Shown in pieces: positions 1 through 64,000 of a stretch of DNA of 64,000 nt. The DNA lies in contig MHAZ01000006.1 of the NCBI GenBank assembly GCA_001803165.1, positions 1,428-65,427 on the forward strand, given 5' to 3'. The notes beneath the pieces were generated by a model. That model worked only from the letters and a program-made list of their open reading frames with translations. It was not told the DNA's origin and made no database searches. Source of the stretch: Stygiobacter sp. RIFOXYC2_FULL_38_25 (GTDB lineage Bacteria; Bacteroidota; Ignavibacteria; Ignavibacteriales; Melioribacteraceae). Each line of letters begins with the position of its first letter. The first letter of the stretch is position 1. The translations under genes and the position numbers were made by a program.

Positions 1-615
<615 letters not shown>

Positions 616-628
616 TTGTGGAGAAAAG

Positions 629-2038
629 ATGAAAGTCTTAAAGTTTGGCGGAACATCTGTTGGTACTGTTGAAAGCTTTTCCAACGTTGTAGAAATAATT
701 CTTGGCAAGTTCAAGGAAGATCAAGTCTGCGTTGTCATTTCTGCAATAGGCGGAATAACCGATAAGCTAATCTCCGCAGTGGAATTTGCTTCCTTAAAAA
801 ATCCAAAATACCTGGAAGTGATTGCGGAGATTGAACAAATCCATTATAAATTTCTTAAAGAACTTGTTCTAAACGGAAAGACTAATCATACCGAAGAACA
901 AATCACAGCTCTGCTTTCATCAATTGAAGATAAACTGAAAGGAATTTATTTAATCGAAGAAACAACACACCGTCAGTCAGACGCAATTATTTCCATAGGC
1001 GAGCAGCTTTCAAAAACGCTGCTCGTTGCAGTTCTTAACGCACGTGGAGTTAAATCAATCAGCTTAGAAGCGGCTGAGTTTATAAAAACAAATTCTCACT
1101 ACAGCATTGCGGAAGTGAATTTTGATTTAACGAACAAACTAATCCGCGATAAGTTTAGAAAAATTGACCGCTATACAATTCCGGTTGTTAACGGATTTAC
1201 CGGTTCTGATACTTACGGATATATAACAACACTCGGCAGAAGCGGCTCTGATTACACCGCCACGATAATTGCCGGAGCGTTAAGCGCAGACTCAGTAGAA
1301 ATCTGGACAGACGTTGACGGAATTCTCAGTGCAGATCCGAGAATTGTTGGCGAGGCTAAAATCATAAAAGAAATAAATTACAACGATGCAGCCGAACTTG
1401 CGTTCCTTGGCGCTAAAGTGATTTTCCCAAAAGCAATGGAGCCGGTGAAAGCAAAGAGAATTCCAATTCTTGTTCTAAATACCTTCAACACAGATTTTGA
1501 AGGGACAGTGATTAACGAAAAACTCGGAAAGTTTACTTCAGAGATTATTTCGATCACAAGTTTGAACAATCTTTCGATGGTTTCGCTTGGAGACATAACC
1601 GAAGAAATTAATTACAGCGTACTTACAAAAGTTATAAACAAACTGAACAAACATTATTTGCCGATTATTTCTTTGAATCATTCTCTTGCAAACAGAGCTA
1701 TATCAATCTTAACTTACTCTAAGAGAATTTCCGAGTTTATTGAAGAACTGCGTGAAGAGTTAAAATCCGAACTTGAACATCACGATGTAAAGAAATTCAG
1801 TATTGTAAATAACATTAGCTTGGTAACAATCATCGGCAATAAAACTGATAACCAGCCGGAGACTTTCAAAAAGATTTCTGATACTGTTGAGCGGCTGGAA
1901 ATAAGCTCATTAACTTATCTCAACGGAACTGAAGGAAAGAATTACTCTTTTTTGATGGATAAAACTGATACGAAAGATGTAATCCAGGCATTGCACGAAA
2001 CATTTTTCGGCGATTCGCTAACTGCAAACGTGGCTTAG
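629..2038 (+). CDS. Aspartate kinase
   Basis: Monofunctional aspartokinase of about 469 residues, phosphorylating aspartate as the first step toward threonine, methionine and lysine. The N-terminus carries the diagnostic KFGGTSVG; the catalytic core continues with VISAIGGITDK, SIGEQLS, GRSGSDYTA and EIWTDVDGI, and the C-terminal third looks like paired ACT regulatory domains. The ATG at 629 is preferred to an in-frame start at 545: it places KFGGTSVG at the extreme N-terminus, has GGAG just upstream and avoids overlapping metY. Its length resembles the kinase half of ThrA-type enzymes but there is no homoserine dehydrogenase domain. Middle gene of metY-aspartate kinase-metX. Confidence 0.95.
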   Translation: MKVLKFGGTSVGTVESFSNVVEIILGKFKEDQVCVVISAIGGITDKLISAVEFASLKNPKYLEVIAEIEQIHYKFLKELVLNGKTNHTEEQITALLSSIEDKLKGIYLIEETTHRQSDAIISIGEQLSKTLLVAVLNARGVKSISLEAAEFIKTNSHYSIAEVNFDLTNKLIRDKFRKIDRYTIPVVNGFTGSDTYGYITTLGRSGSDYTATIIAGALSADSVEIWTDVDGILSADPRIVGEAKIIKEINYNDAAELAFLGAKVIFPKAMEPVKAKRIPILVLNTFNTDFEGTVINEKLGKFTSEIISITSLNNLSMVSLGDITEEINYSVLTKVINKLNKHYLPIISLNHSLANRAISILTYSKRISEFIEELREELKSELEHHDVKKFSIVNNISLVTIIGNKTDNQPETFKKISDTVERLEISSLTYLNGTEGKNYSFLMDKTDTKDVIQALHETFFGDSLTANVA

Positions 2039-2039
2039 A

Positions 2040-3137
2040 ATGAAAAATAAAATTAGAGTTATTGAGAACTTGCGCGAAGAAGAAACAGCTTATCAAAAAT
2101 TATTTCTTGATGAACCGTTTCAGTTTGAATCCGGCGCTGAGATTCCAAGTGTTACTACCGCTTACGAGACATATGGCAAGTTGAATGCGGAAGGAACAAA
2201 CGCGATACTTATTTGTCATGCGTTAACCGGTGATGCGCATGCATCAAGTTGGAATAATACCGACGGACGTGAAGGCTGGTGGGATGGCGTAATTGGGAAA
2301 GATAAAGCGTTCGATCCCGAAAAATATTTTATCGTGTGTTCCAACTTTATAGGTAGTTGTTATGGAACAAGCGGTCCGCCCTCAATCAATCCAGCCACAA
2401 ATAAAAAATACAATCTAAGCTTTCCTCAAATGACAGTACGAGATATGGTTAATCTCGAGCACAAATTAATAACTCATCTCGGTATCAAAAAATTAGTTAC
2501 TGTTTCCGGCGGCTCGTTAGGCGGGATGCAATCTCTTGAGTGGGCATTAATGTATCCGGATATTGTTGAGTCAATTATTCCAATTGCGTGCGGTGCACGT
2601 CATTCTGCGTGGGCAATTGGATTGAATGAAATTCAGCGCAAAGCAATTATTGAAGATCCTAAATGGAATGGTGGTGAATACACTTCGCAGCCATCACGCG
2701 GATTGACATCAGCCAGAATGCTTGCAATGATGACATACAGAAGCAATGAAAATTTTGAAAACAGATTTGCCCGCAATGTTAGAGAAGAAGTTAACGGAAC
2801 TCCGTTTTACGAAGTAGAAAGTTATCTGCATTATCAAGGACAGAAATTAGTTTCCCGCTTCGATGCCAATACTTACATTTATATTACACGCGCAATGGAT
2901 TCTCACGATGTATCTCGCGGAAGAGGAACATTGCAAAATGCTTTATCACAAATCAAAGCGAAGACTTTATCAATAGGAATTGATACTGATTTGCTCTATC
3001 CGGTAAATGAACAGAAAGAAATTGCCGAGATGGTTCCTAACGCAGAATATTTTGAAATAAAATCTGTTTACGGTCACGATGCGTTCCTAATAGAATTCGA
3101 TCAGTTAAATGAAGAGATAAAGAAATTTTTGATTTAA
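2040..3137 (+). CDS. metX: Homoserine O-acetyltransferase
   Basis: Alpha/beta hydrolase-fold acyltransferase of 365 residues that activates homoserine with acetyl-CoA for direct sulfhydrylation by MetY. The nucleophile elbow GGSLGG (157-162, Ser159), the oxyanion region around CHALTGDAHA (59-68) and the C-terminal GHDAFLIE with the catalytic His are visible. The start codon follows the aspartate kinase stop with one base between, so translation is probably coupled. Acetyl- versus succinyl-CoA preference cannot be read with certainty, but pairing with metY favours acetyl-CoA. Confidence 0.95.
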   Translation: MKNKIRVIENLREEETAYQKLFLDEPFQFESGAEIPSVTTAYETYGKLNAEGTNAILICHALTGDAHASSWNNTDGREGWWDGVIGKDKAFDPEKYFIVCSNFIGSCYGTSGPPSINPATNKKYNLSFPQMTVRDMVNLEHKLITHLGIKKLVTVSGGSLGGMQSLEWALMYPDIVESIIPIACGARHSAWAIGLNEIQRKAIIEDPKWNGGEYTSQPSRGLTSARMLAMMTYRSNENFENRFARNVREEVNGTPFYEVESYLHYQGQKLVSRFDANTYIYITRAMDSHDVSRGRGTLQNALSQIKAKTLSIGIDTDLLYPVNEQKEIAEMVPNAEYFEIKSVYGHDAFLIEFDQLNEEIKKFLI

Positions 3138-3386
3138 GATTTTAGAATTACGAATTAGTAATTCATTTTACACAAGAATCAGAATGAAGATTTTTTCTCT
3201 GTGATTCTCTGTATTTGCTCTGTGTTTCTTTGTGATATTTCTGTTCTTTTTACACCGAGATAAAACTTTTTGCGTAAGTTGAGTTAGTAATTAGAATTCT
3301 CAATTTCATAAATTCTCAATTATCAATTCTCCATTCTCAATTGTATTTGCTTAAATTTGCTCTGCATTTTTTAACCAAATGGAGTA
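3138..3386. other. Intergenic region with degenerate repeats, no gene seen
   Basis: After metX comes a short inverted repeat (GAATTAC and GTAATTC around 3149-3168), then a degenerate stretch rich in TCTCTGTG/TTTCTTTGTG words (about 3194-3242), and from 3294 to 3343 a run of AATTCTCAATT-like units. No ORF with a credible ribosome binding site was found. The phosphohexomutase promoter should lie here, but no convincing element was identified. Confidence 0.6.
3294..3343. repeat. Degenerate AATTCTCAATT unit array
   Basis: Four or so imperfect 11-12 bp units based on AATTCTCAATT. Similar arrays occur at 37309-37340 and 43392-43425, always between genes. There are no unique spacers of constant length, so this is not CRISPR. 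Confidence 0.6.
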
Positions 3387-4736
3387 ATGATGCCCACTTT
3401 GATGGTAAGTGTTTCCGGAATACGCGGAATAGTAGGCGATGGACTTGATCCGCAGACAATTGTTAAATACGCGTCGGCTTACGCTAATTTTTGCGGCAAA
3501 GGTAAAATCGTTATCGGCAGCGACGGAAGAATTTCGGGCGAAATGGTTAGCAAACTGGTCATTGGAACTTTGCTTGCTAAGGGAAACGATGTGGTTGATA
3601 TCGGCATCTGCCCTACTCCAACAGTTTTATTCAATGTAAAGAATTTGAAAGCCGTTGGCGGAATTCAAATCTCTGCAAGTCATAATCCCAATGAATGGAA
3701 CGCTTTGAAATTGTTGAACCGCAACGGCGAGTTTATGACACCGGAAGAAAACCGGCAAATGCTTTCCAACATAGATAACGCTAACAACAATTATACTTCG
3801 TGGAATAGACTTGGCAAACTTACCTCCTACTCAAAAGGTTTGGATGATCACATCGAAGCTGTCTTGAAGATTCCATTCATAAACGTTCCTAAAATTCGCA
3901 AAAGGAAATTCAAAGTGTTACTTGATTGTGTTAACGGAGCCGGCGCTTATTCAATGCCGAAACTGTTAGAGAAGCTGGGGTGTCAAGTAATCGAAATGAA
4001 TTGCTCTAAGAGCGGAATCTTTCCCCGCTTGCCGGAACCAATTCCCGAAAATCTAAAAGCTACAATGTTAGCTGTGAAGAAACACAAAGCCGATATTGGA
4101 ATTGTTGTTGACCCGGATGTTGACCGTCTTGTTTTAATTACCGAAAAAGGCGAGCCATTTAGCGAAGAAAATACAATAACACAAGCAACACGGTTTTGGC
4201 TCTCGAAGAAAAAAGGAAACGTTGTTGTTAATCTTTCTACCACACGTGCGGTTGATGATGTTGCAAACGAGTTTGGCTGCAAAGTTTTCCGCTCACCGGT
4301 TGGTGAGGCAAATGTTGTTAAGAAGATGAAAGAAGTAAAAGCTGTAATTGGCGGCGAAGGAAGCGGCGGAGTGATTTTGCCGAAAGCTGTTTTTGGTAGA
4401 GATTCATTAACCGGGACTGTAATTATGCTTCAGCATTTACTTGAGTTTGGCGGAATGATGAGCGAAATGAAAAAAGCTCTTCCACAATATTTTATTGCTA
4501 AAAAGAAAATTGAAATCGGGAACAAGAATCCGGATGAAGTAATAGCAAGGCTGATCCAGAAATATGGCGGCGCACAAATAAATACGGAAGATGGATTGAG
4601 AATTGATTTTCCAGATCACTGGGCACACTTCCGCAAATCGAATACAGAGCCGATCATCCGCTGCATTGTGGAAGCCAAAAACAAAAAAGACGCAAAAAGT
4701 CTTGCAGATAAATATTTTCAAGAAATATCAAACTAA
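3387..4736 (+). CDS. Phosphoglucosamine/phosphomannomutase family protein
   Basis: Alpha-D-phosphohexomutase of 449 residues, moving phosphate between C1 and C6 of a hexose phosphate. All four domains are present: the phosphoserine loop ISASHNP (catalytic Ser98), the metal loop DPDVDR (242-247), the sugar-recognition loop GGEGSGGVI, and the C-terminal phosphate-binding SNTEPIIR. Typical length for the GlmM/ManB group. Substrate is uncertain: the N-terminal SGIRGIVGDGL style fits GlmM-like mutases (peptidoglycan precursor synthesis), but phosphomannomutase cannot be excluded. Lies 13-22 nt upstream of glucose-6-phosphate isomerase and is probably cotranscribed with it. Confidence 0.88.
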   Translation: MMPTLMVSVSGIRGIVGDGLDPQTIVKYASAYANFCGKGKIVIGSDGRISGEMVSKLVIGTLLAKGNDVVDIGICPTPTVLFNVKNLKAVGGIQISASHNPNEWNALKLLNRNGEFMTPEENRQMLSNIDNANNNYTSWNRLGKLTSYSKGLDDHIEAVLKIPFINVPKIRKRKFKVLLDCVNGAGAYSMPKLLEKLGCQVIEMNCSKSGIFPRLPEPIPENLKATMLAVKKHKADIGIVVDPDVDRLVLITEKGEPFSEENTITQATRFWLSKKKGNVVVNLSTTRAVDDVANEFGCKVFRSPVGEANVVKKMKEVKAVIGGEGSGGVILPKAVFGRDSLTGTVIMLQHLLEFGGMMSEMKKALPQYFIAKKKIEIGNKNPDEVIARLIQKYGGAQINTEDGLRIDFPDHWAHFRKSNTEPIIRCIVEAKNKKDAKSLADKYFQEISN

Positions 4737-4758
4737 ATAAATAGGAGTAGTGAAGGAA

Positions 4759-6453
4759 ATGAAATTCAGCATTGGAAATTTTCAAGCAGAGTATGATAAA
4801 TCAGCACAGCAATTTGAATCGGAAAACATAGCAAAGAGAATTTGTGAAAAAGACTTTACAATTTGGAGCGATAAACCGGATGAAATTACTAACCGTCTGG
4901 GCTGGCTGACTAGTCCGCAAAATTCTTTGTCTCATCTAAAGGAAATAAATGCTTTTGTTGAAGGCGTCCGCAAAGATGGATTTAAGAAAGCTTTACTGCT
5001 TGGCATGGGCGGCTCAAGTTTAGCCCCGGAAGTTTTTCGTTTAACATTTGGCGTTAAAGAAGGCTACCTGGATTTAGCTGTTTTGGACAGCACCGATCCG
5101 GATGCTGTTCTAAATTACGCCAAGACTTTCGACCCAAAAGAAACGCTTTACATCGTATCAACAAAATCCGGCGGGACAGTAGAGACGTTTTCATTCATGA
5201 AGTATTTTTACAATCTCACTGCAGCTAAAGTTGGCAAGGAAAATGTCGGAAAACATTTTGTAGCCATTACCGATCCGGGAAGCGGACTTGAATCTACGGC
5301 AAAGCAGCTAAACTATAGAAAAATATTTTTGAACGATCCGAACATTGGCGGAAGATATTCTGCCCTTTCTTTGTTTGGAATTGTTCCGGCAGCCCTAATT
5401 GGAGTTGACGTTGCACAAGTTTTACGAATTGCCGAAGCATTTGCCAACACAAGTAAAGTAAGTAGCGCTGTAAAAAATCCTTCCGCTCAAATTGGTGTTT
5501 TAATGGGGTTGCTTGCTAAGAATGGTAAAGATAAAGTAACATTTATCAACACTGCGCAGCTTTCATATTTTGGCGCTTGGGTTGAACAATTGATTGCTGA
5601 GAGCACAGGAAAAGTCGGGAAAGGAATTCTTCCGGTTGTTGGTGAAGAAATCTTAGCTCCGGACAAATATTCTTCCGACCGTTTGTTCGTCTATATTCGT
5701 TTGAAAAACGATGATAGTCTTAGAGAAAAAGTAGATGCTTTTAAAAACGCCGGTCATCCGGTTGTAGAAATTGCTCTGCACGATGTTTACGAACTTGGCG
5801 CGGAGTTTTTCAGATGGGAGTTCGCTACGATAGTTGCAAGCAGGCTAATTAACATTCAGCCTTTCGATCAGCCGAACGTGGAATCCGCAAAGATTGTTGC
5901 CCGTAAAATGGTTCAAGAATATAAAGAGACCGGCAAACTACCGGAATTGAATACAGCAATCGAAGAAAGCGGCATTAAAGTCTCCGCCACAACAGAAGCT
6001 ACCTCATTAAAAGAACTTGTTACAAAATTTTTAGATTCTATGAACTCGCAAGATGCTTCACTGCCTAAGCCTTACGTTTCGATCCAAGCATACTTAACAA
6101 TGAACAAAGAGAATGAAGAGCTGTTGCAAGTTCTTCGCACAAAAATTCAAGAGAAATATAAAGTTGCAACGACTGTTGGTTTCGGTCCACGCTTCTTACA
6201 TTCAACCGGGCAGCTTCATAAAGGTGACGCCGGGAACGGATTGTTCATTCAATTCATTTCTACGGCTGCAGAAGATTCTGCAATTCCGGATGAAGCCGGT
6301 GATGATAAATCTTCTATGAGTTTTGGTGTGCTGATAAAATCGCAAGCTCTCGGCGACCGACAGGCATTGTTAGACAACCAACGTAGATTAATAACTGTAG
6401 ATTTAGGGAAAGATGTTGCAACTGGGCTAAGTGTTTTTACAGAACTGGTCTAA
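4759..6453 (+). CDS. Glucose-6-phosphate isomerase
   Basis: Two-SIS-domain sugar isomerase of about 564 residues interconverting glucose-6-P and fructose-6-P. Visible elements are LLGMGGSSLAPEVFR, the phosphate-binding STKSGGTVET in the first SIS domain, GGRYSALSLFG, and a second SIS domain with FGPRFLHSTGQLHKG. The sequence resembles the isomerase half of transaldolase-isomerase fusion proteins, but no transaldolase domain is attached. A GTG at 4750 is in frame but sits only 2 nt from the AGGAG at 4743-4747; the ATG at 4759 gives an 11-nt spacer and is preferred. Probably cotranscribed with the mutase upstream. Confidence 0.9.
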   Translation: MKFSIGNFQAEYDKSAQQFESENIAKRICEKDFTIWSDKPDEITNRLGWLTSPQNSLSHLKEINAFVEGVRKDGFKKALLLGMGGSSLAPEVFRLTFGVKEGYLDLAVLDSTDPDAVLNYAKTFDPKETLYIVSTKSGGTVETFSFMKYFYNLTAAKVGKENVGKHFVAITDPGSGLESTAKQLNYRKIFLNDPNIGGRYSALSLFGIVPAALIGVDVAQVLRIAEAFANTSKVSSAVKNPSAQIGVLMGLLAKNGKDKVTFINTAQLSYFGAWVEQLIAESTGKVGKGILPVVGEEILAPDKYSSDRLFVYIRLKNDDSLREKVDAFKNAGHPVVEIALHDVYELGAEFFRWEFATIVASRLINIQPFDQPNVESAKIVARKMVQEYKETGKLPELNTAIEESGIKVSATTEATSLKELVTKFLDSMNSQDASLPKPYVSIQAYLTMNKENEELLQVLRTKIQEKYKVATTVGFGPRFLHSTGQLHKGDAGNGLFIQFISTAAEDSAIPDEAGDDKSSMSFGVLIKSQALGDRQALLDNQRRLITVDLGKDVATGLSVFTELV

Positions 6454-6472
6454 TAATTATAACTGATGAGAT

Positions 6473-6526
6473 TCTTCTCCAAAGGAGTCCCTCGGACGCT
6501 TCCCGCTTCGTAATTCGAAGCGGGAA
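6473..6526. repeat. Palindromic element between convergent genes
   Basis: A perfect 11-bp stem (TTCCCGCTTCG at 6500-6510, complement at 6516-6526, 5-nt loop) lies between the convergent isomerase and histidine kinase genes. It could stop transcription from both sides, but neither strand has a good T-run. The left part (TTCTCCAAAGGAGTCCCTCG, from 6473) is related, in reverse complement, to an insertion in the tRNA-Cys remnant near 43690-43711, so this may be a member of a repeat family. Confidence 0.6.
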
Positions 6527-6540
6527 CTCAGAATAAATAA

Positions 6541-7971
6541 TTATTCATATGGTAACTCAAACGCAAAGGTTGAACCAACACCTTGTTTACTTTCCACCCA
6601 AACTTTTCCCCCATGCTCTTCAATAATTTTCTTTACAATCCACAAGCCTAAACCGGAGCTTTGTTCTAATCCCGTAGGCTTTGCGCTAAGCACAGAGCCT
6701 TTTTGGAAAGAACGTTTCAAGTCATCTTCTGAAAGTCCAACTCCATTGTCCTTCACTTCTACTACAATCGTTTTCTTGTTCAAGTCTTTCACATAAGTTC
6801 TCACTTCAACAATAGTTTCCGGCGGCGCGTACTTAATAGCGTTATTGACAAGGTTATCCAGCGCCTCTTCAATTTTTTCCGGATCCATTTTCACTTCCGG
6901 CAATTCAATTGCGTTCTTGTTATAGAACTTAACTTTCTTCGCCTTAGCATAAGAAGCATTTTGATTAAATACATCATCAACAAGATTCTTGAGAGAACAT
7001 TTATCGAGTTTCAACTTTGGTTCGGGCAATGCTTTTGCAATTATAGTACACATATCTTGCGACAGCTTAACAATATCTTCGGATGAAGCTACCAGCGACG
7101 CCATAATTTCTTGATGCTCGTTAGCATTAAGCTCATATGAGTTCAGCAGCTCTATATATCCCCGGATTGCAGAAGCCGGATTCTTAATATCGTGAATCGC
7201 CATAGCGAATAATTCTTCTTTCTGAGTGTGTAAAATTTCAAGACGCGCTTTTGCTTCTGCAAGTTTTTCTTTTTGCTCAACAAGATGAACATTAGATTTC
7301 TCGAGAGTCTTTACATTCTTGTCTAACTCCTGAATTCGGTTCTTAAGATTTTCATTCTCTTCTTTTTTGTGGGCTAATTCTTCTTTAACACGTTTGTAGG
7401 AGTATTTTAGATCGGATAATTCTTCGACGAGTCGCTTACTATTTTTATCATGCGGACTTCTTTTCACTAAAAGAACCAATACAACTACAAACAGAACAAC
7501 GCATAATCCGGCTAGTCCGTAAATAAAAAGAGGGTCGGTAAATCTAGATACTTGAATAGGTTTTTCTGAATTAGATTCGGCAGATTGTTCTGTAACAGAA
7601 AAAGTCAGCAGCAACGGAGCTGATTCAACTAAGTTTTCTGTATAGGCAATAATCTTTAAGATGTGAGTGCCGGGATCGAGATTTCTTAATGTGTAGTAAC
7701 TCTCAATATGTTTCGGCTCAATCATAACACCGTCTAGAAAAATTCTGTAAAAAGAACTTTGGCTTGCTGTAAATCCTAAATACAGTGTTTCTCCCTTCAC
7801 AAGTGAAATTTTTTCCCACTCGCTCTTATCAATAACTTCTGTGCCTTTTTGAACATCTGTTAATCTTACGGTTATTTCACCCGGTTTCTGAGCTAGAATA
7901 ATTGTTAGCTGCAAAATCAAAAAGAAAATGATTGCTGTTAAATTTCGAGTAGTTCTTGAATTATCCATCAT
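6541..7971 (-). CDS. Membrane sensor histidine kinase
   Basis: Sensor kinase of 476 residues: N-terminal signal/membrane segment (12-27), a small periplasmic beta domain resembling Y_Y_Y domains (YYTLRNLDPGTHILKI, about 92-107), one transmembrane helix (149-169), a long coiled coil (180-250), a HisKA dimerisation domain with phospho-acceptor His260 (IHDIKNPASAIRG) and a HATPase_c domain with NLVNNAIKYAPP, KDNGVGL and SSGLGLWIVKKI. No response regulator is adjacent, so it is an orphan whose partner and ligand are unknown. The periplasmic domain is short and lacks the propeller found in large hybrid sensors. Confidence 0.9.
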   Translation of the reverse strand: MMDNSRTTRNLTAIIFFLILQLTIILAQKPGEITVRLTDVQKGTEVIDKSEWEKISLVKGETLYLGFTASQSSFYRIFLDGVMIEPKHIESYYTLRNLDPGTHILKIIAYTENLVESAPLLLTFSVTEQSAESNSEKPIQVSRFTDPLFIYGLAGLCVVLFVVVLVLLVKRSPHDKNSKRLVEELSDLKYSYKRVKEELAHKKEENENLKNRIQELDKNVKTLEKSNVHLVEQKEKLAEAKARLEILHTQKEELFAMAIHDIKNPASAIRGYIELLNSYELNANEHQEIMASLVASSEDIVKLSQDMCTIIAKALPEPKLKLDKCSLKNLVDDVFNQNASYAKAKKVKFYNKNAIELPEVKMDPEKIEEALDNLVNNAIKYAPPETIVEVRTYVKDLNKKTIVVEVKDNGVGLSEDDLKRSFQKGSVLSAKPTGLEQSSGLGLWIVKKIIEEHGGKVWVESKQGVGSTFAFELPYE

Positions 7972-8038
7972 ACTTTTGAATGTTTAGTGCATGTATTATC
8001 GTAACAAAACTGCTTTTCTTTACCCCCAACAATTTGTT

Positions 8039-8065
8039 AATAAAAAAGGCTGATTTCTCAGCCTT
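8039..8065 (-). terminator. Rho-independent terminator after typA
   Basis: On the minus strand AAGGCTGA-GAAA-TCAGCCTT forms an 8-bp stem with a tetraloop followed by TTTTTTATT, directly downstream of the typA stop. Confidence 0.9.
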
Positions 8066-8074
8066 GGTTAAATT

Positions 8075-9895
8075 CTAATCTCCATCTTCTTCTGCTTTTG
8101 CAAGATTGTATCTCTTCCGTTCGTTTGGATCAAGATGAAGTTTTCTGAGCCTAATTGATTTTGGTGTAACCTCCACCATTTCATCATCTTGGATATATTC
8201 GAGCGCCTCTTCCAAAGAAAATTTGATTGCCGGAACAATCTTAACCGCCTTATCACTGCCGCTCGCGCGCATATTTGATAGCTTTTTACCTCTCTGAACA
8301 TTTACTTCAATATCAATGTCTTTGCTATGCTCACCAATTATTTGTCCACGGTAAACAATATCACCCGGCTCAATAAAGAATTTACCACGGTCTTGTAAAC
8401 CATCAATTGCGTATGCTGTACTTGGTCCTTGATCCATAGAGATCAATGCGCCGTTTTTCTTTTCACCAATTGCACCTTTAAAATATTCATATTGAAAAAA
8501 TCTATGGTGCATAACAGCTTCGCCCGCAGTAGCAGTTAAAACTTTTGTTCTCAATCCCATAATTCCACGTGAAGGAATATGGAACTCCAACTTTTGCATA
8601 TTGCCCTTGTTTTCCATCTTCACAATTACACCGCGTCTCTGTCCAACAAGTTCAATTACCTTACCGGCATATTCCGCCGGAACATCAACAACTAAAACTT
8701 CAATCGGTTCAGCTTTTTTACCATTAATTTCTTTATAGATAACCTTTGGCTCTCTAATCTGTAATTCGAATCCCTCTCTTCTCATATTTTCAATTAGAAT
8801 TGAGAGATGAAGCAGCCCGCGACCGGAAACCTTTAATGAGTCCGGCGAGCTTGTATCTTGGACTCTAAGAGCTACGTTATGTTCTAATTCTTTGTATAAT
8901 CTATCCCGGATTTGGCGGGATGTAACCAACTTTCCTTCTTGTCCGTAGAATGGAGAATTATTTACAGTAAACGTCATGCTGATTGTGGGCTCATCAATAG
9001 AAATTATCGGCAATGGTTCCGGATTTTCAAAGTCTGCGATTGTATCGCCAATATCAATATCTTCTACTCCAACAACCGCGCAAATATCACCGGCTTGAAC
9101 TTCATCTACTTCCGCTCTGCCTACTCCATCAAAAATAAATAACTGTTTAATAGCAGTATTGCGTATTGTTCCATCCCGTTTGATTATTGCGAGCTTTGTA
9201 GTTTTGTTGAGTGTACCTCTAAAAACACGTCCAATGCCAATTCGTCCAACGTAATCGCTGTAATCCAAGGAAGTAGTCTGCATCTGCACTGTACCTTCTT
9301 CAATCTTTGGCGCTGGAATTTTCTTAATAATCTTTTCGAGAAGCGGAGTTAAATCTTTTCTTGGATCATCCAAGTTCTTGATTGCCCAGCCATTTCTTCC
9401 GCTTGCATAAACAAAAGTAAAATCAAGCTGGTTTTCATCAGCGCCTAACTCAATAAACAAATCATAGATTTCATCAAGAACTTCCAGCGGACGGTTATCG
9501 GGACGGTCAATTTTATTTATTACAACGATAGGTTTAAGATGCAGACTGAGAGCTTTTTCCAGCACAAAACGGGTCTGCGGCATCGGTCCTTCAAATGAAT
9601 CTACAAGAAGAAGAACTCCATCTGCCATTTTAAGAACTCGTTCAACTTCACCACCAAAATCCGCGTGACCGGGAGTATCAATTATATTGATTTTGTATTC
9701 TTTATAAGGAATACTGATGTTTTTTGCTAAAATTGTAATGCCTCGTTCCCGCTCTAAATCGTTTGAATCCAAAAAGCAGTCACGAACAACCTGGTTGCTT
9801 CTAAAAACCGAGCATTGTTTCAAAATTTGATCTACAAGCGTGGTCTTGCCATGATCAACGTGAGCAATTATTGCAATATTGCGTATATCTTTCAC
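8075..9895 (-). CDS. typA: Ribosome-associated GTPase TypA/BipA
   Basis: Translational GTPase of 606 residues, the full length of the family. G1 is [10 protein letters not shown] (11-20), followed by [11 protein letters not shown] (switch/G2), [12 protein letters not shown] (G3) and [10 protein letters not shown] (G4), then EF-G-like domains and the TypA-specific C-terminal domain. It binds the ribosome and helps 50S assembly and stress adaptation. The start is GTG at 9895 with AAAGGAG five bases upstream. Monocistronic by its surroundings, with a clear terminator downstream. Confidence 0.96.
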
Positions 9896-9935
9896 TAAAA
9901 CTCCTTTACTTATAAAATTACACTTATTGAGGGGG

Positions 9936-9943
9936 CAAATTTA
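9936..9943 (-). promoter_or_regulatory. Putative promoter -7 element of typA
   Basis: TAAATTTG on the minus strand matches the Bacteroidota-type TAnnTTTG -7 element and lies about 40 nt before the typA GTG. The upstream -33 element is weak (TTTA). Inferred from motif and position only. Confidence 0.45.
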
Positions 9944-10047
9944 CGAAAAAAGGTTGGTAAATAGAGGAGATTAAGTTTGATTAACTTTTTGAAGGATCAA
10001 CCGAATACGGGTGATAAGATGAAATCAAGTAATTTTCGATGAATTTG

Positions 10048-10515
10048 TTACTTGAAAAGATTCTTTACAAATTCTTTGGCTTCGTCTATACCCATAAAAA
10101 TATTTTTCCCATTGGACATCCGTATTACCTCTTTACAATTTACACATTTGAATCCAGGCATTTGATTTGTGTGTGTAGGATAATAAGCATAATTGCCGAG
10201 AAGTTTTTTACATGCTGGACAATATGTATTCAAATCCTTGTCCCAATAAACTCCCAAAGATTGCTTCAGTTCTACCCCTAATTTTTTGCGAAGATAAAAT
10301 ATATATGCAACAGAGATTATCAATAATATGAGCAACGTTAAGGGAAGCAATACTAAAATGGTTTTAGGAACAAATTTATTTACAATGTCTATTAAAGGAT
10401 TGTATATAGCCGCTATTACTACTGCAAAGGCTGACACACAAATAACAATTATTGATTTAATAGAATTACTTGCTACTTCAACAAGAACACGCTCCCAAAA
10501 ATTTTCAGTCTTCAT
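10048..10515 (-). CDS. Small membrane protein with zinc-ribbon-like domain
   Basis: Unrecognised protein of 155 residues. Two hydrophobic segments (about 20-40 and 52-73) are followed by a cytoplasmic-looking domain with CPAC (about 99-102) and CVNC (about 124-127), four cysteines spaced like a zinc ribbon. ATG at 10515 with AAGGA seven bases upstream. It follows another orphan membrane protein (10581-11030) on the same strand with 65 nt between; the pair sits between two conserved genes like an accessory insertion. Function unknown; metal binding is inference from the cysteines. Confidence 0.75.
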   Translation of the reverse strand: MKTENFWERVLVEVASNSIKSIIVICVSAFAVVIAAIYNPLIDIVNKFVPKTILVLLPLTLLILLIISVAYIFYLRKKLGVELKQSLGVYWDKDLNTYCPACKKLLGNYAYYPTHTNQMPGFKCVNCKEVIRMSNGKNIFMGIDEAKEFVKNLFK

Positions 10516-10580
10516 TCGATTTTCCTTCTATAAACAAACTAATTAGAATGTATAGCAATTAAGCCATTCTCTTTTTCATA

Positions 10581-11030
10581 TTAAATGTTTTTATTATGCC
10601 CACATCTGAATATATATATAATTTGCTCTGGGGTAATGATTCCTTTTTTATTCTTATATCCTAGTTCTTTTCTAAAGGCAAGAATAGCACTTGCGAAATG
10701 TAATTCCCTCTCTTTAATTGGAGCACCATCTGTATAATATAATTCAGCATATTTCCCGTATTCGCTAAGTACATCATCAGAGCCCCACGACAAAATACTT
10801 TTACTCATCTCAGAAAAATCCTTTTGCCAATCTTTGAGCGGTTTATCGTGAAAAATATTCATAACAAGTTCTGAATGTTCATCCAGCATTTTTTTGAACG
10901 CATCACGTTTATTCTGTTCTAGTTCAGCCTTGGTCTTTGATTTTTCCTTTAGAAGTTGACGAAATGCATAATATACTAATGCAAAAGCTGATGTTAATGA
11001 CGAAATTAATATAGTTTCTAAAACTGACAT
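10581..11030 (-). CDS. Hypothetical single-pass membrane protein
   Basis: Protein of 149 residues that I do not recognise. One N-terminal transmembrane segment (about 4-22), then a basic charged coiled stretch (KEKSKTKAELEQNKRDA) and a soluble helical domain. ATG at 11030 with GGAG eight bases upstream. Probably cotranscribed with the zinc-ribbon membrane protein downstream. Confidence 0.7.
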   Translation of the reverse strand: MSVLETILISSLTSAFALVYYAFRQLLKEKSKTKAELEQNKRDAFKKMLDEHSELVMNIFHDKPLKDWQKDFSEMSKSILSWGSDDVLSEYGKYAELYYTDGAPIKERELHFASAILAFRKELGYKNKKGIITPEQIIYIFRCGHNKNI

Positions 11031-11231
11031 CTTAATAACTCCAATTTCATGTTGAATGTAATTTCAAGCTACTATTTATGTTTTTTCCATGTAAGTCGTG
11101 TATAGAGGGTTCCCCAGAGTTGTATAGTATTGAACCTCTTATGCTAATGCAACATAGTATCCCAAGGTATATTAATCAAGGTTATTTGTCTCTCAGTTAC
11201 TTAGCACTAAGGCACTCTTGCACTCAGTTAC
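11031..11231. other. Intergenic region, low-complexity, no gene seen
   Basis: About 200 nt between the DUF58 stop and the orphan membrane gene. The end next to DUF58 has repeated CTCAGTTACT words (about 11192-11236). An overlapping plus-strand frame (11078-11407) runs through the DUF58 gene and has no supporting signal. Confidence 0.5.
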
Positions 11232-12140
11232 TCAGCTCAATTTCGCCCGTTTTGAGAAGTAGCTCATCAACGCTTTATCAAACGGTTGGTTCGTTTCTAT
11301 CAGATTGTATTCAATGCCGAGATTCAAGCATTCGGATTTTATCCGGTTCAGAAATTCCTTCATTGCTTCTTGGTAAGCTTTCTGAATATGATGAGGTTGC
11401 GAGGTAAGTTTTTCTGAAGTTTCCATATCAACAAAGATCGCATCGCGGTCAAAGCCAAAACTCTTTTCTATCGGATCTAAAATTTGAAATACGATTACTT
11501 CATTCTTCTTAAAATGGATTTGTTTGAGCGCGGAAATTGTAGTTTCAATATCGTCGAAAAAATCGGAGATGATGATTGTAAGTCCGCGTTTCTTAATTTT
11601 CTCTGCAACACTTTCTAAACATCTGGAAATGCTCGTCTTCCCTTCCGGTTTAGTTTGCGCCAATGCTGTTAACAAATTAGTAAGATAAATCCGGTTGGAT
11701 TTTGGAGGCAGATAACTTTGGATTTTTTCAGAGTAAGTAACTAATCCTACTGAATCTTGCTGATTAATCATAGTATAACTTAGCGCAGCAGCAAGGTTTG
11801 TAGCGTAATCAAGCTTAGTCACTTTGCTGTCGTACTTAAAATCCATTGATTTGCTGACATCTAAAAAAATGTGGCTAATGAGATTAGTCTCTTCTTCAAA
11901 CTGCTTAATGAAATACTTTTCACTCTTAGCGAAGACTTTCCAATCAACATTCTTAAGCGAATCTCCTTGCATGTAAGGACGGTGCTGGCTGAACTCAACA
12001 CTGAAGCCATGGTAAGGACTTTTGTGAAGCCCTACCATAAAACCTTCAACAACCATACGTGCCCGCAGCTCAAGTGTTTTGAGTTTGGAGACTATTGCCG
12101 GATCAAGAAATTTTCTAAAGTCTTGCGCTTTAACTGCCAC
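11232..12140 (-). CDS. DUF58 domain protein (vWA-like)
   Basis: DUF58 family protein of 302 residues. The signature block around GFSVEFSQHRPYMQGDSLKNVDWKVFA is split here for brevity: YHGFSVEF (43-50) and RPYMQGDSLKNVDWKVFA (54-71). It is followed by a vWA fold with a DxSxS metal-site motif (Asp94, Ser96, Ser98). Family members usually occur beside MoxR ATPases in envelope or chaperone-like roles; no MoxR gene is in this window. The start is GTG at 12140, whose G is the last base of the preceding lipoprotein stop codon, so translation is probably coupled. Confidence 0.88.
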   Translation of the reverse strand: MAVKAQDFRKFLDPAIVSKLKTLELRARMVVEGFMVGLHKSPYHGFSVEFSQHRPYMQGDSLKNVDWKVFAKSEKYFIKQFEEETNLISHIFLDVSKSMDFKYDSKVTKLDYATNLAAALSYTMINQQDSVGLVTYSEKIQSYLPPKSNRIYLTNLLTALAQTKPEGKTSISRCLESVAEKIKKRGLTIIISDFFDDIETTISALKQIHFKKNEVIVFQILDPIEKSFGFDRDAIFVDMETSEKLTSQPHHIQKAYQEAMKEFLNRIKSECLNLGIEYNLIETNQPFDKALMSYFSKRAKLS

Positions 12141-12643
12141 TATTTAGACGATAATTTATTTTCTAAAATTTCTTCCGGAGTTTTGCCGAGATTTTCTAAT
12201 TCCATTTTAATTTGAGGAACGAGTTCATGTTTCGGAAATTTATCAAGAAAGGTTTGATAAGTAAGTTTAGCTTCATCAAGCTTGTTTAGATTGTTCGCAA
12301 GGATGAATCCCGACATGAACAAAGCTTTTGGCGCATCTACTGATTTTGGAAAGTTCTTATATAAGTTGCGGTAATACTCAACTGCTTTTTTGTTTGATTC
12401 ATCACTTTGAACGTTAGGCACTAAAAACATTTGGTACAAAGAGCCGACGCGCATTAAACTTTTAGCCGCAAAATCGCCGGAAGGATATTCATCTATAACC
12501 AATTTATAATCTGTCAAAGCCTCAGCATATTTTTTCTCATTGTATTTCTTTTCAGCGGAGTCAAAAGTGTCTCTATCTTTGTTTGAGTTGCAAGCTGTTA
12601 TCAAAATAAGAGAGATAAACAGTAATGGGAGTATCCGTTTCAT
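12140..12643 (-). CDS. TPR-type outer-membrane lipoprotein (BamD/YbgF-like)
   Basis: Lipoprotein of about 167 residues: signal peptide MKRILPLLFISLILITAC with lipobox ITAC (acylated Cys18), then tandem TPR-like repeats (AEKKYNEKKYAEALTDYKLV, AVEYYRNLYKNFP, AKLTYQTFLDKFP). The ATG at 12643 gives the signal peptide and has AAAGGG upstream; an upstream start at 12682 would prefix 13 unlikely residues. It resembles BamD or CpoB/YbgF tetratricopeptide lipoproteins but is shorter than BamD, so the assignment stays general. It lies between hydE and the DUF58 gene. Confidence 0.8.
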   Translation of the reverse strand: MKRILPLLFISLILITACNSNKDRDTFDSAEKKYNEKKYAEALTDYKLVIDEYPSGDFAAKSLMRVGSLYQMFLVPNVQSDESNKKAVEYYRNLYKNFPKSVDAPKALFMSGFILANNLNKLDEAKLTYQTFLDKFPKHELVPQIKMELENLGKTPEEILENKLSSK

Positions 12644-12705
12644 TGTAAAACCCTTTAAATTTTTTATGGTGCAAATATACAATCAAATGGGAAAGCAAAG
12701 AAAGG

Positions 12706-13752
12706 CTAAAGAGGCTGCTGAAGATCGAGTTTTAATGAATCACCACGTTTGTAGGATATTTTTCTGCCGAGCGCTTCAATTCTTTTCTGAAGCCGCGCTG
12801 TACTTTCGAGCGGATCATCTTGACTGCCCCGCTTGCCGGGATAGATTTGATATTGTTCCCGGTAAGGAAACGGTGTTAAATCCGGCATAACAATGTTTGC
12901 GCCGGCTGTTAATCCACGTTCACGACCGATTGGATCAATTGTATCCAAAGCTGTTGTTGCCGGGATGTGAACCTTTTTAAGCACAAGACGGGCAATAGCG
13001 GTAACCTTCAAAGTTAGTTCTGCTTCGCCGGAAAGTTTGTGTTGGTAAGGTGTATTTGGTGAAGGTATGAAAGGACCAAACGCCGCCATGTCTAAATCAA
13101 GTTCTTTGCAGAGAAGAATATCATCCGCTAAATCTTCTGATGTTTGCATTGGAAGACCAATTAAATTTCCAGAGCCAATTTGGTAGCCAATTGATTTTAG
13201 AAACTTCAAATGATCAACCCGTTCGGAAAGTTTTTGTTTTAGATGATATGATTCGTACAAGTTTGCATTTGCCGTTTCATGCTTAAGTAAGTATCTATCG
13301 GCGCCGGCAATTTTCCATGCACGGTATTCATCAAAAGTCCGCTCGCCTAAACTAAGTGTTATTGCCGCGTTGGATTGCTGTCTTATCTGATAAATGATGT
13401 AAGAAATTATATCAGTATCGAAATGATTGTCTTCGCCGGATTGCAAAACGATTGTAAATATTCCCAGATTAGTAATGATGCGTGCTGTTTCAATAACTTC
13501 TTCCGGCGTCATTCTGTATCGTGGCAAAGAATTATTGTCCTGGCGGAGTCCGCAGTAAACACAATTCTGTTCGCAGAAATTTGAAATTTCTATAATTCCG
13601 CGAAGGTGAACTTCATCGCCGCAATATTGAGCGCGAACTTCATCAGCCCGGGCATACAATTGTTGCAAATCTTCTTTATCCGTAAGATGAAGAAGATAAA
13701 TTATTTCGTCGCGAGTCAGTTCGTCTTTATGTAATAGTTCTTGCAAGTTCAT
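12706..13752 (-). CDS. hydE: [FeFe]-hydrogenase maturase HydE
   Basis: Radical SAM protein of 348 residues with the CX3CX2C cluster motif CEQNCVYCGLR (Cys60, Cys64, Cys67), SAM-region residues QSGEDNHFD, and LPMQTSEDLADDI typical of HydE. It follows hydG by 3 nt, and this pairing is the strongest argument against biotin synthase or PylB. With HydG and HydF it builds the CN/CO/dithiomethylamine ligand set of the H-cluster. Neither hydF nor a hydrogenase large subunit is in the window. Confidence 0.9.
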   Translation of the reverse strand: MNLQELLHKDELTRDEIIYLLHLTDKEDLQQLYARADEVRAQYCGDEVHLRGIIEISNFCEQNCVYCGLRQDNNSLPRYRMTPEEVIETARIITNLGIFTIVLQSGEDNHFDTDIISYIIYQIRQQSNAAITLSLGERTFDEYRAWKIAGADRYLLKHETANANLYESYHLKQKLSERVDHLKFLKSIGYQIGSGNLIGLPMQTSEDLADDILLCKELDLDMAAFGPFIPSPNTPYQHKLSGEAELTLKVTAIARLVLKKVHIPATTALDTIDPIGRERGLTAGANIVMPDLTPFPYREQYQIYPGKRGSQDDPLESTARLQKRIEALGRKISYKRGDSLKLDLQQPL

Positions 13753-13755
13753 CGC

Positions 13756-15147
13756 TTAAAAGAAAACATCCTTTTCGCCATTGTTAACACGTTCAACCAT
13801 CTTTTCTGTTTTATGTTTAGTTGCGCCTTCTAACTTTTCCATTTCATTCTTGATAAAACTTTCTGCGGCTTGCTTAGTCTCTCCCGATGCAAAATCGTTA
13901 GCGTATTCTTGAAAAGTTGAAATTGCATTTGGTACACACATCAATCCAATTGTGCCGCTCTTTGCAAATTCCATAAATCTATCGCCGGTTCTTTCGCTTC
14001 TGTAACATGCTGTACAGAAGCTCGGCATGTAGCCAAGCTCACAAACATCTTTTACTACTTCATCAAGTGTGCGGTGATCTCCAAGCTGAAATTGTTCCAT
14101 TTCATGCTCGCCTAAACTTTCTTGAGATTCTTTATACGCACCCGGTGATGTTCTGCTGCCCGCGCTAATTTGAGAAACTCCGACAGTAAATAAATCTCTT
14201 CTCAATTCCGCCCGCTCACGAGTAGATAAAATTATTCCGGTGTAAGGAACAGCGAGACGAATAACCGCAATTAGTTTTTTGAAGGAAGCATCATCAACAG
14301 CAAATGGCGGTTTGATAGCTGCCGGCGCGTTAAATGCCGGTTCAAGACGCGGAACAGACATTGTATGAGGACCAACTCCAAAACGTTCATCCAAATTAAA
14401 TGCGTGACTTAGCAAAGCAAGAGTTTCGAAACGCCAGTCGGTTAATCCAAATAATGCGCCAATACCTACATCATCAATTCCGGCTTGCAATGCTCTATCC
14501 ATTGCGTACAAGCGCCAAGCGTAATCACGCTTTGGTCCGTCCGGATGCATCTGCATATAAGTATCATAGTGATAAGTTTCTTGGAAGCATTGGTAAGTTC
14601 CAATTCCGAAACTCTTAAGTGTCTTAAAATCTTCTATTGAAAGAGGAGCCGTATTCACATTTACACGGCGGATATTCCCGCCTTTTACTCTTACATCATA
14701 AATTGTTTTGATAGACTCGCCGATGAAATCCATACTTGCTTTTTTAGGATGCTCACCGCAAACTAAAAGTACACGCTTGTGTCCTTGTCCTACTAAAAAT
14801 TCAGTTTCTTGCCTTACTTCATTCAAAGAAAGTGTTTTGCGTACTAACTCTTTATTATCTCTTCTGAAAGCACAGTACATGCAGTTGTTTACGCAAAGGT
14901 TTGTAATGTAGAGAGGCGCAAAAAGGACTAAACGGTTACCATAGATTTTCTCCTTCACTTCCTTAGCTGTGTGGTACATTTCAGCTAAAAGTTCCGCATC
15001 GGTTATGTTTAGTAAAGCAGCGCTTTCTTGAAGCGTTAAGCCTTTGGCTTCTCTGGACTTCTGGAGAATTTCCCTTTGAAGCTCAATATTGTTGAGTTTC
15101 GAGTCTTCAATTAATGATGAAATGTGCGATTCGTTTATAAATTCCAT
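13756..15147 (-). CDS. hydG: [FeFe]-hydrogenase maturase HydG
   Basis: Radical SAM tyrosine lyase of about 463 residues producing CO and CN ligands. Two cluster motifs are visible: CX3CX2C as CVNNCMYCAFRRDN (Cys85, 89, 92) and the C-terminal CX2CX22C (Cys378, Cys381, Cys404), which ThiH lacks, so this is HydG and not the thiamine enzyme. The ATG at 15147 is chosen because the N-terminus FINESHISSL matches the usual HydG beginning; further upstream starts at 15189 and 15240 add atypical residues. First gene of hydG-hydE-lipoprotein-DUF58. Confidence 0.93.
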   Translation of the reverse strand: MEFINESHISSLIEDSKLNNIELQREILQKSREAKGLTLQESAALLNITDAELLAEMYHTAKEVKEKIYGNRLVLFAPLYITNLCVNNCMYCAFRRDNKELVRKTLSLNEVRQETEFLVGQGHKRVLLVCGEHPKKASMDFIGESIKTIYDVRVKGGNIRRVNVNTAPLSIEDFKTLKSFGIGTYQCFQETYHYDTYMQMHPDGPKRDYAWRLYAMDRALQAGIDDVGIGALFGLTDWRFETLALLSHAFNLDERFGVGPHTMSVPRLEPAFNAPAAIKPPFAVDDASFKKLIAVIRLAVPYTGIILSTRERAELRRDLFTVGVSQISAGSRTSPGAYKESQESLGEHEMEQFQLGDHRTLDEVVKDVCELGYMPSFCTACYRSERTGDRFMEFAKSGTIGLMCVPNAISTFQEYANDFASGETKQAAESFIKNEMEKLEGATKHKTEKMVERVNNGEKDVFF

Positions 15148-15297
15148 GGTAACCAAAAATTGGGTTGTACTATTTTTGGCAATAACCATACCACATGAAT
15201 AGACAATGAATTTGAATGAAAACGAAGTACAAAGGGGCAATTTTCTTAAAAAAGAGAAGGCAAAGAAGGATTATTCTAAATCTGGCAAACCGGATAA

Positions 15298-15329
15298 AAA
15301 ATGCGATTAGCCTTAGCTAACCGCATTTT
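15298..15329 (-). terminator. Terminator overlapping the LD-carboxypeptidase stop
   Basis: The minus strand forms AAAATGCGGTTAGC-taag-GCTAATCGCATTTT with one G:U pair, followed by further T residues. The TAA stop of the LD-carboxypeptidase gene lies at the loop, so coding sequence and terminator overlap. Confidence 0.85.
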
Positions 15330-16257
15330 CTGTAATATCTACAAAACCAAGGGAAGCGTTTAGTACACATTTAACACCATAAGGAATGGTGATGTTATCT
15401 TTGATGTGGCCATGTTTAACGTTGTAAATAACCGGCAGTTTAAGCTGATTCTGGAAATAATCAATAATTACTTCGTTAAGAGTAAATGAGCTGCTTGAAG
15501 GATCATTATTGACACAATCAACAAAATGACCGAGGACTACACCTTTAATTTGTTTGAAAGCTTTTGCGAGACGAAGCTGGTTAAACATCCGGTCAATTCT
15601 ATATGGAGCTTCGTTAATATCTTCTAAAAGAAGTATTGTATCTTTCAGTTTAGGGAAATATTCAGTTCCCATAAGTGAAGCCAGCAATGTAAGATTGCCG
15701 CCAATTATTCTGCCAACCGCTCTCCCTTTAGTGAGTGTATAAAACTTTTCATTACGGGGATTATGGAGTTTTCCAATTTTTTTATCTGAAGTTATCGTGC
15801 GCCAGAATATTTCTTCGGTAAACGGACTAACTTCATCATGAAAATCTACAGCAACCATTGGTCCGGCAAATGAAACCAGCCCGGTTTTTGTGAAGAATGC
15901 CGATTGCAGCGCGTTAATATCGCTGTAACCAACAAAGATTTTTGGGTTCTTCTTGATTAGATTGTAATCAATTTTATCTAACAATCTACCTGAGCCATAA
16001 CCGCCGCGGACACAGAAAATAGCACGAATGTCTTTACTCTTAAACATATCGTGCAAATCATCAAGGCGCTGCTTATCGGAGCCGGCGAGATAGCCTTCTT
16101 TCATACCAACATTTTTACCGATTTCAACTCGGTAGCCAAGTTTTTCAAGATAAGTTACGCCGCGGTTAATTTTGGATAGGTCTTCAGGAGAGGATGCCGG
16201 AGAAATAACGCCAATTACTTCTCCCGGTTTCAGTCTTTTAGGTTTTACTATTGCCAT
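15313..16257 (-). CDS. LD-carboxypeptidase (peptidase S66)
   Basis: Muramoyltetrapeptide LD-carboxypeptidase family protein of 314 residues, which trims the terminal D-Ala from tetrapeptides during murein recycling. The nucleophile motif GYSDINALQ places Ser112; the matching Glu212 (LLEDINEAPYR) and His284 (GHIKD) complete the Ser-Glu-His triad. FCVRGGYGSGRLL is the family glycine-rich segment. No signal peptide, consistent with a cytoplasmic enzyme. MccF-type self-immunity peptidases share the fold, but the neighbourhood gives no support for that. Confidence 0.9.
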   Translation of the reverse strand: MAIVKPKRLKPGEVIGVISPASSPEDLSKINRGVTYLEKLGYRVEIGKNVGMKEGYLAGSDKQRLDDLHDMFKSKDIRAIFCVRGGYGSGRLLDKIDYNLIKKNPKIFVGYSDINALQSAFFTKTGLVSFAGPMVAVDFHDEVSPFTEEIFWRTITSDKKIGKLHNPRNEKFYTLTKGRAVGRIIGGNLTLLASLMGTEYFPKLKDTILLLEDINEAPYRIDRMFNQLRLAKAFKQIKGVVLGHFVDCVNNDPSSSSFTLNEVIIDYFQNQLKLPVIYNVKHGHIKDNITIPYGVKCVLNASLGFVDITENAVS

Positions 16258-16311
16258 TCATTACTCTTAGAACGTTATTGTTCACAAAATAATAAATGAA
16301 CTTGAAGGAAG

Positions 16312-16346
16312 CAAAAGTTTAGACTATTCAAACGTATAAACTTTTG
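16312..16346 (-). terminator. Possible AT-rich hairpin downstream of phoU
   Basis: CAAAAGTTTA and TAAACTTTTG form a 10-bp stem with a 15-nt loop after the phoU stop. The stem is AT-rich and there is no strong T-run, so it is a weak terminator candidate. Confidence 0.45.
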
Positions 16347-16378
16347 AAAAGAACGATCAAAACTATTCCAGCCGGAAA

Positions 16379-17056
16379 CTATTCTTTTGCCGGTTTATTC
16401 AGTTTTTTGTAGTGAGTAACGACTCTTGCCTCAACGAAAAACACGAGATTCTCAGCGATATTTGTTGCGTGATCGGCAAGGCGCTCAATTTGACGTGTTA
16501 AGATGATTAAATGAGCACCGGCTTCTACAACCGAACTATCACTTTGCATTTTGGTAACAAGAAACTTAAAATTCTGCTTATTGAGTTTATCTACGGCTTC
16601 GTCACTGGCTAAAACTTCGTTGGCAAGCTCGCTGTTGTTATGAATAAATGAATCTATCGCCTTTTTAAGCATTTCGCGGGCACGCTGCGCCTCTTCTAAG
16701 ATTTGTGATTCATGAATCAGAGAATTGAAATTTGCTGTTTTTTTAACGCGCTGAGCTATGTTCACGGCAATATCTCCGCAGCGTTCCAGTTGATTGTTAA
16801 TCATTAAAACAGACATGACAAAGCGCAGATCGCTGGCAAACGGAGTAAATAAAGCCAGAGTGTTTTCGCACTGGGTCTGGATTAAATTATCGTAAGCATC
16901 AACTTCAAGGTCTTTAGCTTTAATGCCCTTGCAAAGTTCAACGTCTCCGGTTTCAAGAGCCTTAATAGCATGCTCAACCATATCATCAACAACAGAAGCC
17001 ATTCTGATGAGATTGGTTTTTAGGTTTTCAATTTCTTGATTAAAATGTTCTTGCAT
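16379..17056 (-). CDS. phoU: Phosphate transport regulator PhoU
   Basis: PhoU of 225 residues with two three-helix PhoU repeats; the metal-binding E/D-rich motifs AKDLEVDAYDNLIQ and DEAVDKLNKQNFKF mark each repeat, and NNQLERCGDIAVNIAQRV and RQIERLADHATNIAEN are the conserved helices. It links Pst transport state to the phosphate-sensing kinase. Last gene of the porin-pstSCAB-phoU run, 11 nt after pstB. The sensor kinase and response regulator (PhoR/PhoB) are not in the window. Confidence 0.96.
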   Translation of the reverse strand: MQEHFNQEIENLKTNLIRMASVVDDMVEHAIKALETGDVELCKGIKAKDLEVDAYDNLIQTQCENTLALFTPFASDLRFVMSVLMINNQLERCGDIAVNIAQRVKKTANFNSLIHESQILEEAQRAREMLKKAIDSFIHNNSELANEVLASDEAVDKLNKQNFKFLVTKMQSDSSVVEAGAHLIILTRQIERLADHATNIAENLVFFVEARVVTHYKKLNKPAKE

Positions 17057-17067
17057 TGTTCCCTCTC

Positions 17068-17832
17068 TTATCCGAATCTTCCACGGATGTAATCTTCTGT
17101 TTGTTGTCTATCCGGCGCGGTAAACATTTTCTTTGTATTGGAAAACTCAATTAAATCGCCCATGTAAAAGAAAGCGCAATAATCGCTAACGCGGGCTGCT
17201 TGCTGCATGTTATGTGTTACGATAATAATTGTGTAGTTATCCTTCAATTCGAAAATTAAGTCTTCAATTTTGGTTGTCGAAATAGGATCGAGAGCGCTTG
17301 CCGGTTCATCCATTAAAAGGATTTCCGGATCAACTGCTAAAGCGCGCGCAATGCAAAGCCGCTGCTGCTGTCCGCCGCTTAAGGATAAACCGCTCTTTCC
17401 TAAATCATCTTTTACTTCATTCCAAAGTGCGGCGCGAGTTAAACTTTTTTCTACAATTTCATCTAAAGCTGATTTGTTACTCACACCATTAATCTTTGGT
17501 CCGAAGGCAACATTTTCATAAATAGATTTTGGAAACGGGTTTGATTTCTGGAAAATCATCCCAACTTTCTTACGAAGCTCAACAACATCAATCTCCGGCG
17601 AATAAACATTTGTTTCATCAATCATAACTTTGCCATCAATCTTAACTCCATCAATCAAATCATTCATTCTATTTAAGGAACGAAGAAAAGTTGACTTACC
17701 GCAGCCCGACGGACCGATCAAAGCTGTAACTCTGTTTGCTGGAATAGAAAGAGAAATTCCATTCAGTGCTTTTTTCTTTCCGTAAAAGAGATCAAGACTT
17801 TCCGTAATAATTTTTGGTGTTTCAGTCATCAA
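17068..17832 (-). CDS. pstB: Phosphate ABC transporter ATP-binding protein
   Basis: ABC ATPase of 254 residues with Walker [11 protein letters not shown]-loop [10 protein letters not shown], signature [15 protein letters not shown] and Walker [33 protein letters not shown] is the PstB-specific segment. Energises PstCA at the inner membrane. Five nucleotides follow pstA. Confidence 0.97.
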
Positions 17833-17837
17833 AATTC

Positions 17838-18740
17838 CTAAGAGATTAATTTTTTTCTAAATCTATAACGAACAACAATAGCAATAAATGAAAGTGAAAA
17901 TGTACACACAAGTAAAACAAAAGCTGTAGCGTACTGAATTCCTCTCGTCGCTTCAACGTCAGTTGATTGTGTTGTCATAACATAAATATGATAACCCAAA
18001 TTCATGAACTGGTCTGTTAGTTTACTCGGGAGATGAGGAATAAAATAAGCAACTCCGGTAAATAAAATTGGGGCAACTTCGCCGGCACCTCGCCCGATAG
18101 CCAATATCGAACCGGTGAGAATACCGGACACAGCATTTGGCAAAACGACCTTCCAAATGGTCTGCCATTTAGTAGCGCCGAGAGCTAAACTTGCGGCTCG
18201 CAAATCATCCGGGATTGCTTTGAGAGATTCTTCAACTGACACAATTACAATTGGAATCGTAAGAAAAGCCATCGTCATACTAGCCCAAAGTATATTCGGC
18301 TGCCCCCAATTTAATTCTCCTTCGGGAGTAAAAATTTTATCCATTCCGGCACCAACGAACTGAATGAAGAATCCTAATCCAAATAAGCCAAAAACAATTG
18401 AAGGAACTCCGGAAAGTGTATTAACAGCGAAGCGAATCATTTTTGTGAAGATTGATTTCTTGTTCGCGTATTCATTCAAATAAATTGCTGTTATGGTTCC
18501 AATGGGAATACAAGCAAGCGACATGATGATTACTAAAAGTACTGTACCAACAATTGCCGGAAAGATTCCGCCTTCGGTCATTCCCTCTTTTGGCGGTTGA
18601 GTTAGAAACTCCCAGGATAAATATGATCTTCCGCCGAGATAAATTTCCAATAACATAAAAACAAGAGCCGAAATAATTAGAACAACTGAAACAAAAGAGA
18701 AAGCAATTATAGATTTTCCAAGCAGCTTGTTATTCATCAT
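17838..18740 (-). CDS. pstA: Phosphate ABC transporter permease PstA
   Basis: Inner-membrane permease of 300 residues with six hydrophobic segments and the ABC-permease EAA loop ([23 protein letters not shown]). [14 protein letters not shown] and [15 protein letters not shown] are family signatures. The start overlaps the pstC stop by 4 nt (ATGA), indicating coupled translation. Confidence 0.96.
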
Positions 18741-19783
18741 TCGCCTCTGAACCTTTTCATCAACTTTGCGCGAACGTAAAATTCAGCAATTGCGTTAATC
18801 AAGAAAGTAACGATGAATAACAAAGAACCAATGAGAAAGAGAACAGTATAGTGAGTATCGCCAACTACAACTTCAGCCATTTCAGCGCCGATTGTAGCAG
18901 ATAAAGTTCTAACCGGCTCAAAAGGATTTAATGTTGAGAGAGGCGCGTTACCGGTTGCCATCAGCACAATCATTGTTTCGCCGAATGCTCTGCCAAAACC
19001 AAGAAGTAATGCGGCAAAAACACCGGGCGTAGCTGCCGGAAGAATTACAAATAAAGCTGTCTGCCATTTGTTTGCGCCAAGCGCCAAACTTGCTTCAGTC
19101 ATATATTTTGGAATCGCGGTGATTGCATCTTCCGTAACTGTATAAACAATTGGAATAACGGCGAGCGCCATCGCCACACCGCCGATAAAGGAATTCAGCC
19201 TAAATGTCCATCCAAAAACTTCTTGAAAAAAAGTAGCAAGCGTTATTAATGCAAAGAAGCCAACAACTACAGAAGGAAAACTCGCCAACAACTCAATAGC
19301 TGGTTTTATTAACTCTTTAAATCTTTTTGGTGCAAAGAGTGCGGAGTAAATTGCGGCAAGTATTGCTAATGGAGCGCCAAGTAAAATTGCTATCAGCGTT
19401 ACTTTCAGGCTTCCCATTATCAACGGAAACAATCCGTACTTTGGATCTTCGCCAACCGGCTGCCATTCTTTGCCGGTTAAATTTTTTATATCTGCAACAT
19501 CTTTCTTGTCGCTGGTGAAAGAAGAATAATCACTCATTTGGGAAGAAGATTCAGTAGCGGGTTCATCGCCATAAGATTCTGATTGTAGAAATTCTTGTTT
19601 TGTTGCGGTTTCTTCTTTAGGTGAAAAGATAGGAAGTGTTTCTTTGAATACGAAAACAAAAATCAAAATGATTACTGCAAATGAACAAAACGCAACACCT
19701 TTGATTATGTACTCTGCAAGAAACTCACCCAGCCGGAATTTTCGGCGGAGTGAGTTCTTATTTGAAATTTCTTTTTCAGCCAT
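18737..19783 (-). CDS. pstC: Phosphate ABC transporter permease PstC
   Basis: Permease of 348 residues, about 40 longer than many PstC proteins because of a Ser/Glu/Asp-rich insertion (about 55-105) between the first and second transmembrane segments, predicted periplasmic. The EAA loop (MTEASLALGANKWQTALFVI) and SFPSVVVGFFAL are clear. Forms the channel with PstA. Five nucleotides separate it from pstS. Confidence 0.95.
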   Translation of the reverse strand: MAEKEISNKNSLRRKFRLGEFLAEYIIKGVAFCSFAVIILIFVFVFKETLPIFSPKEETATKQEFLQSESYGDEPATESSSQMSDYSSFTSDKKDVADIKNLTGKEWQPVGEDPKYGLFPLIMGSLKVTLIAILLGAPLAILAAIYSALFAPKRFKELIKPAIELLASFPSVVVGFFALITLATFFQEVFGWTFRLNSFIGGVAMALAVIPIVYTVTEDAITAIPKYMTEASLALGANKWQTALFVILPAATPGVFAALLLGFGRAFGETMIVLMATGNAPLSTLNPFEPVRTLSATIGAEMAEVVVGDTHYTVLFLIGSLLFIVTFLINAIAEFYVRAKLMKRFRGE

Positions 19784-19788
19784 TTAGT

Positions 19789-20613
19789 TTATCTAACCGG
19801 GAAATAACCAACTTTCGTAACAATGGATTGTCCTTCTGCGCTAAGAATCCAATCAATGTAATCTTTCATCTCGCCGGAAGGTCTTGTTTTTAAGTACAAA
19901 TAAAGATAGCGTGTTATTGGATAGTTGCCGCTTTTAATATTTTCTTCTGTTGGTATATATGCTTTCGAAGTAGCATCTTTTTTAACAGCCGCGAACTTAA
20001 TTCCTTTTGCATAAGCAGCGCCGCCAAAACCGATTGAGTTTGCGTCCTTAACAATTGCATTAACTACCGCCGATGTTCCTGGCATACTTTGCATTGTAGA
20101 GGTAAAGTCCTGTCCACCTAAAACATTATCTTTGAAATAAACATATGTACCGGAGCTGTTCTCGCGACCGTAAACAATAATCTTTGCATCCTTACCGCCA
20201 ACATCTTTCCAGTTTGTGATTTTGCCGGTGTAAATATCTTTTATCTGCTGAATGCTTAATTCCTTAACAGAATTTTTTTCATTCAGATATACGCTTAATC
20301 CATCTTTTGCGGTTTTAACTTCTACGCCTAAAGAGTTGTAGCGCTGTTTCAATTTTTCTCTTTCAGATGGCTTCATTGGACGGGAAGCATTTGCAATATC
20401 TGTAGAACCATTAATAAGCGCCGCAAGTCCAATTCCGGAACCGCCGCCGGTAACTTGAATAGTTATTCCGGGATGAGATTCCATGTATTTTTCTGCCCAG
20501 CGTTGAGCAAGAATAACCATAGTGTCTGAGCCTTTAACCGTAATTACTTTATTATCATAAGTGAACCCAAAAGCCATAGTTGCAATTACAAGCAACAAAA
20601 TTATTTTTTTCAT
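19789..20613 (-). CDS. pstS: Phosphate-binding protein PstS
   Basis: Periplasmic phosphate receptor of 274 residues: signal peptide MKKIILLLVIATMAFGFT, then KGSDTMV, GGGSGIGLAALINGSTDIANASR and GRENSSGTYVYF, the phosphate-cradle motifs. The ATG at 20613 has GAGG five bases upstream. A Pho box lies 39-66 nt upstream, overlapping the very end of the porin gene, so pstS has its own phosphate-controlled promoter in addition to any read-through. Confidence 0.96.
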   Translation of the reverse strand: MKKIILLLVIATMAFGFTYDNKVITVKGSDTMVILAQRWAEKYMESHPGITIQVTGGGSGIGLAALINGSTDIANASRPMKPSEREKLKQRYNSLGVEVKTAKDGLSVYLNEKNSVKELSIQQIKDIYTGKITNWKDVGGKDAKIIVYGRENSSGTYVYFKDNVLGGQDFTSTMQSMPGTSAVVNAIVKDANSIGFGGAAYAKGIKFAAVKKDATSKAYIPTEENIKSGNYPITRYLYLYLKTRPSGEMKDYIDWILSAEGQSIVTKVGYFPVR

Positions 20614-20633
20614 TCTTTCCTCTTTTTCTATTA

Positions 20634-20641
20634 CAAAGTTG
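20634..20641 (-). promoter_or_regulatory. Putative -7 element of pstS promoter
   Basis: CAACTTTG (one mismatch to TAnnTTTG) lies 10 nt downstream of the last Pho-box hexamer and about 20 nt before the pstS start, nearly the same geometry as at the porin promoter. Confidence 0.5.
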
Positions 20642-20651
20642 GTGATTTCAT

Positions 20652-20679
20652 TGTTAATCTAATGTTAAGAAACTGTTAA
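20652..20679 (-). promoter_or_regulatory. Pho box upstream of pstS
   Basis: Three TGTTAA hexamers (plus-strand reading) begin at 20652, 20663 and 20674, exactly 11 bp apart; on the minus strand these read TTAACA. Direct repeats with an 11-bp period are the hallmark of PhoB/PhoP-family operators. The box immediately precedes a -7-like element, so the regulator would occupy the -33 region as an activator. Confidence 0.8.
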
Positions 20680-20685
20680 GTTTTC

Positions 20686-22002
20686 TTAAAACTTGTACTG
20701 AATTCTAAACGTGAAAACATTGTCTCTAAGATCGGAATTTAGAGCCGCTAACTTAGAAGACGTTTCGTTGCTTACACTATCATAGTAAAAAACGAACTTG
20801 ATGTTATCGTCCCAGTAGTGAACCAAGCCGATTCCTAATGTTGAATATTTAATATCTCCTGCGCCAAGTTTTGCCGCTGCCAAAGCACCAATTTGGTCTC
20901 CTTCAACATCAGTGTTCGGATCATAAACATCATACTTAACTACAAGCTGGTTCTTATCGCCTAAGTTTTGAACATAGTTAAGATAGTAACCGGAAAAATT
21001 TCTTAAGTAAAGATCGCCGGTTTGCAAAGCAGTTGGTGAAGAAGAACTTGATGCACTTCCGCCAGGTTGTTTGCCACTAATGTACTCGCCGCGGAGTGTG
21101 AAGTTACCGAGCAAAGGCAAAGCGTAATAAACTTGCATATCTAAACCGAGATAATTTCTATCTGCATAGGTTGTTTTAGTATCTGCTGAAGCTAAAGTAG
21201 GATTGTTAACAGTGAAAATTGATTTGCCGGCAGCAAGTTTAACACCGCCGACATACATCGAAACACCGCCATCAATTGCTAAGTTTTCTTCATAGAATGG
21301 AAGTGAGAAACCTAAACGACCTATGAAATCTTTTTGATTGTCCACTTCAACACTCACTCCATTGCCTGCAAAGAATCCGCCCCTGAAATTGAAGTAGCCT
21401 AAGAAGTCTTCATACGGAACGTATGGCGCATATTCGAAGCTGACGCCTAAATCTCTCTCGCCGGGGAAAAGAGTTTGATACATTCTCGATCTTTCCGGCG
21501 CTTCTCTGCTTGAAGAGCTGTAACTAATTTCAAAACCGAACGGTCTGTCAAACACACCCGCCTTCAATCCAAAAGATTTTAGCCAGGGTTCTTTGAATGA
21601 AACATATGCGTCTTTCAAACCAAGACCTTTTTCAGTTGCGTCTATTTGTAAAACATAATTTGTAATGTCGTTATCATAAGCAACTTTTAATCTTCCGCGT
21701 CTGATCGTAAAGCGGTTATGCAAGCCGGCAGCAAAATTTCCGCCTGAGAAAGATGAAATGCCATCTAGTTCTGCGGACTGGAATTGCGCTTGAATATAAC
21801 CGGAAAGTTTAATTTTCTTTAAGGCATCGACTGTAGCCTTGGTCTCTAAATAGGATTCGTTCAACCCCTCAACTTGACCTTTTAGCTCATCAATCTTTGC
21901 CTTCAAATCTTCTGCTGTCGTTTTGGTAGTATCTTCTTGTGCTGAAATTCTGGCAACAAGAACTAAGGATAGCACAAAAAGTAAAACAAATTTCTTCATC
22001 AT
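20686..22002 (-). CDS. Phosphate-selective porin (OprO/OprP family)
   Basis: Outer-membrane beta-barrel of 438 residues: signal peptide (about 1-21), a short coiled coil (DLKAKIDELKGQVEGLNESYLE), then a porin-type barrel with KLSGYIQAQFQ, FTIRRGRLKVAYDN and YVSFKEPW, ending in FRIQYKF with the C-terminal aromatic needed for BAM insertion. It fits the Porin_O_P family for phosphate or polyphosphate uptake. A four-repeat Pho box and a TAnnTTTG promoter sit upstream, and pstS follows. Confidence 0.92.
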   Translation of the reverse strand: MMKKFVLLFVLSLVLVARISAQEDTTKTTAEDLKAKIDELKGQVEGLNESYLETKATVDALKKIKLSGYIQAQFQSAELDGISSFSGGNFAAGLHNRFTIRRGRLKVAYDNDITNYVLQIDATEKGLGLKDAYVSFKEPWLKSFGLKAGVFDRPFGFEISYSSSSREAPERSRMYQTLFPGERDLGVSFEYAPYVPYEDFLGYFNFRGGFFAGNGVSVEVDNQKDFIGRLGFSLPFYEENLAIDGGVSMYVGGVKLAAGKSIFTVNNPTLASADTKTTYADRNYLGLDMQVYYALPLLGNFTLRGEYISGKQPGGSASSSSSPTALQTGDLYLRNFSGYYLNYVQNLGDKNQLVVKYDVYDPNTDVEGDQIGALAAAKLGAGDIKYSTLGIGLVHYWDDNIKFVFYYDSVSNETSSKLAALNSDLRDNVFTFRIQYKF

Positions 22003-22024
22003 TAATCTCCATTATTTTGGTAAC

Positions 22025-22032
22025 CAAACTTA
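22025..22032 (-). promoter_or_regulatory. -7 element of the porin promoter
   Basis: TAAGTTTG on the minus strand matches TAnnTTTG exactly and lies 9 bp downstream of the Pho box, about 23 nt before the porin ATG. Confidence 0.7.
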
Positions 22033-22041
22033 TTATGGAAT

Positions 22042-22080
22042 TGTTAACTCAATGTTAAGGGAATGTTAAGAAATTGTTAA
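22042..22080 (-). promoter_or_regulatory. Four-repeat Pho box upstream of the porin
   Basis: TGTTAA hexamers (plus strand) begin at 22042, 22053, 22064 and 22075, a perfect 11-bp period over four units. On the coding strand they read TTAACA, as in PhoP-family operators. The array would bind two regulator dimers just upstream of the -7 element. Confidence 0.88.
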
Positions 22081-22171
22081 GAAAAGGTATGCTGAGTAAG
22101 GTGATTATCTCATTGAGGGAAAAAATTCGAGCTATTAGTCAAAACTTAATATCAAATGGAAAGCTCACGAA

Positions 22172-22984
22172 CTAATTTTTAACGATTAATTCCGGTCTGC
22201 CCCATTCAATTAGCTTTCCGGAAATGAAATCAATAACACGTTGGTGCTCTTCCGCACCGTTTCCTTTTACTTCAAAAGGTTCTCCAAAACAAATGTTTAC
22301 TGTTTTGTTTGGAGCGATTTTACCAAAATCCTTTATCATTTTTCCATTACCCCAAGCATCAGTTAAAACCGCTACCGGGACTACCGGCACATTATTTCTT
22401 TTTGCAAGTTTGACTCCCAAAGAATTGAACGAATCGGCATCGAAAAACTGAGTTCTTGTTTTCTGAGGGAAAATGATAATTGATTTACCGTTTTGAATTC
22501 TCTTACTGCCCTCTTCCATTACAATTTTCAAATCTTCGCGAGGATTTTCTCTACCGACACAAATTGGATCTCTCGCAAGAGCTACCGGTCCAAACAAAGG
22601 ATAATCTGCAAGTTCTTGTTTAATAACATAAACTACTTTTTTATTCGGCTGAATAATGGAAGGAAGAGACATCACTTCAAGAGTGCTCATGTGGTTACCG
22701 ATGAAGATTACAGGTCCTTCAACTTTTTTGAAATTATCCAAGCCGTGAAAGTGAAATTTAACTCCGGTTTTTTCCAAACTACGCACAACATAAACAGAAC
22801 TGTTAGACCACTCCTCGTCATTATACAATCCTTTTTTGGCAAGCTTGTTACTTTTGAAAATTATTTTTATCAAATGAGAATAGAAATACAATGAAGGAAA
22901 CATTTTAGGAGAATGTTTCGAATTATCAGTTTTGTATTCGTTATTAGCTGAAAAAGATTTGTCGTACACGAGTTGTGATTTCAT
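22172..22984 (-). CDS. PlsC-like acyltransferase
   Basis: Lysophospholipid acyltransferase-superfamily protein of 270 residues. Block I is NHMSTLE, i.e. HX4E instead of the canonical HX4D; block III is FPQKTRT where FPEGTRS is usual; VVPVAVLTDAWG is block IV. Expected role is acylation of lysophosphatidate or a related lipid at the inner membrane, but the altered motifs leave the substrate open. ATG at 22984; the N-terminal about 50 residues are hydrophilic and variable. Downstream of the tRNA operon on the same strand. Confidence 0.78.
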   Translation of the reverse strand: MKSQLVYDKSFSANNEYKTDNSKHSPKMFPSLYFYSHLIKIIFKSNKLAKKGLYNDEEWSNSSVYVVRSLEKTGVKFHFHGLDNFKKVEGPVIFIGNHMSTLEVMSLPSIIQPNKKVVYVIKQELADYPLFGPVALARDPICVGRENPREDLKIVMEEGSKRIQNGKSIIIFPQKTRTQFFDADSFNSLGVKLAKRNNVPVVPVAVLTDAWGNGKMIKDFGKIAPNKTVNICFGEPFEVKGNGAEEHQRVIDFISGKLIEWGRPELIVKN

Positions 22985-23049
22985 AGTGTTGTTCTAGATT
23001 TTTAAAGAAAATTACTAAAAATGAAGAAGCGATTCAAAAGGAAATGATT

Positions 23050-23124
23050 TGGTGACCCCAACGGGATTCGAACCCATATTACCGCCGTGAAAGGGCGATG
23101 TCCTAACCGTTAGACGATGGGGCC
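23050..23124 (-). tRNA. tRNA-Glu (UUC)
   Basis: Cloverleaf reads GGCCCCA...TGGGGTC with A73 and an encoded CCA; anticodon loop CTTTCAC gives UUC. Last of four tandem tRNAs and the only one of them with CCA in the DNA. Confidence 0.96.
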
Positions 23125-23143
23125 AGCATTTCAAAAACTTCTG

Positions 23144-23219
23144 GGTGACCAATGGGACTTGAACCCATGACCTTCTGGGCCACAACCAGATGCTCTAACC
23201 AAACTGAGCTATGATCACC
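23144..23219 (-). tRNA. tRNA-His (GUG)
   Basis: Anticodon arm CTGG-TTGTGGC-CCAG gives GUG. The extra 5' G (G-1 at 23219) opposite C73 is the tRNA-His identity pair. CCA is not encoded. Confidence 0.95.
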
Positions 23220-23243
23220 ATGAAAAAGTTAAAAACTTTTCTG

Positions 23244-23317
<74 letters not shown>

Positions 23318-23349
23318 ATAACACAACGTCAAATAACACTCTGATATTG

Positions 23350-23424
23350 TCGGGGAGACAGGATTCGAACCTGCGACTTCTTGGTCCCAAACCAAGCGCT
23401 CTAGCCGGGCTGAGCTACTCCCCG
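23350..23424 (-). tRNA. tRNA-Pro (UGG)
   Basis: Acceptor CGGGGAG/CTCCCCG with the C1-G72 pair typical of tRNA-Pro; anticodon loop TTTGGGA gives UGG. First gene of the tRNA operon. CCA is not encoded. Confidence 0.96.
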
Positions 23425-23459
23425 ATAAGGGAAGAAAACATCGTTTCAAAATTGGGTTT

Positions 23460-23490
23460 CAAAGATATATTTTCTGTTTTGAAATGTCAA
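23460..23490 (-). promoter_or_regulatory. Promoter of the tRNA operon
   Basis: On the minus strand TTGACA (23490-23485) and TATCTTTG (23467-23460, exact TAnnTTTG) are separated by 17 bp and lie 36 nt before tRNA-Pro. A strong constitutive promoter is expected for a tRNA cluster. Confidence 0.7.
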
Positions 23491-23553
23491 TCAAAAGGAC
23501 ATGTTTCACCTTCAATTAGATTATTCCTATTTTAATCTCAACAAATACCCAGA

Positions 23554-24780
23554 ATGATGCAGTTTCTTTTACTACTTATAAAACGGTTTTTGAATTCCAA
23601 CAGAAAATCCGGATTAGTTTCTTCTGTTTCGAAGATTACAATAGGCGGAATTGCAATCGGTATTACAGTGGTGATCCTTGCTCTCACAATTTTGGATGGT
23701 TTTGAAAGCGTTATTTCTGATAAAATAAACGAATTCAATGCTCAGATAAAAATAACCGGTTTTGGCAACAGAAATCTCCCCGCATCTGAATACATAGCTA
23801 AAAAAGTAACAGAAGATTTTAAGAAGGATATTTCTTCTGTTGATCCTTTTGCAAGCAAATTAGCAATTATTAAATCCCCAAAAGTTACTGATGGAATTAC
23901 TCTTACCGGAGTAAGTACACAATTTGCATCAAATTCCTTCAACAAATTTTTGGTTGATGGAACTATTTTCTCAAGCGAGCCAACAGACAAAGAAGTTTTA
24001 ATCGGAAAAAATCTCGCCCAGAAAATGGGAATACTAAAGGGCGATAGAATTACAATCTTTTGTCTAAGAGGAAATGCCCCACCATCGTTAGAAAATCCGC
24101 CGGCGATAGAACAATTTTCTGTAACCGGAATCTTTGAAACCGGAATCTCAGAATATGATGATTGGAACGCATTTATAAATCTGAAAAGCGCTCAAGAACT
24201 CTTTGGAATGAGTGACGAAGTTTCCGGATTTAATATTTCAATCAACTATCCATTAAAACTCTCCGTTATCTCCTCCCGGCTGCAAGACTATCTTGGTTAT
24301 CCATTCTATGTGAGATCAATTTACCAAGTTCACCAAAATATTTTTACTTGGATAGAACTACAGAAAAAGCCAATCCCAATTGTGCTTGGGCTTATAATTA
24401 TTGTGGCATTATTCAATATTGTAGGAACAATGCTTATGATCGTGCTCGAAAAGACTAATACGATTGGCGTTTTAAAGTCTATAGGAATGAAACGGAACTC
24501 TGTCTTGAAGATTTTTCTCGGCAACTCCATGTATTTAATCCTTTGGGGATTATTCATTGGGATTTCCCTTTCTCTCGTGCTAAGTTTTCTCCAAATGCAA
24601 TTCGACATAATTTCTTTACCAAGCGGAGTTTATTTTGTTACAAGTGTTCCAATTTCTATTCGGCTTGAGAATTATGTTTTGGTTTCGGCGGTAACCATAA
24701 TTGTAGCTTTTCTGTCTTCGCTAATACCGGCTTTTGTTGCATCCAAAATAAAACCAATTACAGCAATTAGGTTCGATTAG
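23554..24780 (+). CDS. LolC/LolE-family lipoprotein-release permease (first)
   Basis: Inner-membrane permease of 408 residues in the FtsX/MacB fold: N-terminal helix (about 25-48), a large periplasmic domain (50-260) and three C-terminal helices (about 270-300, 325-350, 370-400). ISEYDDWNAFINLKSAQELFG and VLEKTNTIGVLKSIGM are typical of LolC/E. With the next two genes it forms a complete LolCDE-type ABC exporter that extracts lipoproteins for the outer membrane. The stop is immediately followed by the ATG of the second permease. Confidence 0.88.
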   Translation: MMQFLLLLIKRFLNSNRKSGLVSSVSKITIGGIAIGITVVILALTILDGFESVISDKINEFNAQIKITGFGNRNLPASEYIAKKVTEDFKKDISSVDPFASKLAIIKSPKVTDGITLTGVSTQFASNSFNKFLVDGTIFSSEPTDKEVLIGKNLAQKMGILKGDRITIFCLRGNAPPSLENPPAIEQFSVTGIFETGISEYDDWNAFINLKSAQELFGMSDEVSGFNISINYPLKLSVISSRLQDYLGYPFYVRSIYQVHQNIFTWIELQKKPIPIVLGLIIIVALFNIVGTMLMIVLEKTNTIGVLKSIGMKRNSVLKIFLGNSMYLILWGLFIGISLSLVLSFLQMQFDIISLPSGVYFVTSVPISIRLENYVLVSAVTIIVAFLSSLIPAFVASKIKPITAIRFD

Positions 24781-25998
24781 ATGATTGAATTATTTATCGC
24801 AAGAAAATATTCCCGGGCTAAGCACAAACTGAGTTTCATTGGTTTGCTTTCAATTATTTCTACTTTGGGAATCACAATTGGCGTAGCAGCATTAGTAATT
24901 GTGCTTTCAGTCTTCAACGGATTCGGCTCGATTGTAACTAAGATTCTTGTAAGTTTCGATCCCCATGTAAAAGTTATTCTTGTTGATAAAGCAACGCCGG
25001 CAAAGATTGCTGAAATACAAAACGCAATTAAAACTATTCCCGGAATAGAATCGTACAATCCAATTCTTGAAGGGAAAACGCTTTTTATCAATAACAAAAC
25101 TTATGATGTCGTAAATTTTAAAGGAATTGATATTTCTACTTCACCAACAAGTTGGAACGTTAGTTCAAAAATCATAAGTGGAAAATCTGATCTATCCCAA
25201 AACAAAATTGTAATTGGATTAGCATTAGCTCTTAAACTTGGCATTCGTGCCGGAGATACGATTGCGGTTACTTCTGCCTACAATATTGAGAAGACAATTA
25301 CATCCCTCACCCTTCCACAAACGAGAAAGTTGATTGTAAGCGGTTTATTTGAATCCAACAACAGAGATTACGATGCCGGTTTCGCGTTTAGTTCTTTAGA
25401 AACCGCTCAGCAATTATTCGGAATTAATCAGAAAATTTCCGGTATTGAAATACGCTTGCAAGATTTTCAAGTTTCCGAAAAAATTAAGACAATTTTAGAA
25501 AGCAAAATCGGCAAAGATGTTACTGCAATTCAAACTTGGTACGATCTTCACAAGCAGTTGTACAACGTAATGCTAATCGAACGTTGGGCGGCATACATAA
25601 TTCTTTGTCTTATAATTGCCGTAGCTACCTTTAATATTTTTGCTTCACTAACAATGACTGTGATCGAAAAGAAGCGGGATATAGGAATTTTGCGCTCGCT
25701 CGGTGTTAAGCAAGAATCAATTCATAAAATATTTATGTTCAGCGGATTAATGATTGGGATTGCCGGAACTGTTGCCGGATTGGCAATTGGTTTACTCGTT
25801 TGTTATCTCCAGGTGCAATACAAGTTTTATCCGCTCGATCCAATGAAATACATAATTGACGCGCTGCCGATTCAAGTTAGGTTTTCCGACGTATTGGTCA
25901 TCAGTTTAATGGCGATTTTTCTTTCGTTCGTGGCGGCATATTTCCCGGCAAAGCGGGCTGCAAAAACTATCATCATTGATTCAATAAAATATGAGTAA
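24781..25998 (+). CDS. LolC/LolE-family lipoprotein-release permease (second)
   Basis: Permease of 405 residues with the same topology as its upstream neighbour but clearly divergent in sequence: LGITIGVAALVIVLSVFNGF (N-terminal helix), RDYDAGFAFSSLETAQQLFG in the periplasmic domain and VIEKKRDIGILRSLGV before the last helices. Two different permeases plus one ATPase argue for a heterodimeric LolCE-type transporter. The start codon abuts the previous stop with no gap. Confidence 0.88.
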   Translation: MIELFIARKYSRAKHKLSFIGLLSIISTLGITIGVAALVIVLSVFNGFGSIVTKILVSFDPHVKVILVDKATPAKIAEIQNAIKTIPGIESYNPILEGKTLFINNKTYDVVNFKGIDISTSPTSWNVSSKIISGKSDLSQNKIVIGLALALKLGIRAGDTIAVTSAYNIEKTITSLTLPQTRKLIVSGLFESNNRDYDAGFAFSSLETAQQLFGINQKISGIEIRLQDFQVSEKIKTILESKIGKDVTAIQTWYDLHKQLYNVMLIERWAAYIILCLIIAVATFNIFASLTMTVIEKKRDIGILRSLGVKQESIHKIFMFSGLMIGIAGTVAGLAIGLLVCYLQVQYKFYPLDPMKYIIDALPIQVRFSDVLVISLMAIFLSFVAAYFPAKRAAKTIIIDSIKYE

Positions 25999-26000
25999 CA

Positions 26001-26696
26001 ATGAGTGAAATAATTTTATCGGCAAAAAATATTCACAAATCTTTTATCAAATCGAACAACGAAAAGCTGGATGTATTGAAAGATGTTTCATTAGATATTG
26101 TGAAGAGTAAAATCAGCATGATAGTTGGCGCTTCGGGTGCCGGTAAAAGTACACTTCTCCACATTATCAGCGGTTTGGATTCTGCGGATTCCGGTTCGGT
26201 TGAAATCGCCTCAACAAATATTTCTTCTTTGAACGATGACAAACTTTCAAAGTTTAGAAATAAACACATTGGATTTGTTTTTCAGTTTAATCACCTTCTA
26301 CCTGAGTTCGATGCACAAGAAAACGTTGCTATTCCGATGATGATTGCCGGGGAATCATTATCCAAAGCAAAGAATAAGGCTGCCGAGTTGCTTGAATTAG
26401 TTGGGCTGAAAGAGCGGTTAACACACCGTCCTTCTGAACTTTCCGGCGGCGAAGCTCAACGCGTTGCGGTTGCGCGTGCTTTGGCAAATAATCCCGCTAT
26501 AATTTTTGCAGATGAACCAACCGGCAATTTGGATTCCGTCAATAGCGAAATGCTTCATAAATTGATTTTTGATTTGCGCGACAAGTTTTCGGCAACATTC
26601 TTAATTGTTACACACAATCCCGAGTTAATTAAGCTTGGCGATGTGGTTTTCGAAATGAAAGACGGCAAAATATTCAAACAACAGCGAGGGAAATAA
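26001..26696 (+). CDS. lolD: LolD-like ABC transporter ATPase
   Basis: ATPase of 231 residues with Walker A GASGAGKST, Q-loop FQFNHLLPEF (the LolD/MacB-type FQFHxLLPEF), signature LSGGEAQRVAVARAL and Walker B AIIFADEPTGNLD. It follows the permease by 2 nt and overlaps the next gene by one base (TAATG), which extends the operon to the GH109-like enzyme. Confidence 0.9.
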   Translation: MSEIILSAKNIHKSFIKSNNEKLDVLKDVSLDIVKSKISMIVGASGAGKSTLLHIISGLDSADSGSVEIASTNISSLNDDKLSKFRNKHIGFVFQFNHLLPEFDAQENVAIPMMIAGESLSKAKNKAAELLELVGLKERLTHRPSELSGGEAQRVAVARALANNPAIIFADEPTGNLDSVNSEMLHKLIFDLRDKFSATFLIVTHNPELIKLGDVVFEMKDGKIFKQQRGK

Positions 26697-28069
26697 TGAG
26701 CACTTCACGTAGAGATTTTCTTAAGACTTCATTAATGACCGGCGCAGCGATTGGTCTATCCAACATTCCAACACTTGGAAATGATTTAGCATCTCTTCAA
26801 GCTCCATCAACAAAAAATAAAAATGTTGTTGGATTAGCTTGCGAACCTATCCCAAAAGTTAGAATTGGATTTATTGGTTTAGGTATGCGCGGACCAGATG
26901 CTGTTGACCGTATGATGAAAATTGAAGGTGTAGAAATAAAAGCTTTGGGCGATTTAATGCCCGAGAGAGTAAAAGCAGTTAATGAGCTGGTAAAAAAAGC
27001 CGGAAGACCCGAAGCTATTGAATTCTCCGGAAGTGAAGATGCGTGGAAGAAAATGTGCGAACGCGATGATATCGATTTAATTTATTCATGTACACCTTGG
27101 CTCTTACACACTCCAATCGCTGTTTACGCAATGAAGCATGGTAAACATGCTGCTATCGAAGTACCAATTGCAGTATCGCTAAAAGAATGTTGGGAGCTTG
27201 TTGATACTGCTGAGCAAACTAGAAGACACTGTATGATGCTGGAAAATTGCTGCTACGATTTCTTTGAAATGGCAACTTTAAACATGGCACGCAATGGCGT
27301 TCTAGGCGAAATCATTCATGCGGAATGTGCTTACTTACATGATTTACGCTGGCTTAAATTTGATAAAGAAAAAGGTTATCAAGGAATGTGGCGGCTGAAC
27401 TACAGCGAGAAACATACCGGCAATCCTTATCCAACTCATGGTCTTGGTCCGGTTGCACAAGTAATGGATATTAACCGGGGCGATAGAATGGAGTATCTCA
27501 CTTCAATGTCAACGAATCAATTTGGAATGTCTCAATACGCTGCCAATAAATTTGGGAAAGATTCTGCTGATGCAAAACAGACTTACAAACTTGGCGATAT
27601 GAATACAACTTTGGTTCGTACAGCTAAAGGTCATACAATAATGATTCAGCATGACACAACAAGTCCAAGGCCTTATAGTAGGATTCATTTACTTAGCGGA
27701 ACAAAAGGAATTGCTCAGAAATGGCCGGCGCAAAAAATTGCTCTCGAACCTAAACCGCACGAATGGCTGAAAGAAGATGAATACAAAAAACTGATGACAC
27801 TGTACGAACATCCTCTCGCAAAGAAAATTGGTGAGAAAGCGCGCGAAGTTGGCGGACATGGCGGAATGGATTTCATTATGGATTACAGATTGATTCACTG
27901 TCTGAGAAACGGTTTGCCACTAGACCAAGATGTTTATGATGGAGCTACCTGGTCAAGTATTGTTGAGTTAAGCGAATTGTCTGTAAAGAATAAAAGTAAA
28001 TCAATTGAAGTCCCGGACTTTACGCGCGGGGCTTGGAAGACTACAAAACCTATTGAGATTATTTCGTAG
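26696..28069 (+). CDS. Tat-exported Gfo/Idh/MocA protein, GH109-like
   Basis: Protein of 457 residues with a twin-arginine signal (TSRRDFLKTSLMTGAAIGLS), a Rossmann NAD-binding domain starting at RIGFIGLGMRG (about 56-66), CTPWLLHTPIA and HGKHAAIEVP, then a C-terminal domain with ENCCYD, NPYPTHGLGPVAQ and GGHGGMDF. These motifs fit the GH109 branch (NAD-dependent alpha-N-acetylgalactosaminidase type) better than ordinary sugar dehydrogenases. The Tat signal implies export of a folded protein with bound cofactor. Its start shares one base with the lolD stop. Substrate is inferred from family only. Confidence 0.85.
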   Translation: MSTSRRDFLKTSLMTGAAIGLSNIPTLGNDLASLQAPSTKNKNVVGLACEPIPKVRIGFIGLGMRGPDAVDRMMKIEGVEIKALGDLMPERVKAVNELVKKAGRPEAIEFSGSEDAWKKMCERDDIDLIYSCTPWLLHTPIAVYAMKHGKHAAIEVPIAVSLKECWELVDTAEQTRRHCMMLENCCYDFFEMATLNMARNGVLGEIIHAECAYLHDLRWLKFDKEKGYQGMWRLNYSEKHTGNPYPTHGLGPVAQVMDINRGDRMEYLTSMSTNQFGMSQYAANKFGKDSADAKQTYKLGDMNTTLVRTAKGHTIMIQHDTTSPRPYSRIHLLSGTKGIAQKWPAQKIALEPKPHEWLKEDEYKKLMTLYEHPLAKKIGEKAREVGGHGGMDFIMDYRLIHCLRNGLPLDQDVYDGATWSSIVELSELSVKNKSKSIEVPDFTRGAWKTTKPIEIIS

Positions 28070-28077
28070 ATAATAAG

Positions 28078-28172
28078 GGCACTTCTAAAAACCTTTATTT
28101 TAAAATATTTCACGCAGAGACCGCGAAGAAAACGCAAAGAGCGCAAAGAAAAGTGTAGTTTTTAGAGGTGCC
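28078..28172. repeat. Long-range inverted repeat enclosing a CGCAGAGA-type repeat
   Basis: A 15-bp arm GGCACTTCTAAAAAC (28078-28092) is mirrored at 28158-28172 with one mismatch. The enclosed segment contains CACGCAGAGACCGCGAAG and CGCAAAGAGCGCAAAG, a type of intergenic repeat also hinted at around 3194-3242 and 39552-39612. Could act as a terminator for the upstream operon or be a small mobile element. Confidence 0.6.
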
Positions 28173-28183
28173 AAATATTTTTG

Positions 28184-28241
28184 GTAGAGACGTTGCATCA
28201 GCCTCGACAAGACCGAGTCTTGACAGGTGCAACGTCACTAC
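28184..28241. repeat. 58-bp nested palindrome
   Basis: Outer arms GTAGAGACGTTGCA (28184-28197) and TGCAACGTCACTAC (28228-28241), one mismatch, enclose an inner perfect hairpin CAAGAC-cga-GTCTTG (28208-28222) with a CCT/AGG pair outside it. Lies between convergent genes (GH109-like and pepA). No T-run, so it looks like a dispersed palindromic repeat more than a terminator. Confidence 0.75.
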
Positions 28242-28249
28242 GTTATGTC

Positions 28250-29743
28250 CTAAATATTTTCCAAATAATCTACCATTAACCTCACTCCGTAACCTGTATC
28301 CCAATTTTTTGTGTAGTTGTTGTATTCGTGTTTAATAGCAGGACCGGCAATATCAAGATGCGCCCACGGAATTTTCTCATCAACAAAATGTTCTAAAAAC
28401 TTTCCGGCAGTAATCGCTCCGCCCCATCTTGGACCAAGATTGGAAACATCGGCAATTTCACTCTTAATCATTGTTTTATAATCATCCCAGAAAGGCATTC
28501 TCCATAAACGCTCAAAAGTTTTATTGCCGGCATCATTCAAGCGTTTAGCGAGATCATCATTCTTAGTAAACATTCCGGCGATGATTACACCAAGCGCCAC
28601 AGCTATCGCTCCGGTGAGAGTTGCAAAATCAATAATCTCATCCGGCTTTTGTTTAGATGCATAATGAAGAGCATCTGCCAAGACAATTCTTCCTTCGGCA
28701 TCTGTATCTTTCACTTCAATGGATTTACCGGAAGCCGAAACAATTACATCTCCAGGTTTGTATGCTGAACCGTTTATCATATTTTCAACGCAAGGTATAA
28801 CGCCAATAATTTCCACCGGAAGTTTTAACGCAGCCGCTGCTCTAATCGTACCAACAACACATCCGCCGCCAGCCATATCAGCTTTCATTTCCAGCATACT
28901 TTGCGTTGGTTTGATAGATAATCCGCCGCTATCGTAAGTAACACCTTTTCCTACCAATGCGATTTTCTTTCTCGATGTTTTCGGTTTGTACTCAAGCACC
29001 ATCATCAGCGGTTCATGATTGCTCGCACCGCCGACAGCAAGGATTGCGTTCATCTTTCTCTTTTGCAATTCTTTTTTGTTCATCACTGTAACTTTAACAC
29101 CAAGTTTGGTTAGCTCGGATTTAGTGCGTTTAGCGAATTCTTGCGGAGTTAATGTGATTGCCGGTTCATTTACGAGATCGCGCGTGAAGTGAACAGCCGA
29201 CATAATTTGGTTTGTCTTTTCAATCACTTTACTTACAAGTGATTTATTGGAATAGTGCAATACAAACTGCAAATTCTTTTTTGGGTTCTTCTCGGATTTG
29301 TACTTATCAAAAGTGTAATTGCCGAGATGAATCCCCTCTACGATTGTCTGGATTAAGTATTCATCACTAATGAAATGCCCCGGGAAGTGGCTGAATGCCG
29401 GAACAACAACATGAACTGTTTTGATTTGTTTTGATTTAAGTGTTGGAAGCAATCCGGCAAAATAATCGCGGAAAAAGTCGGACGAGAAATCCTTATCCAC
29501 TTTGGCTTTCTTCAGAAATATTACCGAAGGCTCTCCGAAAGACGAGTAGTAAGTTAACGAGTTATTCTTCTTATCAAGAAAACTTTTTTTCTGAATAAAG
29601 TTTTGCGGGAAGCTAAACGATGCAAAAAAATCATCAACTAATTTTTCTAAGTTCTCCCCCTCAATAAAAAACTTAACCAGACCGGCTTCATCACCAAATT
29701 TCAGTTTATCGCTTTCAGCTTTGATGCTAAGATTGAAATGCAT
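28250..29743 (-). CDS. pepA: Leucyl aminopeptidase (M17)
   Basis: Cytosolic M17 aminopeptidase of 497 residues. The catalytic C-terminal domain has VGKGVTYDSGGLSIKP (metal and catalytic Lys), MKADMAGGG and DTDAEGRIVLADAL (the NTDAEGR signature with D for N), carrying the two-metal site. The N-terminal macro-like domain is present. Starts 8 nt downstream of nrnA and is probably cotranscribed with it. Confidence 0.94.
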   Translation of the reverse strand: MHFNLSIKAESDKLKFGDEAGLVKFFIEGENLEKLVDDFFASFSFPQNFIQKKSFLDKKNNSLTYYSSFGEPSVIFLKKAKVDKDFSSDFFRDYFAGLLPTLKSKQIKTVHVVVPAFSHFPGHFISDEYLIQTIVEGIHLGNYTFDKYKSEKNPKKNLQFVLHYSNKSLVSKVIEKTNQIMSAVHFTRDLVNEPAITLTPQEFAKRTKSELTKLGVKVTVMNKKELQKRKMNAILAVGGASNHEPLMMVLEYKPKTSRKKIALVGKGVTYDSGGLSIKPTQSMLEMKADMAGGGCVVGTIRAAAALKLPVEIIGVIPCVENMINGSAYKPGDVIVSASGKSIEVKDTDAEGRIVLADALHYASKQKPDEIIDFATLTGAIAVALGVIIAGMFTKNDDLAKRLNDAGNKTFERLWRMPFWDDYKTMIKSEIADVSNLGPRWGGAITAGKFLEHFVDEKIPWAHLDIAGPAIKHEYNNYTKNWDTGYGVRLMVDYLENI

Positions 29744-29751
29744 TCTATCTC

Positions 29752-30738
29752 CTAATTATTCAAATATTTTTGTGTTGTAGTAATAACTTTTTCTTTGATG
29801 GAATCAATTGTAACGTTGAAGAGTCTTGAGCCTGAAGCGTTTCGGTGTCCGCCGCCGTTAAACTCAGCCGCCAGTTTGTTAACCGCAATTTCACCTTTTG
29901 AACGGAAACTAATTTTTATTCCATCCTTCAACTCATAAAACAAAATTCCAATTTCAACTCCGGCAATTGTCAAACAATAATTCACAAAACCATCAACATC
30001 TGCTTCGCTGGTTTCATTTCTTTCCAACATTTCTTTTGTAACAATCATATAGGCTATTTGTTTTGTTGAATCCAACTGCATAGTACTCAATGCTTCGCCC
30101 AAAAGTTTTACTCTACCAAAATTAAATTGGTTATAAACTTTATCATAAACTTCCGGCGGATTAATCCCGTAAGAAATTAATTCAGCAATCATCTGGTGTA
30201 CTTCCGGCGTTGTTCTTTCAAACCGGAAGGATCCGGTGTCAGTCATTATTGCAACATAAAGTTGATTAGCGATAAAGCTATCCAACTCCGCAATTTTTGT
30301 CTCTTTGATAAAACGGAATAGTATTTCCCCGGTTGCAGAGTATTCTGTACCTCCAACAATCAAATCAAAAATATCTTCCGGGTCCTGGTGATGATCAATG
30401 CAAACTTTTAATCCTTTGAATGAACGAAGACCTGATTCCATTTTTACAACGCGTCCGGCATTATTCAAATCCAGAATTACACAAACATCAACTTGCGCAA
30501 AGAGTTCCGAATGTTTTTCAGCATCAAACTTCTCAATAATTTTTTCTTCATCCATGAATTCTAAGTTGTAAGGCGTAGCGCTATGATTTACAACTCTAAC
30601 TTGCTTGCCAAGTTTTTTCAATATCGAGTAGAATGCTAATTCAGAGCCAAGCGCATCCGGGTCCGGATTAACGTGAGTCATCAAAAGGAAAGAGTTATTT
30701 GCTTCAATTATTTTTTTAAGTTCGGTAAAAGCATTCAT
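29752..30738 (-). CDS. nrnA: DHH-family nanoRNase / pAp phosphatase
   Basis: DHH/DHHA1 phosphoesterase of 328 residues. The metal motifs are THVNPDPDALGS (N-terminal), VILDLNNAGR, and CIDHHQDPE with the DHH triad; the C-terminal DHHA1 domain ends in GGGHRNASGSRL. Degrades 2-5 nt RNA and dephosphorylates pAp in related enzymes. First gene of nrnA-pepA. Confidence 0.9.
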   Translation of the reverse strand: MNAFTELKKIIEANNSFLLMTHVNPDPDALGSELAFYSILKKLGKQVRVVNHSATPYNLEFMDEEKIIEKFDAEKHSELFAQVDVCVILDLNNAGRVVKMESGLRSFKGLKVCIDHHQDPEDIFDLIVGGTEYSATGEILFRFIKETKIAELDSFIANQLYVAIMTDTGSFRFERTTPEVHQMIAELISYGINPPEVYDKVYNQFNFGRVKLLGEALSTMQLDSTKQIAYMIVTKEMLERNETSEADVDGFVNYCLTIAGVEIGILFYELKDGIKISFRSKGEIAVNKLAAEFNGGGHRNASGSRLFNVTIDSIKEKVITTTQKYLNN

Positions 30739-30765
30739 TAACTAACCAGTTTGTTTATAAATAGA

Positions 30766-30789
30766 TGAGGCGAAGAAAACTTCGCCTCA
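30766..30789. terminator. Hairpin between korB and nrnA
   Basis: TGAGGCGAAG-aaaa-CTTCGCCTCA is a perfect 10-bp stem downstream of korB. The T-run on the minus strand is poor (TCTATTTAT), so termination efficiency is uncertain. Confidence 0.65.
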
Positions 30790-30826
30790 AAAATGATAAC
30801 CACATTCATAAAATCAAAATGCGGAA

Positions 30827-31864
30827 TTAATTTACTTCCCAGGTGCCGGATTTGAACATCAGTTTCTCGTAGGTTCCTTCACCCTTTTTCGCCTTTACAT
30901 CTTCAATTTGCTTTACATAATCAATGTCATACGTCTCTTTATTAAACTGACGGAAAACTCCAATCGGAGTTGGGAATCCAGGTAAATCAGTGAACCGGGC
31001 GAGCAGGAATACACGTGTTGGATTTTCATCAAACTCATCGTGAATCCAGCAATCGTTAATTGAATGAACACCATCGTTCAAATCAATAATTACCGGATTC
31101 AATCCATCAAGCTTAATTCCCTTTTCTTTATTTGCACCAAACACAAGCGGTTTGCCATGCTCTAAGAAAATCACATTATCCGGTTTCGTTTCTTTTTCAG
31201 TTAATGGAAAGAAAGCTCCATCATTGAAAATTGGACAGTTCTGATAAACTTCGATAAATGCAAGTCCTTTATGTTTCGAAGCGCGACTAATCATGTCTTG
31301 CAAATGTTTTGGATCGCGGTCTAAAGATCTTGCAACAAAAGAAGCACCGGAACCGGTAGCAACTTTAATTGGGTTAAATGGCCAATCAACTGTTCCGTAA
31401 GGAGAAGATTTGGTCATTTTACCTTTTTCAGATGTTGGCGAATACTGACCTTTTGTTAATCCGTAAATTCTGTTGTTGAACATTACAATCTTGAGATTGA
31501 TATTTTTCCGGCAAGCATGAATGAAATGATTTCCACCGATGCTCATCATATCGCCGTCGCCGGTAGCAACCCAAACTTGTAATTTTGGATTAGCAAGTTT
31601 AACTCCGGTTGCAATTGCAGCAGCTCTTCCATGAATTGTATGGAAGCCGTAAGTATTCATGTAGTAAGGGAAACGGCTTGAGCAGCCAATGCCGGAAATC
31701 CAAACTATGTTTTCTTTCTTCTCGCCAAAATCCGGAGAAGTTTTTTGTACTTGAGCGAGAATAGAATAATCTCCGCAGCCCGGACACCATTTTACATCCA
31801 AGCCGGATGAAAAATCCTTAGTAGTATATTTTACTTCTTGCACTTGATCTATTTTATTTTCCAT
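30827..31864 (-). CDS. korB: 2-oxoacid:ferredoxin oxidoreductase, beta subunit
   Basis: TPP-binding beta subunit of about 345 residues: WCPGCGDYSIL near the N-terminus, GIGCSSRFPYYMNTYGFHTIHGRA, and the TPP motif ATGDGDMMSIGGNHFIHACRKN. With KorA it forms the two-subunit 2-oxoglutarate:ferredoxin oxidoreductase type used in ferredoxin-linked TCA cycles; other 2-oxoacids cannot be excluded. The ATG at 31864 is preferred to a TTG at 31876 because a perfect GGAGG lies between them. It overlaps the end of korA by 11 bp. Confidence 0.9.
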   Translation of the reverse strand: MENKIDQVQEVKYTTKDFSSGLDVKWCPGCGDYSILAQVQKTSPDFGEKKENIVWISGIGCSSRFPYYMNTYGFHTIHGRAAAIATGVKLANPKLQVWVATGDGDMMSIGGNHFIHACRKNINLKIVMFNNRIYGLTKGQYSPTSEKGKMTKSSPYGTVDWPFNPIKVATGSGASFVARSLDRDPKHLQDMISRASKHKGLAFIEVYQNCPIFNDGAFFPLTEKETKPDNVIFLEHGKPLVFGANKEKGIKLDGLNPVIIDLNDGVHSINDCWIHDEFDENPTRVFLLARFTDLPGFPTPIGVFRQFNKETYDIDYVKQIEDVKAKKGEGTYEKLMFKSGTWEVN

Positions 31865-33695
31865 TGTTGCCTCCAAACACCTCAGTAATTTTCTTTTCGA
31901 TTTCAGAAATCTTAAATGCTTGTCCTTGCATCTTGTTCAATTGAATCACGTCTTTCATAAACTTGTTACGAAGCAATAATGAAAGCTGACCTAAGTTCAT
32001 TTCCGGAACAAGTACTTTTTTGAACTTGCCTAAAATTTCGCCAAGGTTTTTGGGGAAAGGATTGATATAACGTAAGTGAACGTGAGAAACATTAAGACCT
32101 TCTTTACGAACATTCTTCAAAGCTTCTTTTATTACACCGTATGTGCTTCCCCAGCTTACAACAAGTAATTCACCTTCAGAATCACCATCAACAACGAGTT
32201 CCGGAATTGTTCCGGCTACTTTTTCAACTTTGTTTTGTCTGTGGTGAGTCATGATTTCATGATTCTCTGCTTCGTAGCTAATGTTGCCGTAAACATCTTT
32301 CTTTTCCAATCCACCAATTCTATGTTCCAATCCGGGTGTTCCGGGAATAGCCCAAGGGCGAACAAGATTTTCATCACGCATATAAGGATGAAATCCTTCC
32401 GGATCAGTTCTGAATTTTACATCTATTTCCGGAAGCTCTTCCAGTTTTGGAATTCTCAAAGGCTCTGAACCGAATGCTAAGTAACCATCAGATAAAAGAA
32501 TTACCGGAACCATAAATTTTAATGCGATGCGAGCAGCTTCAACCGCCATAAAGAAACAGTCAGCCGGACTTTGAGCTGCAAGAACTACAACCGGAGCTTC
32601 ACCATGTCTTCCATACATTGCTTGCAGTAAATCTGATTGCTCGGTTTTTGTTGGTAATCCGGTACTTGGACCGCCACGCTGAACATCAACAATAACAAGC
32701 GGAAGTTCGGTCATAACTCCTAATCCAATTGCTTCTGCTTTTAGAGATAGACCTGGACCAGATGTGGTTGTTAAAGCAAGATTGCCGGCGAACGCAGCAC
32801 CAATTGCAGATGCAACACCGGAAATTTCATCTTCAGCTTGAAATGTAACAACACCGTAATCTTTGTATTTGCTAAGTTCTTGTAAAATTTCGGATGCCGG
32901 TGTGATAGGATATGAACCAAGGAAAAGTTTTAAACCACTTCTCAATGATGCAGTAACAAAACCAAGAGCAGCTGCTTCGTTACCGGATACATTTCTATAT
33001 ATACCTTTTGGAAGTTTAGCCGGTTTAACATCATAACGCGTTGTAAATATTTCAGTGATTTCACCGTAGTTATATCCCGCGTTTAATACTCGCTGATTCG
33101 CCTCAAGAACTTCCGGCTTCTTACTAAATTTTGATTCAAGCCATTTTTGAGTAATCTCAATTGGTCTGTTATACATCCAGTATAGCAACCCTAACGCGTA
33201 AAAGTTTTTGCACTTCTCTTTTTCTTTTATCGAAAGAGAAAGATCTTCCAGCGCAGACATTGTAAGCTTTGTAAGTTCTATAGGAATTACGTTGAACTTA
33301 GATAGCGAACCATCTTCCAAAGGATTGGAATCATACTTTGCAAGCTTTAGGTTTTTTATATCAAAAGCATTTGTATTGACAATGATCGTAGCATTCTGTG
33401 CTAAATCTTTTACATTCACTTTTAACGCTGCTGGATTCATTGCAACTAAAACGTCTGGAGAATCTCCCGGAGTTTGAATATCGCTGCTGCTAAAGTGAAG
33501 TTGGTAACCGCTTACACCCGAAAGTGAACCGGCGGGTGCACGGATTTCTGCCGGGAAATCGGGAACTGTACTTAAATCATTTCCCATTTTTGCAGTTGTA
33601 TCGGTAAACTGAGAACCGGTCAACTGCATTCCGTCGCCGGAGTCTCCGGCGAAACGGATTGTTACATCATCAACTACTTGAACTTTTTTTGCCAT
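31854..33695 (-). CDS. korA: 2-oxoacid:ferredoxin oxidoreductase, alpha/gamma fusion subunit
   Basis: Subunit of 613 residues with the gamma domain fused at the N-terminus (IRFAGDSGDGMQLTGSQFTD, about 10-190) and the alpha pyrimidine-binding domain after it (GNEAAALGFVTASL, PITPASEILQEL, TTTSGPGLSLKAEAIG). This architecture is the KorA type found in Bacteroidota and Chlorobi. Oxidative decarboxylation of 2-oxoglutarate to succinyl-CoA (or the reverse) with ferredoxin. First of the korAB pair. Confidence 0.92.
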   Translation of the reverse strand: MAKKVQVVDDVTIRFAGDSGDGMQLTGSQFTDTTAKMGNDLSTVPDFPAEIRAPAGSLSGVSGYQLHFSSSDIQTPGDSPDVLVAMNPAALKVNVKDLAQNATIIVNTNAFDIKNLKLAKYDSNPLEDGSLSKFNVIPIELTKLTMSALEDLSLSIKEKEKCKNFYALGLLYWMYNRPIEITQKWLESKFSKKPEVLEANQRVLNAGYNYGEITEIFTTRYDVKPAKLPKGIYRNVSGNEAAALGFVTASLRSGLKLFLGSYPITPASEILQELSKYKDYGVVTFQAEDEISGVASAIGAAFAGNLALTTTSGPGLSLKAEAIGLGVMTELPLVIVDVQRGGPSTGLPTKTEQSDLLQAMYGRHGEAPVVVLAAQSPADCFFMAVEAARIALKFMVPVILLSDGYLAFGSEPLRIPKLEELPEIDVKFRTDPEGFHPYMRDENLVRPWAIPGTPGLEHRIGGLEKKDVYGNISYEAENHEIMTHHRQNKVEKVAGTIPELVVDGDSEGELLVVSWGSTYGVIKEALKNVRKEGLNVSHVHLRYINPFPKNLGEILGKFKKVLVPEMNLGQLSLLLRNKFMKDVIQLNKMQGQAFKISEIEKKITEVFGGNNGK

Positions 33696-33822
33696 AATTA
33701 TTTCTCTTTATTAACCTTTAGATTTTCTATTAGTGCCGATAAAAATAATGAATTGAGACATATTAACCGAATCGAATTCGAAAGGTTTTTGTATGTTTTT
33801 TGATTAATTGCCAATGTATTAA

Positions 33823-35463
33823 CTACTTTCTCCAGCCTTGCACTATTGGGAATCTTCTTCCGTAGCCAAAAGCTTTTGTTGAAACGCGCAAAACCGGGGC
33901 TGTTTGTTTACGTTTGAACTCATTCAAATCCACTAATCGTAAAACCTTTTTTACGATGCTTTCGTTCCCAATTTTCTTAGAAATCTCATCAAACTCTTTC
34001 TGCTCTTCCAAATACATTTTCAAAATTGTATCAAGCAAGTCGTACGGAGGAAGCGAATCTTGATCTGTTTGATTTGGTCGCAGTTCTGCAGAAGGGGCTT
34101 TCTTAATGATTTCATGCGGAATAATTTCTTTATTCTTATTGATGTGATTAGCTAACTGGTAAATCTGTGTTTTGTAAACATCGCCAATTACTGCGAGCGC
34201 GCCGCACATATCTCCGTAAAGTGTTGCATAGCCGGTAGCAATTTCAGATTTGTTCCCGGTTGTGCAAAGCAAATAACCATGTTTGTTACTCATCGCCATC
34301 AAATAAAGTCCACGAACTCGAGATTGTAAATTTTCTTCCGTTACATCTTCTCCCTTTCCATGGAAAGCGTCTTTCAACAGTTCGAGAGTCTTATCAACTA
34401 CTTCTTGAATTGAAATTGTATCTGATGAGATGCCGAGATTTGCAATCAGTTTCTCGGAATCGCTTATACTACCATCGCTTGAATATTGAGATGGCATCAT
34501 AACAACGTGAACGTTTTCACTGCCAAAAGCTTTTACCGCTAGATAAGCTACAATAGCGGAATCAATTCCCCCGCTTAAACCAATTAACGCTTTTTTGAAT
34601 CCGGTTTTGCGGGCGTAATCTTTCAATCCAAGAACTAAAGCCTCTGTGACCTCTTCAGCTAAACTTCCTTCAATTTCTTTTACTGGCTCGTACTCTTTGT
34701 CAGTATCAAAAACAAAATAATCTTCATCAAACTTTTTACCGATTAAGCACAACTTGCCGGTTTTGTCAAAACACATACTCGCGCCGTCAAAAATTAATTC
34801 CGTCTGAGCGCCAACGCAGCAAGCATAAACAAGAGGAAGTTTATCATCACTTGTTAGCTTAGAAAGCATAGCTAACCTTTCTAACCGTTTGCCGTAAGCA
34901 TACGGGCTGGCGGAAATGTTTATCAAAACAGTTGCGCCGCCATCAAATAATTTCTTTATAGGATCAACCGAATAACGAAGATGCTTCCAGTAATCCACAT
35001 CGTTCCAAATATCTTCACAAATGGAAATACCAAGCTTCTCACCTTTAAATTCGAAAACGGAAATTTCTTTTGCAGATTCAAAATATCTTACTTCATCAAA
35101 CACATCATAATTGGGTATCAAAGTTTTGTGCTGAACAAACTGAATCTTCCCATCAAAACAAAGTATAGCGGAATTGTAAACATTCGTTCCGATATTGTCT
35201 TCAAATGTTTCTGTGATTGAGCCGAAGATTAAGCCAACTTCTCCGGTAACAGCAGCTATTTCTTCAGCGGCTTTTCGAACAGCATCCCGAAACTCTTTTT
35301 TCTCTACTAAATCAAGCGGAGGATATCCGCATAGGAATAACTCGGGGAAGACTATTAAATCAGCTTTATCTTTTTCGGCAAGTTTATATCCGGCAAGAAT
35401 TTTTCCTTTATTCCCTTTTAAGTCGCCTATAATTGGGTTGGACTGACATACGGCAATTTTCAT
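33823..35463 (-). CDS. nadE: Glutamine-dependent NAD+ synthetase
   Basis: Two-domain enzyme of 546 residues. The N-terminal nitrilase-type glutaminase has the triad Glu41 (VFPELFL), Lys113 (HKTLIPNYD) and Cys149 (ISICEDIW). The C-terminal synthetase has the PP-loop SGGIDS (297-302). Makes NAD from NaAD using glutamine nitrogen. The ATG at 35463 is preferred over TTG codons just upstream. A possible TTTG (-33) and TAACTTTC (-7-like) pair with 19-bp spacing lies upstream. Single gene on this strand. Confidence 0.95.
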   Translation of the reverse strand: MKIAVCQSNPIIGDLKGNKGKILAGYKLAEKDKADLIVFPELFLCGYPPLDLVEKKEFRDAVRKAAEEIAAVTGEVGLIFGSITETFEDNIGTNVYNSAILCFDGKIQFVQHKTLIPNYDVFDEVRYFESAKEISVFEFKGEKLGISICEDIWNDVDYWKHLRYSVDPIKKLFDGGATVLINISASPYAYGKRLERLAMLSKLTSDDKLPLVYACCVGAQTELIFDGASMCFDKTGKLCLIGKKFDEDYFVFDTDKEYEPVKEIEGSLAEEVTEALVLGLKDYARKTGFKKALIGLSGGIDSAIVAYLAVKAFGSENVHVVMMPSQYSSDGSISDSEKLIANLGISSDTISIQEVVDKTLELLKDAFHGKGEDVTEENLQSRVRGLYLMAMSNKHGYLLCTTGNKSEIATGYATLYGDMCGALAVIGDVYKTQIYQLANHINKNKEIIPHEIIKKAPSAELRPNQTDQDSLPPYDLLDTILKMYLEEQKEFDEISKKIGNESIVKKVLRLVDLNEFKRKQTAPVLRVSTKAFGYGRRFPIVQGWRK

Positions 35464-35595
35464 CAACAATACGTTTAATTATTTTAGCGAAAGTTAGTAA
35501 GAAGCATAGTATTTTCAAACGCAAAGTAAAATTGTTTTCCAAAACCTTTTCAGCATTATTACGTCTTAATAACAGAACAGCTTAAAGGTGACGTT

Positions 35596-36045
35596 ATGAG
35601 AGAGAAACTATATCGTTCAAGAAGAACAAGAGTAATTGCCGGTGTTTCCGGTGGTTTAGCACAGTATTTTAATATTGATCCGGTAATCGTGAGGATTCTA
35701 TTTGTAGTGTTAACGATTATGCATGGTATGGGTCCCGTAATATATATCATACTCTGGATTGCAGTCCCGGAAGAACCATTTGCACAAGCTTACGGAATCA
35801 ATACGGATGGTACAGTTACGCCTGAAGGCGAAGAACAAAAATCCGAAAACCTGAACATGGACAATGTTCCGCTCGAGCCAAAGAAAACCGGTTCCGGAAG
35901 AATAATTGCCGGTTCAATTTTAATTTTAATTGGTGCAATCTTTTTCTTTGATAGATTTATTCCTTCGTTTGATTTCGGCGATATCATCCCGTTTATTTTC
36001 ATTATTGCCGGCGCTGCATTGTTATTGAACTCGGTTAAAAAGTGA
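35596..36045 (+). CDS. PspC-domain membrane protein
   Basis: Protein of 149 residues: PspC domain at the N-terminus (KLYRSRRTRVIAGVSGGLAQ followed by a membrane helix ending IILWIAVPEEP), a charged linker, and two C-terminal hydrophobic segments of the LiaI/DUF5668 type (IIAGSILILIGAIFFFDRF, PFIFIIAGAALLLNS). Envelope-stress protein by family. Followed immediately by a LiaF-like protein, as in envelope-stress modules. Confidence 0.88.
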   Translation: MREKLYRSRRTRVIAGVSGGLAQYFNIDPVIVRILFVVLTIMHGMGPVIYIILWIAVPEEPFAQAYGINTDGTVTPEGEEQKSENLNMDNVPLEPKKTGSGRIIAGSILILIGAIFFFDRFIPSFDFGDIIPFIFIIAGAALLLNSVKK

Positions 36046-36053
36046 GGCACGAA

Positions 36054-36953
36054 ATGAAAAGCGGACAAATGTTTTGGGGATTTTTTCTTCTAACTCTTGG
36101 CGCGTTATTCTTATTAGTTAAGTACGATGTGATTGTTAGTTCATTCGAATTTGTTTGGGATTTATGGCCACTCATCTTTGTATTCTGGGGCGCGATGGTA
36201 ATTTTCAAACAATCTATTGCAAGACCAATTATCAATGGATTCTTTGGAATTTTTCTCGCTGTACTCATATTCGGTTTTCTAAACAACCTTTTCGGAGGAT
36301 TCAATTTCGAATTTGATGAGTCCGATACTTACGCCGAATCATACAGCCAAGATTACGACCCGACAATTAAGATTGCCAACTTGCAGATTGATGCCGGTGC
36401 CGGCTTGTTTTCAATTTCCGATACGACTTCAAATTTAGTTGATGCCAAAGCTCGCGGAATTCTTGGCGAATATGATTTCAGCTGCGATGAAACGGATTCA
36501 ATAGCTAACATCTATTTCCACATGCATACTAAGAATTTTAATTTCTTTAAGAACAAACTGCGTAACCAATTGAACATCAGATTAAATCCGAAGGTAGCTT
36601 GGGATTTTGATATCAACCTTGGCGCGTCAAAGTCTAAATTCGATCTCTCTAAATTCGATGTCCGCAATCTAAGTTTGGAAACCGGTGCAACAAGTACTTA
36701 CATTAAATTTGGGGATAAGAGTGATGATACTAATGTTGATATTCAGATGGGAGCGGCAAGTTTAACATTGGAAATTCCGAAAGGCGTAGGCTGCGAGATT
36801 GATTCCGACATGGCATTGATTGCAAAACACTTTGATGGTTTCAGTAAGAAAGGTGACGGATATTACGTTACAGATAATTTCGAAACGAGCAAAAAGAAAA
36901 TAAAAATTAATGTTGAGGGTGGTGTTTCTTCGTTTAATATCTACCGTTACTAA
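36054..36953 (+). CDS. LiaF-like membrane protein
   Basis: Protein of about 299 residues with four N-terminal hydrophobic segments (WGFFLLTLGALFLLVKYDV, LWPLIFVFWGAMVIF, INGFFGIFLAVLIFGFL) and a soluble C-terminal beta-rich domain with repeated hydrophobic/acidic strands, like LiaF/toast-rack proteins. The GTG at 36042 overlaps the PspC gene stop; the ATG at 36054 with GAGG six bases upstream is the better start. Forms a two-gene unit with the PspC protein; role in sensing envelope stress is inference. Confidence 0.75.
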   Translation: MKSGQMFWGFFLLTLGALFLLVKYDVIVSSFEFVWDLWPLIFVFWGAMVIFKQSIARPIINGFFGIFLAVLIFGFLNNLFGGFNFEFDESDTYAESYSQDYDPTIKIANLQIDAGAGLFSISDTTSNLVDAKARGILGEYDFSCDETDSIANIYFHMHTKNFNFFKNKLRNQLNIRLNPKVAWDFDINLGASKSKFDLSKFDVRNLSLETGATSTYIKFGDKSDDTNVDIQMGAASLTLEIPKGVGCEIDSDMALIAKHFDGFSKKGDGYYVTDNFETSKKKIKINVEGGVSSFNIYRY

Positions 36954-36954
36954 A

Positions 36955-37305
36955 CTACTTTTTCTTTTTAGTTTTATTGGAAAGCACTTTTGGAGGAATC
37001 CAAAGGTGCTTTTTCATTTCAACACAATCATCTTTATCAAATATAATTCCTTCAGACCGAAGCAAGTCTTCCATTAATTTTGGATCGCCAAAGTGAACTT
37101 TGCCGGTTAACGCGCCAAATCTATTTACAACTCTATGACAAGGAAGATTGCTGCTGCTCGCTCCATTTAATGCCCAGCCAACTGTACGCGCAGCAGATTT
37201 AATACCGCATGATTCGGCAATCAAACCATACGTTGTAACTTTCCCTTTAGGAATTTTAGCAACGATCTTATAAACTCTATCAAAAAAATCTTGCTTCATC
37301 TTCAA
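36955..37305 (-). CDS. MGMT-family alkyltransferase domain protein
   Basis: Protein of 116 residues corresponding to the C-terminal DNA-binding/alkyl-acceptor domain of O6-methylguanine-DNA methyltransferase: KIPKGKVTTYGLIA, SAARTVGWALNG, and LPCHRVVNRFGALTGK with the acceptor cysteine at residue 56. Alkyltransferase-like (ATL) proteins of this short length usually have Trp or Ala there, so a retained Cys suggests a minimal active transferase. Basic C-terminal tail. Confidence 0.85.
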   Translation of the reverse strand: MKMKQDFFDRVYKIVAKIPKGKVTTYGLIAESCGIKSAARTVGWALNGASSSNLPCHRVVNRFGALTGKVHFGDPKLMEDLLRSEGIIFDKDDCVEMKKHLWIPPKVLSNKTKKKK

Positions 37306-37308
37306 TGC

Positions 37309-37340
37309 ATTCTCAATTCTAAATTCGCAATTCTCAATTG
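37309..37340. repeat. Degenerate AATTCTCAATT unit array
   Basis: Three imperfect units between the MGMT and YjbQ genes, the same sequence type as 3294-3343 and 43392-43425. Confidence 0.55.
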
Positions 37341-37345
37341 CTCCT

Positions 37346-37759
37346 TTATTCCCCCATAACTTTTATGATAAGTCTCTTCCTTCTCTGTCCGTCAAACTCG
37401 GCATAATAGACTTGCTGCCATGGACCAAAATCGAGCTTACCATTTGTTACCGGAATTATTACTTCGTGATGAACAAGCATACTTTTGAGATGTGCATCGC
37501 CGTTGTCTTCGCCGGTTCTGTGGTGTCTGTAATCAGCTTTGAATGGCGCAAGTTTTTCCAACCATTCATCAATATCTTGAATCAATCCGCTCTCTGCATC
37601 ATTAACATAAACTCCGGCAGTAATATGCATTGCGGAAACCAAAATCATTCCCTCTTTAATGCCGCTTTTGGTGAGCGCCTTTTCAACCTCATGAGTAATG
37701 TTAATATATTCTCTCTTCTTCGAAGTATTAAACCAAAGATATTCGGTCAAAGTTTTCAT
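37346..37759 (-). CDS. YjbQ family protein (UPF0047)
   Basis: Protein of 137 residues in the YjbQ/UPF0047 family (sometimes called secondary thiamine-phosphate synthase enzyme). Signatures: [43 protein letters not shown] and [18 protein letters not shown]. The physiological role is not settled. Its start overlaps the stop of the cNMP-binding gene by 4 nt (ATGA). Confidence 0.88.
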
Positions 37760-38088
37760 TTATTACCCTCTGTTGATTTAGCCAGCCGTTCCGCTAACGT
37801 TTTAATTAGTTTCTTAGAAATGTCCGGATACATTCTGATTATCTCATCAAGTTCGCCGGAAATTATCAACATGCTCGAAGCTTCGAGAGCTCTGATTTCT
37901 GCCGAGCGAGGTTTATTGAGAATTAAACTCATCTCGCCAACTATCTCGCCCGGTTTTTCAAATTGAGCAATCTTTTTTCCGTTCTTAAAAATTCCAATTT
38001 TGCCTTCAACCAAAACAAAGAAATTTTTTGTTTTGTCCCCTTCATGAGCTATAACTTCATTGAAGAGATAATGCTTCATCGTGGACAT
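37756..38088 (-). CDS. Stand-alone cyclic nucleotide-binding domain protein
   Basis: Protein of 110 residues consisting of one cNMP-binding fold: [42 protein letters not shown] (the phosphate-binding cassette with GEMSL and RSAEI). There is no DNA-binding or kinase domain attached, so it is a regulator or accessory subunit, not a CRP-type transcription factor. Lies between prfB and yjbQ on the same strand, with 10 nt to prfB and overlapping yjbQ. Confidence 0.82.
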
Positions 38089-38098
38089 TTCAGCCTCA

Positions 38099-39200
38099 CT
38101 AATTGTGAGAAAACTTCAAAAGGTATTCTTTTATAAAGTTATTTATCTCTCCATCCATTACACCATGAACGTCTGAAGTTTCGCAGTCCGTTCTGTGGTC
38201 TTTAACCATATTATAAGGATGAAAAACATAGGAGCGGATTTGACTTCCCCACTCAATCTTCATTTTGCCTTTTTCAATTTCGTTGGCCTCAGCTTGCTGC
38301 TTCTCCACTTCTATTTGGTATAGCTTCGACTTAAGCATCTTGAAAGCATTGGTTTTGTTTTGAATCTGAGAGCGTTCCGATTGGCAAGCTGCTACTGTAT
38401 TGGTAGGAATGTGTGTTATGCGGACTGCTGTTTCAACTTTGTTTACGTTCTGCCCGCCTTTTCCGCCGGAACGGTAAGTATCAATTCTTAAATCAGCCGG
38501 GTTAATATCTATTTCGATTGTATCGTCAACTTCCGGAATTACAAACACTGAAGCGAATGAAGTGTGGCGGCGTTTGTTCGCATCGAACGGAGAAATTCTC
38601 ACAAGCCGATGAACGCCGTTTTCTGCTTTCATATAACCGTAAGCAAAGTCGCCGGCGACTTCAATGGTAGCACTTTTTATTCCGGCACCGTCGCCATCAA
38701 GCCAATCAACAACATTCATTTTGTAACCGTTCTGCTCACCCCAGCGAAGATACATTCTCATTAGCATCTGAGCCCAATCTTGAGATTCAGTTCCGCCAGC
38801 TCCGGAGTGAATTGTAAGAATGCAATTCTTATCATCATCTTTGCCGGCTAACATACTCTTTAGTTCAAAATCGCCGTAGGATTTATCCAGATTTTTAATT
38901 TCTGTTTCTATCTCAGCACCAAGAGCTTCATCTTTATCAGCTTCAGCAAGCTCAATGAATTCCAGAAGATTGATCAGCTGGGCATTTAGTTTTTTCCAAG
39001 CCTCAACCCAAATTTGCAACGACTTTGATTTTTGAAGTAATGCTTGTGCGGCTCTTTGATCATTCCAGAAATTTGGGGCTTCCGATTGTGTGCGGACGTT
39101 TTCTATTTCTTTTTCTTTATCATCTAACTTAAAGATAACCTCGTAGATTGGTAATCTTTGTCTCAAAATCTTTAACACGTTTTAATTGCTCTTCGAACAT
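38099..39200 (-). CDS. prfB: Peptide chain release factor 2, programmed +1 frameshift
   Basis: RF2 of 366 residues made from two frames. The first 23 codons (39200-39132) encode [23 protein letters not shown] and end at an in-frame TAA (39131-39129). A +1 shift on CTT-TAAG skips the T at 39131 and continues [10 protein letters not shown] from 39130. The internal Shine-Dalgarno-like GAGG lies just before TAT CTT, as in other RF2 shift sites, and GGAG lies six bases before the ATG. GGQ (248-250) and the stop-recognition SPF (203-205) are intact. The unusual point is UAA instead of UGA at the shift site. An internal start in the 3' frame at 39178 would give the wrong N-terminus. Confidence 0.93.
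39129..39143 (-). promoter_or_regulatory. RF2 recoding site (GAGG-TTAT-CTT-TAA)
   Basis: Reads CGAGGTTATCTTTAAG on the minus strand. It aligns position by position with the classical AGGGGGTATCTTTGAC site: SD-like GAGG, TAT spacer, slippery CTT, then the stop. Here the stop is TAA. Confidence 0.9.
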
Positions 39201-39233
39201 CTTTTCTCCTTTATTGAAATATGCGCCGCAAAT

Positions 39234-39545
39234 TTACACTTCTATTTCCATTCTTAGAAGTGCTGCAGCAAGAGTTTTGCCTTGTGCATCATGTTTTAGG
39301 GATACCGTTCCGCCGCCACCGAGTGTATTGTGAAGCAAAAAATTCAGCGCGCGGATGTTCGGCAGCTCAAACCTTTCAACTTTGCCGAAGCAAATTCCTT
39401 CGAAATGTTTCCTTACAGCATCTTCCGTCAAATGTTTTTTTATTATTTCAAAACCTTTATCATCATAAGCAATGATTCCAACATTTGCGGCATCGCCTTT
39501 ATCGCCGCTTCTTCCATGCGCAATATCTAGTAATTTTATTTTCAT
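39234..39545 (-). CDS. AtuA C-terminal-domain protein
   Basis: Protein of 103 residues: LLDIAHGRSGDKGDAANVGII near the N-terminus and LGGGGTVSLKHDAQGKTLAAALL near the end, the ferredoxin-fold domain that in many AtuA proteins is fused C-terminally. Here it is a separate gene 72 nt downstream of the large AtuA subunit, so the two probably work as one enzyme. Function of the family (acyclic terpene utilisation, acyl-CoA related) is only loosely known. Confidence 0.82.
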   Translation of the reverse strand: MKIKLLDIAHGRSGDKGDAANVGIIAYDDKGFEIIKKHLTEDAVRKHFEGICFGKVERFELPNIRALNFLLHNTLGGGGTVSLKHDAQGKTLAAALLRMEIEV

Positions 39546-39617
39546 AACTCTCCTTTGCGTTCTTCGCGTCTTAGCGAGAAAAGTTTATTATCTCGCAAAG
39601 CCGCAAAGACACAATTC

Positions 39618-40982
39618 TCAGAAAAATAGTTTCACTTTTGGTTGAACAAGATTTTTAGGAATAAGCGCAGGCCAATAAGCTACAACTTCGCTTGGCTTTG
39701 GTCTGCCGCCGGCAAAGCCGGTAACACTTGGCGGACCGGTTAGAATCAGCGGCGCAATTTCCTTTCCAAATCTTTCTATTGATTCATACTCACTTCCTCT
39801 AACCGCAACCCGCAGAACTATTTCGTTGATTTTATCTTCATCAATTTCTTCTGCAAGAGGTCCATGACAAGCATTGTAGCCAACAAACTCGGTTCTTATT
39901 TCATCGAATTTTAGATTTAGCTTTTCTAAACGCGCACGTAGAATTTTGTCCGCAGCTTTTGCTTTAGTTAATGCTTGCGGGTAAGAATAAGTTAAAGTTC
40001 CTACTGAAGAAAAACCGCTGGCGTAAGAGCAAGATACCTTATAAGTATCCGTTGCATGAGTCCCGGTAATTCCAAAGACTTTTACTCGATTTGGGGCAAC
40101 TTCTTCTAGCTTAATAGAGGTGAAATCCGCAACACAATCCGGCGTAATATATTTTTTAGGATCGCCAATTTCATAGACCAATTGTTCTGCTACAGTTTCA
40201 AAGCTGACTTTCCCGCCGAGAGTTTCATGCTTTGTAATTATCACTTCACCATTGGGGAATGCCTCCGCTATTGGAAATCCAATGTTTGCCAAATCCGGAA
40301 CTGACTGCCAATTACCAAGGAAATTTCCCCCGCTTGCCTGCCCGCCACATTCCAAAATATGCCCGGCAATTGTTCCGGCAGACATTAAATTATAATCCTT
40401 TTCGTCCCAGCCAAATTCATAAATCATTGGTGCTAAGGTTAGTCCCGTGTCGGTAGTTCTTCCGGTTATTACAATATCAGCACCTTTTCGAAGCGCTTCA
40501 ACAATGGGCATAGCGCCAAAGTAAACATTAGCGCTCAACAAATTATCTTTAACAGAAATAACAGACTCCCCCGTTTCCATGTTATTAAGTTCGCAACCCG
40601 ACGCAATTATTTCATCAATCCGGTCTTTTATGTTATCGCCAACTACAATAGCTACTTTCAAATCATTGATGTCGAGATTTTTTGCAACATCGAGCACGGC
40701 TTCGGCGCAAGCTTCAGGATTCACTCCGCCGCCGTTTGTAATCACTTTAATATTTTTTGCTTTGCAGATTGGAAGAATTCTCTGCATTAATTCCGGAATA
40801 TCGCGCGCGTACCCAAACTTGGGATTTTTATTTTTCTGTTTCTGTAGAATGGACATTGTTACTTCGGCGAGATAATCCATCACCAGATAATCAATTTGCC
40901 CTTCCGAAACTTGAGTGAACGGAGCGTCAATCAAATCGCCCCAAAATCCTTGTCCGGATGCTATTCTAATTTTTTCTTTCAT
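39618..40982 (-). CDS. AtuA family protein (DUF1446)
   Basis: Protein of 454 residues with the DUF1446/AtuA core: RIASGQGFWGDL at the N-terminus, ITNGGGVNPEACA, VVGDNIKDR, ITGRTTDTGLTLAPMI, GHILECGGQASGGNF, and HGPLAEEID. In Pseudomonas AtuA belongs to citronellol/geraniol catabolism, but homologues are widespread without that pathway. No other atu or carboxylase gene is nearby. Paired with the separate C-terminal domain gene downstream. Confidence 0.85.
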   Translation of the reverse strand: MKEKIRIASGQGFWGDLIDAPFTQVSEGQIDYLVMDYLAEVTMSILQKQKNKNPKFGYARDIPELMQRILPICKAKNIKVITNGGGVNPEACAEAVLDVAKNLDINDLKVAIVVGDNIKDRIDEIIASGCELNNMETGESVISVKDNLLSANVYFGAMPIVEALRKGADIVITGRTTDTGLTLAPMIYEFGWDEKDYNLMSAGTIAGHILECGGQASGGNFLGNWQSVPDLANIGFPIAEAFPNGEVIITKHETLGGKVSFETVAEQLVYEIGDPKKYITPDCVADFTSIKLEEVAPNRVKVFGITGTHATDTYKVSCSYASGFSSVGTLTYSYPQALTKAKAADKILRARLEKLNLKFDEIRTEFVGYNACHGPLAEEIDEDKINEIVLRVAVRGSEYESIERFGKEIAPLILTGPPSVTGFAGGRPKPSEVVAYWPALIPKNLVQPKVKLFF

Positions 40983-41029
40983 TACCGTACAGTTTTGTTA
41001 AATGGAAAATATTCAAAGGATGGATAACT

Positions 41030-41956
41030 TCAAACTACTGATATTTGGCGTGCAATTTCTTCTGCAACATTTTCTGGTTTGGAATTCTTGCTCATTTTCA
41101 GCCAGTTAATCCTCTCATCTCTTCTAAACCAAGTCATTTGCTTCTTTGCGTAGCGTCTTGTGTTCCGTTTAATCAATTCTACAGCAAGCTCCAAAGATAT
41201 TTCATCATTAAGAAAGGAAATTATTTCTTTGTAGCCAACGGTATTAAGCGAATAAAGTTCTTGGGAAAATCCCCTTCCAAGAATTCCTTCTACTTCATTT
41301 ACTAATCCGTGCTCAATCATTTTATCAACACGGGCATCAATGTTTTTGTAAAGAGTTTCTCTTTCCCAGCTTAACCCAAATTGGGCGAACTCAAAATCCA
41401 AATTTCTTTCAAACTCATTTTGGTGTTTCCAGATTGGCTCACTGGTCAGATGAAATACTTCGAGGGCACGAACTACACGTTTCCAATTTTGCGGAAGCAT
41501 TTCATGAGCACTTTTCGGATCAACTTTCTTCAGTTGTTCATAAATAAATTCGTTCCCGAACTTTTCCCTCTGTTCGTATAATTGTTTGCGGTAGTCAAGA
41601 TCAGTTTCTACACTGTTCATTATCCCATCTACTAAAGCTCGTATGTATAAACCGGAACCGCCGACAACTATCGGGGTTTTTCCCTTCTCAAAAATTTTCT
41701 GAATTAACTCAATCGCTTCAACTTCAAACTTGCTCGCGTTGAATTCTACATCCGGCTCCAGTTCACCAATAAAATGATGTTTAACCTTTTGTAATTGTTC
41801 TTTGGAAGGTTTTGCGGTTCCAATTGTGAGATGTTTGTAAACCTGGCGGCTGTCGGCAGAAATTATTTCCCCATTAATTTTCTGTGCGAGAGAAATTACA
41901 ACATCAGTCTTACCGGAACAAGTTGGTCCGGCAATTACAATAACTATTCTTTCCAT
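41030..41956 (-). CDS. miaA: tRNA dimethylallyltransferase
   Basis: MiaA of 308 residues, adding dimethylallyl to A37 of tRNAs reading UNN codons. P-loop GPTCSGKT (10-17), the DSRQVYK motif, GGSGLYIRALVDG and the C-terminal RRYAKKQMTWFRRD are diagnostic. It overlaps the end of pcm by 13 bp on the same strand. Confidence 0.96.
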   Translation of the reverse strand: MERIVIVIAGPTCSGKTDVVISLAQKINGEIISADSRQVYKHLTIGTAKPSKEQLQKVKHHFIGELEPDVEFNASKFEVEAIELIQKIFEKGKTPIVVGGSGLYIRALVDGIMNSVETDLDYRKQLYEQREKFGNEFIYEQLKKVDPKSAHEMLPQNWKRVVRALEVFHLTSEPIWKHQNEFERNLDFEFAQFGLSWERETLYKNIDARVDKMIEHGLVNEVEGILGRGFSQELYSLNTVGYKEIISFLNDEISLELAVELIKRNTRRYAKKQMTWFRRDERINWLKMSKNSKPENVAEEIARQISVV

Positions 41957-42579
41957 CCTTCTTTACCAATCAAAGGAACGAAAGCAAAATATGGCGCTTC
42001 ACGAGTTTCGAATTTATCTTCGCTAATCTTGGTTAGAATCTTCATCGTCTGCGTTGTTTTACCGCCAACCGGAATAACCATTTTGCCGCCAATAGAAAGC
42101 TGCTTTTTCAAATTCTCCGGAATAGTTGGTCCGCCGGCTGTTACAATAATTCCATCATAAGGTGCAAACTCTGTCCAGCCGATAGTACCATCGCTGCAAC
42201 GTGCTGCAATTTTATAACCAAGTTTATCAAACAGTTTTAGTGTTTGGTTGTAAAGATCAAATTGTCTTTCAATTGTAAAAACCCGTGCGCCAAGTTCACT
42301 AAGTATTACAGCTTGAAATCCGGAGCCAGTTCCAATTTCCAAGACTTTCTGTCCTGGTTGTGGGTTTAATGCCTCCGTCATATAAGCTACTGTGTATGGC
42401 TGAGAAATAGTCTGCCCCTGTCCAATCGGCAGCGCAACATCTTTATAAGCATTGAAGCGCATTATTTCCGGAACAAACAAATGGCGTTCAACTTTCCTAA
42501 ATGCGGCAAGCACACTTTCGTTTCTTATGCCGCGTGTTTTTAATATTTGTATTAGTTCTTCTCTTTCGTTCTCAAACAT
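41944..42579 (-). CDS. pcm: Protein-L-isoaspartate O-methyltransferase
   Basis: PCMT of 211 residues that methylates isoaspartyl residues for repair. The SAM motif is VLEIGTGSGFQAVIL; ISQPYTVAYMTEAL and FVPEIMRFNAYKDVALPIGQGQT are family signatures; the C-terminus has DGIIVTAGGPTIPENL. No signal peptide. Upstream of and overlapping miaA. Confidence 0.95.
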   Translation of the reverse strand: MFENEREELIQILKTRGIRNESVLAAFRKVERHLFVPEIMRFNAYKDVALPIGQGQTISQPYTVAYMTEALNPQPGQKVLEIGTGSGFQAVILSELGARVFTIERQFDLYNQTLKLFDKLGYKIAARCSDGTIGWTEFAPYDGIIVTAGGPTIPENLKKQLSIGGKMVIPVGGKTTQTMKILTKISEDKFETREAPYFAFVPLIGKEGWKE

Positions 42580-42650
42580 TCTTTTTTCTGTTTAAATTAG
42601 CGCTGCAATAATAACGATTGTAAAAGAATTTTTTACGATAAGGATAAAAA

Positions 42651-43169
42651 ATGATTGAGACACTTGGCGGCGCGTTTTTAATTGCGCTTATGCGCATTAC
42701 CGATGTAACAATCGGAACGTTTAGAACAATAATGGTTGTGCAAGGAAGAAAATATCAAGCAGCGGTAGCCGGCTTTTTTGAAGTGCTAGTCTGGATTTTT
42801 GCTATGCGTTACATAGTTCAGCACATGGATAATATGTACAACTTGCTCGGCTACGCAATCGGATTTTCACTCGGTAACATTTTAGGTATTACTCTTGAAC
42901 AAAGAGTTGCGCTCGGTTATGTTCAAATAAATATTGTTTCCCGCCATAAGACAGCCGAAATTGCAGAACAGCTAAGAATAAAACAATATGGTGTTACCAT
43001 TTTGCCGGGGGAAGGAAAATCCGGCGAAATTTCCATTCTTATCGCAATTATTAAAAGAAAATTTTTAAAAGAATTGATGAATACTGTTGAGACAATTGAT
43101 AAACGCGCATTCATTACAGTGCAAAGTTCGCGCCCGTACCGTGGATTTATGCATGGCTCGCGTGTATAA
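42651..43169 (+). CDS. UPF0316 (DUF2179) membrane protein
   Basis: Protein of 172 residues: three N-terminal hydrophobic segments (LGGAFLIALMRITDVTIGTF, AAVAGFFEVLVWIFAMRYI, LLGYAIGFSLGNILGITLE) followed by a soluble DUF2179 domain (GVTILPGEGKSGEISILIAIIKR). UPF0316 proteins are widespread and uncharacterised; a ligand- or nucleotide-sensing role is only suggested by the DUF2179 fold. ATG at 42651 with AAGGA upstream. Confidence 0.87.
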   Translation: MIETLGGAFLIALMRITDVTIGTFRTIMVVQGRKYQAAVAGFFEVLVWIFAMRYIVQHMDNMYNLLGYAIGFSLGNILGITLEQRVALGYVQINIVSRHKTAEIAEQLRIKQYGVTILPGEGKSGEISILIAIIKRKFLKELMNTVETIDKRAFITVQSSRPYRGFMHGSRV

Positions 43170-43250
43170 TTTTTTTAGAACGAATTTGCGTTGAAATGGC
43201 AACAGTATTATATTTCGCCCGTTAAAAATGTGTTTTTGAAATTTTGATAT

Positions 43251-43323
<73 letters not shown>

Positions 43324-43328
43324 CTCCT

Positions 43329-43355
43329 AATCCCGATCATTTCGGGATTTTTTTT
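43329..43355 (+). terminator. Terminator after tRNA-Gly
   Basis: AATCCCGA and TCGGGATT form an 8-bp stem with a 5-nt loop followed by eight T residues. Confidence 0.92.
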
Positions 43356-43391
43356 CTGTTTTTCAAGTTTTTGTTCTTTATTGTTTGGTTT

Positions 43392-43425
43392 TAATTCTCA
43401 ATTGTAAATTCTCCATTCGCAATTG
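43392..43425. repeat. Degenerate AATTCTCAATT unit array
   Basis: Third instance of the unit array, here just before the possible tRNA-Cys 5' remnant. Confidence 0.5.
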
Positions 43426-43429
43426 TTTT

Positions 43430-43480
43430 AATGGCTCTGCGACTTTATCCCGCCAAAGGCGGGGTAAGTGGCTTAAGCTC
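43430..43480 (+). pseudogene. Possible tRNA-Cys 5'-half remnant with inserted hairpin
   Basis: ATGGCTCTGC followed further on by TAAGTGGCTTAAG resembles the 5' half of the intact tRNA-Cys downstream (ATGGCGCTGT...CAAGTGGCTTAAG). Between the two blocks lies a hairpin CCCGCC-aaa-GGCGGG (43449-43463) absent from the intact gene. The match is short, so this is a tentative call. Confidence 0.4.
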
Positions 43481-43549
43481 CAAATTGTTCTTAATTTCTT
43501 TGTTTCTCACTCACAATTGTGAATTCAAAATTCATAATTGCTTTTATAT

Positions 43550-43623
43550 GGCGCTGTACCCAAGTGGCTTAAGGGGAAGCTCTGCAAAAGCTTTATTCGT
43601 CGGTTCGAATCCGACCGGCGCCT
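43550..43623 (+). tRNA. tRNA-Cys (GCA)
   Basis: Acceptor GGCGCTG/CGGCGCC with U73, anticodon arm AAGCT-CTGCAAA-AGCTT gives GCA. T-arm GTCGG-TTCGAAT-CCGAC is intact. CCA is not encoded. Partial copies of this gene lie downstream (clear) and upstream (tentative). Confidence 0.94.
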
Positions 43624-43654
43624 CTACCAATCCCGCTAACCCGGGATTTTTTGT
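43615..43654 (+). repeat. 40-bp direct repeat, first copy (tRNA-Cys 3' end plus terminator)
   Basis: Covers the acceptor 3' strand of tRNA-Cys and its terminator. Identical to 43739-43778 over 40 bp. Confidence 0.93.
43629..43652 (+). terminator. Terminator after tRNA-Cys
   Basis: AATCCCG and CGGGATT form a 7-bp stem, loop CTAACC, followed by a T-run. Confidence 0.88.
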
Positions 43655-43675
43655 TTTTAAATCTTTCGTTAAGTT

Positions 43676-43778
43676 TTATTCGTGGCTTCTCCCGAAGGGA
43701 CTCCTTCGGAGGAATCCGACCCGTCATTGTCGGGCAAGCCGGCGCCTCTACCAATCCCGCTAACCCGGGATTTTTTGT
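43676..43778 (+). pseudogene. tRNA-Cys 3'-half remnant with two palindromic insertions
   Basis: TTATTCGT (43676-43683) and GAATCCGACC correspond to the variable region and T-arm of the intact tRNA-Cys. The T-loop is interrupted by a hairpin CCGAAGG-gact-CCTTCGG, and a second insert containing CCCG/CGGG follows GAATCCGACC. The acceptor strand and terminator (43739-43778) are an exact 40-bp copy of the intact gene. It cannot encode a functional tRNA. Confidence 0.75.
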
Positions 43779-43965
43779 GTCCATAAGTACTAACGTTTCA
43801 GGATTGCATTCCAAAAAAGTGGCGAAGATTCAAAAGTAATTATTCAGAATTCATCTGCGTAAATCAAAAAAAATCAGTTTAATCCGCGTTCTATTTTTCT
43901 GTTAAATAATTACTTTTGCTGTTGCAGATGGTTAATTCATGCAACTTGTCCTAAAGGTTACTTTT
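43779..43965. other. Intergenic region before the glycosidase gene
   Basis: From the tRNA-Cys remnant to the glycosidase start nothing codes convincingly. A stretch AAATCAAAAAAAATCAGTTTAA is AT-rich; AAAGG before the ATG at 43966 serves as ribosome binding site. Overlapping frames through the tRNA region (43431-43763 plus, 43593-43814 minus) are not genes. Confidence 0.6.
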
Positions 43966-45936
43966 ATGAAACAATTCACACTTATTTTAGCCACAATTAT
44001 TTTATTCCAAATTTTAAATCTCGCGCAACAACAAAAAAGATGGGATTTAACATCCGACGGAATAGTCTGGAACATCAAAAGTGGAGAAACCCATTCCGAT
44101 CATATTGAAATGAGCGGAAAAAAGGTTTCAACCGTTGTAAGATATAAGGTAGCTGAGGATGGAGCTTTAGAACTAAGCAGAAGCGTTGTGTGGCCTCTCT
44201 TGCGTACTATCCCGAATAACACTCACGCCAGTTTAACCAGAAGATTTTCGATAGATATTCCCTCTCTCCTAATCATCAATGGCAAAAATCCGGTGAATGA
44301 AAAGGTGCAATCCATTTCTCACAACGGATTAATGACAATTATAAGCAAGTTCGATCCGGGCGTTGAAATTAAACGGATTCTATTTCCTTCTTACAATCAG
44401 CCCGCTTTCTGCGAAAGTTATTCTGTTAAAAACATTTCTTCGAAAAATTTAACTATTGAGATTCCGGAGCTGAAGAATGTTTACAAAACTTTACCGGAAG
44501 CCGGTGTAGAAGGAAGTTATTTCCCTACTGTCAAACTTTACAATTCCGGCACTTTCAAAGTAGAACCGGAGAAAGAAATTTCATTTTCAGTTGCATTCAT
44601 AGGTAACAGAACCGACGAAGATATTTTTGTTGATGTTAACAAAGAACTGACTGAGAGAATCAAATTCATAGATATCATAAAAAATCAGTTAGTCTTTGAA
44701 TCGCCCGACGAAGTTTTGAATAAAGTTTTTCAATTTGCAAAAATCAGAGGCTCCGAAAGCATCTACGAAACCAAAGGCGGATTCATGCACGGACCCGGCG
44801 GCGAATCTTACTATGCCGCAATCTGGGCTAATGATCAAGCGGAATATATTGGACCATTCTTCCCTTATCTCGGTTATGATATTGGAAACAAAGCCTCCTT
44901 AAACGCCTACAAACATTTTGCACGTTTCATGAATCCCGAATACAAACCAATTCCAAGCTCGATAATCGCGGAGGGATTAGATATTTGGAACGGTGCCGGC
45001 GATAGAGGCGATGCGGCAATGATTGCTTACGGCGCAGCTCGGTTTGCATTGGCAAGTGGAGATAAAAATATTGCTAAAGAACTCTGGAAACTTATAGAAT
45101 GGTGTCTTGAATACTGCAATAGAAAAATTGATAAGAACGGCGTAGTCGCTTCCGATTCCGATGAACTTGAAGGAAGATTTCCATCCGGCAACGCAAACCT
45201 CTGCACATCATCACTTTATTATGATGCGTTAATTTCTTCAACCTATTTAGTGAAGGAATTAAATCTTCCAAAGAAAGATTATTTGAAACAAGCTGAACTA
45301 TTGCGAAAAAATATTGAGAAGCATTTTGGCTACACTTTGAAAGGCTTTGAAACCTACAGATATTATGAAGGTAACGACAAACTACGCGCATGGATCTGCA
45401 TACCTTTGACTGTTGGAATCTTCGATAGAAAACAAGGAACGATTGACGCTCTTTTTTCTCCCCAGCTTTGGACAAACGACGGACTTGCAACAGAAGAAGG
45501 TGACAAAACATTTTGGGACCGCTCTACACTTTACGCACTACACGGAGTTTTTGCCGCCGGCGAAACCGAAAAAGCGATTGACTACTTAAAATATTATTCC
45601 AATAGAAGACTGCTTGGTGATCATGTTCCTTATCCGGTTGAAGCTTACCCGGAAGGTAACCAGCGCCATTTATCAGCCGAGAGTGGCCTGTATTGCCGAA
45701 TAATTACAGAAGGAATATTTGGAATTAGACCGACCGGATTGAAAACTTTTACCCTCACCCCCCGTTTGCCTAAAGATTGGAATAATATGAAGCTGAAACA
45801 TGTAAGATTGTTTGGAGAAGATTTTGATATTTCAGTCACCCGCAAAAATGAAAAGCTGGAAGTGCAGATAACTAAAGGGAAAAAATTATTCTCCAAAACG
45901 ATTAAGAGCGGAAGTACATCAGAGATTGAATTGTAA
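43966..45936 (+). CDS. Exported six-hairpin glycosidase-like protein
   Basis: Protein of 656 residues with a signal peptide (MKQFTLILATIILFQILNLAQ), an N-terminal beta-sandwich (about 25-240) and an (alpha/alpha)6 barrel-like domain (about 260-600) with GGFMHGPGGESYYAAIWANDQAEY, EGLDIWNGAGDRGDAAMIAYGAA, NDGLATEEGDKTFWDRSTLYALHG and PVEAYPEGNQRHLSAESGLYCRI (each quoted within limits of clear signature). It fits the six-hairpin glycosidase superfamily (GH63/78/95-like) without a family I can name. The acidic residues in WANDQAEY, NGAGDRGD and LSAESG are candidate catalytic positions. ATG at 43966 is preferred to 43939 because it begins the signal peptide. Confidence 0.75.
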   Translation: MKQFTLILATIILFQILNLAQQQKRWDLTSDGIVWNIKSGETHSDHIEMSGKKVSTVVRYKVAEDGALELSRSVVWPLLRTIPNNTHASLTRRFSIDIPSLLIINGKNPVNEKVQSISHNGLMTIISKFDPGVEIKRILFPSYNQPAFCESYSVKNISSKNLTIEIPELKNVYKTLPEAGVEGSYFPTVKLYNSGTFKVEPEKEISFSVAFIGNRTDEDIFVDVNKELTERIKFIDIIKNQLVFESPDEVLNKVFQFAKIRGSESIYETKGGFMHGPGGESYYAAIWANDQAEYIGPFFPYLGYDIGNKASLNAYKHFARFMNPEYKPIPSSIIAEGLDIWNGAGDRGDAAMIAYGAARFALASGDKNIAKELWKLIEWCLEYCNRKIDKNGVVASDSDELEGRFPSGNANLCTSSLYYDALISSTYLVKELNLPKKDYLKQAELLRKNIEKHFGYTLKGFETYRYYEGNDKLRAWICIPLTVGIFDRKQGTIDALFSPQLWTNDGLATEEGDKTFWDRSTLYALHGVFAAGETEKAIDYLKYYSNRRLLGDHVPYPVEAYPEGNQRHLSAESGLYCRIITEGIFGIRPTGLKTFTLTPRLPKDWNNMKLKHVRLFGEDFDISVTRKNEKLEVQITKGKKLFSKTIKSGSTSEIEL

Positions 45937-45940
45937 TTTA

Positions 45941-45970
45941 TATAGCCCCAGGCTTAAGCCTGGGGCTATA
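45941..45970. repeat. REP palindrome, copy 1
   Basis: Perfect 30-bp palindrome with half-site TATAGCCCCAGGCTT. It is followed by a second small hairpin TGGGCTTTAGCCCA (45989-46002). The block 45941-46003 matches 50498-50560 with two differences in 63 bp. Lies between the glycosidase and the NTPase-nuclease gene. Confidence 0.95.
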
Positions 45971-46052
45971 AATTAACAAACAAATAAATGGGCTTTAGCC
46001 CAACAACTTTATAAACCCTTTATTCTCCAATTAAAATATGTTACTCTTTCCA

Positions 46053-49000
46053 TTATACCAACCTGCAATCTAGCACAAAAGGCTCTACTGATATTTCCTC
46101 TTGAGATAACTCATCCGCTTGTTTGGCAAAATATTTTTCAATTTCCTTCAGTGTTTTGTTTCTTCCAACACTTCTTTTCACTCTACCATCCCTTTTATCC
46201 CAACTCTCACACGTAAACCATCCGGCAATATAAATACCATACTTAGTTTGATTTCTTTTAAGATATCTATCAGCCAATTGAGACTTCATAGCCGTCAAAT
46301 AATCTTTGTTAAAACAGCATTTCACCTCAATTATTAGCTTGAATCTGTCGATCACTTTTTGGTTTACGTCATATTTAACTGACTCTACAATTATGTCTGG
46401 TTTCTCACCAGCTACCTTACCTCTCCTCCCTCTAATTTCAACTTCTCTATTAACAAGGACATTTTCCAAATCTTTTTTAAGGTATCGTTTAATAAAATTT
46501 GACAATTCTGTTTCTTCCTTTGGCGTGGTTTTTTCCGGTTTAGAGTTCCAGAGAAATTTTACAGCCGGAGTCTCTCCATGTAATTCTCTTTGAAATCTTT
46601 TCAAAGAATCAACCACAATTCTTTGTAGATCATCTTCGTTCTGTATATATCGTTTTTTAGAATTGCTTATTAGTTGTTTAAATTCACCTAATGACTGTGG
46701 CTGCCATGATTTAGCTCTTGTTACAATATTTGACTCGTATTCCACTCTACTTAACCATTCAATTTCAGGTAGTTGTTTTTTAAGAAGTTTTATTACTTTG
46801 TGAATATCTTTTTTACCTGCAGATTTCAACTGGTTGATTATTGAATCCCTTAGCCTAAGAACCTCGTCCTCGGCAGTAACTACATGAATTCCTCTCTTAA
46901 ATTGATCGAACGGCATAGAAAAGTTTTTTGTAATCCATACAACCAATTCGGACAACTCTTTAGCATTAAGTTCTTCAAAGTAATTAATGTTTGCTTTTCT
47001 AGAATAAGGTAAACGAAGGATCACTTTTTTACCTATTTCATCTGGATATTTTTCAATTAATTGCCAGATAATTTTCCAGAACTCTCTTGTTCTATAAACC
47101 ATAAGCGTGCTGCAACCAAAAACTATTTTCTGTAATATATTGGCATCTGTAGGTAAAGGTTCTGAAATTAGACTAAAAAAGAAATATTCAGCAGGTTTAT
47201 AACTATGTCTAAATAGATATTCCAGCAAGTCAGAAAATTCTCTTGGGCGAGTTTCTCCATTTTTAATCCTATCTAACACGGCAACAGAAACGGTATCATC
47301 CCAGCAATCTTCAAATTTGCTGAGTATAGATATATCTCCACTATTTACTTCTTTATCCAGAATAATTTTGAATGCATTCAATGAATCATTAGATGCTTTA
47401 TTAAAGCTAATTGCAATTATTTGTTTCTGAAATATCTGATTCTCCGTTTCAGCATAAGATGGATATTCAATAATTGATGCTGCCCACTTTTTCCAAATAC
47501 TTTCATCAAGCGATGTAATAAACTCTATATCAGTCTTGAATAACAAAGAAATTGCTCGATAACCAGCCCTCGAAGAATGATAATAAAAATTTTGCCCCAA
47601 CCATTTATTAGGGAATGGTTCAGCTTCTAACAAATATGTTTTTGATGAATCGATTATTAATTTTTGTTGTTCTGAGTCAAGAAACTTCCAGCCGGGAAAT
47701 GTTTGCACATCATAAGCATGTTCGCCTACATTCTTTTTATTATCCTCGGGGTCGTACTGTAAAAGATTAAGTATTTGCCAATAAGCATTTATTTCACCCG
47801 CGTTCAATTCAAATAATCTTTGAAAAACTCTCTCCTCCCAACCCAATCTTCTTAAAGGACTTTTATCACTATGAACACGAGGTTTATCAAATTTCAAATA
47901 TCTCTTTCTGCGTTTTTTAGCCTCCTCCGAGCTTAGTTCTATTGGCATCAACCAATAAGAGAAAATTGTGCTAACAATTACATTCTTTCTTGCAATCAGC
48001 ATGAGATATTCGCTATCGGTAATGTTATTTATATCAAAGCTCCAACTAGCTAGTGTGCCCCATACTCTTGATTTTTTTTCATTATTTTCTTCTACTGTTT
48101 TCTTTATGAGCCAGGAAAAGTCTTTTGCTAAAACCAAATTGATATTGTGATCTATAAATAGTTCTATTTCATTCACTTCATCCGAGAGCGAATCAACAAT
48201 TGCAGTAATTAATCGACGCCTCTTGGAATCTTCCCTTTGCAATTCAGCTCGAAATTCTTCTTTGAACTTTTTCTGAACTATCTCATCATAATTTCTTTTT
48301 AGCCGCTTAATTGCCTCTACGTATGCATTTAGTACTTCCGACTTTTCAATATTTTTCCATCCCTCATACATTATATAATCTATGAGATCCTCGTAATCAT
48401 ATAAGGCAGCGCCATGTCTGGTTCCAAGCGTACCGACCCAATTAAGAGCAACTGGCAAATCGCACCAGTTAATTCCTTCTACAACTATTTTATGTATTAA
48501 ATGGAAAAACCTACCCGTATAGTTTGTGTTTTTAGGTCTACTTAAAAAAGAGAATAATTCTTTAGTTGACATGATTTTAGGCCAAAGTGCAGTCAGACAA
48601 ATTGTTTTTAATTCATCATCTCCATCTTCTAATAAGTCAGTAGCAAGTACATTTTTCATTTTTTGTAAACATGGTTCGTCAGCTATTTTGTATAAGCACC
48701 AACCTGCGTCTACCCGAATGTTTAGCGAATCTTTTCTATCACAAAATACTTGTATTAAGTCGTCCAATAAGTCAACTTGCTTGCATTCTCTTGCGATCAA
48801 TATTGCTTCTGCTCTTACAAGCCAATTTTTGTTTTTCCCACGTATAAACGGGCGTAACTGTTTTGCTAAGTCTGTGTGGATTAACTTTTTGTAATGATTT
48901 TTAAAAGAGTACTTGAGATCAAATAGTTTTTGTTGTTCAAAACTTACTAATAGATTTCTAATCAAGAGTTTTTTTGCATTTTTATCATGCAACACAAGAT

Positions 49001-50237
49001 CACATTTCAGCAAAACTTCGGGATTATCTTTTACAAGATATTTGTATATGCTTGGTTTCATTGATACTAGCCATGCAACTGTTTCATCTAGATGTGGAGT
49101 TATCTTTTTTTCTCGAAATGTTGAATCTATAACTAAACTAAATATTTGTTCATCACTAACATTTGTATTCAACAAAAATCTTGCTGTTAAAAATTCAGCG
49201 TAACTTTGATGTGCCCACCCCATTTTCCCTTTACCACGTGAGGAAAATAACCCACTATCAATTACAGATTCAATTACTTTTAAACTAGTATCATCATCTA
49301 TTATCAAATCTTCTTTTGCCAAACCAGCCACATCTTTGGTATAACTGTAATCATTGTTAATGCTATTGATACTACATAGTACTGTAATTGCTGCAATTCG
49401 CTCCGCAATTTTCATTTTTTGAGCTAATGGAAATTTTTCGATTAGTTTCGATTCCTTTCGGCTTGTATTTGGGTCCTCAATGAGAAACCGGAGCCCCTCA
49501 TCATATAATTCTAATCGTGAACTTGGTAGTTGTTTTTTCTTTTCAAAAAGGTCTACGAGAAAATTAAAAGTGATCGGTTTTATTGCTAGTGGTTGCACCT
49601 CCTTTTCAATGATTTGGTTTAGAAACTTCTGTTGATCTATTTGTTTTTCAACACATGCTAGTCGAATATCTTTTTCTCTAAGAGGTACCAATTCAATAAA
49701 TCTAAGATTTTCCTTTCCCCATATCGTTTCCAATCCCTTTTCAAAATTGTTTGGACATTCTGCTGTTCTACATGCAACCCTTAAAAATAGATTATCATAG
49801 TACTTCAGTCGAATTTTTTCACTTAGAATTTGTGAAATTGTATCAATTCGAAATCTACATTCATCTAGACTATCAAGGAAAATGTAGAAGGGAATATTCT
49901 CTTCACGGCAAGCATTCAGCTTTTCAGATTCAAATAAGTCGCTCGATAAATCAGTTAAATCGTTATAAACGTTCAAGTCCAAGTTGATTATTTGCTTATC
50001 GGGGTTATCGACAAATCTCTTTGTAGTTTCATATATATTCATGATCTCAGTTGACTTACCCATTCCGGGTTCTCCTAGCAAGACGATGCAAGGATACATT
50101 TGAAATTCTTCAAATGGTTGAGCATCTTGCTTTGCATACACTCTATACTCTGATTCTGGATCATATAGGAATCCATTTATATCGAAACTTATTTGTCCAT
50201 CCCTCGGGCACCAAAACCTTTTCCACTTATAATTCAT
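46053..50237 (-). CDS. NACHT/STAND-like NTPase with C-terminal PD-(D/E)XK domain
   Basis: Giant protein of 1394 residues. N-terminal P-loop NTPase: Walker A GEPGMGKST (55-63), Walker B FYIFLDSLDECR (117-128), sensor-like RVACRTAECP (about 153-162), and the NACHT-type HQSYAEFLTARFLL (about 357-370). A long helical-repeat region follows (about 400-1150, HEAT/ARM-like). The last about 130 residues look like a PD-(D/E)XK nuclease: Asp1281 (KPDIIVES), Glu1304-Val-Lys1306 (IIEVKCC), Gln1320 and KYGIYIAGWF. NTPase, repeat sensor and nuclease on one chain is the plan of antiviral STAND proteins, but with the nuclease at the C-terminus instead of the N-terminus. ATG at 50237. Bracketed by REP repeats next to a REP transposase. 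An anti-phage role is inference. Confidence 0.85.
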   Translation of the reverse strand: MNYKWKRFWCPRDGQISFDINGFLYDPESEYRVYAKQDAQPFEEFQMYPCIVLLGEPGMGKSTEIMNIYETTKRFVDNPDKQIINLDLNVYNDLTDLSSDLFESEKLNACREENIPFYIFLDSLDECRFRIDTISQILSEKIRLKYYDNLFLRVACRTAECPNNFEKGLETIWGKENLRFIELVPLREKDIRLACVEKQIDQQKFLNQIIEKEVQPLAIKPITFNFLVDLFEKKKQLPSSRLELYDEGLRFLIEDPNTSRKESKLIEKFPLAQKMKIAERIAAITVLCSINSINNDYSYTKDVAGLAKEDLIIDDDTSLKVIESVIDSGLFSSRGKGKMGWAHQSYAEFLTARFLLNTNVSDEQIFSLVIDSTFREKKITPHLDETVAWLVSMKPSIYKYLVKDNPEVLLKCDLVLHDKNAKKLLIRNLLVSFEQQKLFDLKYSFKNHYKKLIHTDLAKQLRPFIRGKNKNWLVRAEAILIARECKQVDLLDDLIQVFCDRKDSLNIRVDAGWCLYKIADEPCLQKMKNVLATDLLEDGDDELKTICLTALWPKIMSTKELFSFLSRPKNTNYTGRFFHLIHKIVVEGINWCDLPVALNWVGTLGTRHGAALYDYEDLIDYIMYEGWKNIEKSEVLNAYVEAIKRLKRNYDEIVQKKFKEEFRAELQREDSKRRRLITAIVDSLSDEVNEIELFIDHNINLVLAKDFSWLIKKTVEENNEKKSRVWGTLASWSFDINNITDSEYLMLIARKNVIVSTIFSYWLMPIELSSEEAKKRRKRYLKFDKPRVHSDKSPLRRLGWEERVFQRLFELNAGEINAYWQILNLLQYDPEDNKKNVGEHAYDVQTFPGWKFLDSEQQKLIIDSSKTYLLEAEPFPNKWLGQNFYYHSSRAGYRAISLLFKTDIEFITSLDESIWKKWAASIIEYPSYAETENQIFQKQIIAISFNKASNDSLNAFKIILDKEVNSGDISILSKFEDCWDDTVSVAVLDRIKNGETRPREFSDLLEYLFRHSYKPAEYFFFSLISEPLPTDANILQKIVFGCSTLMVYRTREFWKIIWQLIEKYPDEIGKKVILRLPYSRKANINYFEELNAKELSELVVWITKNFSMPFDQFKRGIHVVTAEDEVLRLRDSIINQLKSAGKKDIHKVIKLLKKQLPEIEWLSRVEYESNIVTRAKSWQPQSLGEFKQLISNSKKRYIQNEDDLQRIVVDSLKRFQRELHGETPAVKFLWNSKPEKTTPKEETELSNFIKRYLKKDLENVLVNREVEIRGRRGKVAGEKPDIIVESVKYDVNQKVIDRFKLIIEVKCCFNKDYLTAMKSQLADRYLKRNQTKYGIYIAGWFTCESWDKRDGRVKRSVGRNKTLKEIEKYFAKQADELSQEEISVEPFVLDCRLV

Positions 50238-50497
50238 CGAAGTAATCCTTATTGGTTTAGAATCTTTCGAATTGCCAAGAAAATGCTTTCATTATATTTT
50301 CCCCAAATCTATTCATTGTGTTCAACACCGACTGCTTCATCCTAATGCCAGCTAGTCGATGGGGTAGAGAGAATTTGTAGTTTTACCTTCTTTTGAGTGC
50401 ACTTAATAAGCCTAGTTCAACTCTGTAAACAAAATAACATTTAGATATTAATTATTCATCCCATTTTTCGGTTAAAGCCGTTTTATTCTGGAATTAA
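50238..50497. other. Upstream region of the NTPase-nuclease gene
   Basis: About 260 nt with no ORF. On the minus strand TAGATTTG (50311-50304) matches TAnnTTTG 67 nt before the start codon, but no -33 partner at the usual distance is seen. AAGGA eight bases before the ATG is the likely ribosome binding site. Near the REP end, CGGTTAAAGCCG (50469-50480) forms a small hairpin similar to one at 51029-51039. Confidence 0.5.
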
Positions 50498-50527
50498 TAT
50501 AGCCCCAGGCTTAAGCCTGGGGCTATA
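50498..50527. repeat. REP palindrome, copy 2
   Basis: Same 30-bp perfect palindrome as copy 1 (half-site TATAGCCCCAGGCTT), followed by the small hairpin TGGGCATTAGCCCA (50546-50559), which contains the stop codon of the transposase gene. Confidence 0.95.
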
Positions 50528-50551
50528 GATTAACAAACAAATAAATGGGCA

Positions 50552-50983
50552 TTAGCCCAATAATTTCTCCTTAGCCTCATTCATAAAATTCTCATACTCT
50601 TCACCAAAAGATTTCACTTTATGATGCTCTTCTTGATTCGCGATATAATTTCTAACTCTCTTTACAATAGAATCACTAACAGAATAAGCCATATAATCAT
50701 CTTGCCACTCAAACTTACCTGGAATCAATTTGTTTTTATTCACCCAGAAGGAGGATTCTCCCTTAATCAACATGACAACTTTGCTAATTGTCTGTTCCGA
50801 GCCAAGAGATATTAACAGATGAATATGATCGCTAACGCAATTCACAGAATCAATCCATATTTCTTTTTGTTTTGCGTTGGATTTAATATGCTCAATTAGC
50901 TTTGGTTTTAATTCCTTAGCGATGAGCTTATCTCTGTTTTTTGTAGCCCAGATTAAATGAATCCAGATTTTAATCATTGGCAT
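50552..50983 (-). CDS. REP-associated tyrosine transposase (IS200/Y1 type)
   Basis: HUH single-strand transposase of 143 residues: HUH motif HIH (His53, His55 in VSDHIHLLISL) and catalytic Tyr113 in RNYIANQ followed by HH. WATKNRDKL near the N-terminus is typical of the Y1_Tnp family. It acts on single-stranded DNA at palindromes; REP copies flank it on both sides (50498-50527, 51057-51086), and its own stop lies in the small hairpin attached to copy 2. ATG at 50983 has GAGGGG upstream. Length is full for the family, so it may be active. Confidence 0.9.
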   Translation of the reverse strand: MPMIKIWIHLIWATKNRDKLIAKELKPKLIEHIKSNAKQKEIWIDSVNCVSDHIHLLISLGSEQTISKVVMLIKGESSFWVNKNKLIPGKFEWQDDYMAYSVSDSIVKRVRNYIANQEEHHKVKSFGEEYENFMNEAKEKLLG

Positions 50984-51056
50984 ATTTGCCCCTCTAATGT
51001 ATGTTGTTATTGTTAAGCATTTCTATTTCGGCTAAAGCCAATTTTATTTTTTCATT

Positions 51057-51086
51057 TATAGCCCCGCGCTTAAGCGCGGGGCTATA
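51057..51086. repeat. REP palindrome, copy 3 (variant)
   Basis: Perfect 30-bp palindrome with half-site TATAGCCCCGCGCTT. It differs from copies 1 and 2 at paired positions in both arms (AGG versus GCG), so the changes are compensatory. A small hairpin GGCTAAAGCC precedes it (51030-51039). Confidence 0.93.
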
Positions 51087-51089
51087 TTT

Positions 51090-51491
51090 TCAAGAATTAA
51101 AAATTTTCTCCTCTATAAAATCCCATTTGTTGCCGTACAAATCTTTAAAGACAACAACCGTTCCGAAATCTTCATTTCTTGGTTCTTCTGTAAATTCAAT
51201 TCCGTTAGCCTTCATAAAAGTATAGTCGCGCCAAAAATCATCTGTGTAAATGAAAAAGGCAACGCGTCCGCCGGTTTGGTTGCCTACAGCTTTTATTTGC
51301 TCTTCGGTTGTAGCTTTAGCAAGAAGCAGACAAAATCTATCCGAGTCGTTTGGAGTTACACGAACCCACCGCTTACCGTTTCCTCTATCAGTATCTTCCA
51401 CCAAAACAAATCTCAGTTTTTCGGTAAAATATTTTATCGCTTCGTCGTAATCATTTACGAGGTAGGTCATCATTCCAATGTTTTGTTTCAT
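51090..51491 (-). CDS. VOC family (glyoxalase/bleomycin-resistance fold) protein
   Basis: Protein of 133 residues with two beta-alpha-beta-beta-beta modules: MTYLVNDYDEAIKYFTEKL, RWVRVTPNDSDRFCLLLAKA and VVVFKDLYGNKWDFIEE. The VOC fold covers glyoxalases, dioxygenases and resistance proteins, and the sequence does not decide between them. Downstream of the DUF5686-like gene by 46 nt on the same strand. Confidence 0.85.
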   Translation of the reverse strand: MKQNIGMMTYLVNDYDEAIKYFTEKLRFVLVEDTDRGNGKRWVRVTPNDSDRFCLLLAKATTEEQIKAVGNQTGGRVAFFIYTDDFWRDYTFMKANGIEFTEEPRNEDFGTVVVFKDLYGNKWDFIEEKIFNS

Positions 51492-51537
51492 AATAATACT
51501 TGCCCTTTGGTTTATTTTCTTCCGGTTTGTTGCACAA

Positions 51538-53934
51538 CTACAATATAACTGATAATGCTACCCTTGTAAAAAATGCTTTGTTGGATGTATAGCAGAAATC
51601 AAGGCGTCCGACTCCAAGTATTTTCCCAAAGCCTAAATAAGCCTCCCAGTAAACTTTTTTGTCATTTCCGGTAGAATAGAAATTCTTTTCATTCCAATTT
51701 TTCAACAAACTAAATCCGGTTATTGCATCAATATTAAGATCGGTTAGAAAATCTAGACCAATAGATTGAAATGGGACTGTCCGCCAATTATGTTCGCAAT
51801 GAAGCGCCAGCATTTTATCTCCATTAAATTCATACGGAGACAGACCTTTGAAAGATTGGAAAGGTGAATAAATGTTAAGAGCTACGTTAGGTGTAATTGA
51901 ATGTTGAGCGCCAAATTCGCTTAAGACTGCCCCGCCCTCTATTCCAAATTGTAAGTAAGGTGCAATAAACAATTCCTTAAAAAAAGTCTTAGTAACAATC
52001 TGAGAAATAAAACGAACCCGTTTATAATTGAAATCGCTTCCCAGCAACGGATTAGAAATATCCAATTGCAAAACCATTCCACTTTCCGCTTTCGCTTGAA
52101 ACTCTTGCGGGTTCTTTCCAAACTTAATACCAAATGAAATCCGGTTATCATTTCCTTCTTGTATCTGAGGATTAGCCCTAACTACTCTATTCTTTCTTAG
52201 AATACTCTGGTATTTCATTTCAGCAAGAGAATACTGCTTCTCAAAAATTAAGTCTGTTTTTAAATTGAACGGCAGACGGAAACCGTTATACAAACTAATT
52301 TTAAATTGCTTGCTAAGTAAGTAGTTGTGTTGGTCTTCAAAACCTAATAAGATATTTGCAGCATTTAGAATAGGTATGTAAGGATTTAACATCTGCGTGT
52401 TTCTTGCGCCGTTGAAATATTCAACTTCAATTTTATTTATAAACAATTTTGGGAATGAGTAAGACGCCGAGATACTTCCTTCCGCTTGCTTTCGAGCGAA
52501 TGCGTAGCTTGCCCAGCCGCTAAATGAAGCAGCGCCAACAGCAAGATTATCGTACAACCCGCCAAGCGATATTCCGTTTACACGGTTATCATCAAACTTT
52601 ACAAAGCGAAGATATTTTGCACCGTCACCTAAATAACTCCAAACTCCTCCACCGGAGCTTTTATTACCTTCTTTTTTAACTGCATCTTCAGCCAAGCCGC
52701 CAAACACGCCGCCGAACTTCAATTGTGTAATAAACTTCTTCGAGCTGTCTAAATCTCTATAGGCTTTTTCTTCATTCAAAGTAAGAGGAATTGGACGCAA
52801 AGAATCTATTTGTACCCGTGTGAGTATCTCAGGTTTAATTAAGAACTTGCGGGTAGTATCATGCTCATCTTTTGTAAGAGAACTCTGCAGTTTGAAAATC
52901 GAGTCCGGGATTACTGGATTGATTTTATATTCAGTGAAGACATCAATCGTATTTGTTGAAATAGTACCCGTAGTAATGAGGTTGCTGAAATTCATTTTCA
53001 AACTAAAATCCGATTTGAAATAAGCTGGCAGCCAATACTTTTCAAACTGCTCAAGCTTTTGGTCAAACTCGGCTGTAAAATCATTAACAAAAGGAACGCG
53101 AACACCTAAGCCGGCTTTCAGCGTTACCCGCCTCAAAGAAAATGTTGAATCCTCAATTACAATTACACCTTCCAGCAACGGTTGAATTTTAGATTTAGGG
53201 ATTACTTCAATATGAAACTCGTGAGCGTCATTAGTTTGAGCTGTCTTTATTAAGTGATAATCATAGTAGCTAAAAGCATCATCCATTAACGGCAAATAAA
53301 CTTTGTTACCCGCAAGTTCAAGTTCATTCTCTGTGAAATCAAAGTAGTGCCTTTCCAATAAACTTACCCCAATTGCCAAATTACTTTTCTTTTCATTTTC
53401 GGAAATATGAATGGACTTAATAAGAACTTTTTCCCGCTTCTCATTTTTAAAATAGCCGGTTGAATAATTTTCGGAAACCATAGCTACCTCGCCGGAAGAT
53501 GTTAGTACATTCTTAGAATAAAGATTATACTCCAATGAGTTTAATCCGGCATGATTCTGCTTCTTCCTCTTAATAGCTTCTCTAATAATTGCATAGGCGG
53601 GATCTTCGGTACGCCCAATTACAATTTCTGCAAAGTTTATTGGTTCGGGCTTGAGTCCAATCTTTAGATATTCACTCGCCGCAAGGTTAACATCAACGCT
53701 AAATTTTTTAAAACCAACGGATGTAAAGGCAAGCTTTAGATTTCTTTTTTCGCTGATGATTACAAATTTGCCTTCGGGATTTGAGGAAGTTCCCTGAGTT
53801 GTTCCAATAATTCTGATGTTAACAAATGGAATTGGTTCTTTCGTATCCTCATTCAAGACAATTCCATTTAGCTTATAAGGTTGTGAGAATAATTCGAAAG
53901 AAAACAGCAGCAGCAGCCAAAAACATTTTTTCAC
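51538..53934 (-). CDS. Outer-membrane protein with carboxypeptidase-like N-terminal domain (DUF5686 type)
   Basis: Protein of 798 residues: signal peptide (about 1-18), an N-terminal CarboxypepD_reg-like beta domain (YKLNGIVLNEDTKEPIPFVN through LAFTSVGF, about 20-95), then a conserved extracytoplasmic region (DPAYAIIREAIKRKKQN) and a C-terminal beta-barrel-like half ending in a hydrophobic strand. This layout is the DUF5686 family common in Bacteroidota outer membranes, of unknown function. It lies 76 nt downstream of a TonB-dependent receptor on the same strand, so the two may act together. Confidence 0.82.
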   Translation of the reverse strand: MKKCFWLLLLFSFELFSQPYKLNGIVLNEDTKEPIPFVNIRIIGTTQGTSSNPEGKFVIISEKRNLKLAFTSVGFKKFSVDVNLAASEYLKIGLKPEPINFAEIVIGRTEDPAYAIIREAIKRKKQNHAGLNSLEYNLYSKNVLTSSGEVAMVSENYSTGYFKNEKREKVLIKSIHISENEKKSNLAIGVSLLERHYFDFTENELELAGNKVYLPLMDDAFSYYDYHLIKTAQTNDAHEFHIEVIPKSKIQPLLEGVIVIEDSTFSLRRVTLKAGLGVRVPFVNDFTAEFDQKLEQFEKYWLPAYFKSDFSLKMNFSNLITTGTISTNTIDVFTEYKINPVIPDSIFKLQSSLTKDEHDTTRKFLIKPEILTRVQIDSLRPIPLTLNEEKAYRDLDSSKKFITQLKFGGVFGGLAEDAVKKEGNKSSGGGVWSYLGDGAKYLRFVKFDDNRVNGISLGGLYDNLAVGAASFSGWASYAFARKQAEGSISASYSFPKLFINKIEVEYFNGARNTQMLNPYIPILNAANILLGFEDQHNYLLSKQFKISLYNGFRLPFNLKTDLIFEKQYSLAEMKYQSILRKNRVVRANPQIQEGNDNRISFGIKFGKNPQEFQAKAESGMVLQLDISNPLLGSDFNYKRVRFISQIVTKTFFKELFIAPYLQFGIEGGAVLSEFGAQHSITPNVALNIYSPFQSFKGLSPYEFNGDKMLALHCEHNWRTVPFQSIGLDFLTDLNIDAITGFSLLKNWNEKNFYSTGNDKKVYWEAYLGFGKILGVGRLDFCYTSNKAFFTRVALSVIL

Positions 53935-54010
53935 GTAGTGTTCCCCTATTTTTTCTAAGAGACGAAAGAACTAGTCAAAATGTTACATCGCACAGTTTAA
54001 AATCTTCACC

Positions 54011-56143
54011 TCATTTTAGGTGAATAGAAAATGAAAGCACAAAATTTCTCGGCAATCCGGGTTCTAAGAAATAAGCTTCTCCATTTACAACATCCGGATT
54101 AATAAATGCCGACGAAGCATACTTCGCATCGAATAAATTGTTTACGCTAACGAAAGCCGAAAGTGAAATTGAATTCGAAATTTTAAGTCCTTCTTTCAAG
54201 CCAATTGTTGCGTTCAAAACCGAGTATGATGGAACTTCAGTCTGGTTGGAATCATCAACAAAATATTTACCTACAGATTGTAAACCAACCGATCCGGTTA
54301 AACCATAAAAGTTTTCGGGTGAATAAGAAAGATTCAGATTGTAAAACACTTTCGGTATTCCGGCAGATTGATTTCCGACATAGTTTGCAAATTTATTAGG
54401 CTTACCGTAATGAACAGAATCAACTAAGTAATCATCGTATTTGCTATTTGTATAAGTGAAAGCGCCGCGCAAATTTAAACCATGTGTAAATTGAATCTCG
54501 GTTCCAATCTCGACACCGTTCCGGCTTGTTTTTCCAGCTGTAAAATAAAATCGCCCGCCTCTGTATGGAACAATATCATTCTTAATGAGAATATGATAAA
54601 GGGCTACATCATAGTTGATGTACTTTAGAAAATCATTATTTGAAAATGATACAATATGCTTGGCTCCAAATTCGTAAGTGGTTGAAATTATCGGTTCTAA
54701 TAATGGATTGAGCAGATAAACCAAATCTTGTCCATACGTTCCCGAAGGATCGGTTTCATTGCCAGCCGGGACTTCTATTCCGCCGCCAAGATTTCCGTAT
54801 AAACTAAAAGTTGGACTCACTCTAAAAGTAATTCCGGCTTTCGGAGTAAACCGTTCAAAAGATTTTTCTTGCAGTCCATATTTAGTATCAATAAAACTCT
54901 CCGAGTAATAAGTTACTTTATCGAAACGCGCGCCGAGTATAAAACTTAACTTCTCGTTCAGCATCAATTCATCTTGAAGAAATGCACCGAATGTATTCGC
55001 ACCCTCCCGTTTATTATCTTTTAGCTGATCGCCGCGCCCGTTTGATGCCGAAAGACTGTAAAACAAAATCGCGCCGTCCTGGTAAGCTTCATCAATGCCG
55101 GCAACAACTTGGTTAACAATTTCATTTCCCAAAATCATTCTGTCCTTGAACACTAAGTTTCCGCCAATATGGTAACGGGTAAAATCCCGGAACGTTCCTC
55201 TTTCTGATCTTTGTAAATATTTTGGCGAAGCAAAAGCCATTCCGCTCACAGAACTGGTTGCTGTTAGCTGATGATCTAAAACCAATCCAATTCTGCCAAG
55301 GCGGTTGTGCCTTCTTTCATCACGTTGAGTGTATGTGATGTTAGCTTGCTCTGGATTACTATCAAACTGTTTTTGTGTAAGCGGTCCCGGAACATGAAAA
55401 ACATTTGAAGCGCCAATGAGGAACGCCTTCAAATCCGTTTTTTCATCTAACTTGGAAGTGATGCCTAAGTTTATCAGCGTTCTATAACTTGATGAATGTG
55501 AGCGCCAGCCATCATAGTTTGTATTGGAAGCCGATGCAAAAATTTTGCCTTCCGAAAGTTTACTCATAACTTGAACTTGAGTTTGTAGAAACCCAAAACT
55601 GCCTGAAGACATTTTTAATCTGGCAAAAGAATTTTCAGATGACGGAATAGTAGAAATGTTAATTACACCTCCGCTTGCATTACCCCAAGTAGCAGAAGCA
55701 TTGGAACGAATTACTTCAATATTCTCAGCGCTGCCGAGATCAAGCAGATCAAACGATGTTCTTCCATCCGGCTCAGTTTCCGGAATTCCATCTACCATTA
55801 CACGAATTCCGCGGGATGTACCATAATTTGATCTGTCGCCGGCACCACGTGCGCCAAATCCGCGAATTACTAAGCGCACATCTTGGTTTCCCGCGCGAGA
55901 TTGAGCTAACACTCCCGGAATTGAAGAAACAACTTCATCTATACCGTAAGCACGTTTCATCTGCAGTTGTTCTGAATTTAGGATAGTAACCGCGTAAGGT
56001 ATTTCAATCAAATTTTCCGCGTATCTCGTAGCAGTAACTGTAATCTGATCAAACTTGAGCAGCATCGTATCTTTTTGAACTTTGTTTTCTTGTGCGGCGA
56101 TAAATGTAAAAGAAGTAACCAGTAAAAGTAAAAGGTATTTCAT
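54011..56143 (-). CDS. TonB-dependent receptor (FecA-like)
   Basis: Receptor of about 710 residues: signal peptide MKYLLLLLVTSFTFIAAQ, TonB-box-like start of the plug (DQITVTATRYAENLIEIPYAV), plug signatures LVIRGFGARGAG, IRVMVDGIPETEPDGRTS, ENIEVIRSNASATWGNASGG, then a beta-barrel ending PRNFVLSFSIHLK. Ligand unknown; FecA-like plug features suggest a siderophore or metal complex. The ATG at 56143 is preferred over TTG at 56167 because it begins the signal peptide. Followed by the DUF5686-like gene. Confidence 0.92.
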   Translation of the reverse strand: MKYLLLLLVTSFTFIAAQENKVQKDTMLLKFDQITVTATRYAENLIEIPYAVTILNSEQLQMKRAYGIDEVVSSIPGVLAQSRAGNQDVRLVIRGFGARGAGDRSNYGTSRGIRVMVDGIPETEPDGRTSFDLLDLGSAENIEVIRSNASATWGNASGGVINISTIPSSENSFARLKMSSGSFGFLQTQVQVMSKLSEGKIFASASNTNYDGWRSHSSSYRTLINLGITSKLDEKTDLKAFLIGASNVFHVPGPLTQKQFDSNPEQANITYTQRDERRHNRLGRIGLVLDHQLTATSSVSGMAFASPKYLQRSERGTFRDFTRYHIGGNLVFKDRMILGNEIVNQVVAGIDEAYQDGAILFYSLSASNGRGDQLKDNKREGANTFGAFLQDELMLNEKLSFILGARFDKVTYYSESFIDTKYGLQEKSFERFTPKAGITFRVSPTFSLYGNLGGGIEVPAGNETDPSGTYGQDLVYLLNPLLEPIISTTYEFGAKHIVSFSNNDFLKYINYDVALYHILIKNDIVPYRGGRFYFTAGKTSRNGVEIGTEIQFTHGLNLRGAFTYTNSKYDDYLVDSVHYGKPNKFANYVGNQSAGIPKVFYNLNLSYSPENFYGLTGSVGLQSVGKYFVDDSNQTEVPSYSVLNATIGLKEGLKISNSISLSAFVSVNNLFDAKYASSAFINPDVVNGEAYFLEPGLPRNFVLSFSIHLK

Positions 56144-56182
56144 TTCTTCCCATAAAAGTTTATGCAAACTTAGCTATAGGCA

Positions 56183-56217
56183 CAAAAACAAAAAAGGCGA
56201 ATCAACGGATTCGCCTT
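56183..56217 (-). terminator. Terminator after the HDOD gene
   Basis: On the minus strand AAGGCGAATC-cgtt-GATTCGCCTT, a perfect 10-bp stem, followed by TTTTTTGTTTTT. Confidence 0.93.
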
Positions 56218-56240
56218 AAATTTCATCTTAGTCGGAATTT

Positions 56241-57416
56241 CTAAAGTTCTTCAAGTTGCCCGGGAATAAACTCGTACCAGTGGTTAACTTTTTCTGCACC
56301 ATAAATCTTTTTGATTTCTTCAATTGCTAATTCGTCTGGGGCTACCAAAGCGTTTGCAACGAAAACCACCTGGTTCAAACCAAATTCGCCGTTTTGTATT
56401 ACTTCCAGCTTGTGGTGATTCGCGACCGCGTCAATTAACTCCGATGGAAAATTCCAGGTGCTTAACAAGTAAGCCCCGACGTTAACATGTGAGGCTCCAA
56501 ATTTTTCTTGTTCAAAACCAACTTGCTCATCGTTCAGACTATTATCATTTACAAATGCTATCCTCTTAACTTTATCATTGCACTGAAGCAGCATAATCTT
56601 TCCAATATCATGGAGAAGACCGGCTATATATGCTGAATCAATAAGGTCTCTGTCTTTACATTCAAGGTTCATAAGCGCCTTGGAAACCTTAGCAACATCA
56701 ATTGAGTGATCGCGAATTTTTTTCAAATATTGTTGTACTTCCGGCGGCTGATTCTTAACTGTAAAAACTTTTATATATAGGACTAAGCTTTTGATAATGT
56801 CTAATCCTAAAAAGTTAATAGCGTGAACAAGATTAACAATGCTTTTAGAAATATTATAGAAAGAAGAATAAACGATGTGCATTATCTTCGCAGCAACAAG
56901 CGGGTCGTTGGAAATTATATCTGCAATGCGGCTAATAGAAACTTCCTGACGGTTTATTTCTCTTTCTAAGCGTAAGTAAACTTCCGGCAAAGATGGAATA
57001 GTACCGATGCCGAGAATTGCCGAAATAACTTTTGGATCAAGTTCATACTTTGCCAGATCTTCAAAATGCTCAACAGCTTTTGCCAACTCCGGATTTTTTA
57101 GAGGCTTGTTAATGAACCGGTGTGTATCAACAGAGGAATAAACAGCTCTTTCCCTCTTAGCTGCTTCCGTAAATAACATCCTGAAAGTCTTGGGGTATTT
57201 TTCTTTTGTAAACGAAAGAAAATCAATTCCGTTTATTTTATTAGAAGAATACTCAACACAAACTATAGCGTATTCATCCGAGCTTAAAAGTCTTTTAGCC
57301 TGATCTTCCGAAACAGCATAATCAAATTTGAAATTATTAGCTAAGGTTGCCTCAACATTACGGACATCTGTGAGAAGCTTTTCGTCGTCTGAAACAATTA
57401 ATACTTTTGACTTCAT
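56241..57416 (-). CDS. HDOD protein with degenerate receiver domain
   Basis: Protein of 391 residues: response-regulator receiver-like domain (1-125) followed by an HDOD domain (about 130-340; GTIPSLPEVYLRLE, SNDPLVAAKIMHIVYSSFYN, AYIAGLLHDIGK). The receiver keeps the acidic pocket (Asp10, Asp11) and Lys (FINKPL) but has Glu55 where the phospho-accepting Asp should be, a phosphomimetic change. The HDOD domain retains LLHDIGK. Likely a signalling scaffold constitutively in the on state. No kinase adjacent. Confidence 0.85.
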   Translation of the reverse strand: MKSKVLIVSDDEKLLTDVRNVEATLANNFKFDYAVSEDQAKRLLSSDEYAIVCVEYSSNKINGIDFLSFTKEKYPKTFRMLFTEAAKRERAVYSSVDTHRFINKPLKNPELAKAVEHFEDLAKYELDPKVISAILGIGTIPSLPEVYLRLEREINRQEVSISRIADIISNDPLVAAKIMHIVYSSFYNISKSIVNLVHAINFLGLDIIKSLVLYIKVFTVKNQPPEVQQYLKKIRDHSIDVAKVSKALMNLECKDRDLIDSAYIAGLLHDIGKIMLLQCNDKVKRIAFVNDNSLNDEQVGFEQEKFGASHVNVGAYLLSTWNFPSELIDAVANHHKLEVIQNGEFGLNQVVFVANALVAPDELAIEEIKKIYGAEKVNHWYEFIPGQLEEL

Positions 57417-57614
57417 AAGAGTACCATCATGGTTTCCGATATTAGTGAGCTAAAAAAACAGAACTCCTTTCCGAAGATATTATCGGACAAAATAAATGAT
57501 TTTAAATATCAACCATGTAATTTAAATTCACTTTTAATTAGACGAATCAGTCTCGGATTTGGCTTACTCTATAAAGAGAAATTTAAATATTTCTCCCCCG
57601 TCAAAAATGTAGGG
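57417..57614. other. Intergenic region, no gene seen
   Basis: About 200 nt between nuoF (3' end) and the HDOD gene. A 73-codon plus-strand frame crosses it into nuoF but lacks a ribosome binding site and any family resemblance. nuoG, which usually follows nuoF, is absent here. Confidence 0.6.
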
Positions 57615-58937
57615 CTATTTTTGAAGATTATTAAGCGGAGCGGCAGTTGATCTCATCGAATGTACTTTATTCGGGACAGGCATTGAGACTTCCGGTTTAA
57701 CATATTGCTCAAATTCATCACGGAATCTTGTAATCATAAACTTAACCGGCCAGGCAGCTGCATCACCGAGTGCGCAAATTGTGTTTCCTTCAATTTGATT
57801 AGCAACATCGCAAAGTAGGTCCAAATCCTCAGAAGTTCCGTTACCTTGTTTAATTCTTTTCAAAGTTTTTTCCATCCATCCGGTACCTTCGCGGCAAGGT
57901 GTGCATTGCCCGCAGCTTTCATGATGATAGAAATGAGCGATGCGAATAAGAACATCGAGCAGATTAGTGTCTTCATCCATCACCATAACGCCGCCGGTTC
58001 CAATTGCTGAACCAACTTCACGAAGCGAGTCGGCATCCATCTTAACACCTTCAAGCTTATCGCCGCGCAGTGGTGGCATAGAAGAGCCGCCCGGTATTAC
58101 ACATTTAATCTTTTTGTTGCCAATAACTCCACCGGCAACATCATTAATCAATTCGGTCAGAAGAGTCCCGGAAGGAAGTTCATACACACCCGGTTTATTA
58201 ACGTGTCCGCTAATACCAAACAATATTGTTCCGGGATGTTTAGGTGCGCCAATCTTAGAAAACCACTCCCAACCGTTCTTAATAATTGCCGGAATGTTAG
58301 TAATTGTTTCAACATTGTTAATTGTTGTTGGATTTCCCCACAAACCGTTCTGTGCCGGGAATGGCGGTTTAACTCTTGGATAACCGCGTAATCCCTCAAT
58401 CGAATTCATCAAAGAAGATTCTTCACCGCATATATAAGCGCCGGCTCCTTTGTGAATAAAAAGGTCGCAAGAAAAATCATTTCCGAAAGTTTCTTTCATC
58501 TTTTCGCCGAGGAAACCTTTTTCGTATACAATATCAACAGCAGCTTGCATCATTTTTATCCACTTGTGGTATTCACCGCGGATATACAAATAAGCCACTT
58601 TAGCGCCTATTGCATAGCATGCAATTATTGCACCCTCAATCAACTGGAAAGGATTATCCTCAAAAATCTGTCTGTCTTTGAAAGAGCCCGGTTCGCTTTC
58701 ATCGCCATTGATACAGAGATACTTTGGCTTCGAAGTGGTCTTTGGCATGAAGCTCCATTTTAGACCGCAAGAGAATGCCGCGCCACCGCGTCCGCGTAAC
58801 CCGGATTTCTTAACTTCATCAATAATTTCATCCGGAGTTTTAGCTAAAGCTTTTTTAGCAGATTCAAATCCGCCGTTAGCAAGATAGACATCTATCGTGT
58901 TAAAATTTTCTATTTGAGGTAGGACAATTCTTTCCAT
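57615..58937 (-). CDS. nuoF: NADH-quinone oxidoreductase subunit F
   Basis: NADH-binding flavoprotein subunit of 440 residues: GLRGRGGAAF (NADH/FMN loop), GDESEPGSFKDR, GAGAYICGEESSL, PFPAQNGLWGNPTTINNVET and the [4Fe-4S] ligands ESCGQCTPCREGT plus a later Cys (NTICAL). Feeds electrons from NADH into the complex I chain. The ATG at 58937 overlaps the nuoE stop by one base. It ends the nuo run here; nuoG-N are not in the window. Confidence 0.95.
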   Translation of the reverse strand: MERIVLPQIENFNTIDVYLANGGFESAKKALAKTPDEIIDEVKKSGLRGRGGAAFSCGLKWSFMPKTTSKPKYLCINGDESEPGSFKDRQIFEDNPFQLIEGAIIACYAIGAKVAYLYIRGEYHKWIKMMQAAVDIVYEKGFLGEKMKETFGNDFSCDLFIHKGAGAYICGEESSLMNSIEGLRGYPRVKPPFPAQNGLWGNPTTINNVETITNIPAIIKNGWEWFSKIGAPKHPGTILFGISGHVNKPGVYELPSGTLLTELINDVAGGVIGNKKIKCVIPGGSSMPPLRGDKLEGVKMDADSLREVGSAIGTGGVMVMDEDTNLLDVLIRIAHFYHHESCGQCTPCREGTGWMEKTLKRIKQGNGTSEDLDLLCDVANQIEGNTICALGDAAAWPVKFMITRFRDEFEQYVKPEVSMPVPNKVHSMRSTAAPLNNLQK

Positions 58938-59410
58938 CACTTGAGCGAATCCAAAATTTCTTCGACTTTTTCTTTAGTTAGATTTTCAAAATAATCTTCG
59001 TTAACAGCAAGCATTGGTGCGTAACCGCAAGCGCCCATGCATTCAACTTCTTCAAGGGAAAACTTACTGTCTTCAGAAACTTGCATGTGGTCGAGTCCGA
59101 GCTTTCCTTTTACCTGATCCCAAATTTGATAACCACCGCGAAGCATACATGACACGTTTGTACAAACTTGAACGTGGTACTTGCCCATTGGCTTGGTGTG
59201 ATACATTGTGTAAAAAGTAACAACGCTCAACACATTTACTTTGTCCACACCAAGGACAGAAGCAATTTCTTCCATTGCTTCATTGCTCAGATATCCATTC
59301 TGCTCTTGAGCGATATAAATTACCGGCATAACAGCAGCTAACGCAGTTGGATATTTTTCCCGTACTGCTTCTATTTTTTTAAGATTTTCTTCTGTGAATT
59401 TAAAACTCAT
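58937..59410 (-). CDS. nuoE: NADH-quinone oxidoreductase subunit E
   Basis: Thioredoxin-like [2Fe-2S] subunit of 157 residues. Ligand pairs are visible as CTNVSC and CMGAC (VECMGACGYAPML). Translation of nuoF overlaps its stop. It begins 38 nt after the inserted four-helix-bundle gene. Confidence 0.95.
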   Translation of the reverse strand: MSFKFTEENLKKIEAVREKYPTALAAVMPVIYIAQEQNGYLSNEAMEEIASVLGVDKVNVLSVVTFYTMYHTKPMGKYHVQVCTNVSCMLRGGYQIWDQVKGKLGLDHMQVSEDSKFSLEEVECMGACGYAPMLAVNEDYFENLTKEKVEEILDSLK

Positions 59411-59425
59411 ATTTCCTCAGACTAA

Positions 59426-59438
59426 GAGCAAGAGCATG
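59426..59438 (+). repeat. 13-bp inverted repeat, left copy
   Basis: GAGCAAGAGCATG lies just after the four-helix-bundle gene; its exact inverse is at 59870-59882. Confidence 0.9.
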
Positions 59439-59448
59439 AGCAAGAAAC

Positions 59449-59841
59449 TTAATTCTCATATTCTGTCTCCGGTTCATAAATACGATCTGAATTTTTCTTA
59501 ATCAATCCCATTATCATCATTACAATCTCTTTTAGTCTTTCTCTTCCTTCACTTAATGCATCGTTGCTAATTAAATCTTTCGCAAACAATAAATCCAAAC
59601 ATGATGAACATTCTAAGCTTGAACCCTTTGCAATATCAAAATAACGGCAACGGTCTTTCCCGGAATATTTGCCATTTCCTTCAGCTATGTTCAAAGCTAT
59701 TGAATCTGCTGCTCTTTCAAATTGGTCAATCGTTGGATTCTTCAACTTTATCTTTAAAAGGATTTGATGAACCCACTTAACAAATTCAACCGATTTCTGA
59801 TAAACAATTAATTTTTCATGATCAAAAACTATCTCACTCAT
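59449..59841 (-). CDS. Four-helix-bundle (S23/IVP-like) protein
   Basis: Protein of 130 residues of the four-helix-bundle family first seen in 23S rRNA intervening sequences: KLIVYQKSVEFVKWVHQIL, QFERAADSIALNIAEGNGK, CRYFDIAKGSSLECSSCLDLL. The signature NIAEGNGK is clear. It has no role in complex I, yet lies between nuoD and nuoE, flanked by exact 13-bp inverted repeats. Such genes are often found at scattered single sites, suggesting mobility by an unknown route. Confidence 0.88.
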   Translation of the reverse strand: MSEIVFDHEKLIVYQKSVEFVKWVHQILLKIKLKNPTIDQFERAADSIALNIAEGNGKYSGKDRCRYFDIAKGSSLECSSCLDLLFAKDLISNDALSEGRERLKEIVMMIMGLIKKNSDRIYEPETEYEN

Positions 59842-59869
59842 TTCACGCTGCTCATAATCTTAATCTATT

Positions 59870-59882
59870 CATGCTCTTGCTC
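59870..59882 (-). repeat. 13-bp inverted repeat, right copy
   Basis: CATGCTCTTGCTC is the exact reverse complement of 59426-59438. Further GCTCATAATC words on both sides of it (about 59850-59895) form a small direct repeat. Confidence 0.9.
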
Positions 59883-59898
59883 ATAATCATAATCTGCT

Positions 59899-61149
59899 TT
59901 ACTTATCTGCCTCTCCCATTACAGGATCCAACGAGCCAATTATTGCAATTACGTCGGAGATCATAGCACCTTCGCACAACTTTGAAAGCACTTGCAAGTT
60001 ACAAAATGATGGTGAACGAATTTTCATCTTCCAAGGATGACCCTCGCCATTGCTAACAATATAAAATCCTAATTCCCCTTTTGGATTTTCAGCTGAGAAG
60101 AAAGAATCTCCAACAGGCGGATTGATTCCATAATTAATGATCATAAAATCGTGTATCAATTCTTCCATACGAGAATAGATTTCCGTCTTGCGAGGCAAAA
60201 CTCTCTTAGGGTCGTTCGCCATTATTTCGCCATGAGGAATCTTATCCAGGCATTGATATAAAATTTTAACACTCTCGCGAACCTCATCACCTCTCAAGAA
60301 ATAACGAGCCAGCGAATCTCCTTCCGGATAAGTCGGAATCTTGAAATCAACTTCATTGTAGTACAAATACGGCTTAGCTCTGCGAACATCATATTCAACA
60401 CCGCTTGCACGCAAATTTGGTCCGGTAAGACCGAAGGAAATCGCTTCTTCTTTACTAAGAACTCCAACACCTTCAAGACGATCAATAAATATTCTATTAT
60501 GAAGAACAAGATTGTCCATGTCCTTCAAACCGGGTTCAAAAGAATTTAGGAAGTCGCGAATCATTTTGATTGCAACATCATCAAGATCGGAAGCAACACC
60601 GCCGAGACGCGTATAACTTGTTGTAAATCTCGCACCGGCAAAACGATCAAAAATTTCTTGAATCCTTTCTCGTTCACGGAAAGTCCACATTACCATAGTA
60701 ACAGCGCCAACATCCATCGCAAATGTTCCGATAGCAATCATATGAGCAGCAATTCTTGCAAGTTCTGCAACAATCATTCTAATCCACTGAGCACGTTTTG
60801 GAGCTTCAATTCCGGCAAGTTTTTCAACTGCAAGAACATAAGCAACATTATTGCAAAGAGTGGCGGTATAATCCAATCTATCAGTGTGAGGAATGAATTC
60901 AATATAACTCATATCCTCAGCCATTTTCTCATAGCCTCTGTGAAGATACCCTAATTCCGGTACAGCTTTAACAACTGTTTCGCCATCAAGTCTTAAAACA
61001 ATTCTAAGAACACCATGAGTAGCCGGATGCTGCGGACCCATGTTGATAACCATTTCGTTTTCTAAAGCATCTTCTACAGTAATGTTCTTGTCTTCAAGAA
61101 GTTTCTTGTAGATTTTTTCATCTGAATAAACGTTATGAACTTTTTCCAT
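59899..61149 (-). CDS. nuoD: NADH-quinone oxidoreductase subunit D
   Basis: 49-kDa-type subunit of 416 residues lining the quinone site: NMGPQHPATHGVLRIVL, ELGYLHRGYEKMAE, and RLGGVASDLD, with IGSLDPVMGEADK at the C-terminus (nickel-ligand cysteines of the hydrogenase ancestor are absent, as expected). NuoC and NuoD are separate genes here. Two bases separate it from nuoC. Confidence 0.96.
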   Translation of the reverse strand: MEKVHNVYSDEKIYKKLLEDKNITVEDALENEMVINMGPQHPATHGVLRIVLRLDGETVVKAVPELGYLHRGYEKMAEDMSYIEFIPHTDRLDYTATLCNNVAYVLAVEKLAGIEAPKRAQWIRMIVAELARIAAHMIAIGTFAMDVGAVTMVMWTFRERERIQEIFDRFAGARFTTSYTRLGGVASDLDDVAIKMIRDFLNSFEPGLKDMDNLVLHNRIFIDRLEGVGVLSKEEAISFGLTGPNLRASGVEYDVRRAKPYLYYNEVDFKIPTYPEGDSLARYFLRGDEVRESVKILYQCLDKIPHGEIMANDPKRVLPRKTEIYSRMEELIHDFMIINYGINPPVGDSFFSAENPKGELGFYIVSNGEGHPWKMKIRSPSFCNLQVLSKLCEGAMISDVIAIIGSLDPVMGEADK

Positions 61150-61150
61150 A

Positions 61151-61645
61151 CTACTCTGGCTTCTGTGGAAGTGGAAGTGAACCCGGAATTCCCATTACCG
61201 GAAAATCTTTTCTAAGTGGATAATACTGAAATCCTTCGGGCATATACATTCTTCTTAAATCGGGATGATTCAAGAACTCGATTCCATACATATCAAATGT
61301 TTCTCTCTCATACCAATTAGCGCTTTCCCAAATTGGAGCTACAGATTCAACTTGGTAAGGTTCTTCATCAAGATTAACTTTAACTCTTAGCGTAAAATTC
61401 AGCTTGAAAGAATAGATATGATAAACAGTTGTAAATCTTTTCTTTCTGGTAGCCCAATCAACAGCGGTTACATCTTTACACATTACAAATTCAAGTTCAT
61501 TATTTTCTTTCAAGAACCTGGCTAATTCTAAAAGCTTTTCTTTTTTTACAGTGATTGAAAGATCGCCAAATGCATCTGTAACTTCAACATTGGCTTCACC
61601 AACACACTCTTTCACCTTCTGAACAATAAATTCTTTTACTTCCAT
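61151..61645 (-). CDS. nuoC: NADH-quinone oxidoreductase subunit C
   Basis: 30-kDa-type subunit of 164 residues with the family motif near the C-terminus: WYERETFDMYGIEFLNHPDL and RRMYMPEGFQYYPLRKDFPV. Not fused to NuoD. Lies 3 nt after nuoB. Confidence 0.94.
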   Translation of the reverse strand: MEVKEFIVQKVKECVGEANVEVTDAFGDLSITVKKEKLLELARFLKENNELEFVMCKDVTAVDWATRKKRFTTVYHIYSFKLNFTLRVKVNLDEEPYQVESVAPIWESANWYERETFDMYGIEFLNHPDLRRMYMPEGFQYYPLRKDFPVMGIPGSLPLPQKPE

Positions 61646-61648
61646 TTA

Positions 61649-62167
61649 TCAGTTATTAGTTATTTCTAATTTTGGTTGAATGATATCTTGGAAATCGCGG
61701 GCGCGCGTTTTACCAATTTTATCTTGAATTGTCATCAAAGCATTGAGCAAGTTTTCCGGACGGGGAGGACAGCCGGCGGCATAAACATCAACCGGTAAGA
61801 ATTGATCAATACCTTGAACAACGCTGTAAGAACGGTACATTCCGCCGGAGGATGTACAAGCACCCATAGCAATCACCCATTTTGGTTCCGGCATTTGGTC
61901 GTAGATTCTTCTAACAACTTGGGCCATTTTATATGTAACAGTTCCGGCTACAATCATTAGATCGCACTGACGCGGTGTGAAACGCATTACTTCCGAACCG
62001 AAACGTGCAATATCATATTTCGGATCAGCGGCAGCAATCATTTCAATCGCACAACATGAAATTCCCATTGGCATTGGCCAGACAGAACTCTTGCGAGCCC
62101 AGGAAACAACTGCATCTATCGTTGTAGTAAGAAATCCGTCTTGCGTAAGTTTTGCTTCTAATCCCAC
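61649..62167 (-). CDS. nuoB: NADH-quinone oxidoreductase subunit B
   Basis: PSST-type subunit of 172 residues carrying cluster N2: SCCAIEM (Cys38, Cys39), the GACTSSGG cysteine and GCPPRPE. Its start overlaps the nuoA stop by 10 bp, so the genes are translationally coupled. Confidence 0.96.
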
Positions 62168-62526
62168 TTTAAGCCTCCTTTCATCAAGACATAAACGAAT
62201 CCCAGCTCAAGTACTACTAAGAATATAAACATCGGTAGAAACGCAAAAATTCCATATCCGGCAAACAATGTTTTGAATTGAATAGCCCATGGATAAACAT
62301 AAATTACTTCAATATCGAAAATGATAAAAAGCATTGCTACTAGATAATACTTGATTGAAATTCTTTCGTGGGTGGTTCCAATAGGATCTTTGCCGCTTTC
62401 GTAAGGCATGGTTTTGATTTTGTTCGGACGGTGTGGACCGAAAATTACAGAGGAAAATACCACTGCTCCGCCGAAAATTGCGGCTACAAGAATGACAAGA
62501 AAAACCGGTATGTAATCAACTATCAT
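62158..62526 (-). CDS. nuoA: NADH-quinone oxidoreductase subunit A
   Basis: Membrane subunit of 122 residues with three hydrophobic segments and the conserved loop [21 protein letters not shown] (within the family motif PYESG). First gene of the nuo operon; ATG at 62526. Confidence 0.94.
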
Positions 62527-62586
62527 ATTTAATTTTTGATTTTAGGTTGGCGAAAAATAAGGCAAATGGGGTTACAAAGCAAAATG

Positions 62587-62654
62587 AGTGTAGAGTGAAA
62601 AACGAAGAGTGTAGAACTTCAAAATTCTACACTCTATACTCTACGTTCTACACT
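62587..62654. repeat. Nested hairpin between argD and nuoA
   Basis: An inner perfect 11-bp stem (AGAGTGTAGAA at 62606-62616 with its complement at 62625-62635) is enclosed by outer arms AGTGTAGA (62587-62594) and TCTACACT (62647-62654). The motif GTGTAGA recurs in all arms, so alternative folds are possible. Likely ends argBD transcription before the nuo operon; no good T-run. Confidence 0.75.
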
Positions 62655-62656
62655 AC

Positions 62657-63811
62657 TTAAGCTAATACTTCGGCTAAAACTGCTACAGCTTTATCCAAAT
62701 CTTCATAGCTGATTGTTAATGGCGGCAGAAGTCTAAGAACCGTTGTTCCAGCCGGAAGTGAAAGAATTCCTTTTTCAAGCAGTTCAACTATAACAGGTTG
62801 AGATTTATCTTTGAGCTCAATTCCGATCATCAAACCAATTACACGAATCTCGCGGACTTTGCTAAGCTGATGAGCAGATAATTTTTCCTTGAAATACTTT
62901 CCTTTTGCTTCGGCTTGTTTCCACAATTTGTTATCTATCATATAATCAATTGAGGCAGTTCCGGCAGCACAGGCTAGTGGATTTCCGCCGAATGTTGAAC
63001 CGTGTTTTCCTTTTTCAATTTGAATTTTATCTGAACAAAGCAGTGCGCCCATCGGGAAACCGCCGGCAATTGATTTAGCGACTGTCATCATATCAGCTTC
63101 AATTCCATATTGCTCAATCGCGAACATTGTTCCGGTGCGGCAGAAGCCGGTCTGTATTTCATCAATGATGAGCATGATGCCCTTCTCATTACATAGCTCT
63201 CTTACTTGTTGGAAATATTCTTTCTGTCCAATGTTGATTCCGCCTTCACCTTGCACTAATTCTAAAATAATTCCGGCTGTTTGATCATCTGCAGCCTCGG
63301 CAAGTTTTTCAAAATTGTTGTATGGAACAAAAGAAAAACCGGGAACGAGCGGCTCGAAAATATCTCTGTATTCTTTCTTATAGGTAGCACTTAACGCGCC
63401 GTAAGTTCTTCCATGAAAACCTTTCATGGCTGAGATGAACTTTGTCTTTTTTGTATTTGATCTCGCAAACTTGATTGCGGCTTCCACTGCCTCGGTGCCG
63501 GAATTTGTGAGGAAAGCTCTCGTTAAATTCTTTGGTGCAACGCTGAACAACTTTTCTAGAAATATTGCTTTTGCATCATTGTAAAAAGTATTAGCACAAG
63601 TAATCAATGTTCCGGCTTGTTTGGAAATTGCTTCAACGACTTTTTCGTTACAATGACCAACATTAGCAACAGAAATACCGGAAGCTAAATCAATGTATTC
63701 CTTACCCTGATCGTCCCAAACGCGTGAGTCTTTTCCCTTAACCAGTACAACGTCTCTGCGCGGATAAACATCTAATTCATATTGTTGGATTAATGCTTTG
63801 TAGTCTTTCAT
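62657..63811 (-). CDS. argD: Acetylornithine aminotransferase
   Basis: Class-III PLP aminotransferase of 384 residues: LASGISVANVGHCNEKVVEA, FLTNSGTEAVEAAIKFAR, KGFHGRTYGALSAT, LIIDEIQTGFCRTG and the Schiff-base lysine in TVAKSIAGGFPMGA. Converts N-acetylglutamate semialdehyde to N-acetylornithine. ATG at 63811 with AAGGAG upstream. It follows argB by 14 nt. Confidence 0.93.
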   Translation of the reverse strand: MKDYKALIQQYELDVYPRRDVVLVKGKDSRVWDDQGKEYIDLASGISVANVGHCNEKVVEAISKQAGTLITCANTFYNDAKAIFLEKLFSVAPKNLTRAFLTNSGTEAVEAAIKFARSNTKKTKFISAMKGFHGRTYGALSATYKKEYRDIFEPLVPGFSFVPYNNFEKLAEAADDQTAGIILELVQGEGGINIGQKEYFQQVRELCNEKGIMLIIDEIQTGFCRTGTMFAIEQYGIEADMMTVAKSIAGGFPMGALLCSDKIQIEKGKHGSTFGGNPLACAAGTASIDYMIDNKLWKQAEAKGKYFKEKLSAHQLSKVREIRVIGLMIGIELKDKSQPVIVELLEKGILSLPAGTTVLRLLPPLTISYEDLDKAVAVLAEVLA

Positions 63812-63825
63812 CTTTTTCTCCTTAT

Positions 63826-64000
63826 CTAAGAAATTGTAGTACCTTTACCGTTGAGCGCATCTAATATCGGATGCTCTGTACGTCCGTCTGAAATTATTAC
63901 TGTTGTGTCTCCACCATCGAACAATTTTCTAATGGCAAGTATTTTTCTTTTCATCCTTCCTTCAACTTTTTCCTCCATTGCCACTAATTCGGCTTTGGAC
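63826..64000 (-). CDS. argB: Acetylglutamate kinase, C-terminal part
   Basis: The minus strand from the window edge encodes about 57 residues ending in VIISDGRTEHPILDALNGKG, the C-terminal signature of ArgB-type acetylglutamate kinases, then a TAG stop. Amino-terminal part lies beyond the window. With argD immediately downstream it indicates an arginine biosynthesis operon. Confidence 0.85.
   Translation of the reverse strand, partial: SKAELVAMEEKVEGRMKRKILAIRKLFDGGDTTVIISDGRTEHPILDALNGKGTTIS

Follow-up and report, generated by a model that had tools for sequence, protein, structure and literature searches.

Bacterial STAND proteins are described as carrying their effector at the N terminus and their sensor at the C terminus (PMC12169576; PMC13092281), the effector of bNACHT25 being a PD-(D/E)XK domain (PMC12169576). 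Two families, EruA (NF058535) and HyoA (NF058534), are labeled 'NACHT domain-containing antiphage protein' in NCBIfam, where 'antiphage' is the database's name; a literature search for EruA and HyoA returned no antiphage paper under either name, and EruA was matched as the name of an AIEC regulator and of a university network.

Here, we describe an EruA-like gene from a 64,000-nt stretch of DNA (the whole of which is referred to as the window, and within which all positions are counted). Its product is quite probably a single-gene STAND/NACHT immune sensor of an EruA-like group with an inverted layout, in which the NTPase comes first and is followed by a sensor solenoid and a nuclease effector. 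Domain content and order, intact motifs, predicted folds, and the exchange of tails among relatives were observed; a role of the gene in phage defense is inferred.

Domain architecture of the EruA-like protein

The gene and the domains and motifs of its product are located as follows.

46053..50237, minus strand: EruA-like NACHT-HEAT-nuclease gene; 1394 aa, single unbroken ORF with ATG start
48948..50102, minus strand: NACHT NTPase module including the winged-helix region; residues ~46-430 (AlphaFold2 model, VIA/Foldseek matches)
50049..50075, minus strand: Walker A GEPGMGKST; residues 55-63, with Lys61
49860..49877, minus strand: Walker B LDSLDE; residues 121-126 (homolog conservation)
49179..49223, minus strand: NACHT winged-helix motif MGWAHQSYAEFLTAR; residues 339-353 (homolog conservation)
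46728..48875, minus strand: HEAT-like helical repeats, presumed sensor; residues ~455-1170, with 600-1170 assigned presumptively
46056..46646, minus strand: predicted C-terminal PD-(D/E)XK nuclease domain; residues ~1198-1394 (AlphaFold2 pLDDT 90.2)
46278..46445, minus strand: catalytic series Glu1265, Asp1281, Glu1304-x-Lys1306, Gln1320; invariant in 27 of 27 aligned nuclease-type sequences

An earlier note on this DNA had proposed a single chain of 1394 residues, and the ORF is indeed intact from its ATG; the strand, which that note did not give, is minus. In a Pfam search all matches to the protein were sub-threshold (NPHP3_N, HEAT_2, and AAA_22), and nothing beyond chance level was obtained against the PADLOC 2.0.0 models, Avs included.

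Residues 1 to 600 were modeled with AlphaFold2 at a pLDDT of 84. The best fold match of the NACHT model in VIA/Foldseek comparisons was NAIP5-NLRC4 (Z 19.6 over 334 residues), with further matches to NLRP3, NLRP7, and NOD2. The P-loop pattern GxxGxGK[ST] was retained in all 53 aligned homologs, G55 being replaced by S in two GT4 forms, and the stretch of the winged-helix motif at residues 341-352, WAHQSYAEFLTA, contains WAHQSYAEFL. With a Walker A motif, a Walker B motif with its acidic pair, a winged-helix region, and an NLR-like fold, the protein belongs among STAND/NACHT proteins, and the NACHT-like P-loop NTPase that had been read from the N-terminal sequence was upheld by both motif conservation and fold. 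Residue 1 of the model aligns close to residue 130 of NLRC4, so the position of the CARD is vacant in the window protein. No effector domain was found N-terminal of the NACHT in the AlphaFold2 model, in which just ~45 residues precede the module and the NTPase core starts at about residue 50.

HEAT-like repeats begin near residue 455. The earlier estimate of about 750 residues of helical repeats holds by alphaREP/HEAT profile matches for residues 467-549 and by modeled helices as far as residue 600, where the model ends; from 600 to 1170 the repeats presumably continue. Profile, fold, and deep conservation all support the presence, on a single chain, of a NACHT module, repeats, and a predicted C-terminal nuclease. 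The motifs are conserved in homologs, so the set did not arise by chance; relatives are encoded at 65 loci in roughly ten phyla.

The C-terminal domain as a predicted nuclease

Structure prediction of the two termini gave a NACHT fold for residues 1-430 and a PD-(D/E)XK fold for the C terminus, whose model shows the core elements in the order typical of that family. Among the leading VIA rows were PaqCI, BamHI, EcoT38I, Can2, and McrC (Z 8.4-7); these Z values are modest (top 8.4), and restriction endonucleases head the list. Foldseek alone returned a weak list with no match below E 0.001; the fold call rests on the VIA matches together with the motifs. We regard the predicted PD-(D/E)XK assignment as secure because E1265, D1281, E1304, K1306, and Q1320 are invariant; by fold and by its E..D..(D/E)xK residues the domain is a predicted nuclease. 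The D...EVK...Q domain of the earlier note, the reading of which hinged on a nuclease fold at this end of the protein, was thus borne out at a pLDDT of 90, with D1281, E1304, K1306, and Q1320 unchanged across the aligned set.

A different use of such a domain would be that of a restriction-like, NTPase-coupled nuclease in the style of McrBC or type I/IV systems, in which the C-terminal domain would meet foreign DNA and the NACHT would power or gate cleavage, with no infection-triggered oligomeric death. The nuclease fold does resemble restriction enzymes and McrC, and the repeats could bind DNA; however, the NACHT fold is of the NLR type and not that of McrB, and we consider this reading unlikely.

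Exchange of C-terminal domains among relatives

Many cyanobacterial proteins resemble the window protein as far as residues 1190-1221, beyond which a different tail follows. Five carry a CHAT protease tail, confirmed by Pfam in both of those scanned (L059, 1e-10; L069, 1e-7) and assigned in the remaining three by sequence likeness. Another five end in a hydrophobic-segment tail, nine in a small domain (eight mutually alike, L058 distinct), and three in a short tail. Two Rhizobiaceae plasmid proteins have a GT4-conflict tail (Pfam E 3e-109 in the one scanned).

Six tail classes were mapped onto a core tree computed by a quick method from residues up to 1180 in 52 rows. The tree demands at least 13 changes of tail class, against a mean of 21.9 for shuffled labels, so the labels are still clustered. 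Exchange is also visible in single pairs: L057 and L079 have cores 84% identical, one with the nuclease and the other with the small domain; the cores of L067 and L078 are 86% identical, with a CHAT and a small-domain tail, respectively; and L060 and L079 share tails that are 90% identical, whereas their cores are merely 42% identical. The sequences indicate that the C terminus after residue ~1195 is an exchangeable effector slot behind a retained NACHT-repeat core.

CHAT, GT4-conflict, and PD-(D/E)XK are effector families. Since the tails belong to such families, the best reading places the effector of the protein at its C-terminal end, and the reading is strengthened because relatives swap exactly this segment for known effector types. 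Replacement of the slot by CHAT, GT4-conflict, or hydrophobic segments with the rest of the protein kept is not expected of a DNA-restriction enzyme. It bears as well on the idea of a C-terminal sensor domain that binds nucleic acid, with the effector elsewhere or acting in trans. This is suggested by the known Avs-type STAND proteins, in which the C-terminal part is the sensor, by relatives with short tails or an adjoining VapBC-like pair, and by the absence of the motif Asp from two EruA members and of E-x-K from one EruA-like member. We find it quite improbable, however, because the full catalytic set is present in all full-length nuclease-type relatives of the window's own group, the tail replacements are known effector families (CHAT, GT4-conflict), and no alternative effector candidate was found within the protein or adjoining it.

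The short C termini of L074 and L086 contain DSNVQGGVQTLQGDNNQQ, reminiscent of the amyloid signaling motifs of bacterial NLR-like proteins. In ten cyanobacterial homologs (L054, L056, L057, L060, L065, L070, L079, L093, L103, and L105) a PIN-domain (VapC-like) gene directly follows the NACHT gene on the same strand; most of these loci have a clear ~80-aa VapB-like ORF between the two, and their tail classes differ, which may point to a three-gene module.

Distribution of relatives and genomic context

A search of GTDB genome contigs with the single sequence returned no relatives, and a profile of three sequences was used to obtain the 65 loci from GTDB genomes, mostly at 26-40% identity. These came from Cyanobacteria, Bacteroidota, Nitrospirota, Planctomycetota, Bacillota, Chloroflexota, Lentisphaerota, Desulfobacterota and kin, Alphaproteobacteria, Acidobacteria, and two archaeal bins. 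A 792-residue one-frame version, from which much of the NACHT-repeat middle is absent (L095 and L096), looks identical in archaeal and Desulfobacteraceae bins and is probably one contig binned twice. A tblastn search of plasmids gave full-length homologs in Dolichospermum (31.6%) and Bradyrhizobium (26.4%), in both cases on conjugative plasmids; those from Rhizobium, Sinorhizobium, Rhodococcus, and Streptomyces were partial. No relative turned up in viral contigs or phage records, and 145 relatives of the host genome yielded no further full homolog, just two short marginal P-loop matches. Within the host phylum, a threshold of E 0.001 gave matches to the EruA model in 40 of 296 genomes, many confined to the NTPase; two proteins in the same survey exceeded the EruA cut-off, and EruA-like proteins were scattered through the phylum.

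The gene has a G+C content of 33.6%, versus 38.4% for the window (standard deviation of 1.5 points over 4-kb windows), and is flanked by the following elements.

45941..45970, no strand: 30-nt perfect palindrome, solo copy beyond the 3' end of the gene, inside a 78-bp unit (45932-46009)
50498..50527, no strand: second, identical copy of the 30-nt palindrome, in the interval from the gene to the transposase
50552..50983, minus strand: REP-associated-type Y1 (HUH) transposase; Pfam Y1_Tnp 6e-27, single copy in the genome
51057..51086, no strand: variant 30-nt palindrome on the far side of the transposase

The 78-bp unit is 92% identical to the transposase-element end (50489-50566). The gene had been placed earlier between REP repeats beside a HUH transposase; the palindromes and the Y1 transposase are there, but the palindromes are not dispersed. 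Their pattern occurs in three copies in the 4.4-Mb genome, all at the NACHT-gene locus, which rules out ordinary dispersed REPs. It looks as though a solo end lies on one side of the gene and a complete element on the other, and a unit of ~5 kb may have been mobilized jointly. We conclude that this is probably an accessory gene gained by horizontal transfer, perhaps together with the HUH transposase and palindromes beside it. A clean empty site was sought in the contigs of relatives and not found, the shared sequence comprising just DUF5686, TonB, and a next-gene fragment. Also in the window, a neighboring 665-aa ORF (43939-45936, plus strand) matches no family and is nearly without relatives among 56 same-family genomes, and identical 40-nt direct repeats lie at 43615-43654 and 43739-43778, 124 nt apart.

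Other neighbors in the window are housekeeping genes (prfB, PCMT, and nuo), and the window does not look like a defense island, a few generic matches but no convincing defense neighbor being found in it. Some homologs do adjoin defense genes: L061 lies beside Hma, L073 beside type I restriction, and L049 beside BREX genes. Such neighbors would also suit a restriction-like nuclease; many homologs adjoin ordinary genes instead. The housekeeping neighbors could suggest a chromosomal regulator or housekeeping NTPase outside defense, acting for example in programmed cell death or stress control, and such a role would agree with the enrichment of homologs among cyanobacteria, of which many are filamentous and rich in NACHT proteins without a known role. 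Against it stand the patchy presence, plasmid carriage, and lack of a conserved operon in the window's group, as well as the AT-rich stretch with its transposase and the rapid exchange of tails, and we judge it very unlikely.

The reading as an accessory defense gene is supported by near full-length similarity to EruA, patchiness, low G+C, presence on conjugative plasmids, and some defense-gene neighbors. Weighing against defense are an EruA score far under the cut-off, the housekeeping neighbors, the apparent absence of an island, and the many homologs with ordinary neighbors.

Proposed mode of action and implications

As an immune sensor, the protein would be held inactive with ADP in its resting state. 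The HEAT-like solenoid in the middle would recognize a signal from the invader, probably one of the phage's proteins; ligand on the repeats would free the NACHT for ATP binding and, presumably, oligomerization. Clustering could then bring about dimerization of the C-terminal PD-(D/E)XK nuclease, which may degrade phage and/or host DNA, so that infection would be stopped, perhaps abortively.

It is fairly likely that the protein represents a widespread inverted NACHT branch, in which the sensor is kept and C-terminal effectors are repeatedly swapped (nuclease, CHAT, GT4-conflict, membrane segment, and adaptor-like). If so, one sensing scaffold would feed many killing outputs from the end of the molecule opposite to that used by known bacterial STAND systems. 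An effector behind the sensor also poses the question of how NACHT oligomerization activates something ~800 residues away, and the natural tail swaps are ready chimeras for tests of effector modularity. This branch has no model in PADLOC 2.0.0. Only its near-EruA and near-HyoA members are already named, in NCBIfam; the swapping of tails among the ~65 relatives is new.

Comparison with EruA, HyoA, Avs proteins, and animal NLRs

The nearest named families are EruA and HyoA, and not the Avs group to which the protein had been likened. The EruA match scored 213.5 bits (E 6e-63; curated cut-off of 1000 bits), with residues 118-1391 of the protein aligned to positions 71-1317 of the 1318 in the model. 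The two share their length class and the order of NACHT, long helical region, and nuclease-like C terminus, but the window protein, falling below the cut-off, is EruA-like and not EruA or its equivalog. It also has the motif Asp, which the two over-cut-off proteins lack (KRAAIRIS). Among EruA-like proteins, nuclease motifs are degraded in L011, L012, and L017 (Asp to Ala; E-x-K lost), suggesting that catalysis has been lost in some members.

The HyoA match was weaker (151 bits, E 4e-44; cut-off of 1200). HyoA has the NACHT first and a similar core, and HyoA-like proteins bear a C-terminal E..D..ELK..Q domain, but the repeat region differs. Compared with the window nuclease profile by hhalign, the EruA-like and HyoA-like C-terminal profiles matched at 98.8% and 96.2%, respectively. 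Because these profiles and the tails of EruA members match, the nuclease-last order is a property of a wider, partly named group: the reversed STAND order proposed earlier stands insofar as the nuclease is last and nothing precedes the NACHT, but it is not unique to this protein.

Like Avs and bNACHT proteins, the window protein combines effector, NTPase switch, and sensor on a single chain, and its PD-(D/E)XK effector type also occurs in bNACHT25. Their effector is N-terminal, however, whereas here it is C-terminal; with an NTPase core from about residue 50, the tripartite layout with the effector before the NTPase does not apply. Membership in Avs1-5/AVAST was ruled out, no Avs profile of PADLOC being matched. 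The animal NLRs NLRC4, NLRP3, and NOD2 share the fold of the NACHT module but have a CARD or PYD before it, where the window protein has none. NLRP1 carries a C-terminal CARD and is, to our knowledge, the nearest eukaryotic parallel for C-terminal placement.
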